The notes under the pieces: generated by a model
The model's database searches: none
What the model was told of the DNA's origin: nothing
The model's input: the letters and a program-made list of their open reading frames with translations, nothing else
Shown here: piece after piece, positions 1-64,000 of the stretch
Layout of the letters: each line of letters opens with the position of its first letter
How positions within the stretch are numbered: the stretch's first letter is position 1
Translations under genes and position numbers: made by a program
Assembly: GCA_016934395.1 (NCBI GenBank)
Contig: JAFGSZ010000155.1
Span: forward strand, 33,843 to 97,842
Direction: 5' to 3'
DNA from: Bacteroidales bacterium
GTDB taxonomy: Bacteria; Bacteroidota; Bacteroidia; Bacteroidales; UBA10428
Length of the DNA: 64,000 nucleotides

Positions 1-2
1 TT

Positions 3-954
<952 letters not shown>

Positions 955-960
955 AAATTG

Positions 961-998
961 AAAATCCGGGTTTAGCGGTTGGCTAAACTCCGGATTTT
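961..998 (+). other. Intergenic hairpin between atpE and atpF
   Basis: Two arms, AAAATCCGG-GTTTAG and CTAAAC-TCCGGATTTT, pair over 15 bp with a single bulged base and a 7-nt loop (cggttgg). It starts 6 nt after the atpE stop and lies inside the operon. There is only a four-T tail and transcription must continue into atpF, so it is more likely a partial terminator or an RNA-processing/stabilising element that raises the level of subunit c over the rest. Confidence 0.6.
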
Positions 999-1019
999 AT
1001 CTGATTTAAAATTAATATT

Positions 1020-1514
1020 ATGGATTTATTAGTACCGCATACCGGAACGATTATTTGGATGACGATTGCATTTTCAATCTCATTCTTTATCCTTGCTAAA
1101 TTCGCCTGGAAACCTATCCTGGGGTTTTTAAAATCGAGGGAAAATTCAATTAAAAATGCACTGCGCTCTGCTGAGGAAGCAAAAGAGGAAATGTCGAAAT
1201 TAAAAGCTGATAATGAACAAATAATTGCCGAAGCTAAAAAAGAAAGAGATTTGATTATTAAAGAAGCCCGCGACTTAAAAGACTCTATTATTAACGAAGC
1301 AAAAAATAAAGCTACTGAAGAAGCAACCCGAATATTAGAAGCAGCAAAAGAAAATATCAAGAGTGAAAAATTAATGGCTTTTAATGAAATTAAAACTCAG
1401 GTGGCCCTTGTTTCTGTTAAAATTGCTGAAAAACTTTTACAGGAAAAGCTTTCTGAAGGTTCTGAACAAAAAGAACTTATCGAAAAATTATTACGCCAGG
1501 TTAAATTAAATTAA
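1020..1514 (+). CDS. atpF: ATP synthase F0 subunit b
   Basis: This is the peripheral stalk subunit that links the membrane sector to F1. It has 164 residues: one N-terminal transmembrane helix (about residues 8-28), then the KFAWKPILGFLKSRE transition typical of subunit b, then a long, highly charged Lys/Glu-rich coiled coil to the C-terminus. Length and architecture are normal. It lies 66 bp after atpE (with the hairpin between) and 27 bp before atpH. Confidence 0.95.
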   Translation: MDLLVPHTGTIIWMTIAFSISFFILAKFAWKPILGFLKSRENSIKNALRSAEEAKEEMSKLKADNEQIIAEAKKERDLIIKEARDLKDSIINEAKNKATEEATRILEAAKENIKSEKLMAFNEIKTQVALVSVKIAEKLLQEKLSEGSEQKELIEKLLRQVKLN

Positions 1515-1541
1515 AGCTTAAAAAGAAATTCTGCCAGGATA

Positions 1542-2081
1542 ATGAACGAAAGTAAAATATCGGTTCGATATGCCAAAGCCTTGTATGCTTTGGGAAAAGA
1601 AGAAAAAATTACCGAATTTTTAAGACTGGATATGGAATTGTTTCTTGAGTGTGAAAACTCGATGGAAGATTTTCGTAATTTTTTAAATAATCCCGTGGTC
1701 AGACCCTCAAAAAAACAAAAGATATTACGTGAAATTTTCGAGGGGAAAGTTAATCCGACTACAATTTCATTTTTTAACCTCGTGTTGAAAAATAACCGCG
1801 AACAATATCTTCCTTCCATAGCAAGATATTTTATTGAGTTATTTAAGCTGGACCAGGGAATAAAAATGGCTACTATAACCACATCTAAACCGCTGGATGA
1901 TGAAGTTAAAGATATGGTTGCTAAAATTATTGCGAAGAGATTTAAAACAAAACTGGAGTTGAAAGATTTCACGGATGAATCCCTTATTGGTGGCTTTGTG
2001 CTGCGTATAGAAGATCTTCAGATTGACGCCAGCATTTCATCATCATTAAATAAAATAAAAAGAGAATTACTGAGTGCATAA
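1542..2081 (+). CDS. atpH: ATP synthase F1 subunit delta
   Basis: This peripheral stalk subunit (OSCP-like) caps the F1 alpha/beta hexamer and binds subunit b. It has 179 residues. The N-terminal helical domain begins with the typical SVRYAKALY motif, and the C-terminal end carries the family pattern LIGGFVLRIEDLQIDAS. It sits between atpF and atpA with gaps of 27 and 21 bp, the normal place for delta. It starts at the only well-placed ATG. Confidence 0.95.
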   Translation: MNESKISVRYAKALYALGKEEKITEFLRLDMELFLECENSMEDFRNFLNNPVVRPSKKQKILREIFEGKVNPTTISFFNLVLKNNREQYLPSIARYFIELFKLDQGIKMATITTSKPLDDEVKDMVAKIIAKRFKTKLELKDFTDESLIGGFVLRIEDLQIDASISSSLNKIKRELLSA

Positions 2082-2102
2082 TCGTGTTAAAATTCTATAA
2101 AA

Positions 2103-3680
2103 ATGGCAGTTATTAAACCATCGGAAGTTTCTAAAATATTAAAAGAACAGCTTAAAGGAATCAGTACAGAAATAGAATTGGAAGAAGTTGGTACTGTGCT
2201 GCAAATTGGAGACGGAATTGCAAGAATCCACGGATTATCAAAAGTGCAGTCTAACGAGCTGATTGAATTTGAAAGCGGGGAAACCGGATTAGTATTGAAT
2301 CTGGAAGAAGACAATGTAGGTGCGGTTCTTTTTGGTCCGTCAGAAAAAATAAAAGAAGGTGATTCCGTAAAACGACTTAAAAGGATCGCTTCACTTAAAG
2401 TTGGTGAAGGTATGCTAGGACGTATTATTACCACGCTGGGTGAACCTCTTGATGGAAAAGGCCCAATCCCGGGTAAAACCTATGTAATGCCATTTGAGCG
2501 AAAAGCTCCCGGAGTAATTTTCAGACAACCTGTAAGTGAACCCTTGCAAACCGGAATAAAAGCAATTGATGCAATGATCCCTATTGGAAGAGGGCAACGT
2601 GAATTAATCATCGGAGACCGTCAGACGGGGAAAACTGCCATTGCTATTGATACTATTATTAACCAAAAAGAATTTTACGATCAGGGTGAGCCTGTATATT
2701 GTATTTATGTAGCTATAGGACAAAAAGGATCTACAATTGCCAACGTAGCAAAAACACTAGAAAAATACGGTGCAATGAACTATACCGTAATAGTGGCTGC
2801 AAATGCATCAGATCCTGCCGCATTACAATTTTATGCGCCGTTTGCAGGTGCTGCAATTGGTGAATTTTTCAGAGATACCGGCCGTTCTGCATTAATAATA
2901 TACGATGACCTCTCAAAACAGGCCGTTTCGTATCGTGAAGTTTCTTTACTATTACGCCGCCCGCCCGGACGTGAAGCCTATCCGGGTGATGTTTTTTATC
3001 TTCATTCAAGACTATTGGAACGAGCCGCTAAAATTATAAATAATGACGAAATAGCTGCCCAGATGAATGACCTTCCCGATTCTATCCGGCATAAAGTAAA
3101 AGGAGGGGGTTCACTTACTGCTTTACCGATTATTGAAACACAAGCCGGCGACGTATCAGCCTATATTCCCACTAATGTAATTTCAATTACCGACGGTCAG
3201 ATTTTTTTGGAGTCTAACCTTTTTAATTCAGGTGTGCGTCCGGCTATTAATGTGGGTATTTCCGTATCCCGCGTGGGAGGTAAGGCTCAGATCAAATCCA
3301 TGAAAAAAATTGCAGGAACCTTAAAACTTGATCAGGCCCAGTACCGTGAGCTGGAGGCATTTTCAAAATTTGGATCCGATTTGGATGCTGCCACACATGC
3401 CGTTTTAAACAAGGGAGCAAAAAACGTTGAAATTCTTAAACAGGGCCAATATTCTCCTGTACCTGTTGAAAAGCAAATTGCTATTATATATTGCGGGGTA
3501 AAAGGACTTCTTAGAGAAGTTGCCCTGGATAAGGTAAAACAGTTTGAAACTGAATTTTTGGAATTTCTGGAACTCAAACATAAAAAAGTACTGCAAACAC
3601 TCAAAGAAGGCAACCTGAACGAATTGGTTGAAAAAACACTGGAAGCAGTTGCTGAAGAAATTGCAGAGAAATACAGATAA
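2103..3680 (+). CDS. atpA: ATP synthase F1 subunit alpha
   Basis: This is the non-catalytic nucleotide-binding subunit of F1. It has 525 residues, a little longer than the usual 500-515. The Walker A motif GDRQTGKT lies at residues 171-178. The Walker B region is [12 protein letters not shown], and the alpha/beta signature region contains [22 protein letters not shown]. The N-terminal beta-barrel ([19 protein letters not shown]) is complete. The gene is followed 11 bp later by atpG. The catalytic beta subunit is not in the window. Confidence 0.98.
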
Positions 3681-3691
3681 GGATAATATCG

Positions 3692-4576
3692 ATGTCGAAT
3701 TTAAAAGAAATACGTACACGGCTTGCATCCATTAAATCTACCATGCAGATTACAAATGCCATGAAAATGGTGTCTGCTGCAAAATTGCGTAGAGCCCAGG
3801 ATGCTATTATCCAAATGCGCCCCTATGCGGATAAGCTTCATGAAATTCTTGAAAACATCAGTGCTATGATTGACACTGAACATGGAAATCCTTTTGGGGA
3901 TGAACGTGAAATAAACAGGGTTTTGTTAGTGGTAATTACATCCAACAAAGGATTATGCGGAGCTTTTAATGCTAATGTGAACAAAAAAGTTACCGAACTT
4001 ATAGAATCAAAATATCAGAAACAGTTTAAAAGTGATAACATTGATTTTATTTCTATCGGCAAAAAAGGAGCTGATTTTTTAAGATCAAAAAAACTAAAAA
4101 TTAAAGCAACACACCAGGATCTTTTTGACCAGCTGACCTTTGATAATATATTACCCATTGTAAATGAAATAATGAACGACTTTATACATGGTAAGTATGA
4201 TGTTGTTGAACTGGTATATAACCAGTTTATGAATGCAGCAGTTCAGGTACTCATCAATGAACAGTTTTTGCCAGTTGTACCAAAAGAAAAAGAAGAAGAC
4301 CGATACGAAACAAAAGTTGATTTTATTCTGGAACCTTCAAAAGAACTTATTATTGACGAATTAATTCCTAAATCATTACGGATAGTGTTTTACAAATCAT
4401 TGCTGGATTCTTTTGCTTCTGAACACGGGGCCCGTATGACAGCCATGCATAAAGCCACGGATAATGCCAGCGATTTAATAAAAGAATTGCAGCTGCATTA
4501 TAATAAAGCACGTCAGGCTTCAATTACCAACGAAATACTTGAAATTGTAAGTGGCGCCGAAGCATTAAAGGGCTAA
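3692..4576 (+). CDS. atpG: ATP synthase F1 subunit gamma
   Basis: This is the central rotor shaft of F1. It has 294 residues, with N-terminal helix LKEIRTRLASIKSTMQIT followed by NAMKMVSAAKLRRAQ, and C-terminal helix RQASITNEILEIVSGAEAL, both strongly conserved in gamma. The Rossmann-like middle part includes TSNKGLCGAFNANV. It is the last atp gene here. The next gene starts only 13 bp later on the same strand, and no terminator is visible between them, so some read-through is likely. Confidence 0.96.
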   Translation: MSNLKEIRTRLASIKSTMQITNAMKMVSAAKLRRAQDAIIQMRPYADKLHEILENISAMIDTEHGNPFGDEREINRVLLVVITSNKGLCGAFNANVNKKVTELIESKYQKQFKSDNIDFISIGKKGADFLRSKKLKIKATHQDLFDQLTFDNILPIVNEIMNDFIHGKYDVVELVYNQFMNAAVQVLINEQFLPVVPKEKEEDRYETKVDFILEPSKELIIDELIPKSLRIVFYKSLLDSFASEHGARMTAMHKATDNASDLIKELQLHYNKARQASITNEILEIVSGAEALKG

Positions 4577-4589
4577 TATTTACTACAAT

Positions 4590-6038
4590 TTGAAAACATC
4601 TGAAATTACAAAAAAAGAGATTATTCATCTTTTTCCCTTTTTTGTATTATTTATAATTCTAATCATTTCAGTCCTTCAACACTCTTTCTTCTGGGACAAA
4701 GATATTTTGGAATCCAAACAAGCTTATTGGTATCTTAATAATGGTTTTTCAATAATCCCGCCAGCAGAACTTGATGCAGGCCATCCCCCTCTAATGGGAT
4801 TAGTCCTCGCCTTTTTATGGAAACTATTTGGGAAAAACCTGGCTGTAGGACATTTATTAATGTTACCCTTTGCGTTGGGAATTACCTGGCAAATGTACCG
4901 TTTTTTAAAATTTTTGTTTCAGGAATCCGACTGGATTTATACGGCATTATTGCTCATACTCCTTGATACTTCCCTGCTAACCCAAATGGTTGTGGTTTCA
5001 GGTGATCTTATACTGGTATTTTTCTTCTTTTTGTCTTTAAATTCAATTTTAAGTCAGAAAAAATTTATACTTGCCCTGAGTATGGTTGGCCTTGGTTTGA
5101 TTAGCATGCGGGGAATGTTATCATGTGCTATTATTGGGATATTTCATCTGTACTATACATTTCTGTTTAAAAAAGATAAACTTAATTTTTCGAACCTGAC
5201 TGAAATAATCATCTCTTATATTCCTGCCTTTGTTCTGTCGCTTGCATATCTTATATATCATTATTCTGTGAGGGGCTGGATAACTTTTGATCCTGAAGAT
5301 TCAAATTGGGCCGGATGCTACGAGCGTGTAGATATAAACGGTTTTATCCGTAACATTTTTATCCTTATATGGAGACTTGTGGATTTCGGAAGATTGGGAC
5401 TGTGGCTTATTGGTTTTTATTTTTTGATTAAATTTTTTCACAACAAGATTATGCCAGACCGAAATATAAAATTATTACTGGTTTTATTTCTGATATCATT
5501 GGTGGTTTACTCACCAGGCATGCTTTTTTATAAAGTGCTTTCTGCACACAGATATATTCTTCCGGTTTATATGATATTTGGAGCCCTTATAAGCTATTTG
5601 ATCTTTAATACAGGGTTACCTGCTAAAACTATGAAGATTCTTTTTTATTTTGCCCTTATTGTGCTTTTAAGCGGAAATTTCTGGGTATATCCTGATCACA
5701 TTGCAAAAGGCTGGGATGCAACCCTTGCTCATTTGCCCTATTATTCCCTTCGTAATAAAATGATCTCTTATATAGATGAACATCATATTCCGATCTCTGA
5801 AATTGGCTCGGATACACCAAATAACAGTGAATTTAAGTATATCGACCTTAAAGGAGATGAACGGGCATTCCCAAAAAAAGATCTTCAGGCTCAGAAATAT
5901 ATTTTTTATTCAAATATTTTAAACGGATTTACGGACGAAGAGCTTAAAAAACTCAAAAATAGCTGGCAGGTTGTTCAACAATACAGGTTCCTTCAGGTAA
6001 GGGTAACGCTTTATAAAAATCCCTATTATTCCAAATAA
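4590..6038 (+). CDS. GT-C family membrane glycosyltransferase (family 39/ArnT-like)
   Basis: This is a predicted polytopic inner-membrane enzyme that would move a sugar from a lipid-phosphate donor to an acceptor on the periplasmic side. It has 482 residues and about ten transmembrane segments. The first periplasmic loop is acidic (WDKDILESKQAYWYLNNG) and is followed by AELDAGHPPLMGLVLAFLW, the usual look of the PMT_2/GT39 fold. The C-terminal soluble tail is short. The start is a TTG 13 bp after atpG, and no better ATG exists nearby. The acceptor cannot be deduced, and there are no other glycan genes around it. Its stop codon is 2 bp from the convergent stop of the next gene. Confidence 0.75.
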   Translation: MKTSEITKKEIIHLFPFFVLFIILIISVLQHSFFWDKDILESKQAYWYLNNGFSIIPPAELDAGHPPLMGLVLAFLWKLFGKNLAVGHLLMLPFALGITWQMYRFLKFLFQESDWIYTALLLILLDTSLLTQMVVVSGDLILVFFFFLSLNSILSQKKFILALSMVGLGLISMRGMLSCAIIGIFHLYYTFLFKKDKLNFSNLTEIIISYIPAFVLSLAYLIYHYSVRGWITFDPEDSNWAGCYERVDINGFIRNIFILIWRLVDFGRLGLWLIGFYFLIKFFHNKIMPDRNIKLLLVLFLISLVVYSPGMLFYKVLSAHRYILPVYMIFGALISYLIFNTGLPAKTMKILFYFALIVLLSGNFWVYPDHIAKGWDATLAHLPYYSLRNKMISYIDEHHIPISEIGSDTPNNSEFKYIDLKGDERAFPKKDLQAQKYIFYSNILNGFTDEELKKLKNSWQVVQQYRFLQVRVTLYKNPYYSK

Positions 6039-6040
6039 TA

Positions 6041-7273
6041 TCAGAAGTTCCATTTTAACCGAATAAAACCAAATTGTATTTTTTGTTCAAAAGTACTATC
6101 TATAGTTGCTTTGTCTTTTATTTTAAAACCAAATATCTGAGCAAAAGCAGAAATATCTAGATTGTCGGATAAAGAAACCGTAACGCTTGGCCCTAAATAA
6201 TAGCCGTTAATTTTTTTAATATCGTCGTTATCATATAAATACATAAATGCCATGGAAGCATTAATAAGAGGGGTAACAGGGTAACTTGCCTGTGTAAAAA
6301 AATTGTACCGTGTAAATGTCATATTTTTAACAGACATCGGCCCGGAATAAAATTGCATAAAATTAGTAGTCCCCATATTTTTAGGGATATCACTGTAAAA
6401 AAATTCAGCATTTACCCCCAATTCACTTGAGAACATATAGTCTGCAGAAAGACTGGCATAAAATAATCCTGAAGTATCGTTAAAATTGCTCTTCGGACGA
6501 AAATAACTTAATTCACCTCTAAAACTAACATTTAGTATACTCCCCGACCAGCCCATTCCGGCCACATAATCCACAGAATGAAAATAACCGGAATTGAGCA
6601 GGGAATAACTACTGTAATATCCTGTAATCAACTGTATATCGTAACCCCATTTATTAAACATATATTTTGCTGCAGCGGTAAGGTTACTTGCACTATCAAG
6701 CTTAACAGCAAATTCAGCCGAAGAGGCCATCCCGGTATAATATTGCAGCCTTAATGCATCACTTCCCGGACGCTCAGCATAATCGAAATCGAAAAAATTG
6801 TATACATTAAAAAGGTCATTCGGATTCCATACAAATGTTTGCGACCAGTTAATCCGTTGCCGCCCAGCAGTAATTTCGAGTTTATTCAAGGTATATTTTA
6901 ACCAGGCCCTGTCTACAGTAGTATTTAATACATAAGCTCCACCCGAAAACCAGTTCACAGACAAATCCATAAAATGCGGTTCATTGTTAAGTTCATCTTT
7001 GTAGTTGTCGATATTTTTCACAAAATCCCCATAAATTAACCTGTTTCGTAACTGGAGAGAAGCTGTAAATTTATCGTCAGGGTACCAAGAAAAATTTAAA
7101 CGATTATGCAACAAGGTTTCAAATAATGAAGTATCCAAAGAAGATTCATGCATTAACCAAGACATAGCAGAAAGATATCCGCTAAAGTCAGTTTTATTCG
7201 ATTCCTTAGCTTGTGATTTTAAGGGTTGGTATATTATAATTATTAAACCTAAAACCCATAAATATTTCTTCAT
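6041..7273 (-). CDS. Outer-membrane beta-barrel protein of the export operon
   Basis: 410 residues. An N-terminal signal peptide (about residues 1-22, MKKYLWVLGLIIIIYQPLKS) is followed by a sequence of alternating polar and aromatic beta strands. It ends in a terminal strand, QIQFGFIRLKWNF, with the C-terminal Phe of outer-membrane barrels. The segment WLKYTLNKLEITAGRQRINW resembles porin-like proteins of Bacteroidota. It is the last gene of a minus-strand operon and overlaps the preceding gene by ATGA. The context suggests it is the outer-membrane partner of the ABC system next to it. No specific substrate can be read from the sequence. Confidence 0.65.
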   Translation of the reverse strand: MKKYLWVLGLIIIIYQPLKSQAKESNKTDFSGYLSAMSWLMHESSLDTSLFETLLHNRLNFSWYPDDKFTASLQLRNRLIYGDFVKNIDNYKDELNNEPHFMDLSVNWFSGGAYVLNTTVDRAWLKYTLNKLEITAGRQRINWSQTFVWNPNDLFNVYNFFDFDYAERPGSDALRLQYYTGMASSAEFAVKLDSASNLTAAAKYMFNKWGYDIQLITGYYSSYSLLNSGYFHSVDYVAGMGWSGSILNVSFRGELSYFRPKSNFNDTSGLFYASLSADYMFSSELGVNAEFFYSDIPKNMGTTNFMQFYSGPMSVKNMTFTRYNFFTQASYPVTPLINASMAFMYLYDNDDIKKINGYYLGPSVTVSLSDNLDISAFAQIFGFKIKDKATIDSTFEQKIQFGFIRLKWNF

Positions 7274-7746
7274 AATTTTTTCTTATTTGAAAAATATTTT
7301 CGTGTAAGCACCAAGGGTAAAAAAATTATAATAAGTAATACTGTGTTTAATACCACATTAAACGTAACTTTATAAAGCGCTGATGTAAGTGTATCTGCAA
7401 CATACCAAACCAGTAATGAAACAAGAATACAATACCATGACCAAAGGCTAAGATCCCGAAAGGCATTTGTAATCAGGCAAAAAAGCATGATTCCCCAACC
7501 TGCCATAACCGCACCGGTAACCCCGTATACCCATCCCTGAAATTGTTGTATATTAATGCCGACCGTATCCGAATTAAAAAATACAGAATTTATATTCCGG
7601 TTCATTAACGAAAAAGCAGACGTATGATTAAAAGTTGTCATCAGCAATCCAAAAAGCGTAATAAAAACAGCGCTGATTTGAAGCCACCTAAACCAAAACA
7701 TATAGTTCTTTACCGGAAAAACCGGATTCTTAATTACGCCTTTCAT
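7270..7746 (-). CDS. Four-helix membrane protein of the export operon (unknown function)
   Basis: This is a 158-residue protein with four predicted transmembrane segments (about residues 17-40, 70-95, 98-122 and 130-150) and short loops. I do not recognise the family. A GTG lies directly before the ATG at 7746; I prefer the ATG. The gene overlaps the end of the ATPase gene by 17 bp and the barrel gene by 4 bp, so the three are translationally coupled. It is probably an accessory membrane component of the exporter. Confidence 0.6.
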   Translation of the reverse strand: MKGVIKNPVFPVKNYMFWFRWLQISAVFITLFGLLMTTFNHTSAFSLMNRNINSVFFNSDTVGINIQQFQGWVYGVTGAVMAGWGIMLFCLITNAFRDLSLWSWYCILVSLLVWYVADTLTSALYKVTFNVVLNTVLLIIIFLPLVLTRKYFSNKKKL

Positions 7747-8416
7747 CACTTATAATTTTTCCATCTTCAATGGTAATTACCCGTTTTGCCTTTTTTACTA
7801 CCCGGGCATCGTGTGTTGAAAAAATAAATGTAACCTGCTCTTCCCGGTTAAGCTTCTCCATTATTTCGAGAAGATTTTCTGTGGTTTTTGAATCCAGGTT
7901 GGCCGTTGGTTCATCAGCCAGTATAAACTTGGGTTTGGATGCCAGCGCCCTTGCCACCGCAACACGCTGTTGCTGGCCACCGGATAATTTTGCCGGCCGG
8001 CTGTCAATACGATCGATCAGGCCAACAGCCTCAAGTAATTCTTTAGTACGAGCATCCCGTTCCTTTTTTGATTTCCCCTGGAGCAGCATAATAAATTCAA
8101 CATTTTCTTTAACAGTTAATACAGGAATAAGATTATAAGCCTGAAAGACAAATCCAATATTATGCAGTCTGAAGTCTATTAATCTCGAAGATTTAAGCGT
8201 TCCAACCGAAGTATTATCAATAATTATTTCTCCTCCGGAAGGTTTATCCAATCCTCCAAGAAGATTCAATAATGTGGTTTTACCAGATCCTGAAGGGCCA
8301 ACAATTGCTGCAAATTCTCCTTTTTCAAATGAAAGGTTTACTCCGTTTACTGCATGAACTTTGACTTCAGAATCATTATATATTTTTTCCAGGTTTTTTA
8401 TATCTATTATTTTCAT
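7730..8416 (-). CDS. ABC transporter ATP-binding protein, LolD/MacB type
   Basis: This 228-residue ATPase energises the two FtsX-type permeases upstream of it. Motifs: Walker A GPSGSGKTTLLNLLGG; Q-loop FVFQAYNLIPVLTV; ABC signature LSGGQQQRVAVARALA; Walker B KFILADEPTANLDS; H-loop FIFSTHD. The LDKPSGGEIIID stretch and overall length match the LolD/MacB/FtsE group, which drives mechanotransmission rather than ordinary transport through a channel. There is a 92-bp gap to the permease gene. The cargo is inferred to be a lipoprotein or lipid because of the LolA-like gene in the operon. Confidence 0.88.
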   Translation of the reverse strand: MKIIDIKNLEKIYNDSEVKVHAVNGVNLSFEKGEFAAIVGPSGSGKTTLLNLLGGLDKPSGGEIIIDNTSVGTLKSSRLIDFRLHNIGFVFQAYNLIPVLTVKENVEFIMLLQGKSKKERDARTKELLEAVGLIDRIDSRPAKLSGGQQQRVAVARALASKPKFILADEPTANLDSKTTENLLEIMEKLNREEQVTFIFSTHDARVVKKAKRVITIEDGKIISDERRN

Positions 8417-8508
8417 GATTGAAGATTTTTATTATTCGTCTATTTTTAATTTTTATAATTACTATAATTAAAATATTTAAGCTCATAAATGATTACTATC
8501 AATTCAAA

Positions 8509-9729
8509 CTACATATCAATCCTCAGCGCTTCTGCAGGTTTTAAATGCAATGCTTTAACCGCGGGATATATAGCTGCCAGTAATCCGGTAATAATTACCA
8601 GAATGGTAACTTTTACAGCAATATTTAATTTCAATACCGGGTAAATTACAGGATCGTACCCCATTCGTTCGTATGCTTCACTAAATGCAGACAAATCAAT
8701 TCCGGTACGCATAAAAATTAAAGCAGCAGCATATCCCAATAAAATACCAAGTACTCCGCCAGTAAGGGTTAGAAATACGGTTTCAAGCACAATCATTGAA
8801 AACACCCTCCTGCGGTTCATACCTACAGCCATTAACATTCCCAACTCCTTAACACGTTCAAGAATAGCCATTAGCATAGTATTAATAATGCCGAAACCCA
8901 ATGCAAACAAAATAATTATGAGAATAAAATACATGGAAATATCCATGGTCTCTTCTACGAGGCTGACTTCAGGTGAAATTTCACGCCACGATTTTACGTC
9001 CAGATCTGGAAATTCTGTTTTTAAATCTGCCAGTGTGCTTTCTACATCCTGGTTATTTTTTAATAAAATAGCTATTTCATGTCCGGCAGATGCTTCAAAA
9101 TGTGTTAAATTCCTTAGGTCTTCAACCCGTATAAAAGCATTCATTTCATCGTACATAGAATTAGTTGTTTTATAAATTCCGGCAATCCTGAATGAACCTT
9201 TTGTCATGGTACCATCCATCTGTTGCATAATAACAACTACTTTAGACCGGACTTTCACATTCAGTTTTTCAGCAAGTTTTTCTCCGATTAAAATAGGATT
9301 TCGCTTTATTCCTGTTAAATAGGTTCCATCAATGACTTTGGTATAGATATCCGTTATTTTTTGCTCTTCTTCGGGATTAATCCCAACAATCCGTAAACCC
9401 GAACCGGTTTCAGCAGAAGTTATCAATGCATTTTGCACAGTCCGGCAACTTACTGCAGATACTGAAGGCAGTTGTTCAATTTTGGTTTTTACTTCCTGAA
9501 TATTGGGTATAAAATTTATCATATCAGGATTAACCATATATTTCGGATTATGCAATTGAATATGAGATACTTCAGTTTTAATTGCAGTTTCCAGGCGTTG
9601 GTCCACCATTCCGTAATAAAATGCCCAGGTAAATACACCGGCAAATATTCCCAGTGCTATGGCAATAATAATTACAGCGCTACGGACTTTGCTACGCCAA
9701 ACATTTCTCCATGAGACTGACCAGATCAT
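8509..9729 (-). CDS. FtsX/LolE-type ABC permease
   Basis: 406 residues with the MacB/FtsX layout: an N-terminal transmembrane helix (about residues 16-38), a large periplasmic domain of about 220 residues, then three C-terminal helices (about 270-292, 322-346 and 372-392). The sequence RNVWRSKVRSAVIIIAIALG at the N-terminus and ERVKELGMLMAVGMNRRRVF before helix 3 are typical of the family. It is 22 bp downstream of a second, related permease, so the complex is probably a heterodimer as in LolCE. Confidence 0.85.
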   Translation of the reverse strand: MIWSVSWRNVWRSKVRSAVIIIAIALGIFAGVFTWAFYYGMVDQRLETAIKTEVSHIQLHNPKYMVNPDMINFIPNIQEVKTKIEQLPSVSAVSCRTVQNALITSAETGSGLRIVGINPEEEQKITDIYTKVIDGTYLTGIKRNPILIGEKLAEKLNVKVRSKVVVIMQQMDGTMTKGSFRIAGIYKTTNSMYDEMNAFIRVEDLRNLTHFEASAGHEIAILLKNNQDVESTLADLKTEFPDLDVKSWREISPEVSLVEETMDISMYFILIIILFALGFGIINTMLMAILERVKELGMLMAVGMNRRRVFSMIVLETVFLTLTGGVLGILLGYAAALIFMRTGIDLSAFSEAYERMGYDPVIYPVLKLNIAVKVTILVIITGLLAAIYPAVKALHLKPAEALRIDM

Positions 9730-9751
9730 AATTTCAAATTTTAAATATTAT

Positions 9752-10969
9752 TTATGCTCTTAAAGCATTACTTACTTTTAAATTTATTATCTGTATTACC
9801 GGATACACAGCGATACATAATGTAATTACAAATACTGTTATTAACTGGTTTAATACAACCTTGGGAACAAGGCTAAAATACATTGCCGGTTCAAGTCCAA
9901 ACATTTCATAAGCCTCACCAATTTCTGCCGGTAATGGGATAGGATTATTTACAAAAATTGAAATAATAGGAATGCTTAATACAAAACCAGCAATTACTCC
10001 GACTAAACCAATTAACAAGGTCTCGTAAAACAACATGGTTTGCAAGCGATATTTTTGCATACCTATAGCTATCATAATGCCATTTTCACGTTTACGTTCA
10101 GACATCATCATAATTATAGTCCCCAGTATTCCAAAACCGATTACGATATACAATATCGCTTTCATTACAACTCCGCCTGCCCGGTCGCCTTCAATCATCT
10201 GAACAATTTCCGGCTGCATCTCATCCCAGGTCATTATGCTGTATTTATCTCCAACCTTTTCCTGAATGGCATGCTTAATTTTCTGAACATGGTCGTAATC
10301 GCTAACTAACAATACCATAGAAGTTACCATATCGGGAACGGAAAAAAAATCACGTGCAGCGTCAAGATCAATATAAGCTCCAAAATTATTCAGATCGGGA
10401 GAAGGGAATTTCAGAATACCTTTTATTGGAAAAAGTCCTGCAGCGCTGGCACCATGATATCCCTGGCTAATAAGTACCAAAGTATCACCGATTTCAGCTT
10501 TTAATTGTTTTGCAATATTTACGGCAACCAGAATACCTTTATCACCTTTTGAAAGATACTCACCAGTTGATACCCACTGTGATAAATTGGTGATTTTATT
10601 TTCCTCTTCAGGATCAATACCAATAAGGGCGGCCCCTTTTGTTACATTCCCCGTTGAAAGTAATGTAAACGATTCTATTCGCGGAACATATAATTCAATT
10701 TCATCAGTTGAATTTAGGGCATCCTTAAGATCCTGACCGGGGACATAGCTGTCGTCAATTGAACGGGTTTCCCAGTAATCATTATGATGAATCTGTAAAT
10801 ACCCCGAATAAAATTTTACGATATTATCAATCATTTTAGAATACGTACCTTCTTGCATAGACGACATTAATGTTGAGAAAAATACAGCCAGGGCAACAGC
10901 AGCGGCAGTTATTAGTGTCCTGCGTTTATTTCTCCACAAATTTCTCCAGGCTATGGTTAAATTTTTCAT
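9752..10969 (-). CDS. FtsX/LolC-type ABC permease
   Basis: 405 residues with the same one-plus-three helix layout as the next gene: RNLWRNKRRTLITAAAVALA at the N-terminal helix, a periplasmic domain, and SERKRENGIMIAIGMQKYRL before the third helix. The two permeases are clearly paralogous but not close. It lies 15 bp downstream of the LolA-like gene, within one operon. It is predicted to act with the ATPase to extract an outer-membrane-bound molecule from the inner membrane. Confidence 0.85.
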   Translation of the reverse strand: MKNLTIAWRNLWRNKRRTLITAAAVALAVFFSTLMSSMQEGTYSKMIDNIVKFYSGYLQIHHNDYWETRSIDDSYVPGQDLKDALNSTDEIELYVPRIESFTLLSTGNVTKGAALIGIDPEEENKITNLSQWVSTGEYLSKGDKGILVAVNIAKQLKAEIGDTLVLISQGYHGASAAGLFPIKGILKFPSPDLNNFGAYIDLDAARDFFSVPDMVTSMVLLVSDYDHVQKIKHAIQEKVGDKYSIMTWDEMQPEIVQMIEGDRAGGVVMKAILYIVIGFGILGTIIMMMSERKRENGIMIAIGMQKYRLQTMLFYETLLIGLVGVIAGFVLSIPIISIFVNNPIPLPAEIGEAYEMFGLEPAMYFSLVPKVVLNQLITVFVITLCIAVYPVIQIINLKVSNALRA

Positions 10970-10984
10970 TTTTCAAATTTTTAA

Positions 10985-11734
10985 TTATCGAACCTTTTTC
11001 ATGTTTTGTTGCGAAAAAAATGCATCATTTATCGGCTGATTAAATTTTATTTCATCTAGAATAACAATGGTTTTATTCCCCTCCTCATCAGCAGGTATTA
11101 ACTCAAATCTACAAGGAATAATCCTTCCATCCATATTTTTAATATCATGCCCGATTTCGGTTTTAATTAAAAATTCATCTTCATCGTAATACTCTGTCTT
11201 TATTTGTAAATAATCATTTTTTGTTATCCAAATTATTATTTTCCCCCATACTACTGCAGCATCTTCGAGTGGAATTAATTCGATTTTATAACAATCCCTG
11301 TCTTCAATCAATTCATTTCCAATTATTTTATGTGTATAATCTTTTACAATTGATGATTCATTTAATAAATCGTCGTTGGTAAAATCAGAGCCCATCCACC
11401 CCTGTGAAAGCATGGAAGGCGGCAATTTGATCATACGGTTTATAGTTGGATTCCAGTTCCACATTTCATTTTGTCTTTTTAAAAATGCTTGTCCCTTTTC
11501 TTTAGCAGGAGCAGTAATTAAGGCCAGGGAATTTTCTGTACCTTTTGTCCATGATTTAAAAACGATTGTGCGCTCCCATGTTGGCCGGACAATTTTCATA
11601 GTCATTACACTATAACTCGATTCTTCGCCACGCATTTTTGCGTCAGCTTTTCGTACAATTTCTTTTGCATCTTGTGACTGTACATGGATAGTCGCAAATA
11701 CCAGTATTGCCGAAAGATAAATTGTTGTTTTCAT
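10985..11734 (-). CDS. LolA-like outer-membrane lipoprotein-sorting protein
   Basis: This 249-residue periplasmic protein has a signal peptide (about residues 1-20, ending near HVQSQ) and the LolA-like fold pattern: AKEIVRKADAKMRG at the start, KERTIVFKSWTKG-like strands, QAFLKRQNEMWNWNP, and then LPPSMLSQGWMGSDFTNDDL, a motif typical of the LolA-like family found beside FtsX permeases. It is predicted to carry a lipidated or hydrophobic cargo across the periplasm from the permeases to the outer membrane. It overlaps the TetR gene by one base (TAATG), indicating coupled expression. Confidence 0.85.
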   Translation of the reverse strand: MKTTIYLSAILVFATIHVQSQDAKEIVRKADAKMRGEESSYSVMTMKIVRPTWERTIVFKSWTKGTENSLALITAPAKEKGQAFLKRQNEMWNWNPTINRMIKLPPSMLSQGWMGSDFTNDDLLNESSIVKDYTHKIIGNELIEDRDCYKIELIPLEDAAVVWGKIIIWITKNDYLQIKTEYYDEDEFLIKTEIGHDIKNMDGRIIPCRFELIPADEEGNKTIVILDEIKFNQPINDAFFSQQNMKKVR

Positions 11735-12315
11735 TAGTTATTAATTGTAAAAAGTTTAAAAATCCGTTCTTTAATATCATCCAGAGGAAAATCTTTTGGA
11801 TCCAATACATAATGGAGACAAATACCATCCATTAGAGCAGCAAATAACCGTACATCAACCAGGGGATTTTTAGATCCTTTCCACTCCAGGTAATTTTTTA
11901 AAGTCTTCATTAAAGGGATGATTAATTTTAAAAACCGCCGGCCTACTAATTTGTAAACATTCGATTGCATAAGAAGACTAAAGTATAATCTCCAGTAATT
12001 GGTATTAGATTTTAAAATCCGGAATGTTTCTCCAATAAAAAATTCAAGTTCATCATCCGTTAAAATACCATCTTTATTCGGATCAAAAACTTCAATAAAA
12101 GTATCTATACCATCAAATACAATTTCTTTTATTAAATCTTCTTTACTTTCAAAATAGTTATAAATTAATCCCTTCGAAATTTTTGCTCCCCGCGCAATTT
12201 TACTTATTGATGTGTTATAATATCCTTCTTTTGCAAATAATTCAAGAGCTACAGATTTAATTAAATCTCTTTTTTCCTCTCGTATTTGTTCAAACTGTTT
12301 TTCGGTTCTTGGCAT
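11734..12315 (-). CDS. TetR-family transcriptional regulator
   Basis: 193 residues. The N-terminal helix-turn-helix is complete (LFAKEGYYNTSISKIARGAK followed by ISKGLIYNYFESKEDLIKEI, about residues 24-66), and the C-terminal ligand domain is helical and unrecognised. It is the first gene of the operon it is thought to control. Two matching 18-bp operators lie at its promoter (12337-12354 and 12382-12399). Autorepression with release by a membrane-active compound is the likely scheme, but the ligand is unknown. Confidence 0.9.
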   Translation of the reverse strand: MPRTEKQFEQIREEKRDLIKSVALELFAKEGYYNTSISKIARGAKISKGLIYNYFESKEDLIKEIVFDGIDTFIEVFDPNKDGILTDDELEFFIGETFRILKSNTNYWRLYFSLLMQSNVYKLVGRRFLKLIIPLMKTLKNYLEWKGSKNPLVDVRLFAALMDGICLHYVLDPKDFPLDDIKERIFKLFTINN

Positions 12316-12336
12316 AATTAAAATTATTAAGCTTTT

Positions 12337-12354
12337 TGACTGACCGTTTAGTCA
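12337..12354. promoter_or_regulatory. Predicted TetR operator, proximal site
   Basis: TGACTGACCGTTTAGTCA, an imperfect dyad with TGAC/GTCA ends, lies 22 bp before the TetR start codon and inside the predicted 5' untranslated leader. It matches the site at 12382-12399 in inverted orientation at most positions. Confidence 0.75.
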
Positions 12355-12381
12355 TTTAGCGTATCGATAAAAAACCGTTTT

Positions 12382-12405
12382 TGACTGAACGGTTGGTCAA
12401 ATATA
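12382..12405 (-). promoter_or_regulatory. Promoter of the TetR/export operon with overlapping operator
   Basis: The operator TGACTGAACGGTTGGTCA (12382-12399) overlaps the minus-strand -7 element TATATTTG (12398-12405), which matches the Bacteroidota TAnnTTTG consensus exactly. A CTTG-like -33 element lies 19 bp further upstream (about 12425-12429). A bound repressor would cover the transcription start. The two operators are 45 bp apart. Confidence 0.7.
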
Positions 12406-12503
12406 ATAAATGAAACTTCATTTGTCAAGATTTTTTTAACTTTTTTTTTTGATTTGTAACTTTTACATAACTTGTTCGTCCCAGAAATACATTAAGCATT
12501 CGA

Positions 12504-12989
12504 ATGACCACTTCTGAATATAATCTTTGTATTGACCAGCATGCGGATAAGATCTATCGTTTTATTCTTAAAAGTACAAACGATGAAGAGTTGTCTAAAG
12601 ATATTATGCAGGACACTTTTGAAAAACTTTGGGTAAAAGTTAACCTTGTAGATTTTGAAAAAGCAAAATCATACCTTTTTACTACTGCGTACCATTCAAT
12701 GATTGACATGTTTCGAAAAGAAAAGAGAAAAAGAGAATATGAAAATAACAATTTCGGCACTGAGTCGCACCACGATCAATATGTGGATTTGAATGAACAG
12801 CTTCATGCCGCCATTAAACTGTTGCCGGAGATTCAACGAACAGTGATATTGTTACGCGATTATGAAGGGTATTCGTATAGTGAAATTACTGAAATTACAA
12901 ATCTTTCAGAAAGCCAGGTAAAAGTATATATATATCGAGGGAGAGTATTTTTAAAAAAATATATTGGAAGTATTGAAGCAGTAATTTAA
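12504..12989 (+). CDS. ECF-type RNA polymerase sigma factor
   Basis: 161 residues. Region 2 includes DKIYRFILKSTNDEELSKDI and the -10 recognition stretch TTAYHSMIDMFRK. Region 4 carries the helix-turn-helix YSYSEITEITNLSESQVKVY. There is no extra domain. It is followed 10 bp later by a membrane protein of anti-sigma type, the usual arrangement. It probably directs transcription of its own operon, including the beta-barrel gene, in response to an envelope signal. Confidence 0.92.
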   Translation: MTTSEYNLCIDQHADKIYRFILKSTNDEELSKDIMQDTFEKLWVKVNLVDFEKAKSYLFTTAYHSMIDMFRKEKRKREYENNNFGTESHHDQYVDLNEQLHAAIKLLPEIQRTVILLRDYEGYSYSEITEITNLSESQVKVYIYRGRVFLKKYIGSIEAVI

Positions 12990-12999
12990 ATAAACGACT

Positions 13000-14067
13000 A
13001 TGATTACCAGGGAAAATTACGAAATATTTCTGATCGATTATATTGACGGTAAATTAGATACTGTGAAAGCTGCAGAGCTTTTAGTTTTTCTTTCGGAAAA
13101 TCCGGATATTGAAGATGATTTTAATAATCTGGAAAGAATAAATATCACTCCGGCTGAACCTGGCTGTTTTAATACATCCTTCTTAAAAAAAGATCTCAAT
13201 GATGTAAAAGAAATTACTTCCAAAAATTATGAAGAATTTATAATTGCCAAATTCGAAAACGACCTGAATCCAGATGATATTAAAAGAATTGATGAGTTTA
13301 TTTCGAATAATCCGAAATATGAACAGGATGTAATATCATTTAAAAAAGTATTCTTATCCCCGGATAGTACAATTCAATATAAAGATAAACACAAGCTAAA
13401 AAAATCAATTCCCGTTTTCAGGGTGTATTCAAAATATATTTACCTGGCAGCCTCTGTAGCTGCTGCTGTACTATTACTTTTTACCGTATTAAAGCCATTT
13501 GAACACCAATCTGCACCGATACAAGCAACCATCTTTTCTGATACTGAGCCAGATTCAGAAAATAAACAGGAAAAAGTTCAAACAAAAATAACTATACCGG
13601 ATAATCCAGATCATTTTACAGAGATTCAGTCTATTAAAAAAGATATTCCAAAAGTTCCTACCCTTCAGGAAAAGGATATAACATTAACCAGGCAAATTAT
13701 TTCGGAGCGCGAGGAAATACCGCAATTTCTGGCCATTAAAACTGAACTCATCCCGGTGAATAGTGCAGATAATAATGAAATCATCTCTATGTTAACACAG
13801 CCGAAAACAATAGGCCAGAAACCAATAATTGAAAACAGGAATAATCCATTATCAAAAATCAACACATTTTTAAATGACAAGAATATTCTTACAATAGAAA
13901 AAGTTGATTTCTGGTCTGCAATAAATCTGGGGTTAAAAGGATTTAATAATTTAACGGAAGCCGGGGTTGAACTAAAAAAGGAAACTGATAATAATGGCAT
14001 GGTTACCGCTTATGCGCTGGAATCTGAAAATTTTAGTGTGCGTTCAACTTCAAAAAGTAAATTCTGA
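13000..14067 (+). CDS. Anti-sigma-like single-pass membrane protein with duplicated N-terminal module
   Basis: 355 residues. Two similar modules of about 47 residues lie in the cytoplasmic part: residues 1-47 (NYEIFLIDYIDGKLD) and about 72-118 (NYEEFIIAKFENDLNP). Each has the pattern NYExFxI...L....ELxxFISxNP. One transmembrane helix follows (about 145-165, YIYLAASVAAAVLLLF), then a roughly 190-residue periplasmic part with no recognised domain. The zinc-binding HxxxCxxC of classical anti-sigma factors is absent. Position after an ECF sigma gene is the main reason for the call. Confidence 0.7.
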   Translation: MITRENYEIFLIDYIDGKLDTVKAAELLVFLSENPDIEDDFNNLERINITPAEPGCFNTSFLKKDLNDVKEITSKNYEEFIIAKFENDLNPDDIKRIDEFISNNPKYEQDVISFKKVFLSPDSTIQYKDKHKLKKSIPVFRVYSKYIYLAASVAAAVLLLFTVLKPFEHQSAPIQATIFSDTEPDSENKQEKVQTKITIPDNPDHFTEIQSIKKDIPKVPTLQEKDITLTRQIISEREEIPQFLAIKTELIPVNSADNNEIISMLTQPKTIGQKPIIENRNNPLSKINTFLNDKNILTIEKVDFWSAINLGLKGFNNLTEAGVELKKETDNNGMVTAYALESENFSVRSTSKSKF

Positions 14068-14124
14068 AAGTAACTTTTTAAAATCATGAACGTCCTACTC
14101 GAAAACAATCTAAAAAAAAATAAC

Positions 14125-15057
14125 ATGAAACAATTAATAGTATTTTTTCTGGTTATGTTCATTGGCTTTGAACTCCAGGTATTCACGCAAGAATCCGATA
14201 CCACGCTAATTAAACAGGACGAAACGGATACTGTATATAAAGAAACAAAAAATTCCGTTTCTATTGGCAAAAGTGAAATGGTAAAAATTGTAGAACATCA
14301 GGATACAACAAAAATTAAAGTCGGTAACAAAGAAGTAAGTATAATAGAAGAAGAAGATGGAACCTCCATTAAAGTTAAAGAAACTAAGGTAACCGAGGAT
14401 TCTGAAACAAAAATAAAAAAAGGGGGGAAACATTTTAAGGGACACTGGGCAGGTGTTGATTTAGGTTTAAATAATTATGTGGATAATAATTTCTCACTGG
14501 CCCGTAATTCTGAAAATGAATTTCTTGATTTAAATACTGGTAAATCCTGGAATGTTAATGTAAACTTTGCACAATTCAGTATTGGATTTGGTACCGACCG
14601 GGTAGGGCTTGTTACCGGTATGGGTCTTGAATTTAATAATTACTTTTTTAGCGGAGACAGCAGTATTGCCAAGGTCGACGGTAAAATTTCAACAAAAGGA
14701 TATGAACAGGATTTAATAAAAAACAAACTGCGTGTTACATACTTAACCGTGCCTTTATTGCTGGAAACACAATTTGCAGGACCCAAACGTTCAGATAGAG
14801 TGCATATAGCAGCAGGAGTGATCGCAGGTTTAAAAATTGGTTCCAGAGCTAAAGTAAAATATGTTGAGGATGGAGATAAACAACGGGATAAAACAAAAAG
14901 TGATTTTTATCTGTCTCCTTTCCGGTATGGAGTTACAGCCAGAGTGGGATATAAAATGGTAAATCTTTATTGCAATTATTATCTTACTCCTTTGTTTGTG
15001 GACGGACGTGGGCCGGAATTATATCCGGTTTCAGCGGGTATTGTTTTTTCACTATAA
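14125..15057 (+). CDS. Outer-membrane beta-barrel protein in the ECF sigma operon
   Basis: 310 residues from the chosen ATG. The first 22 residues (MKQLIVFFLVMFIGFELQVF) form a signal peptide, which is why I prefer 14125 over the ATG at 14086. A charged linker of about 90 residues follows, with two related units (TTKIKVGNKEVSIIEEE and GTSIKVKETKVTEDSE). The barrel domain then starts at GHWAGVDLGLNNYV and ends in VSAGIVFSL with an aromatic strand. It resembles PorT/OmpA-barrel type proteins. It is probably the regulon output or the sensed envelope component of the sigma system. Confidence 0.7.
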   Translation: MKQLIVFFLVMFIGFELQVFTQESDTTLIKQDETDTVYKETKNSVSIGKSEMVKIVEHQDTTKIKVGNKEVSIIEEEDGTSIKVKETKVTEDSETKIKKGGKHFKGHWAGVDLGLNNYVDNNFSLARNSENEFLDLNTGKSWNVNVNFAQFSIGFGTDRVGLVTGMGLEFNNYFFSGDSSIAKVDGKISTKGYEQDLIKNKLRVTYLTVPLLLETQFAGPKRSDRVHIAAGVIAGLKIGSRAKVKYVEDGDKQRDKTKSDFYLSPFRYGVTARVGYKMVNLYCNYYLTPLFVDGRGPELYPVSAGIVFSL

Positions 15058-15095
15058 TTGAATTTCAACAATTAATAAAATTATTTGTTATTTAC

Positions 15096-15135
15096 AAAGT
15101 CTTAGCATTACTATGCTAAGGCTTTATTTTTATTT
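15096..15135 (+). terminator. Rho-independent terminator of the ECF sigma operon
   Basis: The stem AAAGTCTTAGCAT / ATGCTAAGGCTTT (one T-G pair) with a 4-nt loop is followed by ATTTTTATTT. It lies 39 bp after the barrel gene stop. Confidence 0.85.
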
Positions 15136-15212
15136 ATAATTTTAAGTTTCAATTAATTTAAAGAGTATGTTTAATTAGCTTAAATTCAGCATCACCTTAA
15201 TTTACCCTAACA

Positions 15213-15986
15213 ATGAATACATCAAATTTAACCGAACGTGAATTATGTAAATATAAAGATCAAATAAGCTCACCGGCAATAGGGATTGAAGGTCAGGAAA
15301 GGATTAAAAAATCTAAAGTGCTGGTAATCGGAGCTGGAGGTAAGGGAACCGTTATACTACAAAACCTAGCAACAGCAGGAATAGGTAAACTTGGTATTTC
15401 TGATAATTATCTGGTTGATGAATCTTGCCTGCCCAGACAACATTTATATGGCGATATTGATCTGGGAAAACAAAAAGCTATAATTTCTCAACAAAAGTTG
15501 GTTAAATTAAACCACCTGGTAGAATATGAATTGTATAATGTATGTCTGTCAAATAAAAATATTTTAACAATAGCTGAACCTTATGATCTGATAATTGACG
15601 CGACCGATAATTTCCCGGCGCATTATCTTATAAACGATGCTGCTGTAATTCTTGGCAAACCTTTTATTTTCGGTTCAATATTTAATAATTGCGGAGTACT
15701 TTCCGTATTTAATTTTCGAAATGGCCCGACATTGAGATGTTTGTATCCCGAAAAACCAATAAAACCGGAAGCTCCGGCAAATGAAGGTATTATTTATAGC
15801 GGATTTCTTACTGGTATTGTTGGAATGCTAATGGCTAACGAAGCCATAAAAGTCCTCCTTGATCATCCCCAATCTATAACCGGACAACTACTTACGTTTT
15901 ATGCAGAAAATTATTCTTTTTCAAGAAATCCGATTGAAAGCAAGAACGAAAATTTAGCAATCAAAGAATTTCAAGATTTTGCTTAA
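15213..15986 (+). CDS. ThiF/MoeB/HesA-type adenylyltransferase with a degenerate zinc site
   Basis: 257 residues of the E1-like fold that activates the C-terminus of a small sulfur-carrier protein as an acyl-adenylate. The nucleotide motif VLVIGAGGKG (about residues 36-45) and the Mg-binding IIDATDN (about residues 127-133) are present, as is an arginine-finger-like CLPRQHLY. The zinc ligands are mostly lost: the usual CxxC before the crossover is TLRC here and the later CxxC pair is absent. It stands alone, with no thiS, moaD or thiamin/molybdopterin genes nearby, so its carrier protein is unknown. It may use another partner, as in HesA-like proteins. Confidence 0.75.
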   Translation: MNTSNLTERELCKYKDQISSPAIGIEGQERIKKSKVLVIGAGGKGTVILQNLATAGIGKLGISDNYLVDESCLPRQHLYGDIDLGKQKAIISQQKLVKLNHLVEYELYNVCLSNKNILTIAEPYDLIIDATDNFPAHYLINDAAVILGKPFIFGSIFNNCGVLSVFNFRNGPTLRCLYPEKPIKPEAPANEGIIYSGFLTGIVGMLMANEAIKVLLDHPQSITGQLLTFYAENYSFSRNPIESKNENLAIKEFQDFA

Positions 15987-16190
15987 TAGAATTCCCATAT
16001 TTAGCCCGACCATCCGATAAGTTCTGAATATTTTCTTATTTACCTCCCCTGATTTTTAAAATAAATACAAAAACTTTTCAATACCTGTTATAAACGGGAA
16101 TCTAAAATTGTGTATAACTTTTAAAATTTTTATCAGAATAGTTTTCAATTTATACTTATTTTGACTGATTGCATTTTGTTGTTTCAGAAT

Positions 16191-18869
16191 ATGCTTAAAT
16201 CGTTGCGATACAGGCTTTTAATAACCTTTTTGGCTTTTTTGCTATTTGCCATTATGGCAATAGTACCTTATAACCTGATCTATCGCCAAAAAGAAAGTAC
16301 AATTTCTAATTTTTCTTCAATTGTTAATTCCCTGCAATTAAATTTAAACAAAGATTTAAAGCTTTCTGAAAGTTTTTTAATCTATGAAACAACCAATCCA
16401 AATTTTTTCATTACCGGTGAAAGCACTTTCCTTGATCAGCATTATGCCATAAAAGATAGCATAGAAAAAGATATATCGCGACTCGGTTTTTATAATTCGA
16501 ATTCTTTAATTGGAATTAAAGGTGAAATTAATCAGATAATAACCGGATTTAAAGACTATAACAGGGTTTTTGACAGTTTGATCTTTTTTATCTATAAAAG
16601 GGGATATTACAATTACGGTCTCGAGGGTGAAATGATGAGTTACATAAATCGTTTCGAAGACCTTTATTCATTAGATAAAACGCTGTTATTTAAAATAAGG
16701 CAGAACGAAAAAGATTATATAATCCGAAATGATTCCGGGTATATTGCGAACCTTTTAAAACTCAGCAATGCTTTATCGGCGCAAATATCCGGGTCAAAAA
16801 ATATTAATTCGAAACAGAAAAATAAATTACATGAATTACTGAATAATTACATTTCTTCTTTTCACAATATCGTATCTACTGACAAAAAAATAGGATTTAC
16901 ACAAGATGAAGGATTAAAATTTTTATTAAATCAAAAAAGTAAGTTTATTGAAAACCAACTATTAATCTTACGGGAAAAATCTGAAGAATTCCAGCAAAAC
17001 TATATGGCAGAATTAAATCGCTATTATTTTGTCTTTTTGATAATCTTATTGGTATTCTCAATTGCGATAAGTTATTTAATTTCAAAGCATATTCTGCATC
17101 ATCTCGAAAATCTTAATTCTTATATTTCCAAACTTACAAAACATAAGTTCAGGTATCATGAAACCCTGGATTTAAAAAATGCCACCCGTGAAATTGCCCA
17201 TATATACATGAATTTCAGGAATCTTGTAGCCACTTTGGATGTATGGGAAAAGCAATTAAATGAAGCACTTGCCAATGCTGAAAAAAATGAAAAAAAGTAT
17301 CGTGAACTTGCCGATCTTCTTCCACAAAGTATTTTCGAAACCGATGAACTCGGAAATTATACCTATGTAAACAGGGCATGGTATACTTCATTTGGGTTTG
17401 ACCAAATAGACCTTTATGAAGGATTAAATATTATTGAGACCATTATTTCTGATACAAATACAGATTTATTGGGGCATAATAAGATTGAAAATGCACATTT
17501 TATTGCCAAAAGAAAAGATGGTACTCAATTCCCGGCCTCCGTATATACAGATAATATAATTCAAAATGATAAAATTACCGGACGCAGAGGAATAATTATT
17601 GATATTACTGAACGAAATCAATATATTGAATCGCTACAACTACAAAAATCCAAAGCAGAAACTTCAGATCAGTATAAATCATCGTTTCTTGCAAACATGA
17701 GCCATGAGATTCGAACTCCTATGAATTCAATTATCGGGTTTACTAATCTGCTATCCAGCAATACTGTGCCTGAGGATCAAAAAAGTGAATTCATTGCATA
17801 TATTCAGTCAAGCGGCGAAATGCTATTAAATTTAATAGACGATATTATTGATATTGCAAAAATTGAAGCAGGAGAAATTAAAATTACCAAAATTGAATGT
17901 AATATAAATGAAATATTAAATGATCTTGAACGGACTTTTGAAGGTTTAAGAAATAAATTAAATAAACAACATTTAGAATTAACACAAAGGGTCCCTGAGA
18001 AGCAGGAACTCCATTTAAGAACCGATCCGTTCCGGCTTAAACAAATCTTTACTAACCTTATCGGAAACGCTCTTAAATTCACGGAAAAAGGCTCCATTGA
18101 ATTTGGATATATATTTAAAGATTCTGCGATTGAATTTTTTGTAAAAGATACAGGTGTTGGACTGACCAGTGATGAACTCATCACAATTTTTGAACGGTTT
18201 AAACGAACTAAATCTTCTGAAGAACAAAAAATCAGCGGTACCGGTTTAGGCCTGTCCATATCAAAAAATCTTGTTGAACTGCTGGGAGGGAAAATGTGGG
18301 TGGATTCAACTCCCGGAAAAGGTACTGTCTTTTATTTCACCCTGCCATATTTAAGAGTTGCAGCACCGGTAAAATCAAACAAATTAACACTGGCAAGGTT
18401 GCAGGATTATAATTTTTCCAACAAAACAATTCTTGTTGTTGAAGATGATCTGCATAGCTTCTCTTATTTAAAGGAATTATTAAAACGTGCAGGGGCAACT
18501 GTTGTGTGGGCTCAGGACGGTGAAACCGCAGTTGAAATGAGTAAAAATAATACCAATATCGATTTGATTTTAATGGATATTCAATTACCGTCGTTAAACG
18601 GTTTTGATGCTACAAAAGAAATACGGAAATTCAAAAGTAACCTTCCCATTATTGCTCAAACAGCTTATGCTATGGATGGAGACAAGGAAAAAAGCGTATT
18701 GGCCGGATGTGATGATTATGTATCCAAACCCATAGAGCCACAGAATTTATTTGCGAAAATAAATCAGTTCTTTCGAACTGAAATTAATGGAAACACACCT
18801 GTTAAACCTGAAGACAAATCCCCTTCTCAACCAACAACCCTGGAAAAATTTAACATTACCCGTAATTAG
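16191..18869 (+). CDS. Hybrid sensor histidine kinase/response regulator with PAS domain
   Basis: 892 residues from the ATG at 16191; the longer frame starts with TTG and adds nothing. Layout: transmembrane helix 1 (about 9-29), extracytoplasmic sensor of about 245 residues without a recognised motif, transmembrane helix 2 (about 277-300), a HAMP-like linker, PAS domain (about 366-480), HisKA with SHEIRTPMNS and phospho-acceptor His505, the ATPase domain with NLIGNALKF, DTGVGL and GTGLGLSI boxes, and a C-terminal receiver with ILVVEDD and phospho-acceptor Asp796 in LMDIQLP. There is no DNA-binding output domain, so the signal must pass to another protein. No partner regulator is adjacent. Confidence 0.9.
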   Translation: MLKSLRYRLLITFLAFLLFAIMAIVPYNLIYRQKESTISNFSSIVNSLQLNLNKDLKLSESFLIYETTNPNFFITGESTFLDQHYAIKDSIEKDISRLGFYNSNSLIGIKGEINQIITGFKDYNRVFDSLIFFIYKRGYYNYGLEGEMMSYINRFEDLYSLDKTLLFKIRQNEKDYIIRNDSGYIANLLKLSNALSAQISGSKNINSKQKNKLHELLNNYISSFHNIVSTDKKIGFTQDEGLKFLLNQKSKFIENQLLILREKSEEFQQNYMAELNRYYFVFLIILLVFSIAISYLISKHILHHLENLNSYISKLTKHKFRYHETLDLKNATREIAHIYMNFRNLVATLDVWEKQLNEALANAEKNEKKYRELADLLPQSIFETDELGNYTYVNRAWYTSFGFDQIDLYEGLNIIETIISDTNTDLLGHNKIENAHFIAKRKDGTQFPASVYTDNIIQNDKITGRRGIIIDITERNQYIESLQLQKSKAETSDQYKSSFLANMSHEIRTPMNSIIGFTNLLSSNTVPEDQKSEFIAYIQSSGEMLLNLIDDIIDIAKIEAGEIKITKIECNINEILNDLERTFEGLRNKLNKQHLELTQRVPEKQELHLRTDPFRLKQIFTNLIGNALKFTEKGSIEFGYIFKDSAIEFFVKDTGVGLTSDELITIFERFKRTKSSEEQKISGTGLGLSISKNLVELLGGKMWVDSTPGKGTVFYFTLPYLRVAAPVKSNKLTLARLQDYNFSNKTILVVEDDLHSFSYLKELLKRAGATVVWAQDGETAVEMSKNNTNIDLILMDIQLPSLNGFDATKEIRKFKSNLPIIAQTAYAMDGDKEKSVLAGCDDYVSKPIEPQNLFAKINQFFRTEINGNTPVKPEDKSPSQPTTLEKFNITRN

Positions 18870-18877
18870 ATAAATCC

Positions 18878-19585
18878 ATGAAATTATTGCTGTTGAGTAA
18901 TTCAACAAATGCCGGCGAAGAATATCTCGATTATGCTAAAGATTACATTAGAAGTTTTTTAGGAACCAAACCCAATAAACTGGTATTTATTCCTTATGCG
19001 GGTGTAACCATTACATGGGATGACTATAGTAATAAAGTTGCTGAAAAGTTCTTGGATATAGGATATACTATCTTTCCTATACACAAACAAAAAAATGCTG
19101 CGGAACTCATTAATCAAGCCGAAGCTATTGTTATAGGAGGAGGCAATACATTTAGTCTGCTTTATCATCTTCAAAAGAAAAACCTTATTCAACTTATTTA
19201 TAAAAAAGTGTATTCAGGAATGCCGTATATAGGATGGAGTGCCGGATCTAATTTAGCCTGTCCAACAATTCGCACTACCAATGATATGCCTGTAATAGAA
19301 CCCGAGAACTTTGCGGCATTAAATCTTATCCCTTTTCAGATTAATCCGCATTATACCGACGTTAACCCCGAGGGTCATGCCGGAGAAACCCGTCAAATGC
19401 GGATCGAAGAGTTTATTGAAATTAATCCGGATATTTATGTTACCGGACTCCGGGAGGGTACTGCACTCCAAATTAGTGGATCGCACGTAAAACTGCTTGG
19501 CAGAAAATCTTTACGTATATTTAAAAAAGGGATCCAGCCATATGAACTTTCAAATGAAAATAATTTGGATTTTTTAATAAAATAA
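18878..19585 (+). CDS. pepE: Dipeptidase E (peptidase S51)
   Basis: 235 residues. This is a cytoplasmic serine peptidase that cleaves dipeptides with N-terminal aspartate. The nucleophile is Ser121 in GWSAGSN and the catalytic histidine is His158 in INPHYTD. The positions agree with the known enzyme (Ser120, His157 in E. coli PepE). The family pattern IVIGGGNTFSLLYHL is also present. It begins 8 bp after the kinase gene. Cyanophycinase shares the family, but length and motifs favour PepE. Confidence 0.9.
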   Translation: MKLLLLSNSTNAGEEYLDYAKDYIRSFLGTKPNKLVFIPYAGVTITWDDYSNKVAEKFLDIGYTIFPIHKQKNAAELINQAEAIVIGGGNTFSLLYHLQKKNLIQLIYKKVYSGMPYIGWSAGSNLACPTIRTTNDMPVIEPENFAALNLIPFQINPHYTDVNPEGHAGETRQMRIEEFIEINPDIYVTGLREGTALQISGSHVKLLGRKSLRIFKKGIQPYELSNENNLDFLIK

Positions 19586-19632
19586 ATGTGAATTATTCCG
19601 TTTCTTTTGTGTTGGAATGTTGATTGGGGAGT

Positions 19633-22290
19633 ATGAAAAAAAGTAAAAAAATTATTTCGATTCTGTCTGTTGTTGCAGGAATAATAATTATTGTTAGCAT
19701 TTTGTTGTCTGTTTTTTTCAAACCTGCAGCCATAAGTCTTTTAAGAAACAACCTTGACAATTATCTGGTTACTGAAATTGAGGTTGATGATATTAACTTT
19801 TCTTTTATCAAAAGATTTCCTTTTGCCAGTATTGAATTAAAAAATGTGTTGGTTAAATCAACCCTTAATTTTGCAGCTGATGAATTTAAAGATACTAATA
19901 CGGATACTCTTCTTACAGCACAAAGAATATTTCTTGAATTTGACCTGTTTTCCCTGATAAAAAATAAATATAAGCTTAAAAATATTCTGATTAAAAATGG
20001 AGAATTATCAATTTATCTGGATAAATCTGGTCTGTCAAACTACAAAATTTGGGATAGTGGCGGAAAATCGTCAACTGATTTTCAGATAGCCCTTCAAAAT
20101 TTCGATTTAAATAAAATGCAGCTAAATCTTACCGATCTGGCTAAGAAAATAAAAGTATCTGGTTTATTGAATCGTTTTAATTTAAAAGGCAATTTTTCAC
20201 AAGATTCATTTCAGCTTTCTTCAGATTTTGAATTTTACATTGAGAAATATATACAAGAAAAATCAACATTAATAGAACAGAGATCGATTATTGCATCACT
20301 CAGCCTCCTGAAAGAAAATAATACATATTTTATTCAAAAAGGAAAATTGATTTTTAGTGACTTACCATTTCAAATTGAGGGAAAAATTCAAAAAGATAAG
20401 CAGTTATACCTGGATTTTATTATTCATTCCGAAAAGCTTAAAATAGATCAGGTTTTTAAACTGATTCCGGAACAAAACCAGGCATTTATTAATCAATATA
20501 GCAGTACTGGGATATTATTGCTTAACGCAACAATTAAGGGCTATTTATCGGGCCATTCCATGCCGCATATTGAATCTTCATTTGAATTGGGAAACGGAAT
20601 ACTTATAAACCGAAAAACTAAATTTAGAGCTACGGATATTTTTATTAAAGGCCGATACTCAAATGGTAGTAAAAACAATTTAAGCACTACAGAATTAATT
20701 ATCGAAAACATATCAGCCAAACTAGGTGAAAGTTCTTTTCAAGGACAATATTCTGCTAAAGATTTTACACATCCTTTCATCAGATTTGCTATTAAAGGAG
20801 AATTTAACATCAATGATCTCACCGGTTTGTATCCGATAAAATATGTTAAAGAAGCCAGCGGTAAAATCAATTTTAATTTAAGTTCATCGGGTACCATTAA
20901 AAATCACAAAAAAATCTCTAAAGAAGAATGGGGAGCGCTTTCAAAAGATGGAACCGTAAGCGTTTCCGATGTTTCCCTGGTTTTTACAGATTATCCTGGA
21001 ACCATTCAGAAAATCTCAGGAAAATTCCATGTGGATAAGATCATCACATTTCAGGATTTATTTTTTACAATAAATGATAATGATTTCCTATTAAATGGTT
21101 CTGCTGAAAATCTTATGGATTATTTAATGCTGAAAAATTATCCCCTTATCCTTACTGCAGAAATACAATCTGAAAATTTAAACCTGAATTCGCTGCTTAA
21201 TTTCAATAAGACTAAAAATAAAACAGATACTGTTTTACTCGTTTTCCCAAAAAACATACAATTATATTCACAACTTAAAACAAAACATTTTAAATACAAT
21301 CGGTTTCAGGCAGATGACATTAACTGCATTTTGAACTATCACACCAAAATATTGTCTGTGAATCAACTACAGATGAATACCATGCAGGGCCGGTTAACCG
21401 GAAAAGCAACATTAAAGCTTCTTGAATCAAATGAATTGGATGTACGTTGTGAAACTGTATTGAATAATATGGATATCCGGAAACTGTTCTATTCTTTTAA
21501 TAATTTTAATCAGAAAGTAATTGAAGATAAACACCTGCAGGGAGCTTTGAGCGGTAATGTAAACTTTTTTGCATTATGGGATAATGAGTTGAATGTAAAA
21601 GCTCAAAGCATAACTGTAGATAGTGATATCAAAATCAGTAATGGAGAGTTAATTAATTATGCTCCTCTTAATAGCCTTTCGAAGTTTATTGATCTTGAAG
21701 AACTAAAAAACATTAAATTTCAGACTCTCGAAAATAGTATATCAATTAGAAATAAAACTGTTTTTATTCCCTATATGGATATTTCGTCATCAGCCTTTAA
21801 TATTTCAGGTTCAGGCGAACATCATTTCGATTTAACCTATACTTATCGCATAAGAGTATATCTTTCTGAAATCCTATCAGGCAAAGCCAGGAAAAATAAA
21901 AAGGAAAATATCGAATACGGAATTGTTGAAAGTAAGGATCCGGGAAAAATTAATATTTATTTACTAATTACCGGCGATGAAAAAGATGTAGCGGTTGTTT
22001 ATGATAAAAAGCGTGCGTTTGAACAGATGAAAGTAAATATGAATGAGGAAAAAAAGGAATTAAGAAATATTTTACATGAAGAATTCGGCGCAGCCAGTAA
22101 ACGCGAGAGGACAAACGATGTTCCTCGCAAGCAGGGGGAATTTATTTTTGAATGGGATGAAAGGGATGTAAAAAAAGATAGTATTTTTGAATCACAAAAT
22201 AAAATAAAAAACACTAAAACAGATAAAGAAAACAATGAAGAATTTGAATTTGAATGGAATGAAGAAGATGATTCCATTGATAATAATTAA
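19633..22290 (+). CDS. AsmA-like large periplasmic protein
   Basis: 885 residues. One N-terminal transmembrane anchor (about residues 6-28) is followed by a long beta-rich periplasmic region with the AsmA start pattern KPAAISLLRNNLDNYL and the C-terminal AsmA_2-like part (NGELINYAPLNSLSKFIDLE and later FDLTYTYRIRVYLSEILSGKA). The last 90 residues are highly charged and end in two EFEFEWNEED-like stretches. AsmA-like proteins form bridge-like grooves that move phospholipids between membranes. The start at the ATG (19633) is preferred to the TTG 9 bp earlier. It is followed 17 bp later by a kinase gene. Confidence 0.8.
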   Translation: MKKSKKIISILSVVAGIIIIVSILLSVFFKPAAISLLRNNLDNYLVTEIEVDDINFSFIKRFPFASIELKNVLVKSTLNFAADEFKDTNTDTLLTAQRIFLEFDLFSLIKNKYKLKNILIKNGELSIYLDKSGLSNYKIWDSGGKSSTDFQIALQNFDLNKMQLNLTDLAKKIKVSGLLNRFNLKGNFSQDSFQLSSDFEFYIEKYIQEKSTLIEQRSIIASLSLLKENNTYFIQKGKLIFSDLPFQIEGKIQKDKQLYLDFIIHSEKLKIDQVFKLIPEQNQAFINQYSSTGILLLNATIKGYLSGHSMPHIESSFELGNGILINRKTKFRATDIFIKGRYSNGSKNNLSTTELIIENISAKLGESSFQGQYSAKDFTHPFIRFAIKGEFNINDLTGLYPIKYVKEASGKINFNLSSSGTIKNHKKISKEEWGALSKDGTVSVSDVSLVFTDYPGTIQKISGKFHVDKIITFQDLFFTINDNDFLLNGSAENLMDYLMLKNYPLILTAEIQSENLNLNSLLNFNKTKNKTDTVLLVFPKNIQLYSQLKTKHFKYNRFQADDINCILNYHTKILSVNQLQMNTMQGRLTGKATLKLLESNELDVRCETVLNNMDIRKLFYSFNNFNQKVIEDKHLQGALSGNVNFFALWDNELNVKAQSITVDSDIKISNGELINYAPLNSLSKFIDLEELKNIKFQTLENSISIRNKTVFIPYMDISSSAFNISGSGEHHFDLTYTYRIRVYLSEILSGKARKNKKENIEYGIVESKDPGKINIYLLITGDEKDVAVVYDKKRAFEQMKVNMNEEKKELRNILHEEFGAASKRERTNDVPRKQGEFIFEWDERDVKKDSIFESQNKIKNTKTDKENNEEFEFEWNEEDDSIDNN

Positions 22291-22307
22291 TCATAATTAA
22301 TCATATT

Positions 22308-23456
22308 GTGAATATCTACTCACGCAGGCTACGTTGGAAATATTTTCTTTTTATTACTGCAATTATTATAGGCGTAGCTTCTTTATTGTATACCAATAAA
22401 CTCGTAAGAAAACTTGCCTCCGAAGAACGTAAAAAGGTTGAACTTTGGGCAAAGGCAACTAATTTAATTGTGAAAACAGATATCAGTGGTGAATATCTTG
22501 ATTTTCTGCTTAATGTAATTCAATATAATGCTACAGTTCCTGTAATAGTTGTAGATACAAATGACAATATCCTTTTTCATAAAAACCTTGATACATTAAA
22601 AATTCAAAATGAAAAATATATCAAGCGAAAGCTTGAAAAAATGAAACAGGAAAATGAGCCTATTGAAATAATTATTTCTGAAGAATTTAGAGAATATCTC
22701 TATTACGATAGGTCTACTATACTAACAAAACTTATTATTTACCCTTATGTTCAGCTGGCTATAATTCTGCTATTTATACTGGTATCCTATTTTGCCTTTA
22801 GCTCATCTCGTAAAGCAGAACAAAACCAGGTCTGGGTTGGTTTATCAAAAGAAACAGCGCATCAGCTTGGCACACCAATCTCTTCATTATTGGCATGGCT
22901 TGAAATGTTGAAACTTAAAATCGAAAACAAAGAAATTCTGGAAGAGTTTGAGAAGGATATTAAGCGACTTGAAGTAATTACAGAACGTTTTTCAAAAATA
23001 GGATCAAAACCCAAACTTAAGAAGCAAAATATTATTTATATAATAAACAATGTTGTAAATTATTTAAAAACCAGGTCATCCAATAAAATCATTTTTAAAT
23101 TAGGGTTTCCTGAAGATGAAATACTGGTTTCTTTGAATTCATCACTCTTCGAATGGGTTATTGAAAATGTATGTAAGAATGCCATTGACGCAATTGAAGG
23201 ATCAGGTACCATTGAAATATCAATTGCAGATCATACCCAGGTTGTTTACATAGATATTACCGATTCAGGCAAAGGAATTCCAAAAAGCAAATATAAAACC
23301 ATATTTAAACCGGGATTTACTACCAAAGAACATGGATGGGGTCTTGGATTATCACTCACCAACCGGATAATAGAAGAATATCATGGCGGGAAAATTTTTG
23401 TTCATGAATCAGAACTTGGAAAAGGGACAAAAATAAGAATCGTACTAAAAAAATAA
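22308..23456 (+). CDS. Sensor histidine kinase (two-helix, Bacteroidota type)
   Basis: 382 residues, GTG start. There are two transmembrane helices (about 10-28 and 141-163) around a short extracytoplasmic sensor. The phospho-acceptor is His185 in ETAHQLGTPISSL, a variant of the usual HExRTP box common in this phylum. The ATPase boxes are VIENVCKNAIDAIEG, DSGKGIP and GWGLGLSLTNRII. There is no adjacent response regulator, so it is an orphan kinase. It shares a probable operon with the AsmA-like gene upstream and rnpA downstream (18-bp gap). Confidence 0.88.
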   Translation: MNIYSRRLRWKYFLFITAIIIGVASLLYTNKLVRKLASEERKKVELWAKATNLIVKTDISGEYLDFLLNVIQYNATVPVIVVDTNDNILFHKNLDTLKIQNEKYIKRKLEKMKQENEPIEIIISEEFREYLYYDRSTILTKLIIYPYVQLAIILLFILVSYFAFSSSRKAEQNQVWVGLSKETAHQLGTPISSLLAWLEMLKLKIENKEILEEFEKDIKRLEVITERFSKIGSKPKLKKQNIIYIINNVVNYLKTRSSNKIIFKLGFPEDEILVSLNSSLFEWVIENVCKNAIDAIEGSGTIEISIADHTQVVYIDITDSGKGIPKSKYKTIFKPGFTTKEHGWGLGLSLTNRIIEEYHGGKIFVHESELGKGTKIRIVLKK

Positions 23457-23474
23457 ACTAATTGCATTCTTTAT

Positions 23475-23870
23475 ATGTCTGTTACATCAAATAAGTTTAC
23501 AAAGAATGAACGTCTTTTTCAACAAAAGATCATTACAAACTTATTTAAAAGCACCAATTCTATTCACATTTACCCTATTAAAATAATATGGTTATATTCA
23601 GAATCTGAAGATGTCTTTCCCGCCCGTGTTTTATTTTCTGTACCTAAGAAGAATTTTAAACGAGCTGTTCAGAGAAATCTTCTTAAAAGGAGATTGCGTG
23701 AAATTTACAGACTTTACAAACATAATCTTTATAGTGAATTAGACAAAAATAACAAAAAAATTGCTCTTGCTATTATCTATAACAGTGCCGATAAGTATAG
23801 TTATTCCGAACTTGAACCCATAGTTTTAAAGGCATTAAAACGATTAGAAGCAAAACTTACTGCCGAATAA
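23475..23870 (+). CDS. rnpA: Ribonuclease P protein component
   Basis: 131 residues. This is the protein cofactor of RNase P, which trims the 5' end of pre-tRNAs. The family signature appears as FSVPKKNFKRAVQRNLLKRR followed by LREIYR, and the protein begins with the expected NERLFQQKIITNLF. In most bacteria rnpA sits between rpmH and yidD; neither is here. In Bacteroidota it often follows unrelated genes. Confidence 0.93.
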   Translation: MSVTSNKFTKNERLFQQKIITNLFKSTNSIHIYPIKIIWLYSESEDVFPARVLFSVPKKNFKRAVQRNLLKRRLREIYRLYKHNLYSELDKNNKKIALAIIYNSADKYSYSELEPIVLKALKRLEAKLTAE

Positions 23871-24287
23871 AACAATGTCCCATATAATATTATAATTCAT
23901 ATAAATACATATTATATATTAATACATAGGTGTTTATATTTATCTTATAACCAATGTCAGGTAATTGAAACGAATACTTCAGATTAAATTTTACATCCGG
24001 TTACCTGGTGGAATTTGTTATAATATTTTTAGTTAAACTTAAATATATAATTGATTTGTAATATATTCCAATGTTTAATTAATTTTTTATTTTAAATAAA
24101 ATACAATTCTTTTATTGTATTCCAAAACAATGAACATTTGTTAAAATAAACGAAATTAAATAGAATACGAAGCTTAAAAATAAATTATGATTCTTATTAA
24201 AGAAATATGAAGTAATCTTAATTCAAGAATGATCGAATTAAAGTATAAATGTAATAGAAACCGGTAAATCATTAATTTACAAAAATA
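23871..24287. other. Gene-free AT-rich stretch between rnpA and the Nudix gene
   Basis: 417 bp of very AT-rich sequence between convergent genes. I see no reading frame with coding character, no yidD and no strong terminator. The only structure is a weak inverted repeat (CAGGTAA at 23958 and TTACCTG at 24001). Confidence 0.6.
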
Positions 24288-24905
24288 TTAATCACAAATA
24301 ACATTTTTCTCAGGATTTCTGAGATATTCAAACATAAGCTTAATTTGCGACTCCGTATTCCTTAACTCAGATAAAGTAGGTATTTCGTTTTCAGCAAACC
24401 AATTTACATCAGTGGTTTCCATGCCGGCTTTTAGTTCACCGTCAATTTCAATACACAGAATAAATAATTTATAAACATGATATAGATCGGGAGGATGCGG
24501 GTGTTTATATTTATCGAGAACAGCTAATAATTTTACAGGTTTTACTATTAATCCGGATTCTTCCTGTATTTCTTTTGCCGCAATTGTAAAAGGGCTCAGT
24601 CCGATATCAGCCCATCCACCCGGAATAGACCATTTTCCATCTAACGATTCCTTTACCAGTAATATTTTATTTTCCCTAAACACAACTCCCCTTACATCCA
24701 CTTTAGGGGTTTGATATCCTTTCTCAGAGGCAAAAAGATCTGTAATCTTTTCAATTTTCTCATTAGAAATACAGTGCAGTAATTCAACACTTAATTCGCG
24801 GAGCTGCTGATATCTTTCGGTATCATACTTGCTTAAAGAATACGTTAAACCCGTTTGGGCTAGGGCTTGTATTTTTTTCGCTATTTCAAGCAGCGTGTTA
24901 TCCAT
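24288..24905 (-). CDS. Nudix hydrolase with N-terminal Nudix_hydro_N domain (YjhB-like)
   Basis: 205 residues. The N-terminal helical domain of about 60 residues matches the Nudix_hydro_N type. It is followed by a Nudix box GGWADIGLSPFTIAAKEIQE and ESGL. The first Glu of the canonical box is Leu, which is normal in the Bacillus YjhB group (pyrophosphatases of CDP-choline or ADP-ribose type compounds). It starts 12 bp after the carB stop, so it is probably co-transcribed with carB, though no metabolic link is evident. Confidence 0.85.
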   Translation of the reverse strand: MDNTLLEIAKKIQALAQTGLTYSLSKYDTERYQQLRELSVELLHCISNEKIEKITDLFASEKGYQTPKVDVRGVVFRENKILLVKESLDGKWSIPGGWADIGLSPFTIAAKEIQEESGLIVKPVKLLAVLDKYKHPHPPDLYHVYKLFILCIEIDGELKAGMETTDVNWFAENEIPTLSELRNTESQIKLMFEYLRNPEKNVICD

Positions 24906-24917
24906 ATTTCAAAGGAA

Positions 24918-27900
24918 TTATTTATATTCATCCCAACTCTTAATAGCAATTTCATCTATTCGGAGCTTACAGACAGCCGTCAAAAAGGCACTGGCCAGAC
25001 GGGCATTGGTTATCAGGGGAATATTAAAATCCACGGAACTTCTTCTAATTGTATAGTCATTACTTAATTCCTTTGAAGATAAATCTTTTGGAATATTTAC
25101 CACAAGATCAATCAGTCCATTCTTTAAATAATCCAGCGTATTCGGTTTTTCATCCTCATCAGGCCAGTGCAACATTGTAACGTTCATTCCGTTCATTTCA
25201 AGAAACTTGGCAGTACCCTTGGTTGCGAAAAGGTTATAGCCTTTTTCTGCCAGTAATCTGCAGCTATTTACCAGTTCAACCTTAGATCGCATTGGCCCTG
25301 TTGATAACAATATGTTTTTCTTTGGAATACTATAGCCAACCGAAAGCATGGATTTAAGAATAGCCTCATAAAAATTTTCCCCTATACATCCCACTTCACC
25401 TGTTGAGGACATATCCACTCCCAGGATTGGATCTGCCTTCTGGAGCCTTGAAAATGAAAACTGGGGCGCTTTAACACCGATATAATCAAGATCAAAAATA
25501 GATTTATGTGGCTTTTCTACCGGGACATTAAGCATAATCTTTGTGGCAATATCTATTAAATTAACTTTTAACACTTTAGATACAAATGGGAAACTTCTTG
25601 ATGCACGGAGGTTACATTCAATTACTTTAATATCATTATCTTTTGCCAGAAACTGCATGTTAAAGGGACCTGAAATATTTAAGGCGCGGGCAATTTCTCT
25701 GGAAATCTTTTTTATGCGCCGTACTGTCTCAAAATATATTTTTTGAGGAGGAAAAGTCATGGTAGCATCTCCGGAATGAACACCGGCAAATTCAACATGC
25801 TCTGAGATAGCATAGGTAAATAATTCGCCATCGCGCGCCACGGCATCAATTTCAATTTCCTTGGCTTGTTCTATAAATTCAGAAACTACAACAGGGTATT
25901 GTTTTGAAACATTTGTTGCAAGATTTAAAAAGTGTTCCATCTCATCTCTGTTGGAAACCACATTCATTGCTGCACCGGATAAAACATATGAAGGCCGCAC
26001 CAAAACCGGAAAACCGACATCTTCAACAAATTTATAGATTTCGTTAATACTCGTTAATTCCTTCCAACGGGGCTGATCGATTTTCAATTCATCACACAAC
26101 ATGCTGAATTTATGCCTGTTTTCTGCATTATCTATAGATAAAGGAGAAGTTCCTAAAATGTTTACATTCTGGTTAAAAAGTCGCATGGCCAGGTTATTAG
26201 GAATTTGCCCACCCATTGAAATAATCACACCTTTTGGCAATTCAAGCTCTATAATATCCATCACCCGTTCAAAAGAAAGCTCGTCGAAATAGAGCCGGTC
26301 ACACATATCATAATCCGTACTTACGGTTTCGGGATTATAATTAATCATTATTGACCGATAGCCTTGTTGGTTTACAGTATTTAATGCATTTACACTACAC
26401 CAGTCAAATTCAACACTGCTCCCTATACGATATGCTCCTGAACCCAATACGATTACTGATTTATTATCATGTTGAAATTCTATATCGTGGCTGTTGCCGC
26501 AATATGTTAAATACAGATAATTTGTTTTGGCCGGGAATTCTGCTGCCAGTGTATCAATTTGTTTAACATAAGGAATAATATTATGTTTTTTGCGAAATTC
26601 TCTAACTTCAAGAAGCCCTTCTTCAATATGTTCATTTACATCTTTAAGAATAAAACGCGCCAGCTGAAAGTCTGAAAATCCGAATTCTTTAGCCCGCAAT
26701 ATTTTTCCTCCCGGTGTTTCTTCTAATGTATTGTATTTAGAAAGTTCGTTCTTTAACTCAAATATATTTTTTAATTTATGTAAAAACCAGGGATCAATTT
26801 TTGTGAGCTCATGAATTTTTTCGATGGAATAATTTTTTTCAAAAGCATCCGCAATAACAAAAATCCGCATATCAGTTGGCTCGTTAAGCTCCTTTTCAAT
26901 ATTTTCAAATTCCAGGTCCCGGTTACCAACAAAACCATGCATACCTTGTCCAATCATTCGCAATCCTTTTTGAATCGCTTCTTCAAAAGTACGGCCGATA
27001 GACATTACTTCTCCAACACTCTTCATGCTGCTTCCGATTTGCTTGGAAACACCTGAAAATTTATTCAGATCCCAACGTGGTATTTTACATACAATATAGT
27101 CCAGGGCGGGTTCAAAAAATGCAGGAGTGGTTTTTGTAATTGAATTTTTTAATTCATGCAAGCCATAACCCAATGCCAGTTTAGCCGCAACAAATGCCAG
27201 GGGATAACCGGTGGCTTTAGAGGCAAGTGCACTGGAACGTGATAATCTGGCATTTACTTCAATTACACGGTAATCTTCAGAAAAGGGATCGAGAGCATAT
27301 TGGATATTACATTCACCAACAATTCCGATATGTCTGATTATTTTAATTGCAAGCTCACGTAATTTATGATATTCTGTATTGGTAAGAGTTTGCGAAGGCG
27401 CAACCACAATACTTTCTCCGGTATGTATCCCCAAGGGATCAAAATTTTCCATATTACAAACAGTAATACAGTTATTATATTGGTCTCTTACAACTTCATA
27501 CTCAACTTCTTTCCAGCCTTTAAGTGATTTTTCAATTAATAATTGTTTTGAATATGAAAAAGCTTTACCGGCCAATTTTCGAAGTTCCTTTTCGTTGTTG
27601 CAAAAACCGCTTCCCTGGCCTCCAAGAGTATAGGCAGCCCGGATGATAATCGGATAATTAAGCTTTTCAGCAGCCAGTACTGCATCCTCTACAGTAGTTA
27701 CAGCAATGCTTTCAATGGTACTGATATTGATTTCATGTAATTTTTTTACAAAAATATCACGGTCTTCAGTGTTAATAATAGCCTGAATTGGTGTACCCAG
27801 TACCCGCACATTGTTTTTTTCTAATATACCCTCTTTAAAAAGGTCTATTCCACAATTTAAAGCCGTTTGCCCGCCAAATGATAATAGAATTCCGTCTGGT

Positions 27901-28139
27901 TTTTCCTTTTCAATTACCCGTTTTACAAAATAAGTGGTTACAGGCAGAAAATAAATTTTATCTGCAATTCCTTCGGATGTTTGTACGGTTGCAATGTTGG
28001 GATTTATTAAAACAGTTTTGACCCCCTCTTCCCTCAACGCTTTTAAAGCCTGCGATCCTGAATAATCAAATTCTCCGGCTTCACCAATTTTTAATGCTCC
28101 TGAACCTAAAACAATTACTTTTTTTATAGATTTATCCAT
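24918..28139 (-). CDS. carB: Carbamoyl-phosphate synthase large subunit
   Basis: 1073 residues from the chosen ATG (a longer frame starts 39 bp upstream, but MDKSIKKVIVLGSGALKIG is the normal N-terminus). The enzyme makes carbamoyl phosphate from bicarbonate, glutamine-derived ammonia and two ATP, for arginine and pyrimidines. There are two ATP-grasp halves (about 127-335 and 670-860), each preceded by a GSGxxxIG motif, and a C-terminal MGS-like regulatory domain (about 935-1073). carA is not adjacent. It is divergent from argR, with a shared 121-bp control region. A minus-strand -7 element is at 28176-28183. Confidence 0.96.
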   Translation of the reverse strand: MDKSIKKVIVLGSGALKIGEAGEFDYSGSQALKALREEGVKTVLINPNIATVQTSEGIADKIYFLPVTTYFVKRVIEKEKPDGILLSFGGQTALNCGIDLFKEGILEKNNVRVLGTPIQAIINTEDRDIFVKKLHEINISTIESIAVTTVEDAVLAAEKLNYPIIIRAAYTLGGQGSGFCNNEKELRKLAGKAFSYSKQLLIEKSLKGWKEVEYEVVRDQYNNCITVCNMENFDPLGIHTGESIVVAPSQTLTNTEYHKLRELAIKIIRHIGIVGECNIQYALDPFSEDYRVIEVNARLSRSSALASKATGYPLAFVAAKLALGYGLHELKNSITKTTPAFFEPALDYIVCKIPRWDLNKFSGVSKQIGSSMKSVGEVMSIGRTFEEAIQKGLRMIGQGMHGFVGNRDLEFENIEKELNEPTDMRIFVIADAFEKNYSIEKIHELTKIDPWFLHKLKNIFELKNELSKYNTLEETPGGKILRAKEFGFSDFQLARFILKDVNEHIEEGLLEVREFRKKHNIIPYVKQIDTLAAEFPAKTNYLYLTYCGNSHDIEFQHDNKSVIVLGSGAYRIGSSVEFDWCSVNALNTVNQQGYRSIMINYNPETVSTDYDMCDRLYFDELSFERVMDIIELELPKGVIISMGGQIPNNLAMRLFNQNVNILGTSPLSIDNAENRHKFSMLCDELKIDQPRWKELTSINEIYKFVEDVGFPVLVRPSYVLSGAAMNVVSNRDEMEHFLNLATNVSKQYPVVVSEFIEQAKEIEIDAVARDGELFTYAISEHVEFAGVHSGDATMTFPPQKIYFETVRRIKKISREIARALNISGPFNMQFLAKDNDIKVIECNLRASRSFPFVSKVLKVNLIDIATKIMLNVPVEKPHKSIFDLDYIGVKAPQFSFSRLQKADPILGVDMSSTGEVGCIGENFYEAILKSMLSVGYSIPKKNILLSTGPMRSKVELVNSCRLLAEKGYNLFATKGTAKFLEMNGMNVTMLHWPDEDEKPNTLDYLKNGLIDLVVNIPKDLSSKELSNDYTIRRSSVDFNIPLITNARLASAFLTAVCKLRIDEIAIKSWDEYK

Positions 28140-28175
28140 GTTATCCCGATGAAGATTTATTTTTTTTATCGGGCT

Positions 28176-28183
28176 CAAAAGTA
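28176..28183 (-). promoter_or_regulatory. -7 element of the carB promoter
   Basis: TACTTTTG on the minus strand matches TAnnTTTG and lies 37 bp before the carB start. No clear -33 element is visible. A 6-bp inverted repeat (CCCGAT/ATCGGG) sits in the predicted leader. Confidence 0.5.
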
Positions 28184-28205
28184 CAAATTATTTAATTAAT
28201 TTTTA

Positions 28206-28235
28206 TTGGAAATTTCCAAATAATGTATATTTTTG
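28206..28235 (+). promoter_or_regulatory. Promoter of the argR-argG-argH-pro operon
   Basis: The -7 element TATTTTTG (28228-28235) fits TAnnTTTG. An ATTGG-like -33 element lies at 28205-28209 with an 18-bp spacer. It overlaps a perfect 14-bp palindrome, TTGGAAATTTCCAA (28206-28219). Transcription would start near 28241, just before the ARG box. Confidence 0.6.
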
Positions 28236-28243
28236 CAGTTGAA

Positions 28244-28259
28244 ATGAATATTTATTCAA
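28244..28259. promoter_or_regulatory. ARG box (ArgR operator)
   Basis: ATGAATATTTATTCAA is a perfect match to the ARG box core TGAATWWWWATTCA. It ends 2 bp before the argR start codon and covers the predicted transcription start. ArgR with bound arginine would therefore repress its own operon and possibly the divergent carB. Confidence 0.85.
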
Positions 28260-28260
28260 A

Positions 28261-28737
28261 ATGAGGAATCGTACCGAAAGACTATTGGTTATTAAAAGTA
28301 TAATTTCGTCTCAAAAAATTTCCAGTCAGGAAGAACTGTTAAAACTGCTGGAAGCAAAGAATTTCAATTATACACAGGCTACTCTTTCACGTGATCTTAA
28401 ATTTTTAAAGGTAAATAAAATTGCTGACCCCGGAAAGGGATATATCTATAAATTACCTGATTTACCGGTTACCGAAACCAGTGAGATTGCTGAAAGCCAT
28501 GCTGCTAAAGGCTTTGTCTCTATTCAGTTTTCGAATAAACTGGGTGTAATCAAAACATTACCGGGTTATGCAAGCAGCATTGCGATGCTAATTGATTCTG
28601 CCAATCCTTTCGAAATTATAGGTACAATCGCAGGTGATGACACAATTCTGGTGATACCTAATGAGAATATTACAGAAAAAGATGTAATAAACTCATTAGT
28701 GTTAATTATTCCCGAACTAAAAAATAAACTGGATTAG
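28261..28737 (+). CDS. argR: Arginine repressor
   Basis: 158 residues. The N-terminal winged helix-turn-helix (SSQEELLKLLEAKNFNYTQA followed by TLSRDLKFLKV) is complete. The C-terminal hexamerisation and arginine-binding domain ends with GTIAGDDTILVI, where the Asp pair contacts arginine. It is the first gene of the arg/pro operon and is preceded directly by a perfect ARG box, indicating autoregulation. In this phylum ArgR normally controls arginine biosynthesis. Confidence 0.95.
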   Translation: MRNRTERLLVIKSIISSQKISSQEELLKLLEAKNFNYTQATLSRDLKFLKVNKIADPGKGYIYKLPDLPVTETSEIAESHAAKGFVSIQFSNKLGVIKTLPGYASSIAMLIDSANPFEIIGTIAGDDTILVIPNENITEKDVINSLVLIIPELKNKLD

Positions 28738-28741
28738 GATT

Positions 28742-28807
28742 GGCTGGCTAGTTTTTATTAATAGGTTTAAAATTTTAGAGATTTAAATCGCCAGCCCTCC
28801 TTTTTTT
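28742..28807 (+). terminator. Terminator-like hairpin between argR and argG
   Basis: GGCTGGC (28742-28748) and GCCAGCC (28790-28796) pair perfectly, with an inner stem GGTTTAAA/TTTAAATC, and are followed by CTCC and seven T. It begins 4 nt after the argR stop and ends 25 nt before the argG start, which leaves no room for a separate argG promoter. So it should be a partial or regulated terminator. Confidence 0.65.
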
Positions 28808-28831
28808 ATAAAATTATTAAATAATAAAACA

Positions 28832-30070
28832 ATGAAAGAAAAAGTAATTCTTGCGTATAGTGGTGGTTTAGATACATCGGTTATTCTTAAATGGCTGATC
28901 GATAAAGGATACGAGGTAATCGCCTATGTTGCGGATGTTGGTCAGGATGATAATTTTAGCGAAGTACGCGAAAAAGCATTAAAAATTGGAGCCTCAAAAG
29001 TTTATATTGAAGATCTGAAAGAAGAATTTGTAACTGATTATATTTTTCCGGCAATTAAAGCAAATGCCATTTACGAAAACAGATACTTACTTGGAACGGC
29101 TCTCGCCCGGCCATTAATTGCCAAAAGACATATCGAAATTGCTCGAAAGGAAAATGCAATTTATGTTTCTCATGGTGCCACAGGAAAAGGAAACGATCAG
29201 GTTCGATTTGAATTATCGTTCTATGCGCTCAATCCAAAGATAAAAGTCCTGGCCCCATGGAAGATGCAGGAATTTCTTGATGAATTTAAGGGCCGCACGG
29301 ATATGCTGAATTATGTAAAAGAAAAAAACATACCTGTTAAAGCCACGCTTTCAAAACCATTTAGTGAAGATGACAATTTATTACACATTAGTCATGAAGC
29401 AGGCATACTCGAAGATCCGGCATTTACGCCCGATAAAGACATTTATACTAAAATGAAATTGCCTCAGGATGCTCCTGATAAAGAAACCAAAATCGAAATT
29501 TATTTTAAAGATGGTGTTCCGATAAAAATTGTAAACAAAAAAGAAAATATTACTAAAACAAAACCTTTAGAATTATTTCAATATGCAAACCAGATAGGTG
29601 GCGAAAACGGAATTGGCCTGCTGGATATGGTAGAAAACCGATTTGTAGGAATAAAATCACGTGGTGTATATGAAACACCCGGAGGTACAATTCTTTATGC
29701 TGCACACAGAGATATTGAAGGTATTGCCATGGATCGCGAGGTAATGAAATTAAGAGATATGTTATCCCCAAAATTTTCAGAACTGGTATACAATGGTTTT
29801 TGGTTTAGCCCCGAAATGGATTTTTTAAGTGCGGCCATTAATAAAAGCCAGGAATTAATCGATGGTGTGGTTTATCTCACATTGTATAAAGGAAACATTT
29901 TTGTTGATGGACGTGAATCACCCAGTTCCTTATATAATAAAGAACTTTCGAGTATGGACATCGAAGGAGGATTCGACCAGAAAGATAGCGCCGGATTTAT
30001 TAAAATTAACGCGATTCGCCTGATGGCTCATCATGCTATATTAAAACAACAATCCAGAAGCAGGATATAA
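28832..30070 (+). CDS. argG: Argininosuccinate synthase
   Basis: 412 residues. It condenses citrulline and aspartate with ATP to argininosuccinate. The PP-loop at the N-terminus is [16 protein letters not shown], followed by the family patterns YVADVGQDD and [16 protein letters not shown]. The rest is typical, including [18 protein letters not shown]. It lies in the operon argR-argG-argH, downstream of a terminator-like hairpin that could set its expression. Confidence 0.96.
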
Positions 30071-30112
30071 AGGCCTGTTTTGGTTCATTCTAAATTTGAA
30101 GTAAGCGCTGAT

Positions 30113-31456
30113 ATGAAACTCTGGGACAAGGGCATAAAAATAAGTAAACGTATTGAGGATTTTACGGTGGGAAAAGACCGTGAACTTGATTTGTTTCTTG
30201 CCCCATACGACGTTATTGGGACTCTTGCCCATATTACGATGCTGGAAAGTATTGGTTTACTGAGCAGTGATGAATTAAAAATATTGAAGAATGAACTTTT
30301 GGCGGTCTATAAAAATATTCAGAAAGGAAAATTTATTATTGAAGAAGGAGTTGAAGATGTACATTCGGAAATTGAATATTTATTAACACAAAAACTGGGA
30401 GAAGCTGGCAAAAAAATCCATAGTGGCCGTTCGCGAAACGATCAGGTTTTAGTTGATCTTAAATTATTTTCGAGGGATCGTCTTGAAATTATCGTTCATG
30501 CTGTAAAAGAATTGTTTGATGCTTTTATTGCGCAAAGCGAGCAACATAAAAATATTTTATTACCCGGATATACTCATTTACAGGTTGCCATGCCCTCCTC
30601 ATTTGGGTTGTGGTTTGGGGCATATGCAGAGAGTTTGGTTGATGATCTTATTTTTATTCAGGCTGCGTTTGAAATTGCAAATCAAAATCCATTGGGTTCT
30701 GCAGCCGGTTATGGATCATCATTCCCCCTCAACCGGCAAATGACAACTGATTTACTTGGATTTAAATCCATGAACTATAATGTGGTGTATGCACAAATGG
30801 GCCGAAGTAAACTGGAACGGTCTGTTTCTTTTGCTTTTGCTTCACTGGCCTCCACCATATCCAAATTTGCCATGGATGCTTGTTTATATATGAGTCAGAA
30901 TTTTGGATTTATAAGCCTTCCCGATGAATTAACCACTGGTTCGAGTATAATGCCGCATAAAAAAAACCCGGATATTTTTGAACTTTTAAGAGCCAACTGC
31001 AACAAATTACAAGCTCTTCCTTCAGAAGTTATAATTTTAACCAATAATCTGCCATCTGGATATTTCAGGGATTTCCAGTTACTTAAAGAATCTTTTTTAC
31101 CAGCCTTTTTCAGAATGCAGGATTGTATTGAAATATGCACCTTTATAATTAAAAATATTCGTGTAAACGAACAAAGTATACATGAAGAAAAATATAATTA
31201 TTTGTTTAGTGTAGAAGAAGTCAATAAATCAGTCCTTCAGGGAGTGCCTTTTCGTGAAGCATATAAAAAAACCGCTGAAGATATTGCATCCGGCAAATAT
31301 ACCCCGGAACGTAAAGTAAACCATACGCACGAAGGAAGTATAGGCAACCTCTGCAACGATAAGATAATACATAAAATGGAAGAGAAAATATCAGGTTTTG
31401 AATTTGATTCGATTCATAAAGCAGTGGAAGAATTATTAGAAGAGGATGAAAAATAA
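30113..31456 (+). CDS. argH: Argininosuccinate lyase
   Basis: 447 residues from the ATG at 30113; the frame is open to a TTG at 30080 but MKLWDKGIKISKRIEDF is the normal N-terminus. It splits argininosuccinate into arginine and fumarate. The fumarase/aspartase signature is GSSIMPHKKNPDIFELLRA, with HSGRSRNDQ and the helix signature PGYTHLQVAMP also present. The stop overlaps the start of the next gene by 11 bp, so the following proB-like gene is translationally coupled. Confidence 0.95.
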   Translation: MKLWDKGIKISKRIEDFTVGKDRELDLFLAPYDVIGTLAHITMLESIGLLSSDELKILKNELLAVYKNIQKGKFIIEEGVEDVHSEIEYLLTQKLGEAGKKIHSGRSRNDQVLVDLKLFSRDRLEIIVHAVKELFDAFIAQSEQHKNILLPGYTHLQVAMPSSFGLWFGAYAESLVDDLIFIQAAFEIANQNPLGSAAGYGSSFPLNRQMTTDLLGFKSMNYNVVYAQMGRSKLERSVSFAFASLASTISKFAMDACLYMSQNFGFISLPDELTTGSSIMPHKKNPDIFELLRANCNKLQALPSEVIILTNNLPSGYFRDFQLLKESFLPAFFRMQDCIEICTFIIKNIRVNEQSIHEEKYNYLFSVEEVNKSVLQGVPFREAYKKTAEDIASGKYTPERKVNHTHEGSIGNLCNDKIIHKMEEKISGFEFDSIHKAVEELLEEDEK

Positions 31457-32123
31457 ACAATACAGAATTGTTGTTCGGGTAGAAATTACCACCTTATTGG
31501 ATGATAGGGGTAAGTTGAGCCACGATAAAATGGACCGGCTGGCGATGGTATTATCCAACCTGAAAAACAGCGGAAAACAAATATTACTAGTTTCTTCAGG
31601 AGCTATAGTTTTAGGCACTGAAAAATTGGGATTATCAAAGCAACCTGTTGATTATATCGGTATGATGGCAACAGCTGCTGCCGGACAAGCTGAATTAATA
31701 AAAATATACCAGCATCATTTTGGTGAATATAACCAGATTGTGGCTCAGGTTCTTCTTACTGCCGATATTATTCATTCGTTAGAAAGGGTTGAAAATGCAA
31801 GAAATACATTTAATACTTTATTGGAGATGAATATTCTTCCGATTATCAACGAAAATGATGTGGTTTCCACCTCCGATATCGAATTGAATGATAATTATCC
31901 GCTTGCATTAAATGTAGCCAGAATTGTCGAAGCGCACATGATACTCGTTAAATATGATAATAATGGGAAATTTCTGATTATTCCCAGAGGTAAAAATTCA
32001 TTACAGCTGGTTAACGATGAAAAGGAATTATTGAATTTACTGGAAAATTTTTATAATAAAATGATGCTCGATGAGCGCCTTTCGGAAGAATTTCCTACAA
32101 CCCTTGAAAATGTTGAAATTTGA
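31446..32123 (+). CDS. Degenerate glutamate 5-kinase paralogue (probable pseudo-enzyme)
   Basis: 225 residues, clearly homologous to the intact proB that follows (shared ILLVSSGAI, GQAELIKIYQ, IVAQVLLT, LPIINENDVVST). Key sites are altered. The phosphate-binding lysine start KIGTSTL is VRVEITTLL; the aspartate-rich DNDSLSA is NDNYPLA; the nucleotide loop LSDIDGLYSADP is replaced by VKYDNNGKFLIIPRG; and the GTGGMKTKLTAA segment is missing. It is still an uninterrupted frame with overlap to argH, which argues for selection. It could be a regulatory subunit of ProB, or a decaying copy. Confidence 0.75.
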   Translation: MKNKQYRIVVRVEITTLLDDRGKLSHDKMDRLAMVLSNLKNSGKQILLVSSGAIVLGTEKLGLSKQPVDYIGMMATAAAGQAELIKIYQHHFGEYNQIVAQVLLTADIIHSLERVENARNTFNTLLEMNILPIINENDVVSTSDIELNDNYPLALNVARIVEAHMILVKYDNNGKFLIIPRGKNSLQLVNDEKELLNLLENFYNKMMLDERLSEEFPTTLENVEI

Positions 32124-32133
32124 AAAGAAGCAG

Positions 32134-32949
32134 ATGATGAGAAGCAGGGAAAAAATAAAATATGCCAAACGTATAGTGTTTAAAATAGGAACATCTACAC
32201 TTTCATACCCTAACGGGCGTCTTAATTTTCAACGAATACGCCAGCTTGCAGAAGTATTGAGCACAGTAAAACAACAGGGAAAGGAAGTAATACTGGTAAC
32301 TTCAGGGGCAATTGGAGTAGGCGCCGGACGATTAGGTTTGCTTGAAAAACCGCTTAACCTGGCTAAAAAACAAGCCCTTGCGGCAATTGGTCAGGCCGAA
32401 TTAATAAAAATTTATCAGAAATTTTTCGAAGAACATCATCAGATCGTAGCGCAGGTATTACTAACAAAAGATATTGTAACCAGTCCGCTAAAACACCAGA
32501 ATGCAAAAAATACGCTTGAAAAACTGCTCTCATTGGAAATTATTCCAATAATAAACGAGAATGATACCATTTCCACATACGAAATTGAGTTTGGAGACAA
32601 TGATTCTCTTTCGGCAATGGTATCTACTGCGGTTCAGGCAGATTTACTCATTATGTTATCGGATATCGATGGTTTATATTCTGCTGATCCCAAAATCGAA
32701 AAACACGCTACTATTATAAACACGGTTGAAGAAATCACTCCCGAATTAGAAAAACTTGCTGCAGGCACTGGTACATCATTTGGAACTGGAGGAATGAAAA
32801 CAAAACTGACCGCCGCCAAAATGTGTTCCGATGCCCATATTGATACCATTATTACAAACGGAAGTAATCCTTATATCATATTTGACATTCTTGAAGGACA
32901 AGCTGTTGGAACGCATTTTTTATCTAAACAGGAACATCCGGTAAACTAA
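32134..32949 (+). CDS. proB: Glutamate 5-kinase (single domain, no PUA)
   Basis: About 271 residues. It phosphorylates glutamate at the gamma carboxyl, the first step of proline synthesis. It has the complete amino-acid kinase pattern: VFKIGTSTL, VTSGAIGVGAGRLGL, INENDTISTYEIEFGDNDSL, LSDIDGLYSADP and GTGTSFGTGGMKTKLTAAKM. The C-terminal PUA domain of E. coli ProB is absent. The start is uncertain (ATG at 32071, 32110, 32134 or 32137 in frame). I take 32134, 10 bp after the previous stop, because the upstream residues are not conserved in the family. proA follows after 6 bp. Confidence 0.92.
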   Translation: MMRSREKIKYAKRIVFKIGTSTLSYPNGRLNFQRIRQLAEVLSTVKQQGKEVILVTSGAIGVGAGRLGLLEKPLNLAKKQALAAIGQAELIKIYQKFFEEHHQIVAQVLLTKDIVTSPLKHQNAKNTLEKLLSLEIIPIINENDTISTYEIEFGDNDSLSAMVSTAVQADLLIMLSDIDGLYSADPKIEKHATIINTVEEITPELEKLAAGTGTSFGTGGMKTKLTAAKMCSDAHIDTIITNGSNPYIIFDILEGQAVGTHFLSKQEHPVN

Positions 32950-32955
32950 TTGACA

Positions 32956-34206
32956 ATGAAAGAAGCACTATATGAAAAAGGCCGGCAGGTAAAAGCTGCT
33001 GCCCGCGAACTGGTAAAAATTTCTCCTGAAAAGAAAAACAAAGCGTTGCAAATAATTGCTGATGAAATTGAGCAAAACCGTGAAAGAATTAAAAAAGAAA
33101 ATCTGCTTGATCTTAAAAACGGCGAAGAAAAAGGACTTTCAAAAGCTTTTATAGACAGACTTACTCTAACCGATACCCGTATTGATGGTATGATCCAGAT
33201 TTTGGAAGATGTCCAAAAGCTTCAGGATCCGGTGGGAGAAATTATTGGAATGAATACATTACCTAATGGACTTAAAGTAGGACAGATGCGTATGCCTTTG
33301 GGTGTGATTGGAATTATTTTTGAATCCCGTCCCAATGTATGTGTTGAAGTAGCAGCATTAACTATAAAATCAGCTAACGGAGTTATACTGAGGGGAGGAT
33401 CTGATGCAATTCATTCAAACATTTGCCTGATAAGCATTATTAAACAAGGTTTAAAAAAGGCCGGGTTGCCTGAAAATGCGGTTGAAATCATTGAAAATAC
33501 CGACCGGGAAACAGTTAAGATATTATTAAAAATGAAAGACTATCTTGATGTTATTATTCCAAGGGGAGGATTAAACCTGATACGTTTTGTGGAAGAAAAC
33601 TCTGTGATCCCGGTAATACGGCACGACCTAGGGATTTGTCATACCTATGTTGATAAAGATGCCAACCTGGAAATGGCCGTATCGATCTCATTTAATGCCA
33701 AGGTACAACGCCCGGGTGTTTGTAATTCAATGGAAACACTACTGGTACATGAATCTATTGCTGCCCGTTTCCTGCCAAAAATTGCTGTTAAGTTGCAGGA
33801 TGCCGGAGTTGAAATTCGTTCTTGCAGTAAAACTAAAGTTTTGTTGCCAGATACAAAAGATGCTACAGAAGAGGATTGGAGTACGGAATACCTCGATTTA
33901 ATTCTTTCGGTAAAAATAGTGCGCTCCATTGATGAAGCTATTGATCATATCAACACATATGGATCGCATCATTCAGATGCCATTGTAACTGAAAATTATA
34001 CAAATGGAATGCAATTTCTTAATGAGGTGGACTCAGCAGCCTGTTTCATCAATGCTTCCACAAGATTTACCGATGGAAATGAATTTGGGCTTGGCGCAGA
34101 AATGGGGATCAGCAATCAGAAACTTCATGTTAGAGGCCCTATGGGATTAAAAGAATTAACTTCTGCAAAATACATAATATTTGGAAGTGGCCAGATACGA
34201 GAGTAA
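32956..34206 (+). CDS. proA: Gamma-glutamyl phosphate reductase
   Basis: 416 residues. It reduces glutamyl-5-phosphate with NADPH to glutamate semialdehyde, the second step of proline synthesis. The catalytic cysteine is in VQRPGVCNSMETLLVHE. MPLGVIGIIFESRPNV, ILRGGSDAIHSN and IIPRGGLNLIRFV are family hallmarks. A TTG 6 bp upstream is an alternative start. It is the last gene of the arg/pro operon. The following 118 bp contain no convincing terminator. Confidence 0.95.
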   Translation: MKEALYEKGRQVKAAARELVKISPEKKNKALQIIADEIEQNRERIKKENLLDLKNGEEKGLSKAFIDRLTLTDTRIDGMIQILEDVQKLQDPVGEIIGMNTLPNGLKVGQMRMPLGVIGIIFESRPNVCVEVAALTIKSANGVILRGGSDAIHSNICLISIIKQGLKKAGLPENAVEIIENTDRETVKILLKMKDYLDVIIPRGGLNLIRFVEENSVIPVIRHDLGICHTYVDKDANLEMAVSISFNAKVQRPGVCNSMETLLVHESIAARFLPKIAVKLQDAGVEIRSCSKTKVLLPDTKDATEEDWSTEYLDLILSVKIVRSIDEAIDHINTYGSHHSDAIVTENYTNGMQFLNEVDSAACFINASTRFTDGNEFGLGAEMGISNQKLHVRGPMGLKELTSAKYIIFGSGQIRE

Positions 34207-34324
34207 TTCTGGTGTATACATAAATTTAAATATATATATCTATTTAAACTTATTTTAAAATAATGACATTAATCATATAAAAACAATTTTCGTGTATCTT
34301 TATGCCCTCTAAAAAATTAAAACT

Positions 34325-35671
34325 ATGAATATATTAGAAAAATTAGACGAACTATCCATAAAATCTGCAGGTATCGATAAAGAATTATTTACCCGCTATA
34401 GTGTCAAAAGGGGGTTGCGTAATCAGGATGGCTCGGGGGTTTTGGTGGGTCTTACAAATATAGGTGATGTAGTGGGATATGAAAAAAAAGGAGATCAAGT
34501 AATCCCTGCTCACGGACAATTATATTATCGCGGTATTAGTATAAATGATATAACTCGTGGATTTCAAAAAGATGGAAGGCATGGATTTGATGAAACTGTA
34601 TTTTTATTATTATCAGGAAAGTTACCAAATCAGAATGAGCTTCATAATTTTTCTTCGTATCTGGTAGGGTTGCGGGATCTGCCATCTTATTTTACCAAAA
34701 ATATGATTCTTTCCCTTCGAGGAAAAAATATTATGAATATGCTGGCACGTTCCGTACTGGTATTATACACAATGGATGAACAGGCCGAAGATCACAGCCA
34801 TATGAATGTGCTTCAGCAATCGTTAAATCTTATTGCAAAATTTCCGGTAATTACTGCTTATTCATATTTTGGATTCAGACATTCATACCAGAGAAAATCT
34901 CTTATTATACGGCATCCTGATCCGGCGTTAAGTACTGCAGAAAATTTCCTTTATATGTTAAAGGGTGAAAACTATAGTCGTCTTGAAGCCGACATTCTTG
35001 ATCTTAATCTGGTATTACATGCAGAACACGGAGGAGGAAATAACTCATCCTTTACTACCCGCGTTGTTAGTTCTTCAGGTACCGATACATATTCAGCCAT
35101 TGCGGCTGCACTGGGCTCACTGAAAGGTTTCTTGCATGGTGGCGCAAATATTCAGGTAATTGAAATGATGAAAGACATTAAAAAGAATGTAAAAGATTGG
35201 AATGATAAAAAAGAACTTTCAGAATATTTATTAAAAATCCTAAAAGGGGAAGCCGGTGATGGTTCAGGTAAAATTTATGGCATCGGACATGCTATTTATA
35301 CATTGTCTGATCCAAGGGCTGTACTGTTAAAAGAAAAAGCACGCGAACTTGCTGAAGAAAAAGGCAGAACCGATGAATTTAAATTGTACGAAAATATTGA
35401 AGAGCTTGCACCTGAAGTATTTGGAAAATTTAAAAGTGAAAACTCTAAAACGATTGCTCCCAATGTTGACTTTTACTCAGGTTTTGTATACAAATGTATT
35501 GACATTCCAAAAGAAATTTATACGCCAATATTTGCTGTTTCACGAATAGCAGGCTGGTGTGCACACCGGTTGGAAGAAATTACCTTCTCATCAAAACGAA
35601 TTATCCGCCCGGCCTATAAAAATGTATTTGGAAGGGCAGATTATGAACCTATGGAAGAACGCTCAGAATAA
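34325..35671 (+). CDS. Citrate synthase
   Basis: 448 residues. It condenses acetyl-CoA and oxaloacetate at the entry of the TCA cycle. In this phylum this leads toward 2-oxoglutarate and glutamate. Catalytic motifs: LHAEHGGGNNSSFTTR, HGGAN, GIGHAIYTLSDPRA and VDFYSGFVYK. The length and N-terminal extension match the roughly 450-residue group seen in anaerobic bacteria, rather than the hexameric GltA. 2-methylcitrate synthase is possible but there are no prp genes. A weak -7 element (TATCTTTA, 34295-34302) precedes it. It lies next to gltBD, which uses the 2-oxoglutarate. Confidence 0.88.
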   Translation: MNILEKLDELSIKSAGIDKELFTRYSVKRGLRNQDGSGVLVGLTNIGDVVGYEKKGDQVIPAHGQLYYRGISINDITRGFQKDGRHGFDETVFLLLSGKLPNQNELHNFSSYLVGLRDLPSYFTKNMILSLRGKNIMNMLARSVLVLYTMDEQAEDHSHMNVLQQSLNLIAKFPVITAYSYFGFRHSYQRKSLIIRHPDPALSTAENFLYMLKGENYSRLEADILDLNLVLHAEHGGGNNSSFTTRVVSSSGTDTYSAIAAALGSLKGFLHGGANIQVIEMMKDIKKNVKDWNDKKELSEYLLKILKGEAGDGSGKIYGIGHAIYTLSDPRAVLLKEKARELAEEKGRTDEFKLYENIEELAPEVFGKFKSENSKTIAPNVDFYSGFVYKCIDIPKEIYTPIFAVSRIAGWCAHRLEEITFSSKRIIRPAYKNVFGRADYEPMEERSE

Positions 35672-35727
35672 AGTGTTGTATTAATGTTAAAAATAAAGAC
35701 AATACCCGGAATAAATGAGAATTATAT

Positions 35728-35749
35728 TATCTTTGTTCGTTCAAAGATA
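35728..35749 (+). promoter_or_regulatory. gltB leader promoter -7 element inside a dyad
   Basis: TATCTTTG (35728-35735) is a perfect TAnnTTTG element. It is mirrored by CAAAGATA (35742-35749) around a 6-bp centre, giving an 8-bp perfect dyad that spans the -7 element and the expected start site. No clear -33 element is visible, which may mean an activator is needed or that the dyad is an operator. Confidence 0.6.
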
Positions 35750-35756
35750 TATTACT

Positions 35757-35813
35757 ATGGTCCTTTCAATTAATAATATGAACAACGTGATAAAGATGAA
35801 TAATACCGACTGA
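35757..35813 (+). CDS. Candidate gltB leader peptide (18 codons, Asn-rich)
   Basis: An ATG 15-20 nt after the predicted transcription start opens an 18-codon frame, MVLSINNMNNVIKMNNTD, ending in TGA. It has six Asn codons in three adjacent pairs. The stop codon overlaps the first arm of the antiterminator stem (35812-35819), the geometry expected of a ribosome-mediated attenuator. The frame may be a chance product of an AT-rich sequence. The case rests on its placement relative to the two competing stems. Confidence 0.55.
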   Translation: MVLSINNMNNVIKMNNTD

Positions 35814-35851
35814 GAATGGTATATTTATATATAATGAAGGCAGCCATTCTC
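35812..35851 (+). promoter_or_regulatory. Antiterminator stem of the gltB leader
   Basis: GAGAATGG (35812-35819) pairs perfectly with CCATTCTC (35844-35851) across a 24-nt loop. The second arm is the same segment that forms the 5' side of the terminator at 35843-35872, so the two structures exclude each other. Confidence 0.65.
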
Positions 35852-35872
35852 AAATACAGAATGGCTTTTTTT
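35843..35872 (+). terminator. Terminator of the gltB leader (attenuator)
   Basis: GCCATTCT (35843-35850) and AGAATGGC (35858-35865) pair perfectly around a 7-nt loop and are followed by seven T. It lies 33 bp before the gltB start codon and downstream of a leader promoter, so it would stop transcription before gltB unless the antiterminator forms. Confidence 0.8.
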
Positions 35873-35904
35873 ACGAATAAATATTAAACATAAATTGTTT
35901 TACA

Positions 35905-38900
35905 ATGATTAATCGATTTCCGAAAGCACAGGGATTATACAATCCAAAGAATGAACATGATAGTTGTGGTATAGGATTCGTCACACAGATAAAGGGAATC
36001 AAATCTCATGATATTGTATCTAAAGGTCTTGAGGTACTTGTAAATATGACCCATAGGGGTGCCGAAAGTTCTGATAATGTTTCAGGAGATGGAGCAGGTA
36101 TTTTAATTCAACTACCCCACAAATTCATTCTTTCTCTGGGTATTAAAGTCCCCGAACCAGGACAATACGGTTCAGGTTTGGTCTTTTTACCACAGGATGA
36201 AACTGAAAGAAAAAAATGCGAACAGATCCTTATAGATTGTTGTATTTCCGAACATCTGGATGTAATTGATATTATCGATGTGAAAACCGATAGCAGCGTA
36301 TTGGGAGAGATTTCAAGAAGTACGGAACCTGTTGTTCGTCAGATATTTGTTGCAGGCCATTTTGAACAGGATGAGCTGGAAAGAAAACTTTATATTGCCC
36401 GGAAACAGGCTGAAAAAAGTGTGAGGGAATCAAACATTAAGAACAAAGAAGCCTTTTATTTACCAAGTTTTTCTTCAAAAATATTTATATATAAAGGCAT
36501 GCTCACACCAGACCAGGTTGAACGGTATTTTATCGACCTGAAAAATCCCAATATGGATAGTGCAATAGCCCTGGTACATTCAAGATTTAGCACAAACACT
36601 TTCCCTACCTGGGATCTCGCTCAGCCTTTCCGGTTTTTAGCACACAATGGTGAAATTAACACTATTAAAGGCAATCGTATGTGGATGACCGCCAGGGAAT
36701 CTCTTATGAAATCTGAATTGTTTGGAGATGACCTTAAAAAGTTATTTCCAATTATTGAGCCCAATAAAAGTGATTCTGCATCGCTTGATAATGCGCTGGA
36801 ATTTCTGGTTCTTACAGGAAAAACGCTGCCACACGCATTAAGCATGCTTATTCCGGAATCCTGGAATGATAAAAACCCGATTCCGGAAAGTCTGAAAGCC
36901 TATTACGAATATCATTCCACTATTATGGAACCCTGGGACGGACCAGCTTCTATTGTTTTCAGCGATGGACGCTACATCGGCGGTACCCTTGACAGAAACG
37001 GATTAAGGCCTTCTAGATTTGTAATTACCCATGATGATGTAATCGTTATGGGATCTGAAGTCGGGGTGCAGGTTTTTCCTCCCGAAAAAATAAAAGAAAA
37101 AGGACGATTGCGCCCGGGAAAAATTCTGCTTGTAGATACAAAATTTGGAATTATTGTTCCCGATGATGATGTAAAGCTTGGGTTAACAGAACGGAATCCA
37201 TATTTTAACTGGCTAAAAGAAAATCGGATTGAACTCAAGGATATTGAAGTAAAAGAGCGCGTACCTACCACTCTTGGTGACCAGTATGATACTTATCTTA
37301 ATGTATTCGGATATACAAAAGAAGACGTAGAAATATTAATTAAGCCTATGGCTCTTCAGGGCCAGGAACCGACAAATTCGATGGGTAATGATACCCCACT
37401 TGCTGTAATGTCGGACAAGCCACAACGCTTGTTTAATTATTTTAAACAGCTTTTTGCCCAGGTTACAAATCCTCCGATCGATCCAATACGCGAAGGGCTC
37501 GTGATGGCGCTTACTAATTATATTGGTTCAGTTTCAAAAAATATTCTAATCGAATCACAGTCGCATTGTAAACTGATTAAATTCCGGCAACCTGTAATAA
37601 CGAATACAGAGCTTGGAAAAATCACCATGCTCGACCAGAATGAATTTTCCTACGAAAGGCTGCCCATGTTGTTTCCCGCTGTTGGCACGGGTAAAGGCAA
37701 AGCTCTTGAAATGGCTCTTGAAGATCTTTGTAATAAGGCAGAAAAAGCCGTAGATAAAGGACGGAATTTTATTATCCTTTCCGATAAAGGAATCAGTAAA
37801 GATATGGCCCCAATCCCATCCTTGCTTGCAGTTTCAGCAGTGCATCATCACCTTATAAATGCAAAAAAACGAATGCAGGTTGGCCTGATAGTTGAAACGG
37901 CAGATGCCCGCGAAGTGCATCATTTTGCATTATTATTGGGTTACGGCGCAAGTGTTGTAAATCCATATGGAGCTTTTGCAATTATTGAAAAATTAACTGA
38001 AAACAGTGATCTGAATATCGATTATGTAAGAGCCCGTGAAAATTATATTAAAGCCATTTCAAAAGGATTATTAAAAATCCTTTCAAAAATGGGAATTTCC
38101 ACGTTGCGAAGCTACCATGGTTCTCAAATATTCGAAGCCCTGGGAATAGATGAAAAAATAACACAAAAATATTTTACCGGAACCGATTCCCGAATTGGAG
38201 GAATTGGAATGGACGAGATTGCTCTGGAAGCCCTGATTCCGCATTCAGAAGCCTATACAGAAAGTAATAAACCTCGTGAAGGATTACATTCACAGGGTAT
38301 TTACAGTTACCGGAAAGACGGGGAGAAGCATAGCTGGAATCCTGAATCTATAGGACTTTTACAATGGGCTACCCGTACCAACAGTTTTGAAAAATATAAA
38401 GAATACAGTAACCTGATTAATTTTGAAAACAGGGAACCTCATTATATAAGAGGATGTGTAAATATTAAAAATAATAATCCCGTTCCACTCGATGAGGTTG
38501 AACCCGCTTCAGAAATTATGAAGCGCTTTGTTACCGGGGCTATGTCATTTGGATCCATTAGCAAAGAAGCTCACGAAGCGCTTGCCATAGCCATGAACAA
38601 AATCGGGGGCAGAAGTAATACCGGCGAAGGCGGTGAAGATCCCAACCGTTTTATCCCGCGCCCTGATGGAACTTATGCCAGAAGCGCTATTAAACAGGTT
38701 GCTTCCGGCCGTTTTGGTGTTACCATTAATTATCTGGTAAATGCAGATGAAATTCAGATAAAAATAGCCCAGGGCGCAAAACCTGGTGAAGGAGGCCAGC
38801 TTCCCGGACACAAAGTGGATAAGATTATTGCTAAAATCCGGAATTCAACTCCCGGAATTACTTTAATATCTCCACCTCCTCATCATGACATATATTCGAT

Positions 38901-40446
38901 TGAAGATTTGGCTCAACTGATTTTTGATTTAAAAAATGCAAATCCAAACGCCAAAATAAACGTAAAGCTGGTTTCTGAAAATGGGGTAGGTACTATTGCT
39001 GCGGGTGTTGCAAAAGCACATGCAGACAGTATTACTATTAGCGGTACTGAAGGCGGTACCGGAGCAAGTCCTGCCAGTTCGATAAAACATGCAGGCCTTC
39101 CGATGGAACTTGGAATTTCTGAAGTGCAACAGACTCTTGTTATGAATAACCTGCGAGACCGGGTTGTTTTACAAACAGACGGACAGATAAAAACAGGAAG
39201 AGATGTGATTTATGCAGGTTTACTGGGCGCTGAAGAATTTGGTTTTGCCACAACGGCTTTAATCGTACTCGGTTGTGTAATGATGAGAAAATGTCATCTG
39301 AACACCTGTCCGGTTGGAGTAGCTACACAGGATAAAGAGCTCAGAAAACGTTTTAACGGAAACTGGGAATATATCGTTAATTATTTTCAATTTGTCGCTA
39401 CTGAAGTACGTGAGCTTCTTGCTGAGATGGGTTTCAGAAAATTCGAAGATATTGTAGGCCGTACTGATTTACTGGAAATGCGAAATGACATCACTCACTG
39501 GAAAGCCAAAAAATTAGATCTTTCACGAATCTTGTATTTGCCTAAAGAAGCCTCAAAATATGCTACACATTGTGTTTGTATGCAAAAGCACAAGATTGAA
39601 GACATTATGGACCATAGTCTGATCAAACAGGCTAATAAGGCAATTAAGAATAAAGAAAAAGTCTGGATTGCTAAAAATATCAGCAACACAGACAGAACCA
39701 CCGGAACCATGTTATCAGGCGAGGTTACTAAAATTCATGGTGCCAATGGACTACCCGACAGCACGATCAACTGCAAATTTACAGGATCTGCCGGTCAGAG
39801 TTTTGGCGCTTTTCTCACTAAAGGAATTCATTTTACATTAGAAGGTGATGCCAATGATTATCTTGGCAAAGGACTTTCTGGGGGCAGAATTGTTGTAGTT
39901 CCTCCAACCGGCTCCACTTTTAAACCGGAAGAAAATATAATCATCGGAAATACGGTACTTTATGGAGCAACAAGTGGCGAGTTATATGTTCGAGGTGTTG
40001 CCGGTGAACGTTTTGGTGTGCGTAACAGCGGGGCAAAAGCGGTAATCGAAGGTGTTGGTGATCATTGTTGCGAATATATGACCGGAGGACGCGCGGTTAT
40101 TTTGGGCACCACAGGTAGAAATTTTGCTGCCGGTATGAGCGGAGGTATAGCATATGTGCTCGATTTAAAAGGCAACTTCTCTTATTTCTGTAATAAAGGA
40201 CTTGTTGAATTAACCTCAGTTGGAGACCATGAAGATATAAGCGAACTCCAGGAATTAATTAACAACCATTATAAATATACACAAAGTGTTCTGGCTGAAA
40301 AAATACTGGTAAACTGGGATGAGTATCTTCCAAAATTTGTAAAAATAATTCCATTTGAATACAAAAAAGTATTGGAAGAAAATAAACTTAAGGAACTGAG
40401 GAAGAAAATCAAAGCCACTGAGGACGAACCTCATTTTCAATATTAA
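35905..40446 (+). CDS. gltB: Glutamate synthase (GOGAT) large subunit
   Basis: 1513 residues. It makes two glutamates from glutamine and 2-oxoglutarate. The amidotransferase domain starts at Cys21 (HDSCGIGFV) after a short propeptide that must be removed. The FMN-binding synthase domain contains MSFGSISKEAHEALAIAMNK, and the [3Fe-4S] cluster motif is CVMMRKCHLNTCPVG (Cys1124, 1130, 1135). The C-terminal glutamate synthase beta-helix (GATSGELYVRGVAGERFGVR) is complete. It is preceded by a probable attenuator and followed 42 bp later by gltD. Confidence 0.97.
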   Translation: MINRFPKAQGLYNPKNEHDSCGIGFVTQIKGIKSHDIVSKGLEVLVNMTHRGAESSDNVSGDGAGILIQLPHKFILSLGIKVPEPGQYGSGLVFLPQDETERKKCEQILIDCCISEHLDVIDIIDVKTDSSVLGEISRSTEPVVRQIFVAGHFEQDELERKLYIARKQAEKSVRESNIKNKEAFYLPSFSSKIFIYKGMLTPDQVERYFIDLKNPNMDSAIALVHSRFSTNTFPTWDLAQPFRFLAHNGEINTIKGNRMWMTARESLMKSELFGDDLKKLFPIIEPNKSDSASLDNALEFLVLTGKTLPHALSMLIPESWNDKNPIPESLKAYYEYHSTIMEPWDGPASIVFSDGRYIGGTLDRNGLRPSRFVITHDDVIVMGSEVGVQVFPPEKIKEKGRLRPGKILLVDTKFGIIVPDDDVKLGLTERNPYFNWLKENRIELKDIEVKERVPTTLGDQYDTYLNVFGYTKEDVEILIKPMALQGQEPTNSMGNDTPLAVMSDKPQRLFNYFKQLFAQVTNPPIDPIREGLVMALTNYIGSVSKNILIESQSHCKLIKFRQPVITNTELGKITMLDQNEFSYERLPMLFPAVGTGKGKALEMALEDLCNKAEKAVDKGRNFIILSDKGISKDMAPIPSLLAVSAVHHHLINAKKRMQVGLIVETADAREVHHFALLLGYGASVVNPYGAFAIIEKLTENSDLNIDYVRARENYIKAISKGLLKILSKMGISTLRSYHGSQIFEALGIDEKITQKYFTGTDSRIGGIGMDEIALEALIPHSEAYTESNKPREGLHSQGIYSYRKDGEKHSWNPESIGLLQWATRTNSFEKYKEYSNLINFENREPHYIRGCVNIKNNNPVPLDEVEPASEIMKRFVTGAMSFGSISKEAHEALAIAMNKIGGRSNTGEGGEDPNRFIPRPDGTYARSAIKQVASGRFGVTINYLVNADEIQIKIAQGAKPGEGGQLPGHKVDKIIAKIRNSTPGITLISPPPHHDIYSIEDLAQLIFDLKNANPNAKINVKLVSENGVGTIAAGVAKAHADSITISGTEGGTGASPASSIKHAGLPMELGISEVQQTLVMNNLRDRVVLQTDGQIKTGRDVIYAGLLGAEEFGFATTALIVLGCVMMRKCHLNTCPVGVATQDKELRKRFNGNWEYIVNYFQFVATEVRELLAEMGFRKFEDIVGRTDLLEMRNDITHWKAKKLDLSRILYLPKEASKYATHCVCMQKHKIEDIMDHSLIKQANKAIKNKEKVWIAKNISNTDRTTGTMLSGEVTKIHGANGLPDSTINCKFTGSAGQSFGAFLTKGIHFTLEGDANDYLGKGLSGGRIVVVPPTGSTFKPEENIIIGNTVLYGATSGELYVRGVAGERFGVRNSGAKAVIEGVGDHCCEYMTGGRAVILGTTGRNFAAGMSGGIAYVLDLKGNFSYFCNKGLVELTSVGDHEDISELQELINNHYKYTQSVLAEKILVNWDEYLPKFVKIIPFEYKKVLEENKLKELRKKIKATEDEPHFQY

Positions 40447-40488
40447 GATAGAAATTTAAGTATAGAATTGTTTTAAAATACTTTCATT

Positions 40489-41910
40489 ATGGGAAATCCA
40501 AAGGGATTTATGCAGGTAAAAAGAAAACCTGCCGGTTACCGGCCTATTACTGAGCGGGTATATGATTATGGTGAAGTGGAGCAGACCCTGAACGAACAGG
40601 ATAGAAAACGGCAGGCTTCGCGATGTATGGACTGTGGAGTTCCTTTTTGTCAATGGGGATGCCCGGTTATGAATAATATGCCCGAATGGCAGGATGCTAT
40701 ATATAAAGGAGATTGGAAAGCTGCCATTGATGGTTTGCATGTTACCAATAATTTTCCTGAATTTACCGGAAGGATATGTCCTGCTCCCTGTGAAAATGCC
40801 TGTACATTAAATATCAGTAAAGACCCGGTTACCATTCGGGAAAATGAGTGCGCTGCAGTGGAGAAAGGATTTGAGCTGGGCTTTATCGTTCCTAAACCAC
40901 CTAAAATCCGCACCGGTAAAAAAGTCGCGGTTATCGGATCGGGCCCCGCGGGTTTAGCTTGTGCTGACCTGTTGAATAAATGGGGACATACAGTAACTCT
41001 TTATGAAAAAGATGAAGCAGCCGGTGGATTATTACGATTTGGAATTCCGGACTTTAAACTGAATAAAAAAGTTATTGACCGACGCCTGAACATACTTACT
41101 GCCGAAGGATTAAATATTCTGGTAAATACAGAAGTAGGTAAGGATATTTCGGGTAAAGATTTGCTTAAAGAATTTGATGCCGTATGTCTTGCTATTGGGG
41201 CCATGCAACCCCGCGATTTGCCCGTAGAAGGAAGAGATCTTAAGGGAGTATATTTTGCCATGGAATTTCTTACTCAACAAAACAAGATTAACCGGGGTAT
41301 TCAGATTCCGGAAGAAGAACGTATTCTGGCCAAAGATAAAAATGTAGTGGTAATTGGCGGAGGTGATACCGGTTCCGATTGTGTGGGTACCTCAGTGCGC
41401 CATGAGGCTAAAAATATTTTACAGGTTGAAATTTTACCCCAGCCTCCGTTGGAGAGAAAAGCAGATAATCCCTGGCCATACTGGGGTAATATCCTCAGAA
41501 CATCCAGCTCTCATGAAGAAGGTTGTGAACGGAAGTGGAACATTGCCACAAAACGGTTTATTGGCGAAAACGGTCAGCTTAAACAAATTGAAATAGTGGA
41601 GGTAAACTGGGTAAATGAAAATGGTAAAATGACCATGGTTGAAAAAACAGGTTCTAAAAAGATTATTGATGCTGATCTTGCCTTTCTTTCTATGGGTTTT
41701 GTGCATCCGGTTCATGAAGGACTGGCTGATGCTTTTGGATTGGAATATGATGGCCGTGGAAATATTAAAGTGGATAAAGATAACCAGACTTCGGTAAAAA
41801 AAGTATTTGCAGCAGGTGATGCAGTAAGTGGAGCCAGCTTGGTTGTTCGTGCCATATATGCCGGAAGAAAAGCAGCAGAAAACATTGATGCATTTTTACA
41901 GACAAAATAA
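40489..41910 (+). CDS. gltD: Glutamate synthase small subunit
   Basis: 473 residues. It passes electrons from NAD(P)H through FAD and iron-sulfur clusters to GltB. The N-terminal cluster-binding region has CMDCGVPFCQWGCP and GRICPAPCENACTL. The FAD motif is VAVIGSGPAGLACADLL and the NAD(P)H motif VVVIGGGDTGSDCVGT. The end, VFAAGDAVSGASLVVRAIY, is typical. It is followed by a clear terminator at 41926-41962. Confidence 0.97.
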   Translation: MGNPKGFMQVKRKPAGYRPITERVYDYGEVEQTLNEQDRKRQASRCMDCGVPFCQWGCPVMNNMPEWQDAIYKGDWKAAIDGLHVTNNFPEFTGRICPAPCENACTLNISKDPVTIRENECAAVEKGFELGFIVPKPPKIRTGKKVAVIGSGPAGLACADLLNKWGHTVTLYEKDEAAGGLLRFGIPDFKLNKKVIDRRLNILTAEGLNILVNTEVGKDISGKDLLKEFDAVCLAIGAMQPRDLPVEGRDLKGVYFAMEFLTQQNKINRGIQIPEEERILAKDKNVVVIGGGDTGSDCVGTSVRHEAKNILQVEILPQPPLERKADNPWPYWGNILRTSSSHEEGCERKWNIATKRFIGENGQLKQIEIVEVNWVNENGKMTMVEKTGSKKIIDADLAFLSMGFVHPVHEGLADAFGLEYDGRGNIKVDKDNQTSVKKVFAAGDAVSGASLVVRAIYAGRKAAENIDAFLQTK

Positions 41911-41925
41911 TTTTTTTGATTTTTT

Positions 41926-41962
41926 ACCGGGCAGGCTTTTATTGCTTTTCCCGGTTTTTTTC
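41926..41962 (+). terminator. Terminator of the gltBD operon
   Basis: ACCGGG (41926-41931) pairs with CCCGGT (41950-41955), with a T-rich tail (TTTTTTC), 16 bp after the gltD stop. Confidence 0.75.
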
Positions 41963-42163
41963 TGTGTTTTCCCTTGATTTTTAGGATAAAAAAAAACCTG
42001 GCGCAAAAATTTTTTGGCTTTTTTATTTTTTTCACCACATGCCAATAAAGTATTCTACATTAAAAAACTTAAAAATAAAAGATTTACCTCTTAAAACATG
42101 GTCGTATAGAATATATAATTGAAGAAGTGAAACAATCTTTTTAATTGATTTATTACCCACCGG

Positions 42164-42649
42164 TCAACCATTATTTTTTCTCAATGTTTTCCTGGAAGCC
42201 CGGTCCACAAGGGTAAAAAGCCTGTCGATAGTATCTTTTTGTTTGGAGACCATATGTCCGTGTACCTTAACAAATTCAAAGTCTAAAAGATCTGCTATTC
42301 TATAAAATTCCGAATACAGCTCAAAATTGCTGATCCGCCTGTTATTTTTTGTGCGATAATCATTTTTTTCAAAACGTTCTCTTCTGCCCGGCAAACCCAT
42401 GATGTTCTGGGAATCCGTGTATATAATTATTTTATTGTCCCGGATCTGAACATCGTTAAGCGCCCATAACAAGGTTTGCAATTCCAGTTTTGATGAGGAA
42501 GTATTCTCAAAGGATTTCACCTTTACTTTTGTTTTTAAAACATCCAAATCCTGTGAAATTTCATCTTCAATTATAGCCAGATATGCCCCGTATCCAATTT
42601 TTGATTGAGTATTTACACTTCCATCCGTAAAAAGTAAAAGTTTATTCAT
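42164..42649 (-). CDS. RNase HI-family protein
   Basis: 161 residues. RNase H folds cut the RNA strand of RNA-DNA hybrids. The four acidic residues are all present: Asp in LLFTDGSVN, Glu in SKLELQTLL, Asp in IYTDSQN and Asp in FTLVDRASR. The conserved histidine is in VKVHGHM. It is somewhat divergent from classical RnhA, with a basic segment (RTKNNRRI) in the handle region. It stands alone on the minus strand between gltD and a repeat-bearing intergenic region. Confidence 0.8.
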   Translation of the reverse strand: MNKLLLFTDGSVNTQSKIGYGAYLAIIEDEISQDLDVLKTKVKVKSFENTSSSKLELQTLLWALNDVQIRDNKIIIYTDSQNIMGLPGRRERFEKNDYRTKNNRRISNFELYSEFYRIADLLDFEFVKVHGHMVSKQKDTIDRLFTLVDRASRKTLRKNNG

Positions 42650-42826
42650 TCTATTCGCTCACTAAATTTTGATGCCAATCCCGACATTCTTATAAAAATA
42701 CAATAAAATAGGTCATGCGTTTTAAGATTCCCGCCGGTCAGTAAAAATAAAAACTGATTCAAGGGTCCGCCTGAACCTTGTTATTTTACCTATTATATAT
42801 TAATAGCATTTAGTTAAGGATTTTTC

Positions 42827-42910
42827 CGTCATCGTGATCGAGGAACGAGAGAAGCAATCTGCTAATTTTAAAGAGATTGCTTCATCCCGAAGAAAAATCG
42901 GGTAATGACG
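42827..42910. repeat. Palindromic mobile repeat (MITE/REPIN-like), 84 bp
   Basis: The element has terminal inverted repeats CGTCAT (42827-42832) and ATGACG (42905-42910), and a 10-bp perfect inner inverted repeat GAAGCAATCT (42851-42860) / AGATTGCTTC (42874-42883) with a 13-nt centre. The wording (CGTCAT...GAGGAACGAG...GAAGCAATCT) is like dispersed palindromic repeats seen in many bacterial genomes. The remaining 390-bp intergenic space (42650-43038) holds no gene that I can see. Confidence 0.75.
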
Positions 42911-43038
42911 CTCTCTGTTGCAGGCTTAAATAAACGACATTGAATTACATATCCAAATAAATAAAATAATTTATACTATCCCTATATTTTCATTATCAGC
43001 ATTGTAAGAATTATCTGTTGAACAGCGTGATGGAAAAA

Positions 43039-43833
43039 TTAAAACTCTAATGACAGAAGATACCCGGCATGTTTTCTTATATTAATCACATTCCCGTCTT
43101 CAAATAAAAGGTATTGCCCTTTTATACCCGTCAAAATTCCGGAAAATACATCAGTCTTGTCCAGGTTTATACTATTTACTTTTGAAGGATATTTTAATAC
43201 CGGATAATGCAGGGTTAAAATTTCATTATTCCCGGTTACAAATTCGCGTAAATCGAACGGTAATACATCTTCTGCCCTTCCTTTTTCCTCTTCCAGGTCC
43301 ACATCTGCAATATTATTGGTAAGCATATTTCTCCAGTTGGTTTTATCGGCAAAAATATCTTTTAGCGCCACTTCGATTAATCCTGCCGTGTATCGGTTAG
43401 GAGTCCGTGCAAGCTGAATAGCATAATTTGCTCCCTGATCAATCCAGCGGGTGGGAATTTGTGTATGCCTGGTAACTCCTACTTTTAATCCGCTGGATAC
43501 AGCCAGGTAGACAATATGATCGATCAGACAATGTTCACGTGCAAAATCCATATCCCTGGCCACACCTTCGTGCGCTTTACATAACTCAGGCTTCAACACA
43601 CAATCTTCTGTTTCCGGAGCTGACATAAAACAAGGATAACAATACCCCTGAGCAAAAGAAGTTTTGGTTTCACGTCCGCATTTAATACAATTTATTTTAT
43701 GCAGATAATTTAATTGTATTCTTGTTCCCAGCAAATCATTAAGAAATAAATGATCTGCCCCGATAGGTAAATTATACTCAATCTTATCCCTATTAACAGC
43801 AGACATTTTTAAAATATTACCTGAAAATCTCAT
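43039..43833 (-). CDS. DUF2797 family protein with zinc-binding cysteines
   Basis: 264 residues. The N-terminal CIKCG...GYCYPCF (about residues 49-69) looks like a zinc ribbon, followed by DCVLKPELCKAHEG. The central part HIVYLAVSSGLKVGVTR and RWIDQGA is the DUF2797 core and resembles the GIY-YIG nuclease pattern (a Y...Y/G pair with a following Arg and a basic/polar helix). The function is not known. A nucleic-acid-binding or nuclease role is inferred only from that likeness. There is no operon partner. Confidence 0.8.
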   Translation of the reverse strand: MRFSGNILKMSAVNRDKIEYNLPIGADHLFLNDLLGTRIQLNYLHKINCIKCGRETKTSFAQGYCYPCFMSAPETEDCVLKPELCKAHEGVARDMDFAREHCLIDHIVYLAVSSGLKVGVTRHTQIPTRWIDQGANYAIQLARTPNRYTAGLIEVALKDIFADKTNWRNMLTNNIADVDLEEEKGRAEDVLPFDLREFVTGNNEILTLHYPVLKYPSKVNSINLDKTDVFSGILTGIKGQYLLFEDGNVINIRKHAGYLLSLEF

Positions 43834-43968
43834 CTTTCAATCTTTTTTTATAAAAATAAAAAAATTTTTTAAATGTATTGGTTTGATTTCCTGACTATTA
43901 ATTATTTTATCTTTAGAATACTAAAATATTTTTACTACTTTGTATTGCATAGTACCAAAATATTTATA

Positions 43969-43976
43969 TATCTTTG
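43969..43976 (+). promoter_or_regulatory. -7 element of the PspC/PadR operon promoter
   Basis: TATCTTTG matches TAnnTTTG exactly, with an ATTG-like -33 element at 43944-43947 (21-bp spacer). ATAGTA repeats flank it (43949-43954 and 43978-43983), and TACT/AGTA half-sites lie around 43936-43954, the kind of dyad PadR regulators bind. Confidence 0.55.
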
Positions 43977-44005
43977 TATAGTATTTTTCAAATATTGTTC
44001 AATAC

Positions 44006-44320
44006 ATGTTGATTATAAAAAACAAATATAGAATTACCGCGATAATTTTTGCAATCACAACCGGACTTTTGAAAAGCAGTGATCCGGGTAATCATTTAAT
44101 TAAACCTAAACCATTGAATTATGAAACAGTTTTTACATATAATGCACTACATAACGAACAATCCTCCGATTCAATATGGAGTTCAGATTGTAAAGCCTAT
44201 AATTCACTCCATTGTGAAAATAGTAATAATCCTCAACCTGATCATCAGTTCAAGCCTGGGAATATTCATATAAAAAACACCAATCATAATAACTATTATT
44301 CTATAAAAATAAAACTATAG
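44006..44320 (+). CDS. Small hypothetical protein with N-terminal hydrophobic segment
   Basis: 104 residues. A hydrophobic stretch (YRITAIIFAITTGLL, about residues 8-23) is followed by a polar Asn/His/Ser-rich tail with no recognisable domain. It starts about 29 bp after the predicted promoter and ends 22 bp before the first pspC gene, so it is positioned as the first gene of that operon. The composition is not strongly protein-like. It may be a small secreted protein or a chance frame in the leader. Confidence 0.4.
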   Translation: MLIIKNKYRITAIIFAITTGLLKSSDPGNHLIKPKPLNYETVFTYNALHNEQSSDSIWSSDCKAYNSLHCENSNNPQPDHQFKPGNIHIKNTNHNNYYSIKIKL

Positions 44321-44342
44321 TCGAATTTAAAAAGTAACACAG

Positions 44343-44948
44343 ATGAAAAAAACATTAACTATAAATCTTGCCGGACTTGTTTTTAATATAGATGAGGACG
44401 CATATAGCAAATTAAAGGAATATCTTGAAACTATCGAGGCACAGTTTTCAAATGAACAGGACCCTAAAGAAATAATGACCGATATTGAAAGCCGGATCGC
44501 TGAATTGCTAAACAGCAGGAAACCTGACAAACAGCAGGCTGTGACTATTGAAGATATCAATGAAATAATTACGATCATGGGAAATCCTGATGAATTTGCT
44601 GATGAAGAAAAATCGAACGGACAAACCTATACTTCCCGCAAAGGGTACCGAAGAATGTATCGAGACCCCGACAGCAGAATTATAGGCGGAGTATGCAGCG
44701 GATTAGGCGCCTACTGGAGTATAGACCCTTCAATTATTCGGATAGTTTTTGTGGTACTCACAATATTTGGCTTTGCCGGCGTATTGATTTATCTTATTTT
44801 ATGGATTGTGCTTCCTGAAGCAAATACCGTGGCACAAAAACTCGAAATGCGCGGAGAACCGGTAAACGTAAACAATATTCGTGACTTTTTTAAAGAAGAA
44901 TTTGAGAATGTGAAACGAGGAATGAATTTTAAATCTTCCAAAAAATAA
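44343..44948 (+). CDS. PspC domain protein (short paralogue)
   Basis: 201 residues. The N-terminal domain of about 95 residues (LTINLAGLVFNIDEDAYSKL and IESRIAELL) is shared with the gene at 45310. Then comes a PspC domain (about 102-160) with MYRDPDSRIIGGVCSGLGAY, the IDPSIIRIVFV helix and VLIYLILWIVLPEA. PspC proteins sense or respond to membrane stress. It is followed 10 bp later by padR. Confidence 0.88.
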   Translation: MKKTLTINLAGLVFNIDEDAYSKLKEYLETIEAQFSNEQDPKEIMTDIESRIAELLNSRKPDKQQAVTIEDINEIITIMGNPDEFADEEKSNGQTYTSRKGYRRMYRDPDSRIIGGVCSGLGAYWSIDPSIIRIVFVVLTIFGFAGVLIYLILWIVLPEANTVAQKLEMRGEPVNVNNIRDFFKEEFENVKRGMNFKSSKK

Positions 44949-44958
44949 TTTTATTACC

Positions 44959-45291
44959 ATGGATACAAAACTTGAAAACGCAAAAGCGCAGATGCGGAAG
45001 GGAATTTTGGAATATTGTATCCTTTCAATTCTCTCGAAAGGCGATGCCTACGCATCCGACATAATCAGCCAGCTTAAGGAAGCCCGTTTAATTGTGGTTG
45101 AAGGCACTCTTTATCCTTTGCTTACCCGACAGAAAAATGCCGGTCTGTTAAGCTACCGTTGGGAGGAATCCACTCAGGGTCCGCCACGCAAGTATTATGC
45201 CCTTACAGAAGAAGGCAAACAGTTTTTAAAAGAACTTGACGGATCCTGGACTGATCTTGTAAAAGCAGTAAGTTCATTAAGTAATACCTAA
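44959..45291 (+). CDS. PadR-family transcriptional regulator
   Basis: 110 residues. This is a winged helix-turn-helix protein with the PadR pattern LEYCILSILSKGDAYASDI, VVEGTLYPLLTRQKNAGLLS and GPPRKYYALTEEGKQFL. It sits between two pspC-like genes, all within 20 bp of each other. The usual role in this phylum is control of the PspC operon. The likely operators are the dyads near 43936-43983. Confidence 0.92.
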   Translation: MDTKLENAKAQMRKGILEYCILSILSKGDAYASDIISQLKEARLIVVEGTLYPLLTRQKNAGLLSYRWEESTQGPPRKYYALTEEGKQFLKELDGSWTDLVKAVSSLSNT

Positions 45292-45309
45292 TCTATTATT
45301 AAATCGGAT

Positions 45310-46890
45310 ATGAAACAAGCACTTAAAATAAACCTGGGGGGACATTCTTTTTTTATTGATGAAGACGCTTACCAGTTCTTAAAACAATACCTGGATGAAA
45401 TTAATGTCTACTTTTCAAAAGAGAAAGACGGAGCCCGGGAAATATATGAAGACATCGAAGCAAGAATTGCAGAATTACTTTCCGAGAGGCTCAAACCCGG
45501 AAGGGAAGTAATAAATTTTGAAGACGTAACAGAAACAATAGCACGACTTGGCAAGGTGGAGGATTTTGAATGGACTGAAAAGTCACAGGATATTCCTGAA
45601 GAAGAGGATCAAAAACAAAGAAAATCGCACAGAAAACTCTACCGTAATACGGAAAGTTCTTATCTGGGTGGCGTTGCCGCAGGTCTGGGGTCATATTTTG
45701 ATATCGATCCATTGTGGATCAGGTTAATCTTTTTTGCACTGTTGTTTGCCAATGGCGCAGGCATAATTATCTATATTATTTTATGGATTGTGCTGCCACC
45801 CGCCCGCACCAGGGCACAGCGGCTACAAATGAAAGGCAAGCCGGTTACTATTTCAACCATTGAAAAAAGCGTTTCAGAAGAATTTGAAAAGGTGAAAGAC
45901 AGCATGGGCAAAATCAAAAACAGCCAGTCGTACCAAAGAACCAAAGAATCTTTTAATGAAATGGGATCAGCGCTGGCAACTTTTTTTAAAATAATTTTTC
46001 AAATTTTTATCTCCATTATAGGCATTGCATTTTTAATTATAGGTATTGTAATTTTAACCGGCATTTCATCGGCCATATTCTTCGGTCGACATTGGCTGCC
46101 AAGATTTCATATACCCCATATTGATCTGCCTCCTTTCCCGGATATCTATTTCGATCCTGTAAACATAAGCCTGTTTTCAGTATGTCTTTTAATTGTTATC
46201 CTGATCCCTGTAATTGCTTTGATTTACGGAGGCATCAAGTTAATATTTAACATAAGAACCCGTAACAGTGTTATACGCGCTACAGCGCTTACGGCATGGA
46301 TTCTTTCATTAATTGTGGTTATAACCATGGTGATTACCGAAAGTGATCATTTTACCTTTAAAACAGTAGATACGGAAACCTATCCGGTAAAACCATTACA
46401 TAGTGAAATTTTGTATCTGAATGTTGTTGATAACCATTATCCGGATGGAGAAATGAATGTTTTTTCAATCTTCGATTATACAATACGATACAACCCGGAA
46501 GAGGAAATGATGATGGGGGTGCCAAAACTCGATATTAAAAAATCGGTAAACGATTTTGCCGAAATAACCCTGGTCCGTTTATCCGGAGCAATTCCAATTA
46601 AAAACAATATCAATTACCCTGAAGAAATTATGTATAACTGGCAATTTAATGATTCTGTATTAATACTTGACAACTATTTTACAGTAAATAAAGATCAGCG
46701 CTGGCGAATGCCCGAGATGCAATTAATTTTAAAACTTCCGGTAAATCAAATCGTGTATTTTGATAAGAATATTGACGCCTTATTAAATCTATCAGATGAT
46801 TCGGGTAATCTTGATTCCCGGGAGCTTTTAGGAGATACTCTGATAATGACCCCTGGTGGTTTGAAATTTTATTCCCAAAGCCGCAATTAA
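45310..46890 (+). CDS. PspC domain protein (long paralogue, multi-pass)
   Basis: 526 residues. The N-terminal domain (LKINLGGHSFFIDEDAYQFL, IYEDIEARIAELL) and PspC domain (about 115-175, LYRNTESSYLGGVAAGLGSY) are homologous to the gene at 44343. Further transmembrane segments follow (about 220-258, 280-305 and 325-342), then a C-terminal periplasmic domain of about 170 residues, beta-rich and unrecognised. The operon order is PspC-PadR-PspC. A gap of 18 bp separates it from padR. Confidence 0.88.
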   Translation: MKQALKINLGGHSFFIDEDAYQFLKQYLDEINVYFSKEKDGAREIYEDIEARIAELLSERLKPGREVINFEDVTETIARLGKVEDFEWTEKSQDIPEEEDQKQRKSHRKLYRNTESSYLGGVAAGLGSYFDIDPLWIRLIFFALLFANGAGIIIYIILWIVLPPARTRAQRLQMKGKPVTISTIEKSVSEEFEKVKDSMGKIKNSQSYQRTKESFNEMGSALATFFKIIFQIFISIIGIAFLIIGIVILTGISSAIFFGRHWLPRFHIPHIDLPPFPDIYFDPVNISLFSVCLLIVILIPVIALIYGGIKLIFNIRTRNSVIRATALTAWILSLIVVITMVITESDHFTFKTVDTETYPVKPLHSEILYLNVVDNHYPDGEMNVFSIFDYTIRYNPEEEMMMGVPKLDIKKSVNDFAEITLVRLSGAIPIKNNINYPEEIMYNWQFNDSVLILDNYFTVNKDQRWRMPEMQLILKLPVNQIVYFDKNIDALLNLSDDSGNLDSRELLGDTLIMTPGGLKFYSQSRN

Positions 46891-47064
46891 TTTAATCTGC
46901 CCTGTTTAAAAATTCATTTTAAAATCTGTGCTAAAGCAGATTAGCCCGATTTAGTTATACTTATTTTCAGGCTATGCAGATATTAATTTTATTAAAAAGG
47001 TAGTATAACTTAATCGTAAACCGCCTGATCGATTAAATTCATAAATTAATTTGGCTAAAAAAAT

Positions 47065-47094
47065 CTTGCTGAAAACTATTTTTTCTTAAATTTG
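47065..47094 (+). promoter_or_regulatory. Promoter of tRNA-Gln
   Basis: The -7 element TAAATTTG (47087-47094) is a perfect TAnnTTTG, with a CTTG -33 element (47065-47068) 18 bp upstream. It lies 29 bp before the mature tRNA. Confidence 0.7.
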
Positions 47095-47123
47095 CACTTC
47101 CTTATAAAAAAGGTATGGACTTT

Positions 47124-47194
47124 TGTCCCGTGGTGTAATGGTAGCACTTGTGGTTTTGGTCCATACAGTCTAGGTTCGAATCCTGGCGGGACAG
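47124..47194 (+). tRNA. tRNA-Gln (anticodon TTG)
   Basis: 71 nt. The acceptor stem TGTCCCG/CGGGACA pairs over 7 bp, including the weak U1-A72 pair, with a G discriminator, as in other glutamine tRNAs. The anticodon loop is TTTTGGT with anticodon TTG, and the T arm contains GGTTCGAATCC. No CCA is encoded. It is a single tRNA transcript flanked by its own promoter and terminator. Confidence 0.97.
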
Positions 47195-47207
47195 CTAAGA
47201 ATCCTTC

Positions 47208-47250
47208 AAACCCCTTATGACACTTGTTGTTGTAGGGGGTTTCTTTTTTT
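47208..47250 (+). terminator. Terminator of tRNA-Gln
   Basis: AAACCCC (47208-47214) pairs with GGGGTTT (47236-47242), followed by CTTTTTTT, 13 bp after the tRNA. Confidence 0.85.
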
Positions 47251-47354
47251 GGGATATATTAAAATAATGTTTTTACCTTATAGGAATATTTTTCTGAGAC
47301 AGGCATTATCATACAGCATTAAATCCTTCAAAAAAAATCTAATCACAATAATTG

Positions 47355-47388
47355 ATGTCCGAAAATAAAATTTCCATTTATCGAACAT
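47355..47388. promoter_or_regulatory. Dyad/hairpin upstream of the four-gene amino-acid cassette
   Basis: ATGTCCGAAAATAAA (47355-47369) and TTTATCGAACAT (47377-47388) pair except for one mismatch and a 2-nt bulge. They are nested in an outer 8-bp repeat AATCTAAT (47336-47343) / ATTAGATT (47387-47394). There is no T tail. It is a possible regulator-binding site upstream of the cassette, 86 bp before its first start codon. Confidence 0.4.
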
Positions 47389-47474
47389 TAGATTCATAAA
47401 ATCAATAATTTTAGTTTTTATTATAGTTGCAAATTTTGTATTCTAAAATAAGTCTGAATTATTTGAATATTTCA

Positions 47475-48554
47475 ATGACAAACGAAACACCCTACAAACT
47501 TATCGACGGCGCATCAGCTTTCGGACTGGCCATTTCTTCCGAATCACAGGAACTTACAAAAATTGTAACGGATACCTCCAATCCTATTATCGACCGGCTT
47601 GAAGCTTACGAAGACATTATGAATATTGAGGTAGGCGATACCAGTCTTTCCCGGGCACGTAACATTGAACGCGAAACCGGTCTGAGGCAAATCTATTTAA
47701 AATTTGAGGGAGGTAACCCAACCGGTACGCATAAAGACCGCATTGCTTTTGCACAGTGTCTGGATGCTTTACGCCGCGGATATGATACGATTACCCTAGC
47801 CACCTGCGGAAATTATGGCGTTGCCTGTGCCCTGGCGGCCAATCTTGCAGGCCTTCGGTGTATCATAAACATCCCTGAAGAATATCACTCCCTTCGGCTA
47901 AAAGAAATGGTTAATCTTGGCGCTGAAATTATCCGCACACCAGGCAGTTATGAAGACGCTGTACAATATTCGAAAAAATTTGCAGAAAAAAACGAGTATT
48001 ATGATGCCAATCCCGGGGGAGCGAATACCCATCTCCAACTGGTTGCATATTCTGAGATCGCACTCGAAATATACGATTATCTTAGGGACGCCCCGAAGCT
48101 GGTAGCCGCCCCTGTTTCCAACGGCACGATGCTGGCAGGGGTATACCGTGGATTTGCCACCTTGTATAAACGAGGTATGACATCACGTATCCCAAGTTTT
48201 GTTGCCGGATCATCCTACAAAAAAAATCCGATTGTGTTGTCTTTTAAAAATAACCTGGAAAGCTGTAACGATCTCGACCCGAAAAAAATCAAAGAAACTA
48301 AAGTAAATGAACCTTTAATCAACTGGCATTCTTTTGATGGCGACGAAGCCCTGTGGGCTCTAAAAAATTCCAATGGCTGGGCCATGGATATCAGCGATTC
48401 CAAAATGACATATTATTCAAAAATTCTTAAAGACAAAGAAGGACTTAATGTATTGCCGGCATCCACTGCCGGTTTAATTGCCCTGCTGGAACATAATAAA
48501 AAAGAAGCCCTGGAAGGCGACCGCTATGTGGCCATTCTTACAGGAAGAAAATAA
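47475..48554 (+). CDS. Threonine-synthase-like PLP-dependent enzyme
   Basis: 359 residues from the ATG at 47475; the frame extends to a TTG 48 bp upstream. This is a fold-type II PLP enzyme. Lys87 in GGNPTGTHKDRIAF is the cofactor lysine (the canonical motif is NPTGSFKDR). The rest of the fold is seen in LATCGNYGVACALAANLAGL, and the end is LPASTAGLIALLEH. It is shorter than true threonine synthase and lacks its N-terminal domain, so a beta- or gamma-replacement or elimination on a related amino acid is as likely. It starts the cassette 47475-53063. The next gene is 9 bp away. Confidence 0.8.
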   Translation: MTNETPYKLIDGASAFGLAISSESQELTKIVTDTSNPIIDRLEAYEDIMNIEVGDTSLSRARNIERETGLRQIYLKFEGGNPTGTHKDRIAFAQCLDALRRGYDTITLATCGNYGVACALAANLAGLRCIINIPEEYHSLRLKEMVNLGAEIIRTPGSYEDAVQYSKKFAEKNEYYDANPGGANTHLQLVAYSEIALEIYDYLRDAPKLVAAPVSNGTMLAGVYRGFATLYKRGMTSRIPSFVAGSSYKKNPIVLSFKNNLESCNDLDPKKIKETKVNEPLINWHSFDGDEALWALKNSNGWAMDISDSKMTYYSKILKDKEGLNVLPASTAGLIALLEHNKKEALEGDRYVAILTGRK

Positions 48555-48563
48555 ATTTAGCTT

Positions 48564-49640
48564 ATGGATGGAAATGCAATAGTATATTGTCAGGGAGCTT
48601 TTAATACTCCCAATGGAAAAACCGCTCACGGTCTGGTCCGTTTTACTAAACGATACCATGTGCTTTCAGTAATCGATTCAGCCTATGCAGGAAGTGATGC
48701 CGGAGAGGTACTCGATGGAAAACCAAAAGGCATTCCGGTTGTGGATTCTCTGACATCTGCCATTAAAAGGGCGGAAAAAGAAGGAATAAAACCTTCCTAC
48801 TTTGTAATAGGGCTCGCCCCCGACGGAGGCCGTTTAAATGCAGACGCCCGGGAAGTTGTAAAATATGCTCTTGAAGCCGGGTTAAATGTGGATTGCGGCC
48901 TTCACGATTTTCTAACTGAAGACCCTGTTTTTATGGAACTTGCCAGCAAAAAGGAAGTAACCATAAGAGATGTGCGAAAACCACCTCATCGAAAAGATCT
49001 TCATTTTTTTACCGGAAATATTGAAAAAGTGGATTGTCTTAAACTGGCTGTGTTGGGAACCGATTCGGCCCTGGGTAAAAGAACAACTGCATGGATTATT
49101 GTTAACGGCCTGATTGAAAAAGGATATAAAAGCGAAATTATAGGTACCGGACAAACGGCTTGGATGCAGGGTGCAAAGTACAGTATGATTTTAGACTCTG
49201 TGGTTAATGATTTCCTTTCGGGTGAGATTGAATATGCCATATACAGCGCCTGGAAAAATGAACATCCGGATGTTATTGTCATCGAAGGCCAGGGTAGTTT
49301 AATGAATCCTGCCTATCCCGGCGGGTATGAAATTCTGGCTGCCGGAAGACCCGATTATGTAATCCTACAACATGCACCTGCCAGAAAAGAATATGATGGT
49401 TTTCCAGGCTATCCCATTCAGCCGGTTAATCAGCAAATTAATGCTATTGAAGTAATTTCAGGAAAAAAAGTAATTGCAGTGACCCTGAATCATGAAAACA
49501 TAAAAAGAGAAGATATTCCGAAAGTATGTAAAAATCTTGAATCGGAAACCGGATTACCCGTGTTTGATGTGTTATATCACGGGTCCAAGGGATTACTGGA
49601 TGTAATCGAACCATTAATTAAACAACAAAAGACCAAATAA
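48564..49640 (+). CDS. DUF1611 / DgcN-type protein
   Basis: 358 residues. The N-terminal half is Rossmann-like and contains GLAPDGGRLN and DCGLHDFLTEDP. The C-terminal half is P-loop-like with LGTDSALGKRTTAW (motif at 165-175), IGTGQTAWMQGA, IEGQGSLMNPAYPGGYEIL and LQHAPARKEYDGFP. These are the signature stretches of DUF1611. Members named DgcN act with the epimerase DgcA in D-glutamate use, by N-acetylating D-glutamate. An epimerase of the same superfamily as DgcA lies two genes downstream, which supports that relation, though the actual substrate here is unknown. Confidence 0.82.
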   Translation: MDGNAIVYCQGAFNTPNGKTAHGLVRFTKRYHVLSVIDSAYAGSDAGEVLDGKPKGIPVVDSLTSAIKRAEKEGIKPSYFVIGLAPDGGRLNADAREVVKYALEAGLNVDCGLHDFLTEDPVFMELASKKEVTIRDVRKPPHRKDLHFFTGNIEKVDCLKLAVLGTDSALGKRTTAWIIVNGLIEKGYKSEIIGTGQTAWMQGAKYSMILDSVVNDFLSGEIEYAIYSAWKNEHPDVIVIEGQGSLMNPAYPGGYEILAAGRPDYVILQHAPARKEYDGFPGYPIQPVNQQINAIEVISGKKVIAVTLNHENIKREDIPKVCKNLESETGLPVFDVLYHGSKGLLDVIEPLIKQQKTK

Positions 49641-49644
49641 TATC

Positions 49645-51984
49645 ATGTCTGAAAAATCACTTAAAACACTGGTTATTTTTGAAAGTCTTAAAGTTGGTCC
49701 GGTAAAACTTACCCCTAAAAAAGTTAGCGCTATATATACGGTGACCAAGAAAAATGGTGAAATCTCCGAAAATGAATTTACATATACTTACGAAGAATCT
49801 GTTTTTGATGTTGATAAAGCTACTATTAAAAATCTGGCCTCGCTAATGATGGCGCAGGTGGCTTTAAATTATGGTTTATTTTGTGAAAAAATTATTTTTG
49901 ACGGCCTGTATGATAATACCGACCGGTGGTTTTTAAAAGCCATGATGGAAAATACCTCAAGAGAAATTTATGTAAATAAATTCCTTATGCCCAATCCTTT
50001 TCTGCTGGAGGAGGTAAAAGGACTCCCTGTAGAGAAAAAAAACCGTTACACAGCCGCTTCAGTAGTTTTTGAAAATACGGCATTCCCCAATGAAAAGCTC
50101 GACTGGGACCATTGGGAAGTAGATAAAAACCGGCATGCTATATTAAGCAGCGGGGGAAAAGACAGCTTGTTGACATACGGATTGCTGAAAGAACTGGGGA
50201 AAAATCCTGTTCCGATATTTGTGAACGAATCGGGCAGACATTGGTTTACTGCCATAAATGCTTATCGCCACTTTAAAGAGACAGAAAATAACACCGCCAG
50301 GGTTTGGTGTAACAGCGACCGTATTTTTAACTGGATGCTTCGTAACATGTCTTTTATCCGTAAAGATTTTGCCAATGTGCGGGCTGATGATTATCCTATT
50401 CGTTTATGGACTGTTGCCGTTTTTTTATTTGGAGTAATTCCCGTTGCCCTGAAACAGAAAGCCGGTCGGCTGGTGATAGGAGATGAATATGACAGCACCC
50501 AGAAAACCAGTTACCAGGGAATAACCCATTACAACGCCCTGTATGATCAAAGCCGGTATTTTGATAATGTATTGTCAAGGTATTTTATGAAAAAAGGCTG
50601 GAATTTCAGCCAGTTTTCAATATTAAGAAGCTTATCGGAATTATTGATAATTAAAATCCTTACAAAAAGATATCCCAATTTGCAGCAACATCAGGTCTCA
50701 TGCCATGCCAGTCATGAAGAAAATGGTAGAATATACCCCTGTGGAAATTGTGAGAAATGTCGCCGGATTGTGGGTATGTTACTGGCTGTAGATGAAGATC
50801 CAAAAAGGTGCGGATATGATGAAAAAAAAATCCAGAGTGCCCTTAAAAGTCTTTCTGCTCACAAAATTAAACAAATTGGTTCAGATGCAGCACATCTTTA
50901 CTATATGCTGCTTGATAAAAAACTAATTGAAAAAACAGAACATACTCAAAAACTTGGTAAACCACATCCGTACATTTTAAAAATGCGTTTTGATCAGGAA
51001 CGCTCCCGAATTAAAGATATTCCACTTGATTTGAGAAAACCATTATTTTCCATTTACAATGAATATACCGATGGTGCTGTCCGGCTGGTAGACCGTAAAT
51101 GGGTTGATTTTGATATTATCAGCGATGAAGAAATATTGCAGCCTTACCCCTTCGAAATTAAATTTTCAAATTCAGATAATCTGGGAGAAGAGAACTGGCA
51201 TAAAAAGGATTATCTTTGGGGTGAACTAACATGGCCTGAAATCCAGGAGCGTTTAAAAACTATTGATACCGCAATTCTTCCCTGCGGTTCCATAGAACAG
51301 CACGGAAAACATTTACCGGTTGACCTTGATTATTTTGATGCCGATTACCTGGCAAAACGTGTAGCAGAAGCATGCAGCAAGCCCAGACCATTTGTTTTGC
51401 CTTCCATTCCCTACGGAGTGTCATATCATCACGACGATTTTAAAGGTACACTAAGCGTAAGTAACGAAAGTCTTTCACGGTTTGTGTACGATATCGGAAT
51501 GAACCTGGCCAAAAGCGGAATTAAGAAACTTGTTATTCTTAACGGCCATGGAGATAATGCCCCTACACTCAATTTTGCCGCACAAATGATTAACCGGGAT
51601 TCCGGGATTTTTGTTTGTGTGGATACCGGCGAAAGCAGCGACGAAGATATTTATAAAGAGATTGACACCCCAAACGATATCCACGCCGGAGAAGTGGAAA
51701 CCAGCACTGCCCTGGCCATTCGGCCCCACCTGGTTAGAATGGACCAGGCCGCTGATATCACCGTTAAATTTGAAAATCCATACCTCGACTTTTCATCAGC
51801 ACGCGGTGTACCCTGGTATGTGCGAACAAAATTGATTTCAAAAACCGGGGTAATCGGTAATCCTCTAAAAGCTTCCGTTGAAAAAGGAGAAAAAATCTGG
51901 GATATCATGGTGGCTCACCTGGTAAAATTTATCGAGGAATTAAAAAATACCGATCCGGAAACTTTGCATCAGCGTAAATACTAA
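49645..51984 (+). CDS. QueC-like PP-loop ATPase fused to creatininase-type amidohydrolase
   Basis: 779 residues with two catalytic parts. Residues 1-150 are unrecognised. The PP-loop ATP-binding motif SGGKDS is at 169-174 in AILSSGGKDSLLTYGLL. A zinc-like cluster, Cys in HQVSCH and then CGNCEKC (about 350-371), has the spacing style of QueC. The C-terminal part (about 535-775) is a creatininase-family hydrolase: LPCGSIEQHGKHLPVDLDYF, IPYGVSYHHDDFKGT, LNGHGDN and HAGEVETS supply the metal ligands. A PP-loop enzyme activates a carboxylate as adenylate to make an amide; creatininases hydrolyse amides. Having both in one chain is odd. It lies 4 bp after the DUF1611 gene and 5 bp before the epimerase. 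Confidence 0.8.
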   Translation: MSEKSLKTLVIFESLKVGPVKLTPKKVSAIYTVTKKNGEISENEFTYTYEESVFDVDKATIKNLASLMMAQVALNYGLFCEKIIFDGLYDNTDRWFLKAMMENTSREIYVNKFLMPNPFLLEEVKGLPVEKKNRYTAASVVFENTAFPNEKLDWDHWEVDKNRHAILSSGGKDSLLTYGLLKELGKNPVPIFVNESGRHWFTAINAYRHFKETENNTARVWCNSDRIFNWMLRNMSFIRKDFANVRADDYPIRLWTVAVFLFGVIPVALKQKAGRLVIGDEYDSTQKTSYQGITHYNALYDQSRYFDNVLSRYFMKKGWNFSQFSILRSLSELLIIKILTKRYPNLQQHQVSCHASHEENGRIYPCGNCEKCRRIVGMLLAVDEDPKRCGYDEKKIQSALKSLSAHKIKQIGSDAAHLYYMLLDKKLIEKTEHTQKLGKPHPYILKMRFDQERSRIKDIPLDLRKPLFSIYNEYTDGAVRLVDRKWVDFDIISDEEILQPYPFEIKFSNSDNLGEENWHKKDYLWGELTWPEIQERLKTIDTAILPCGSIEQHGKHLPVDLDYFDADYLAKRVAEACSKPRPFVLPSIPYGVSYHHDDFKGTLSVSNESLSRFVYDIGMNLAKSGIKKLVILNGHGDNAPTLNFAAQMINRDSGIFVCVDTGESSDEDIYKEIDTPNDIHAGEVETSTALAIRPHLVRMDQAADITVKFENPYLDFSSARGVPWYVRTKLISKTGVIGNPLKASVEKGEKIWDIMVAHLVKFIEELKNTDPETLHQRKY

Positions 51985-51989
51985 TTTTT

Positions 51990-53063
51990 ATGAAAATAAC
52001 CGGTCTTGAGGTGAAAGCTCATGAAATGAGACTCTCCGAGCCTTATGATATTTTCTACGAACAAGTAGACCGATGTACCAATGTTTTTATACAAGCTCAT
52101 ACTGATACAGGTCATACGGGATATGGCTGTGCTGCTCCCGACCAAATGGTTACAGGTGAAACGGCTGAAAGTGTACTTAACGATTATAAAACTGTAATTG
52201 AGCCCGTGTTTCGAAATGCCGATCCTTTCCGGTATGTTTATTTGCTCGAGGAACTCCAGAAAAATTTAATGAAATCACCTTCAGCTATGGCAATGGCTGA
52301 TATGTTGCTATTCGATTTGATTGCAAAATATGCAGGAGTTCCCCTGTACAAATATCTTGGTGGTTTTCGTACCAGTATTCCTACCAGCATTACAATCGGG
52401 ATAATGTCTTTAAAGGAAACCATAAATAAAGCTAATGAATGTTTCAGACAGGGATTTACCATCCTGAAGCTCAAAGGTGGAAAAAATGTTGAAGAGGATA
52501 TTGAAAAAATAATTAAGCTTCGCGAAAAATTTGGCGAATCTCTGCAAATTCGTTTTGATGCAAACCAGGGATATGATCTTTCTACAGCTACCCGTTTTTT
52601 TGAAGAAACCAGGAAATATGGTGTTGAATTGCTTGAACAGCCAACCCCAAGAAAAAATCATGAATTACTTGGTTCTGTGAGCGACTATGTAACCATCCCT
52701 GTTATGGCAGATGAAAGTATTATGAACCTCAGGGATGTTTTTCGTCTTACCAGCAATGAATTTACCGATATGATCAATATTAAGCTGATGAAAGTGGGTG
52801 GTATTAATGAAGCGTTGCATATTAATTCAGTAGCTAAAGCCGCAGGTGTAGAATCAATGATCGGGTGCATGGACGAGTCGGGCCTGGCTATTGCTGCCGG
52901 TTTGCATTTTTGCCTGGCCCGCTCCAATGTAATTTTTGCAGATCTTGACGGCCACTTCGACCTAATAGATGACCCGGGAGCAAATGCTGTGATTCTGAAA
53001 CAAGGTGTGCTCTTTACAACTGAAAAACCGGGATTGGGTTTTGATCTGGATGCTTTTTTTTAA
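51990..53063 (+). CDS. Enolase-superfamily amino-acid/dipeptide epimerase
   Basis: 357 residues of the muconate lactonizing/mandelate racemase group, dipeptide epimerase branch. Catalytic pieces: the KxK motif LKLKGG (about 159-164), metal ligands in FDANQGY, LLEQP and MADES, the second-base lysine in IKLMKVGG, and the DLDGHFDLIDDP stretch whose Asp pair binds the substrate alpha-ammonium in L-Ala-D/L-Glu epimerases. It could invert a dipeptide or an N-acyl amino acid as DgcA does. It is the last gene of the cassette. No terminator was recognised after it. Confidence 0.85.
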   Translation: MKITGLEVKAHEMRLSEPYDIFYEQVDRCTNVFIQAHTDTGHTGYGCAAPDQMVTGETAESVLNDYKTVIEPVFRNADPFRYVYLLEELQKNLMKSPSAMAMADMLLFDLIAKYAGVPLYKYLGGFRTSIPTSITIGIMSLKETINKANECFRQGFTILKLKGGKNVEEDIEKIIKLREKFGESLQIRFDANQGYDLSTATRFFEETRKYGVELLEQPTPRKNHELLGSVSDYVTIPVMADESIMNLRDVFRLTSNEFTDMINIKLMKVGGINEALHINSVAKAAGVESMIGCMDESGLAIAAGLHFCLARSNVIFADLDGHFDLIDDPGANAVILKQGVLFTTEKPGLGFDLDAFF

Positions 53064-53162
53064 TGTTTTTCGACTTTTTGTAACCCGCCACGAACACTGG
53101 TAAATGGATGCTGATACTGATTCCCACTACTCTAAGAAAACTCTTGTAAAATTTAAACCTTA

Positions 53163-53543
53163 TTATCTGACATGCAAATTATTTCTAATCCAGCCTTCAA
53201 TTGTCAATAATACATTGGGCATATCCTTTTTAACTTCCAGATCATTAAATCTTAAAAACTTTACGCCAAATGATTCTAATTTCATTTGTCTAATCCTGCC
53301 CTTATGAAATGCTCGATCATTTTCATGACTATCGCCATCTATTTCAATAGCAAGCATTAAATCTTTGCAGTAAAAATCGACTATATAATTGTCGATAGGT
53401 CTCTGGCGATCGAAATCATATCCTAACATTTATTTTTGTTTTAAATCATTCCAAAGTAATATATCAGACAAGGTAATATTTTGCCGTAATTTTTTAGCCA
53501 GCAGTTTAAGTCTCGGGTTATATGGAAGGATTTTGCGTTTCAA
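53163..53543 (-). pseudogene. DUF559 (Vsr-like nuclease fold) gene broken by an in-frame TAA
   Basis: The two fragments read as one DUF559 protein. The N-terminal part ILPYNPRLKLLAKKLRQNI and LSDILLWNDLKQK is followed by TAA (53430-53432) and then immediately, in the same frame, by MLGYDFDRQRPIDNYIVDFY and LAIEIDGDSHE. The stop replaces what is normally a lysine or glutamine codon between LK-K and MLGYDF. I take the TTG at 53543 as the original start, because the residues before it belong to a repeat. The fold is related to very-short-patch repair and restriction nucleases. The catalytic Asp/Glu (VDFY, IEIDG) remain in the second fragment. Confidence 0.8.
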
Positions 53544-53576
53544 TATTTTAAAGTTAATATTTTCACCCACCCCTGT

Positions 53577-53760
53577 CCCTCCGGGGAGGGGATTTATATC
53601 CGCTGATATACATGTTTCCACAACTAAGAAAAATATTTTCTATAAAGAACAACTCCTTAATAAAAGGGAAGTTTCAGGAGCCTATCTTAAAAGCAGAATT
53701 AACCTTCAATCCGATTCCCTGAAAACCTTTGGGATTAATTCTCCTCTCTGGAAGGGATTT
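53577..53760. repeat. Two related G/C-rich repeat boxes beside the DUF559 pseudogene
   Basis: CCCTCC-GG-GGAGGG (53577-53590), followed by GATTTA, and a degraded copy CTCCTCTCTGGAAGGGATTT (53741-53760) lie in the same orientation. The first is a perfect palindrome. Between them is non-coding sequence of about 150 bp. Such boxes often accompany DUF559 genes as dispersed repeats in this phylum, so this stretch is probably a mobile-element remnant. Confidence 0.5.
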
Positions 53761-53789
53761 TTGATTATACAATATTACATTTTCTGCTT

Positions 53790-54386
53790 TTAAAAAATGT
53801 TATAGCAATCTATACGGATTTCATCCAAATCGAGAAATGCATTTATAAGTGAACAGTATCTAAATTTATTTATATCCGATAGCTTTAATTCATCTTCCGA
53901 TATTTTCCCGGTTTTCAGCAGCATTGACCGTTTGGTGCCCTTTAACAAAGGTGTTGAAGGCGTAATCCATTTATTCCCATCGTAAAACACAATATTACAA
54001 AACGAGGTATCGGAAATAAAATGCCCTTTTACGATTAAAATATCATCGCAATCTCCCCGTTCTTCATATAATTTTTTAATATAATCCCTGTCTGCGTATT
54101 TATAAGCATACTGTATAGTATTATCCTCAACGATTTTTAATGAATTAATTATTTTTCTTTCATAAGGCAGGTATTCAATTTTCTGTATTTTTTGATCATA
54201 GAGCACCCTGCATTTTAAAATGACGCCTTTTTCAGTTGTATCCGGAATTTTAATAAGATCCGCCAGATTAATAAAATTATGTTGTTTAAAAAGTTTTTGC
54301 CGCGAGGTATTAAAACGGCTATTATGAAACTCAAGATTATAAATTTCGTTCCCGGCAATTTTAATGGTTTCAACCAACAGGCACAT
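53790..54386 (-). CDS. pabC: Class IV aminotransferase, aminodeoxychorismate lyase-like
   Basis: 198 residues, shorter than the usual 270. The PLP lysine is in YAYKYADRDYIKKLY, and the class IV pattern DCDDILIVKGHFISDTSFCN is present. Partnered with the PabB-like gene, it would convert aminodeoxychorismate to p-aminobenzoate for folate. It overlaps that gene by 17 bp. The short length and low conservation of the first 60 residues leave some doubt about activity. Confidence 0.75.
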   Translation of the reverse strand: MCLLVETIKIAGNEIYNLEFHNSRFNTSRQKLFKQHNFINLADLIKIPDTTEKGVILKCRVLYDQKIQKIEYLPYERKIINSLKIVEDNTIQYAYKYADRDYIKKLYEERGDCDDILIVKGHFISDTSFCNIVFYDGNKWITPSTPLLKGTKRSMLLKTGKISEDELKLSDINKFRYCSLINAFLDLDEIRIDCYNIF

Positions 54387-55323
54387 ATATTTTATTTACT
54401 AATTCGTTATATTCCTCTTCTGGTTTACTTAAATATGTAATCCCTCCCCCGCTTTTATAAAAATACAAATCTCCGGATTTTTCGATAAAACGGATCATTA
54501 CTCCCGAATCCAGTGTGTTGCCATCGAAATATCCAAACACCCCGGTATAAAATCCCCGGTCATATCCTTCTACTTCTCTGATTATTTCCAGTGTTTTTTT
54601 CTTTGGAGCCCCCGATATCGAACCGGCGGGTAACATCGAAAAAATAATATCCCCAATATTATGATGATAATTTTCAGGCAAATTGCCACAAATTTCAGAA
54701 CTCACCTGTATCAAGTCCCGTGTATTTGTATGGATCTTTTCGGTATAGCGGAACTTCCTTACTCTTACATTCCCGGCCACCATGCTCAGGTCATTGCGCA
54801 ATAAATCAACAACTGTAGCATGTTCTGCTGTTTCTTTTTTATCCTCTAAAATTTTTTTCTCTGCTAGATATTCGGAAGCATCAATGGTCCCTTTCATTGG
54901 ATAGGTGGTAATTATCCCGTTTTGAATTTTACAAAATGTTTCAGGAGAAAAAAGGACAAATCTGTTTTTAAACCATAACTTATAACGTGCATGACTCATA
55001 TGAAATATTTCATTGAGGGAATGCTTCATGTTTATTCGAGTTTTTACGGTAAGATTTACCAGAAACGAATCGCCCCGATGTAAATAACGCTGCACTTTAT
55101 TAAACTTGTTTTTGTATATATGAAATTCTTCCGGAAGAAATTTTATATTTGGCTTGATATCTACCGGTTCATTAATATAATTTATGTGCCCGTTAAAATT
55201 ATACATAATTTCTTCATCATTAATTTCTGATAACGGTTCCACAAGGCCTTCATTTTTATCAAAACTTATAATAAACAAAAATGGCACTTTTTTCGCTCCC
55301 AAATTATTCATCCGTATTCTCAT
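54370..55323 (-). CDS. pabB: Aminodeoxychorismate synthase component I
   Basis: 317 residues covering the chorismate-binding domain only. Signatures: TYPMKGTIDAS, ATVVDLLRNDLSMVAG, FSMLPAGSISGAPKKKTLEI, YDRGFYTGVFGYF and FYKSGGGITY. With ammonia or a glutamine amidotransferase subunit (PabA, not seen here) it turns chorismate into aminodeoxychorismate. The short N-terminus, lacking the Trp-binding half of TrpE, is typical of Bacteroidota PabB. An internal ATG 12 bp downstream is an alternative start. Confidence 0.85.
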   Translation of the reverse strand: MRIRMNNLGAKKVPFLFIISFDKNEGLVEPLSEINDEEIMYNFNGHINYINEPVDIKPNIKFLPEEFHIYKNKFNKVQRYLHRGDSFLVNLTVKTRINMKHSLNEIFHMSHARYKLWFKNRFVLFSPETFCKIQNGIITTYPMKGTIDASEYLAEKKILEDKKETAEHATVVDLLRNDLSMVAGNVRVRKFRYTEKIHTNTRDLIQVSSEICGNLPENYHHNIGDIIFSMLPAGSISGAPKKKTLEIIREVEGYDRGFYTGVFGYFDGNTLDSGVMIRFIEKSGDLYFYKSGGGITYLSKPEEEYNELVNKIYVPVG

Positions 55324-55371
55324 AAATCAGGCTATATTATTATAAGACTTAAATTTATTGACCCTAAATAT

Positions 55372-55779
55372 TTACCCTTTCAATATAACATGAAATTCCT
55401 TTTCGGCAATACAGTGATTTTTATAAAACACTGATATCTTCCAAAGTCCTGATTTTTCCTCAACAGGAGCCTGGATGCCATCGCCGATGAAAAAATGAAA
55501 ATCATTTGAAGTTACTTTATAATCGCCTGTGAATTCCGGTAACAGTTCTCCCGCACTATTCCTTATAAGGGGGTGTGAGATAACAAAGTGCAGGTTAATT
55601 CCTTTTCCTCTTTTAATGTTTAATACCATCCCGAATTCATTTCCTTCAATGGCTTCAATTTCAGAAGTAAATTCAATTATTTTGGGCAATATTTTGCTTC
55701 CGTTATCCCAGGGTGTATAACGACCATAACTTTCAACCGATACCTCGAACTTCTTTTTTGATTTTTTCACTATTTCCAA
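55372..55779 (-). CDS. Small DUF3859-like protein
   Basis: 135 residues, probably cytoplasmic, predicted all-beta. The stretch EFGMVLNIKRGKGINLHFVI, then SHPLI, and later EEKSGLWKISVFYK followed by EKEFHVI resembles the DUF3859 domain, but I hold that only loosely. No catalytic residues are evident. It lies 48 bp upstream of pabB on the same strand, with a divergent EamA transporter on the other side. Function unknown. Confidence 0.6.
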   Translation of the reverse strand: MEIVKKSKKKFEVSVESYGRYTPWDNGSKILPKIIEFTSEIEAIEGNEFGMVLNIKRGKGINLHFVISHPLIRNSAGELLPEFTGDYKVTSNDFHFFIGDGIQAPVEEKSGLWKISVFYKNHCIAEKEFHVILKG

Positions 55780-55805
55780 TATTAATGCTTTTTGAAATAT
55801 TCCCT

Positions 55806-55813
55806 TATCTTTG
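55806..55813 (+). promoter_or_regulatory. -7 element of the EamA transporter promoter
   Basis: TATCTTTG matches TAnnTTTG exactly, 31 bp before the EamA start codon. No convincing -33 element was seen. Confidence 0.55.
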
Positions 55814-55844
55814 CCAAGCTTTTTTTTATGAGGTGCGGATAAAA

Positions 55845-56756
55845 ATGCAAGAGAAATATAAAGGTGTAATTTTTGCTTCGGTCACTGCTTTTTTATGGGG
55901 ATTTTTGGCAATAGCGTTAAAAGTATCGCTCCAGGATTTATCCCCAATTGATATTACCTGGATTCGTTTTGCCGTGGCCTTTACTATTTTGTTTTTTTAT
56001 TACCTCATATTCAATAAATCGCAACTTAAAATTATTATCAGGCCTCCTATAATGTTGATCGGTGCAGCCTTATGCCTTGGTCTAAATTATCTCGGTTTTA
56101 TTACCGGTTTAAATTTTACTTCACCAAGCGTCGCACAGGTTTTTATTCAGCTTGGCCCGATATTACTTGCCGTTTCCGGTTTTATAATTTATAAAGAGCG
56201 GGTAGGCTGGAAACAGCTTGTTGGATTGTTGACAGCCTTATCCGGATTGCTCCTTTTTTATCATGAACAACTAAGAATATTGATTGATGATGCCTCAGTT
56301 TTTAATAAGGGAGTACTTTGGGTAATTATTGGTGCCACAGCCTGGGCCGGTTACTCGGTAATGCAAAAAAAACTGGTGCGTACCCATTCACCTATGCCTC
56401 TTAATTTAGTACTTTTCGGATTGCCGGCCTTACTATTTCTTCCTTTTGTACATTTTGAAAAACTTTCCGGACTTTCTCTACAGTATTGGTTTTTGTTATT
56501 GTTTTTAGGAATAAATACCCTAATAGCATACGGATCAATGGCTTTTGCCTTAAAATACCTCGAAGCCAATAAAATAAGTGTTATCCTCACACAAAATCCG
56601 ATTATAACTTTTATAACCATGGCTATTCTTGGAGCATTGCAGGTATCGTGGATCAACCCCGAACATTTTTCCCTGGTTACCATTGTTGGCGCTGCTATGG
56701 TCATTTCAGGAGCAATAATTACAGTCTTTACAAACAGTAAAAGAAAATCTAAATGA
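55845..56756 (+). CDS. EamA/DMT-family transporter
   Basis: 303 residues from the ATG at 55845, after a predicted promoter. The frame is open 132 bp further upstream, but that overlaps the divergent gene. There are ten predicted transmembrane helices arranged as two EamA repeats (about 6-140 and 150-295), with the family pattern FLWGFLAIALKVSLQDLSPI in the first repeat and GATAWAGYSVMQKKLV in the second. The substrate is not predictable; members export amino acids and other metabolites. It is the only gene in its unit. The next gene, galK, has its own promoter. Confidence 0.85.
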   Translation: MQEKYKGVIFASVTAFLWGFLAIALKVSLQDLSPIDITWIRFAVAFTILFFYYLIFNKSQLKIIIRPPIMLIGAALCLGLNYLGFITGLNFTSPSVAQVFIQLGPILLAVSGFIIYKERVGWKQLVGLLTALSGLLLFYHEQLRILIDDASVFNKGVLWVIIGATAWAGYSVMQKKLVRTHSPMPLNLVLFGLPALLFLPFVHFEKLSGLSLQYWFLLLFLGINTLIAYGSMAFALKYLEANKISVILTQNPIITFITMAILGALQVSWINPEHFSLVTIVGAAMVISGAIITVFTNSKRKSK

Positions 56757-56758
56757 GT

Positions 56759-56779
56759 TTTTTAGAAAATTTCTAAAAA
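56759..56779. promoter_or_regulatory. Perfect palindrome upstream of galK
   Basis: Arms TTTTTAGAAA (56759-56768) and TTTCTAAAAA (56770-56779) around a single A. Because the loop would be one base it is a DNA-level operator rather than an RNA hairpin. It ends 13 bp before the -7 element and covers the -33 region, so binding would block the promoter. Confidence 0.5.
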
Positions 56780-56792
56780 CCAATTTTATTAA

Positions 56793-56800
56793 TACATTTG
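56793..56800 (+). promoter_or_regulatory. -7 element of the galK promoter
   Basis: TACATTTG matches TAnnTTTG exactly, 41 bp before the galK start codon. Confidence 0.55.
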
Positions 56801-56841
56801 AAAAAATCCTTTTTGGCACAATTAAAATTAATATTTATAAA

Positions 56842-58008
56842 ATGCGGGAAAAATTAAAAACAAAATTTATTGAGGTTTATGGAAGTTCAGATCAGCCCAT
56901 TCATATGTATTTTTCTCCAGGCAGAGTGAATTTGATTGGAGAGCATACAGATTATAACGGCGGTTTTGTTTTTCCATGTGCAATAAGCTATGGGACTTAT
57001 CTGGCGGTTAGACTGACAAATTCTGAAACCGTTAAATTCACTTCTACAAATTTTGATTTTACAGCAGAGATTTCTTTAGAAAAAATATCCGAAAAAGTTG
57101 GAAATGAATGGATCAATTATCCTTTAGGAGTAATTAACGAAATGAAAAAGATTGGAATCCCGATAAAAAAGGGTGTAGAATTATTATTTGATGGTAATAT
57201 TCCTAACGGAGCCGGACTTTCTTCTTCTGCTTCCATTGAAACGGTTACAGCCTATTTTATAAATAATATTTTTGGAAATAACAGGCTAAGCAGAGAAGAA
57301 TTGGCGAAATTATGCCAGAATGCCGAGAATAATTTTGTAGGTGTAAATTGTGGCATAATGGACCAGTTTGCTGTTTCTATGGGAAAAACCAATCACGCCA
57401 TTTTTTTAAATTGTGATACGCTGGGCTACGAACTTGTACCATTAAATCTTTCCGGACTAAAACTCATTATATCAAATACTAATAAACAGCGCAAGCTGGC
57501 TGATTCTAAGTATAACGAACGACGCAGTGAATGTGAACAAGCTGTTAAAGCGCTAAGCCATGTTAAAAAGATTCGAAATCTGGGCGTTCTAAAACTTGCT
57601 CAGTTTCAGGAGATGGAAGGTTCTATTTCTGATAAAATAATTAAAAAACGTGCACTTCATGTGGTATCAGAAGATCAGCGTTGTATTGACGCTGTTGATG
57701 CATTAAAGGAGGCAGACATGAATACTTTTGGCCGCCTGATGAATGAATCGCACGATTCATTAAAAGAAAATTACGAAGTGACAGGATTAGAATTAGATAC
57801 ACTTGTAGAAGAAGCCAGAAAAATTAAAGGCGTATTAGGTTCAAGGATGACCGGAGCGGGTTTTGGCGGTTGCACGGTTAGCCTTGTAAAGGAAGAAATT
57901 GTTGAAGAATTTATAAATGTTGTTGGAGCTGCATATAAAAATAAAACAGGATTAAATGCCGATTTTTATATTGCCGATGTTGGTAATGGAGTAAGAAAAC
58001 TATCTTAA
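56842..58008 (+). CDS. galK: Galactokinase
   Basis: 388 residues. It phosphorylates galactose to galactose-1-phosphate. GHMP motifs: SPGRVNLIGEHTDYNGG, the ATP-binding PNGAGLSSSASIE, and GSRMTGAGFGGCTVSL; NCGIMDQFAV supplies the catalytic Asp. It is the first gene of a galactose unit with an SGLT-type symporter 92 bp downstream. galT, galE and the aldose 1-epimerase are not here. Confidence 0.95.
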   Translation: MREKLKTKFIEVYGSSDQPIHMYFSPGRVNLIGEHTDYNGGFVFPCAISYGTYLAVRLTNSETVKFTSTNFDFTAEISLEKISEKVGNEWINYPLGVINEMKKIGIPIKKGVELLFDGNIPNGAGLSSSASIETVTAYFINNIFGNNRLSREELAKLCQNAENNFVGVNCGIMDQFAVSMGKTNHAIFLNCDTLGYELVPLNLSGLKLIISNTNKQRKLADSKYNERRSECEQAVKALSHVKKIRNLGVLKLAQFQEMEGSISDKIIKKRALHVVSEDQRCIDAVDALKEADMNTFGRLMNESHDSLKENYEVTGLELDTLVEEARKIKGVLGSRMTGAGFGGCTVSLVKEEIVEEFINVVGAAYKNKTGLNADFYIADVGNGVRKLS

Positions 58009-58100
58009 ACAGTTTTGATTATAAAACATTTTAATATCATAATTTCAATAAGTTAGTTACGAGACTACATAAAATTATTAACCTATTAACTATTTAAACT

Positions 58101-59774
58101 ATGGAAGCTAGTTTTTCTCTGAGTTGGATAGATTATACAATTATGTTAATCTATTTCGTCTTTGTGCTTGGTATTGGCTGGGCATTAAAAAGTTACATGA
58201 AGTCTGCCTCCGCATTTCTTGAGGCAGGAAGATCCCTGCCTGCATGGGTAACCGGTTTGGCTTTTATTTCAGCTAACCTTGGTGCGTTGGAGGTTATCGG
58301 AATGGCTGCCTCTGGTGCCAAGTACGGACTGGCAACTGTACATTTTTACTGGATAGGCGCAATTCCGGCCATGATTTTTCTAGCCATTTTTATGATGCCA
58401 TTTTATTACGGTTCCAAAGCACGGTCGGTTCCAGAATATTTAAAACTTCGTTTTGATGAAAAAACTAGAGGTTTTAATGCTTTTTCGTTTGCCATTATGA
58501 CGGTTTTTACTTCAGGTATATCCATGTATGCGCTAGCGTTACTAATGGAAAATATTCTTGGCTGGAACTTTAATCTGAGCCTAATCATTTCAGCCTTAAT
58601 TGTATTAATTTATACCTATCTGGGAGGACTCAGTTCTGCAATCTATAATGAAGTTCTTCAATTCTTTCTTATTGTTGTTGGTTTTCTTCCGCTGGTTATT
58701 ATTGGATTAATCAATGTTGGAGGATGGAACGGATTAGTTGATAACCTTTCACCTGAAATGGGTCATTCCTGGAAATATATAGGAGCTGAACATCCCATGG
58801 GAAGCTGGATTGGAATTGTAATGGGATTAGGTTTTGTACTTTCTTTCGGCTACTGGTGTACTAATTTTCTCGTTGTTCAACGCGCTATGGCTGCAGGTTC
58901 AATGAGCGCTGCACGGAAAACCCCGTTGATTGGTGCTTTCCCGAAAATGTTACTCCCCCTGTTGGTAATTGTACCCGGTATGATCGCTATTGCCTTACTA
59001 AATATGGGAGATTCAGGGTTTGAACTTCCTGCAAAAGGTGCAGGATATGATTATGATCTCGTGATTCCCATGTTGTTAAAACAATATTTCCCTACCGGAA
59101 TTCTCGGACTTGGACTTACGGCTTTAATGGCCTCATTTATGAGTGGTATGGCTGGAAATGTTACCGCTTTTAATACAGTGTGGACATACGATATCTATCA
59201 AAGTTATATTAAACCGGGAAAATCAGATAAACATTATTTAAGGGTTGGGCAAATTACAACCATTGTAGGTGTTCTGGTAAGTATTCTTACTGCCTATGTA
59301 GCCGCTTTGTTTAATAATGTAATGGATTTTCTTCAATTGGTATTTGCCTTTATAAATGCTCCTTTGTTTGCCACATTTTTATTGGGTATGTTTACTAAAC
59401 GAACAACCGGTCACGGGGCTTTTTACGGCTTGCTCGCCGGTACAACAGCCGCTGCTCTGCACCATGGCCTTACACAACCCGAAGGGGCATTATCACTTAT
59501 TAAAGGAGGATGGCTGGCAAAAGTCCATGTTTATCCAAGTGAAATGGTTCAAAATTTCTGGACAGCAATTTTTGCATTTGGTGTTGCACTAATTGTTACT
59601 ATTATTATCTCATTGGCCACCAAACGGACTAAAACTGACAGTGACCTTAAAGGGCTTGTATACTCCCTTACTCCAAGAACTGTTGATGATAGTAAATACT
59701 GGTATCAGAAACCCGAAACTTTGGCTATTGTAATCTTAGTTTCTGTAATTGTATTAAGTGTTATTTTTTGGTAA
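58101..59774 (+). CDS. SGLT/SSS-family sodium:sugar symporter
   Basis: 557 residues with about 14 transmembrane helices. The N-terminus contains FLEAGRSLPAWVTGLAFISANLGALEVIGMA in pieces typical of SGLT, and the helix 4-5 region YYGSKARSVPEYLKLRFD also matches. Clustering with galK points to galactose (or glucose/galactose) uptake driven by sodium, as in Vibrio vSGLT. It is separated by 21 bp from a small membrane protein. Confidence 0.88.
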   Translation: MEASFSLSWIDYTIMLIYFVFVLGIGWALKSYMKSASAFLEAGRSLPAWVTGLAFISANLGALEVIGMAASGAKYGLATVHFYWIGAIPAMIFLAIFMMPFYYGSKARSVPEYLKLRFDEKTRGFNAFSFAIMTVFTSGISMYALALLMENILGWNFNLSLIISALIVLIYTYLGGLSSAIYNEVLQFFLIVVGFLPLVIIGLINVGGWNGLVDNLSPEMGHSWKYIGAEHPMGSWIGIVMGLGFVLSFGYWCTNFLVVQRAMAAGSMSAARKTPLIGAFPKMLLPLLVIVPGMIAIALLNMGDSGFELPAKGAGYDYDLVIPMLLKQYFPTGILGLGLTALMASFMSGMAGNVTAFNTVWTYDIYQSYIKPGKSDKHYLRVGQITTIVGVLVSILTAYVAALFNNVMDFLQLVFAFINAPLFATFLLGMFTKRTTGHGAFYGLLAGTTAAALHHGLTQPEGALSLIKGGWLAKVHVYPSEMVQNFWTAIFAFGVALIVTIIISLATKRTKTDSDLKGLVYSLTPRTVDDSKYWYQKPETLAIVILVSVIVLSVIFW

Positions 59775-59795
59775 AATAAATAAAAATTAAATATT

Positions 59796-60005
59796 ATGGG
59801 CTTAGATATTAAATTACCAATCGGATTAATGTTCACACTATTGGGCGTTTTAATGACTGTTTTTGGTCTGATAACCTCATCAAATGCAGCTATGTATCAA
59901 AAATCCCTCAACATTAATATTAACCTTTGGACCGGAGTTGTGATGCTGATTTTTGGAGTATTCATGCTCACGTTAGCACTGATTAAAAAATCAGGGGGAA
60001 AATAA
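59796..60005 (+). CDS. Small two-helix membrane protein next to the galactose symporter
   Basis: 69 residues. There are two transmembrane segments (about 9-28 and 43-64) with a short polar loop (SSNAAMYQKSLNINI), and a Lys-rich C-terminus. I do not know the family. It is 21 bp after the symporter and before a strong terminator, so it is the last gene of the galactose operon. A role as an accessory subunit of the symporter is the simplest guess. Confidence 0.7.
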   Translation: MGLDIKLPIGLMFTLLGVLMTVFGLITSSNAAMYQKSLNININLWTGVVMLIFGVFMLTLALIKKSGGK

Positions 60006-60027
60006 AATTATTATATATAACTAAATT

Positions 60028-60057
60028 AAAGCCCTGCAAGAAAATGCAGGGCTTTTT
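60028..60057 (+). terminator. Terminator of the galactose operon
   Basis: AAAGCCCTGCA (60028-60038) and TGCAGGGCTTT (60045-60055) pair perfectly over 11 bp around a 6-nt loop and are followed by TT-GCTTT, 23 bp after the last gene. Confidence 0.95.
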
Positions 60058-60199
60058 GCTTTCATATCTCATTTTATATGTTCCTATTTATTTCTTTCAA
60101 TTTAGATAAAACTTATAATGAGACAAATAATATTAAAATTTTAACAAAATAATACTTCGTTAAGATAACAAAAACAGTTTTTTTGAGTATAGATAATTG

Positions 60200-60278
60200 G
60201 AGAGTTTTCCTTTCAAAACCTCTAACTAAACTCTCTTTAGAAGGAGTGGGCAAAATGTACTACTCCTTCTTCTTTTTT
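60200..60278 (+). ncRNA. Candidate small RNA or leader: double hairpin with U tract
   Basis: GAGAGTTT (60200-60207) pairs with AAACTCTC (60228-60235). Three bases later AGAAGGAGT (60239-60247) pairs with ACTCCTTCT (60262-60270), followed by TCTTTTTT. It has the shape of a small RNA with its terminator, but the galactose terminator lies 140 bp upstream and no promoter was recognised. It could equally be a leader attenuator for the GH3 gene, whose start is 155 bp downstream. The rest of 60058-60433 shows nothing else. Confidence 0.5.
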
Positions 60279-60433
60279 AATTTCATTCCTTTTATACGAT
60301 TATTTATTCTAAGTTTATCAAAATTATTTTCTTTAAGTTATTATTCCGGCTAGGTAAATTTTTATAATTTTCATCTTTATTTTGTTACATCATATAGAAA
60401 TTTAAAATTACAATATATAAGAAACTCTGAATC

Positions 60434-61957
60434 ATGCCATTACTTACCTCGATAATTAACTGGATAAATTATAAGCGGGTTTACCAGATCGATCTGTTTC
60501 GCAAGTATCCTTTTAATGTGCAACAGGAAACGCTTTTTAAGTTAATTAACAAAGCAACGGATACACTCTGGGGTGAAAAATACGATTTCAAATCGATAAA
60601 TAACATTAAAGAGTTTCAGGAAAGAATTCCCCTTCAAACCTACGATGAAATAAAACCCTATATTGAACGTACCAGACAGGGGGAACAAAATGTGTTATGG
60701 CCCGGAGATATAAAATGGTTTGCAAAATCCTCAGGAACCACAAGTGACAAGAGTAAATTTCTTCCTGTAAGTAAAGACAGTCTTGAAAATTGTCATTTTA
60801 GAGGCGGAAGGGATGTACTGGCCATTTATACAAATAATTACCCGGATAGTAAAATTTTTTCAGGCAAGGGATTAACCCTTGGCGGCAGTCACCAGATTGA
60901 CAATATTAACAACCAATCCTACTATGGAGACCTGTCTGCAATACTTATTGAAAATCTGCCTTTCTGGACGGAATTTATACGAACCCCAAGCCAGGAAATC
61001 GCCCTGCTGGATAAATGGGAGGAAAAGCTTGAGAAAATTGCCAGTGAGACTATAGAAGAAAATGTTACCAGCCTTGCCGGAGTTCCATCATGGAACCTGG
61101 TAATGATAAAACATATCCTTGAATACACCAGAAAATCGAATTTGCTTGAATTATGGCCGAACCTTGAATTGTTTATTCATGGTGGGGTAAGTTTTACTCC
61201 TTACAAGGATCAATTCAAAAGACTAATTCCCTCGAATAATATGCACTATATGGAAGCTTATAATGCTTCTGAAGGTTTTTTTGCTATACAGGATGATCCC
61301 CTGTCGAATACAATGCTGCTAATGCTCGATTATGGGATTTTTTATGAATTTATACCCATGGAAACCTTTGATACCGATCATCCGAAAGCACTTTCTATAG
61401 ACGAAGTTGAACTAAACAAGAATTATGCACTTGTAATATCCACCAATTCCGGTTTATGGAGATATATTATAGGTGATACCATAAAATTTACCTCGTTGTA
61501 CCCTCATAAAATAATTATTACCGGCCGAACAAAGCATTTTATAAATGCTTTTGGAGAAGAAGTAATCGTAGATAATGCAGAAAAAGCGCTGCATATAGCT
61601 TGTTCAAGAACAGGTGCTCAAATCACGGATTATACAGCTGCCCCAATCTTTATGGATGAGAACCAGAAAGGTTCACACGAGTGGGTAATAGAATTTGCCC
61701 AAGCTCCAAAAGACCTGGAATATTTTATTTCCATGCTCGACCATGCTCTAATGTCTGTAAATTCAGATTATGAAGCAAAACGATATAAAAATATAACGCT
61801 TGAAAAGCCTACATTACATTCCGTACCGAAAGGAACATTTTATGAATGGTTAAACAGAAAAGGCAAGCTTGGAGGACAAAATAAAGTACCCCGGCTTTCG
61901 AATGAAAGAAAATATGTGGAAGAATTATTATCCATTAGTCAGAAGCAAAATTTATAA
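60434..61957 (+). CDS. GH3-family acyl-acid-amido synthetase-like protein
   Basis: 507 residues, homologous to the plant GH3 enzymes that adenylate an acyl acid and transfer it to an amino acid. The ANL-type AMP-binding loop is FAKSSGTTSDKSKFLPVS. The next conserved blocks are MHYMEAYNASEGFFAIQ and GLWRYIIGDTIKFTSL, followed by IIITGRTKHFINAFGEEV. Bacterial GH3 proteins are widespread in Bacteroidota with unknown substrates. It is a single-gene unit; the next gene on the strand is 91 bp away. Confidence 0.88.
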   Translation: MPLLTSIINWINYKRVYQIDLFRKYPFNVQQETLFKLINKATDTLWGEKYDFKSINNIKEFQERIPLQTYDEIKPYIERTRQGEQNVLWPGDIKWFAKSSGTTSDKSKFLPVSKDSLENCHFRGGRDVLAIYTNNYPDSKIFSGKGLTLGGSHQIDNINNQSYYGDLSAILIENLPFWTEFIRTPSQEIALLDKWEEKLEKIASETIEENVTSLAGVPSWNLVMIKHILEYTRKSNLLELWPNLELFIHGGVSFTPYKDQFKRLIPSNNMHYMEAYNASEGFFAIQDDPLSNTMLLMLDYGIFYEFIPMETFDTDHPKALSIDEVELNKNYALVISTNSGLWRYIIGDTIKFTSLYPHKIIITGRTKHFINAFGEEVIVDNAEKALHIACSRTGAQITDYTAAPIFMDENQKGSHEWVIEFAQAPKDLEYFISMLDHALMSVNSDYEAKRYKNITLEKPTLHSVPKGTFYEWLNRKGKLGGQNKVPRLSNERKYVEELLSISQKQNL

Positions 61958-62048
61958 AAAATATACAAATCCATTTTGTTTTGGCAGCAATCTTTAATAT
62001 TTAAAATAATTTGTACATTCGTGCTACATCTAAAAAAACTATAACCCT

Positions 62049-62663
62049 ATGCATATAGCTATTGCCGGAAATATAGGATCTGGAAAAACTACACTGGCAG
62101 GTTTATTGTCAAAACATTTTGGATGGGAACCTCACTATGAAGATGTAGATGACAATCCTTATCTTAATGACTTTTATAACGATATGCAGCGCTGGTCATT
62201 TAATCTTCAGGTATATTTTTTAAACAGCCGCTTTAATCAGATTTTAAAAATACTGGAAACCGGAAAATCCATTATTCAAGATCGCACAATATATGAAGAT
62301 GCTTATATTTTTGCTCCAAACCTTCATTCAATGGGATTAATGTCAACCCGTGATTTTGAGAATTATTTTACACTTTTTAATTTAATGACTTCCCTTATTC
62401 AGCCACCCGATCTTATTATTTATCTAAGAGCCACCGTTCCCACACTTGTAAGCCAGATACAAAGCAGGGGAAGAAAATATGAAAGTAATATAAGGTTGGA
62501 TTATCTTACTCGCCTTAACGAACGATATGAAGCCTGGGTGGAAGCTTATAATCTGGGTAAACTGCTGATAGTTGATGTGGACAATTATAATTTTATTGCA
62601 AAAACAGAAGATTTAAGTTCCGTAATCGATAAGGTAAATGCACAGCTCCATGGTTTATTCTAG
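62049..62663 (+). CDS. Deoxynucleoside kinase
   Basis: 204 residues. It phosphorylates deoxynucleosides for salvage. The P-loop GNIGSGKT is at residues 7-14. The substrate-contact regions YEDVDDNPYL, QDRTIYEDAYIF and IYLRATVP, and the lid QSRGRKYESNI, are all in place. The length is standard for the dAK/dGK-type bacterial family. It overlaps the convergent PfkB gene by 4 bp at their 3' ends. Confidence 0.92.
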   Translation: MHIAIAGNIGSGKTTLAGLLSKHFGWEPHYEDVDDNPYLNDFYNDMQRWSFNLQVYFLNSRFNQILKILETGKSIIQDRTIYEDAYIFAPNLHSMGLMSTRDFENYFTLFNLMTSLIQPPDLIIYLRATVPTLVSQIQSRGRKYESNIRLDYLTRLNERYEAWVEAYNLGKLLIVDVDNYNFIAKTEDLSSVIDKVNAQLHGLF

Positions 62664-63637
62664 CAGGTTTCCTTATTTATATTTGCCCGGATATTGATCC
62701 ATTGCTCTTCATCCATTTTAGCCCCGATAATTTCAATAACTTTTCCTGCAACAAAAGATCCCATTTCTCCGCATTTTTCTATAGAATAATGATTGAGTAA
62801 TCCATATAAAAACCCGGTAGCATAAAGATCTCCGGCGCCGGTTGTATCAATGGCATTAACCTGAACTGGCTTTATAGTATATGTCTCTTTTTCTCTCTTT
62901 ACCATGGACCCGTTTTTTCCGGTTTTTACTACAGCAATATCGGCTAAACATGCCATAAGTACCAGCGCATCTTCGGGTGATTTTCCGGTAAAAGCCCGGG
63001 CTTCTTCTTCATTGGCAAATACAACATCCACATATTCATTTACTATTCTTCTTAAAAAATCATGATGTTCTTCCACCACATTGAAGCTTGCCAAATCGAG
63101 AGAAATTTTTAATTCTGCTTTTTTTGCCAATTTTAATGCCTCTTCAATTAACTCATGGTTCTGCACAAGGTATCCTTCAACATGCAGGAAATCATAGTTC
63201 TCGAAGATCGAAGGTGTAAGGTCATTTTTAGCAATTTCAACTGCAGCTCCCAGGTAGGTTGCAAAAGTACGTTCAGAGTCCGGACTGATTAATGCTATTG
63301 CCCTTCCGGTGGCTTCTTTACCAAACAATAAATGAGTATTAACCCCAGATTGAACCATATCTTGTTTAAAAAATTCTCCGGTATTATCCTTTCCGATTTT
63401 CCCGATATACCCCGCTTGTATGCCCAATTTTGCCAGTCCATGAATAGTGTTGGCTGCTGAACCTCCCGAAGTTAACTTTTTATCCAGCTTTTCACTCGCT
63501 TTTTCCAGCAATTTAATAGTATCCAGATTTACCAGTTGCATACTCCCTTTTGGTAAAGAATATGTTTTTAAAAAATTATCATCTTCCAGCCTGGTCATCA
63601 CATCTACCAAAGCATTTCCTATTCCTAAAACTTTCAT
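62660..63637 (-). CDS. PfkB-family carbohydrate/nucleoside kinase (adenosine-kinase-like)
   Basis: 325 residues of the ribokinase fold. Signature 1 region: SGGSAANTIHGLAKLG and GYIGKIGKDNTGEFF. Signature 2: VNAIDTTGAGDLYATGFLYG, where the Asp is the catalytic base. The GNALVDVM start and overall pattern resemble adenosine kinase rather than ribokinase or fructokinase. Tail-to-tail overlap with the deoxynucleoside kinase suggests nucleoside salvage, though the convergent arrangement means they are not co-transcribed. Confidence 0.85.
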   Translation of the reverse strand: MKVLGIGNALVDVMTRLEDDNFLKTYSLPKGSMQLVNLDTIKLLEKASEKLDKKLTSGGSAANTIHGLAKLGIQAGYIGKIGKDNTGEFFKQDMVQSGVNTHLLFGKEATGRAIALISPDSERTFATYLGAAVEIAKNDLTPSIFENYDFLHVEGYLVQNHELIEEALKLAKKAELKISLDLASFNVVEEHHDFLRRIVNEYVDVVFANEEEARAFTGKSPEDALVLMACLADIAVVKTGKNGSMVKREKETYTIKPVQVNAIDTTGAGDLYATGFLYGLLNHYSIEKCGEMGSFVAGKVIEIIGAKMDEEQWINIRANINKETC

Positions 63638-63847
63638 GGGTTATTTCATTAAAAATTATATTTTGTCATTAAAGATATAAATTTCCGGCTTAAGGTAATT
63701 TTATTTTTATTTTAATGAAAAAATAGAGTATTGTATTGCATAATTAGGGAATTTAAATTAGTTTTGCCCCGCAAATTTGATTGTTAATTTACTTGTGATA
63801 TCATATTAGTAATTAAGTACAGGTAAATTGTAAATTCAAAGAAACAC

Positions 63848-63921
63848 TCCTCATTAGCTCAGTTGGTTAGAGCATCTGGCTGTTAACCAGAGGGTCCCTG
63901 GTTCGAGTCCAGGATGAGGAG
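63848..63921 (+). tRNA. tRNA-Asn (anticodon GTT)
   Basis: 74 nt. The acceptor stem TCCTCAT/ATGAGGA pairs over 7 bp, the D arm contains AGCTCAGTTGGTTAGAGC, the anticodon stem-loop CTGGCTGTTAACCAG carries GTT, and the T arm GGTTCGAGTCC is normal. The discriminator is G and no CCA is encoded. A terminator follows 4 bp later. Confidence 0.97.
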
Positions 63922-63924
63922 CAG

Positions 63925-63958
63925 AGCCGGGGCAGATATTGTTCCGGCTTTATTTTTA
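63925..63958 (+). terminator. Terminator of tRNA-Asn
   Basis: AGCCGG (63925-63930) pairs with CCGGCT (63944-63949), followed by TTATTTTT. Confidence 0.8.
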
Positions 63959-64000
63959 TGTGCAATATGTTTTTTATATATATTATTTATTCGATCTCGG

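Follow-up and report, generated by a model that had tools for sequence, protein, structure and literature searches.

Amino-acid operons such as trp, his, leu, ilv, thr and phe of Proteobacteria and Actinobacteria are classically controlled by ribosome-mediated attenuators, in which a short frame with regulatory codons ends in a stop at the first arm of two mutually exclusive structures, an antiterminator and a terminator with a U run. Control of nitrogen assimilation is generally attributed to PII, NtrC, Lrp, CodY, TnrA or glutamine riboswitches. To our knowledge, amino-acid regulation in Bacteroidota is poorly known; the Bacteroid-trp RNA motif (RF01692), a cis-regulatory RNA of this phylum, is presumably the attenuator of a trp leader. 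This motif is listed in Table 1 of PMC2864571. Attenuation of ilv, leu and trp is covered for Corynebacterium (PMC6892785), leader genes have been surveyed (PMC4833913), short frames reminiscent of leader peptides are reported in B. thetaiotaomicron (PMC7366714), and gltD and ilvD motifs of other bacteria are presented in PMC8632094, the main text of which, as far as it is accessible, contains no word starting with “bacteroid”. The accessible text of these five papers does not describe the gltB element reported here. A search of openly licensed papers, which is not proof of absence, returned no description in accessible text of gltB attenuation in Bacteroidota or of the leuA/ilvD family to which the element is related.

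The window, a stretch of 64,000 nucleotides from a Bacteroidales genome, carries argG, argH, proline genes and citrate synthase, followed by gltB and gltD. The large subunit of glutamate synthase is encoded by gltB (35905..40446; NCBIfam NF008730, 1778 bits, cut-off 1047) and the small subunit by gltD (40489..41910; TIGR01317, 625 bits, cut-off 448), predicted to lie in the same operon; these genes and all leader features are on the forward strand. Positions 31446-32949 hold two frames, adjacent and overlapping, each of which matches glutamate 5-kinase (proB). The second scores above the curated cut-off (316 bits against 186) and the first, which is shorter, below it (157 bits).

Between citrate synthase and gltB lies a TAnnTTTG motif, TATCTTTG (35728..35735), which is predicted from the sequence to be the -7 element of a Bacteroidota promoter. 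It is followed by a leader frame of 18 codons, MVLSINNMNNVIKMNNTD (35757..35813), that starts with ATG at 35757-35759 and contains three Asn-Asn pairs within 35772..35804 (AAT-AAT at 35772-35777, AAC-AAC at 35781-35786 and AAT-AAT at 35799-35804). The sixth codon before the stop, referred to here as codon −6, is AAG for Lys (35793..35795). The TGA stop (35811-35813) overlaps arm 1, GAGAATGG (35812..35819), the 5' side of a predicted antiterminator. Arm 2, GCCATTCTC (35843..35851), is common to the predicted antiterminator and terminator, and arm 3, AGAATGGC (35858..35865), forms the 3' side of the terminator; folding and covariation support all three assignments. A run of seven T (35866..35872), read from the sequence, completes the predicted intrinsic terminator. 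The sequence-only reading that led to this analysis had picked out the promoter motif, the frame, the overlap of stop and arm 1, the three arms and the T run, and each is in place.

The two hairpins are unusually stable for their composition. Folding energies are -15.2 kcal/mol for the arm 1:2 hairpin and -11.1 kcal/mol for the arm 2:3 hairpin (z -4.4 each), with 0/200 dinucleotide shuffles as good in either case; the leader folded whole is less extreme (z -1.8, 8/200 shuffles as good). Folding prediction and covariation thus describe a mutually exclusive antiterminator and terminator with a U run, as in an attenuator. The whole-leader fold also pairs 35796-35808 with 35817-35828, which includes the final three bases of arm 1. 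A fourth, protector arm was considered on this basis and rejected, as inspection by eye found no counterpart of this pairing in relatives.

Conservation across relatives is the decisive evidence that the predicted element is real. In the window's family as grouped by our tool (f1), 23 genomes were searched and 21 have gltB; the element is present at 19 of these 21 loci. It is missing in G001 and G015, whose gltB genes are more divergent (48% and 55% identity). On the reverse strand of L040, at about 1490-1640, G015 carries an element whose leader, MKNHTNTSNQNKNVRK, is rich in Asn but which has no gltB behind it; it has the look of an orphan that a replacement left behind. A first covariance model, built from 26 elements, also finds the element before gltB in families f8, f15, f38, f64 and f118 and in one named record, including 3/5 gltB loci of f38 and 5/5 of f64. 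The named record (L166, DLM2.Bin11; E 1.2e-6) is the one carrier among 20 named loci scanned with this model, all Bacteroidota by title except L167 (Spirochaetia by title); two further weak matches among the named loci are not at gltB. A second model, built from 99 elements, was run on 92 further sources and matched none of them at E up to 0.3; these are 82 gltB loci of the order, nine named contigs and L266, a known divergent member (E 0.35). The putative gltB switch is patchy within the order, as judged from these searches, and strongly drifted arms would escape the second model.

The arms also covary. In an alignment of 109 rows, seven of them antisense, the terminator (arm 2:3) has 99.0% of cells paired and 65 double-change cells, and 0/500 shuffles were as high on either measure. 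The antiterminator (arm 1:2) has 96.4% of cells paired and 14 double-change cells, again with 0/500 shuffles as high, and its count is the less biased, the alignment having been fitted to the terminator. In slid controls, pairing reaches no more than 59.7% and 64.7%. Counting pairs with any double change gives five for the terminator, a number reached by 103/500 shuffles, and four for the antiterminator, reached by 10/500. In a first alignment of 26 rows, the terminator exceeded the shuffles and the antiterminator showed no covariation above them (442/500 paired as well, 184/500 had as many double changes). Further detail comes from the 102 sense rows, that is, with the seven antisense rows of the 109-row statistics left out. 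All three arms change together in several of these (T/A/T to A/T/A in five, A/T/A to C/G/C in one), and 12 of 41 departures in arm 2 break 1:2 pairing yet keep 2:3. A TATA or TATG follows arm 1 in 52/102 of the rows (columns 11-14), outside the arm pairing. The sequence-only reading had proposed testing whether arms 1, 2 and 3 and the Asn runs covary in related genomes and had tied its case to conservation of the small frame and arms; the arms do covary, and the layout, arms and frame are kept in relatives.

Conservation extends to the reading frame. In 36 of 38 gltB elements, a frame of 13-30 codons runs from an ATG to a stop at arm 1, against 3.4 expected from shuffled upstream DNA (0/20000 simulations reached 36); L016 and L274 are the two without an in-register leader. 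The stop occupies the same offset in 33 of these 36 leaders and lies one or two codons upstream in the other three, and it is kept though its codon varies (TGA 30, TAA 4, TAG 2). In the 36 scored leaders, the stop is therefore placed where a terminating ribosome would cover the first arm. The synonymous fraction lies above every one of 200 null draws in f8 (0.214, null maximum 0.166), in f15 (0.488, null maximum 0.350) and in f1g4 (0.116, null maximum 0.112), and the other three of the six lineages (f38, f64, f1g3) show no clear excess over their 200 draws. Upstream of the frame, exact copies of TAnnTTTG are common, yet do not occur in every one of the first 38 gltB elements. Each of 19 gltB loci from genomes held out of the initial analysis has the motif 84-88 bases upstream of the leader stop. 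A short frame, predicted to be translated, thus lies between the predicted promoter and terminator. Where several ATG codons were in frame, the start was picked by hand, which leaves codon −6 unaffected.

The same element precedes genes of branched-chain amino acid (BCAA) synthesis. A search with the exact three-arm pattern matched loci other than gltB, namely leuA three times, ilvD once and one orphan element, with MKAINSILAIILLLGIILISA and MTNIIILVNVLLLVVVIRTTG as example leaders at the leuA and ilvD loci. Covariance-model matches at E up to 0.01 occur in 103 of 393 genomes of the order, the weakest including chance matches. Within 80 stretches taken around the better matches, rather than around all of them, 83 matches were classified by a script through signature motifs: 42 lie before ilvD, 18 before leuA and 11 before gltB, and the 12 other or unclear ones (ilvB, ilvE, unclear or chance, by eye) were left out of the counts below. 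Three clear copies occur in the genome of the window itself, before gltB, leuA (L078, leader MSLLQSILSIILILGILKIPK) and ilvD (L079, leader MRNIIVIVSIVLISVLRMLR), the latter two genes being named by NCBIfam profile match; the next sense candidate reaches only E 0.27. Across the class, the second model matches 13 of 395 genomes at E up to 0.001, five in the window's order and eight outside it. Five matches outside the order (L334, L335, L336, L341, L343) precede ilvE-like genes and have mostly BCAA-rich leaders; of the two ilvE-like genes checked, that of L334 scores above the curated cut-off for branched-chain transaminase and that of L335 matches below it.

The leuA and ilvD elements resemble the gltB element in their arms and, for the most part, in the position of the stop, and one covariance model finds all three groups. 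They differ in their Leu/Ile/Val-rich leaders and in the residue at codon −6. Relative to dinucleotide shuffles, I/L/V dominate throughout (V z 16 and I z 12 for ilvD, I z 9.5 for leuA). One leuA and one ilvD element have no leader by the rule used, and L036, L037, L044 and L045 fall outside the 17 leuA and 41 ilvD leaders scored. Two complete tandem attenuators, with differing arms and each with its own I/L/V-rich leader, precede ilvD in L085, L094 and L138. In some elements (L036, L037, L045; leuA, ilvD) the T run after arm 3 is weak or interrupted, and termination there may be leaky as a result.

Compared position by position, codon −6 is the single sharp constraint common to the gltB, leuA and ilvD leaders. 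It encodes I, L or V in 41/41 ilvD and 16/17 leuA leaders. In the 36 gltB leaders I/L/V is found 0/36 times and the residues are K 15, N 9, R 4, H 3, Q 1, G 2, E 1 and T 1. The class K/N/R/H/Q thus occupies this position in 32/36 leaders, against 13.7 expected when residues are shuffled within leaders, and 0/5000 permutations reached 32/36 at any of 14 positions, with the qualifications that the class was chosen after looking and that the permutations treat related leaders as independent. K/N/H/Q outnumber D/E/Y by 28 to 1 at codon −6 and by 182 to 54 elsewhere (one-sided p 0.007), so the bias follows the amino acids and not only the presence of A in the codon. No synonymous-codon bias was found at this position, where AAG/AAA, AGG/AGA and AAC/AAT are used as elsewhere in the leaders, and pausing at a rare codon was rejected for that reason. 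Across five genes of the window, AAG is the minority choice for Lys (0.15).

The rule for the class at codon −6 was fixed in writing before any locus from an unseen genome was retrieved. Of the four families searched, two had no unseen genome with gltB, and the 19 held-out loci come from the others (17 from f8, two from f15). The model found 18 of the 19, and in L346, which it missed, the arms were placed by eye. Codon −6 is K or R in 15 of the 19, the misses being Ser, Gly, Ile and Ser; the Ile is that of L364, which has no ATG and is counted among the 19 loci while standing outside the 18 held-out leaders. Arg within f8 accounts for 12 of the 15 successes. The replication is weak in number, as the f8 leaders are mostly near relatives of known ones, and informative in kind. 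Across 13 aligned 20-codon leaders of f8 (two old, 11 new), the best-kept columns are His, Asn, Lys, Arg/Lys, His, Lys and Arg, and also include Ser, Ile and Gly. Altogether 47 of 54 scored leaders obey the rule (f1 17/18, f8 18/21, f15 4/5, f38 3/3, f64 4/5, f118 1/1, named record 0/1). L016, L274 and L364 are outside the 54; the open frame of L016, which is also outside the 36, would place Ser at −6.

On balance, we consider it probable, at roughly 60%, that the gltBD leader is a ribosome-mediated attenuator responsive to codons for amino acids that carry side-chain nitrogen, and that it represents a re-aimed BCAA scaffold. The parts, their conservation, the covariation of the arms, the frame and the class at −6 come from sequence and comparison, and from these we infer the transcription start, termination, ribosome stalling and signal. 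An undelayed ribosome would reach the stop and cover arm 1, allowing the arm 2:3 terminator to form. A ribosome held at about codon −6 would leave arm 1 free, so that the 1:2 antiterminator could form and transcription could enter gltBD. This direction of switching, with a stop-bound ribosome permitting the terminator and an upstream stall freeing arm 1, is suggested by the layout. On an untranslated leader, read-through would be expected through formation of the antiterminator, the first of the two hairpins to be made and the more stable one. In the window, the codons read would be Lys at −6 amid the Asn runs. When nitrogen assimilation falls short, scarcity of charged tRNAs for Lys, Asn, Arg and His would raise glutamate synthase.

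The position of codon −6 is compatible with this mechanism. The ribosomal footprint extends at most about 12 nt downstream (PMC4833913), and the leading edge of a ribosome with codon −6 in the A site would lie a few bases before arm 1. Arm 1 would stay clear during a stall at −6 or −5 and begin to be covered by one at −4 or later. In leuA and ilvD leaders I/L/V falls off after −5, which fits codons up to about −5 signalling and later ones not doing so. More broadly, the Leu/Ile/Val-rich leuA and ilvD leaders support an attenuator at gltB by analogy. The codons match the regulated pathway clearly in these two groups; the gltB leaders show a class bias at −6 and no single amino acid. The residues at −6 are amino acids with side-chain nitrogen, which would suit a nitrogen-assimilation gene. 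We tentatively suggest that a BCAA attenuator was duplicated and recoded, such that the fixed codon now tests a nitrogen-rich class (Lys, Asn, Arg, His, Gln) in which the amino acid drifts and the class and position stay. If true, glutamate synthase would be under a nitrogen sensor that requires no protein.

The sequence-only reading had favored a narrower signal, in which only Asn codons count and the supply of asparagine sets glutamate synthase. The three Asn-Asn pairs of the window suggest this, and Asn is modestly enriched in f1, being present in 17/18 leaders and making up 46 of 281 codons in the 18 leaders, against 31.3 expected (0/1000 dinucleotide shuffles). That part of the claim holds within the family, but it does not extend beyond it: Asn is not enriched across all 36 gltB leaders (64 against 59.3 expected) or in the 18 held-out ones (21 against 21.2), L009 of f1 lacks it altogether, and codon −6 of the window is itself Lys. 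Preferences differ by lineage, with His and Lys enriched in f64, Lys in f38 and Glu and Leu slightly in f15, while f8 leaders favor His and Arg. An asparagine-specific attenuator is therefore improbable. Somewhat better placed, if still unlikely, is a general sensor of translation speed or starvation, whereby no codons are specific and any slowing of the ribosome frees arm 1 and raises gltB. The leader peptides diverge widely among families with no dominant amino acid, unlike those of leuA and ilvD, and the expected read-through of an untranslated leader, given an arm 1:2 hairpin that precedes arm 3 and is more stable, is in keeping with such a sensor. It does not account for a strong, gene-specific constraint at codon −6 or for the marked His/Lys excess in some lineages. 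Nitrogen-rich residues were also considered as a signal carried by the whole leader and rejected as weak: K/N/R/H/Q/W are mildly enriched over whole gltB leaders (248/639 against 221 expected, z 3.1), far under the BCAA signal of the related leaders, and the signal is positional.

Lys, Arg and His make up 37 of the 54 residues at codon −6, as would be expected if the charge of these residues in the nascent chain slowed the ribosome regardless of tRNA charging. Uncharged Asn nevertheless occupies the position in 9/54, and I/L/V in the leuA and ilvD leaders points to decoding rather than charge; we give pausing on basic residues little weight. The least probable explanation is that a riboswitch or RNA-binding protein uses the arms and that the small frame is incidental. 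Arm 1 does seem conserved beyond the needs of pairing, and the TATA/TATG beside it recurs in about half of the rows. Such an explanation is hard to reconcile with the number of in-register frames, the synonymous excess in three lineages, the BCAA-rich leaders before leuA and ilvD, and the lack of an Rfam match at gathering scores over the leader and eight related loci. Decoding of codons for nitrogen-rich amino acids by a ribosome on the leader remains the reading we prefer.

At Rfam gathering scores only tRNAs pass in the window, with no family over the gltB leader, and none passes at eight related loci. Matches of the leader at E up to 5 are all sub-threshold, for example Thr_leader at 17.8 bits, where the gathering score is 55. 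A T-box or known riboswitch, including the glutamine riboswitches, was rejected since neither the leader nor the eight related loci gave a passing match. At its gathering score RF01692 matches neither the leader nor the eight related loci, and the leader stays unmatched with E relaxed to 5, so Bacteroid-trp was likewise rejected. The element belongs to an attenuator family for which no Rfam match was found.

A leader-peptide attenuator that ties glutamate synthase to the charging of tRNAs for nitrogen-rich amino acids would be a new input to nitrogen control. In addition, one scaffold serves several genes, and its specificity codon at −6 may allow sequence to predict what each operon senses. 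With the gltD (SRC-18-1) motif, the gltB element has in common that it is a cis-element ahead of a glutamate synthase gene; that motif differs, in the accessible account, as a proposed riboswitch whose hairpin appears to occlude the ribosome-binding site (PMC8632094). With Bacteroid-trp it shares its nature as a cis-regulatory RNA of Bacteroidota. It resembles the classical attenuators in layout, sharing the short frame with putative regulatory codons, the stop at the first arm, the mutually exclusive antiterminator and terminator, and the U run. It is unlike them in having three arms, with no conserved protector hairpin seen, in its target, which is glutamate synthase rather than the pathway of one amino acid, and in its key codon, which is defined by a class of amino acids.
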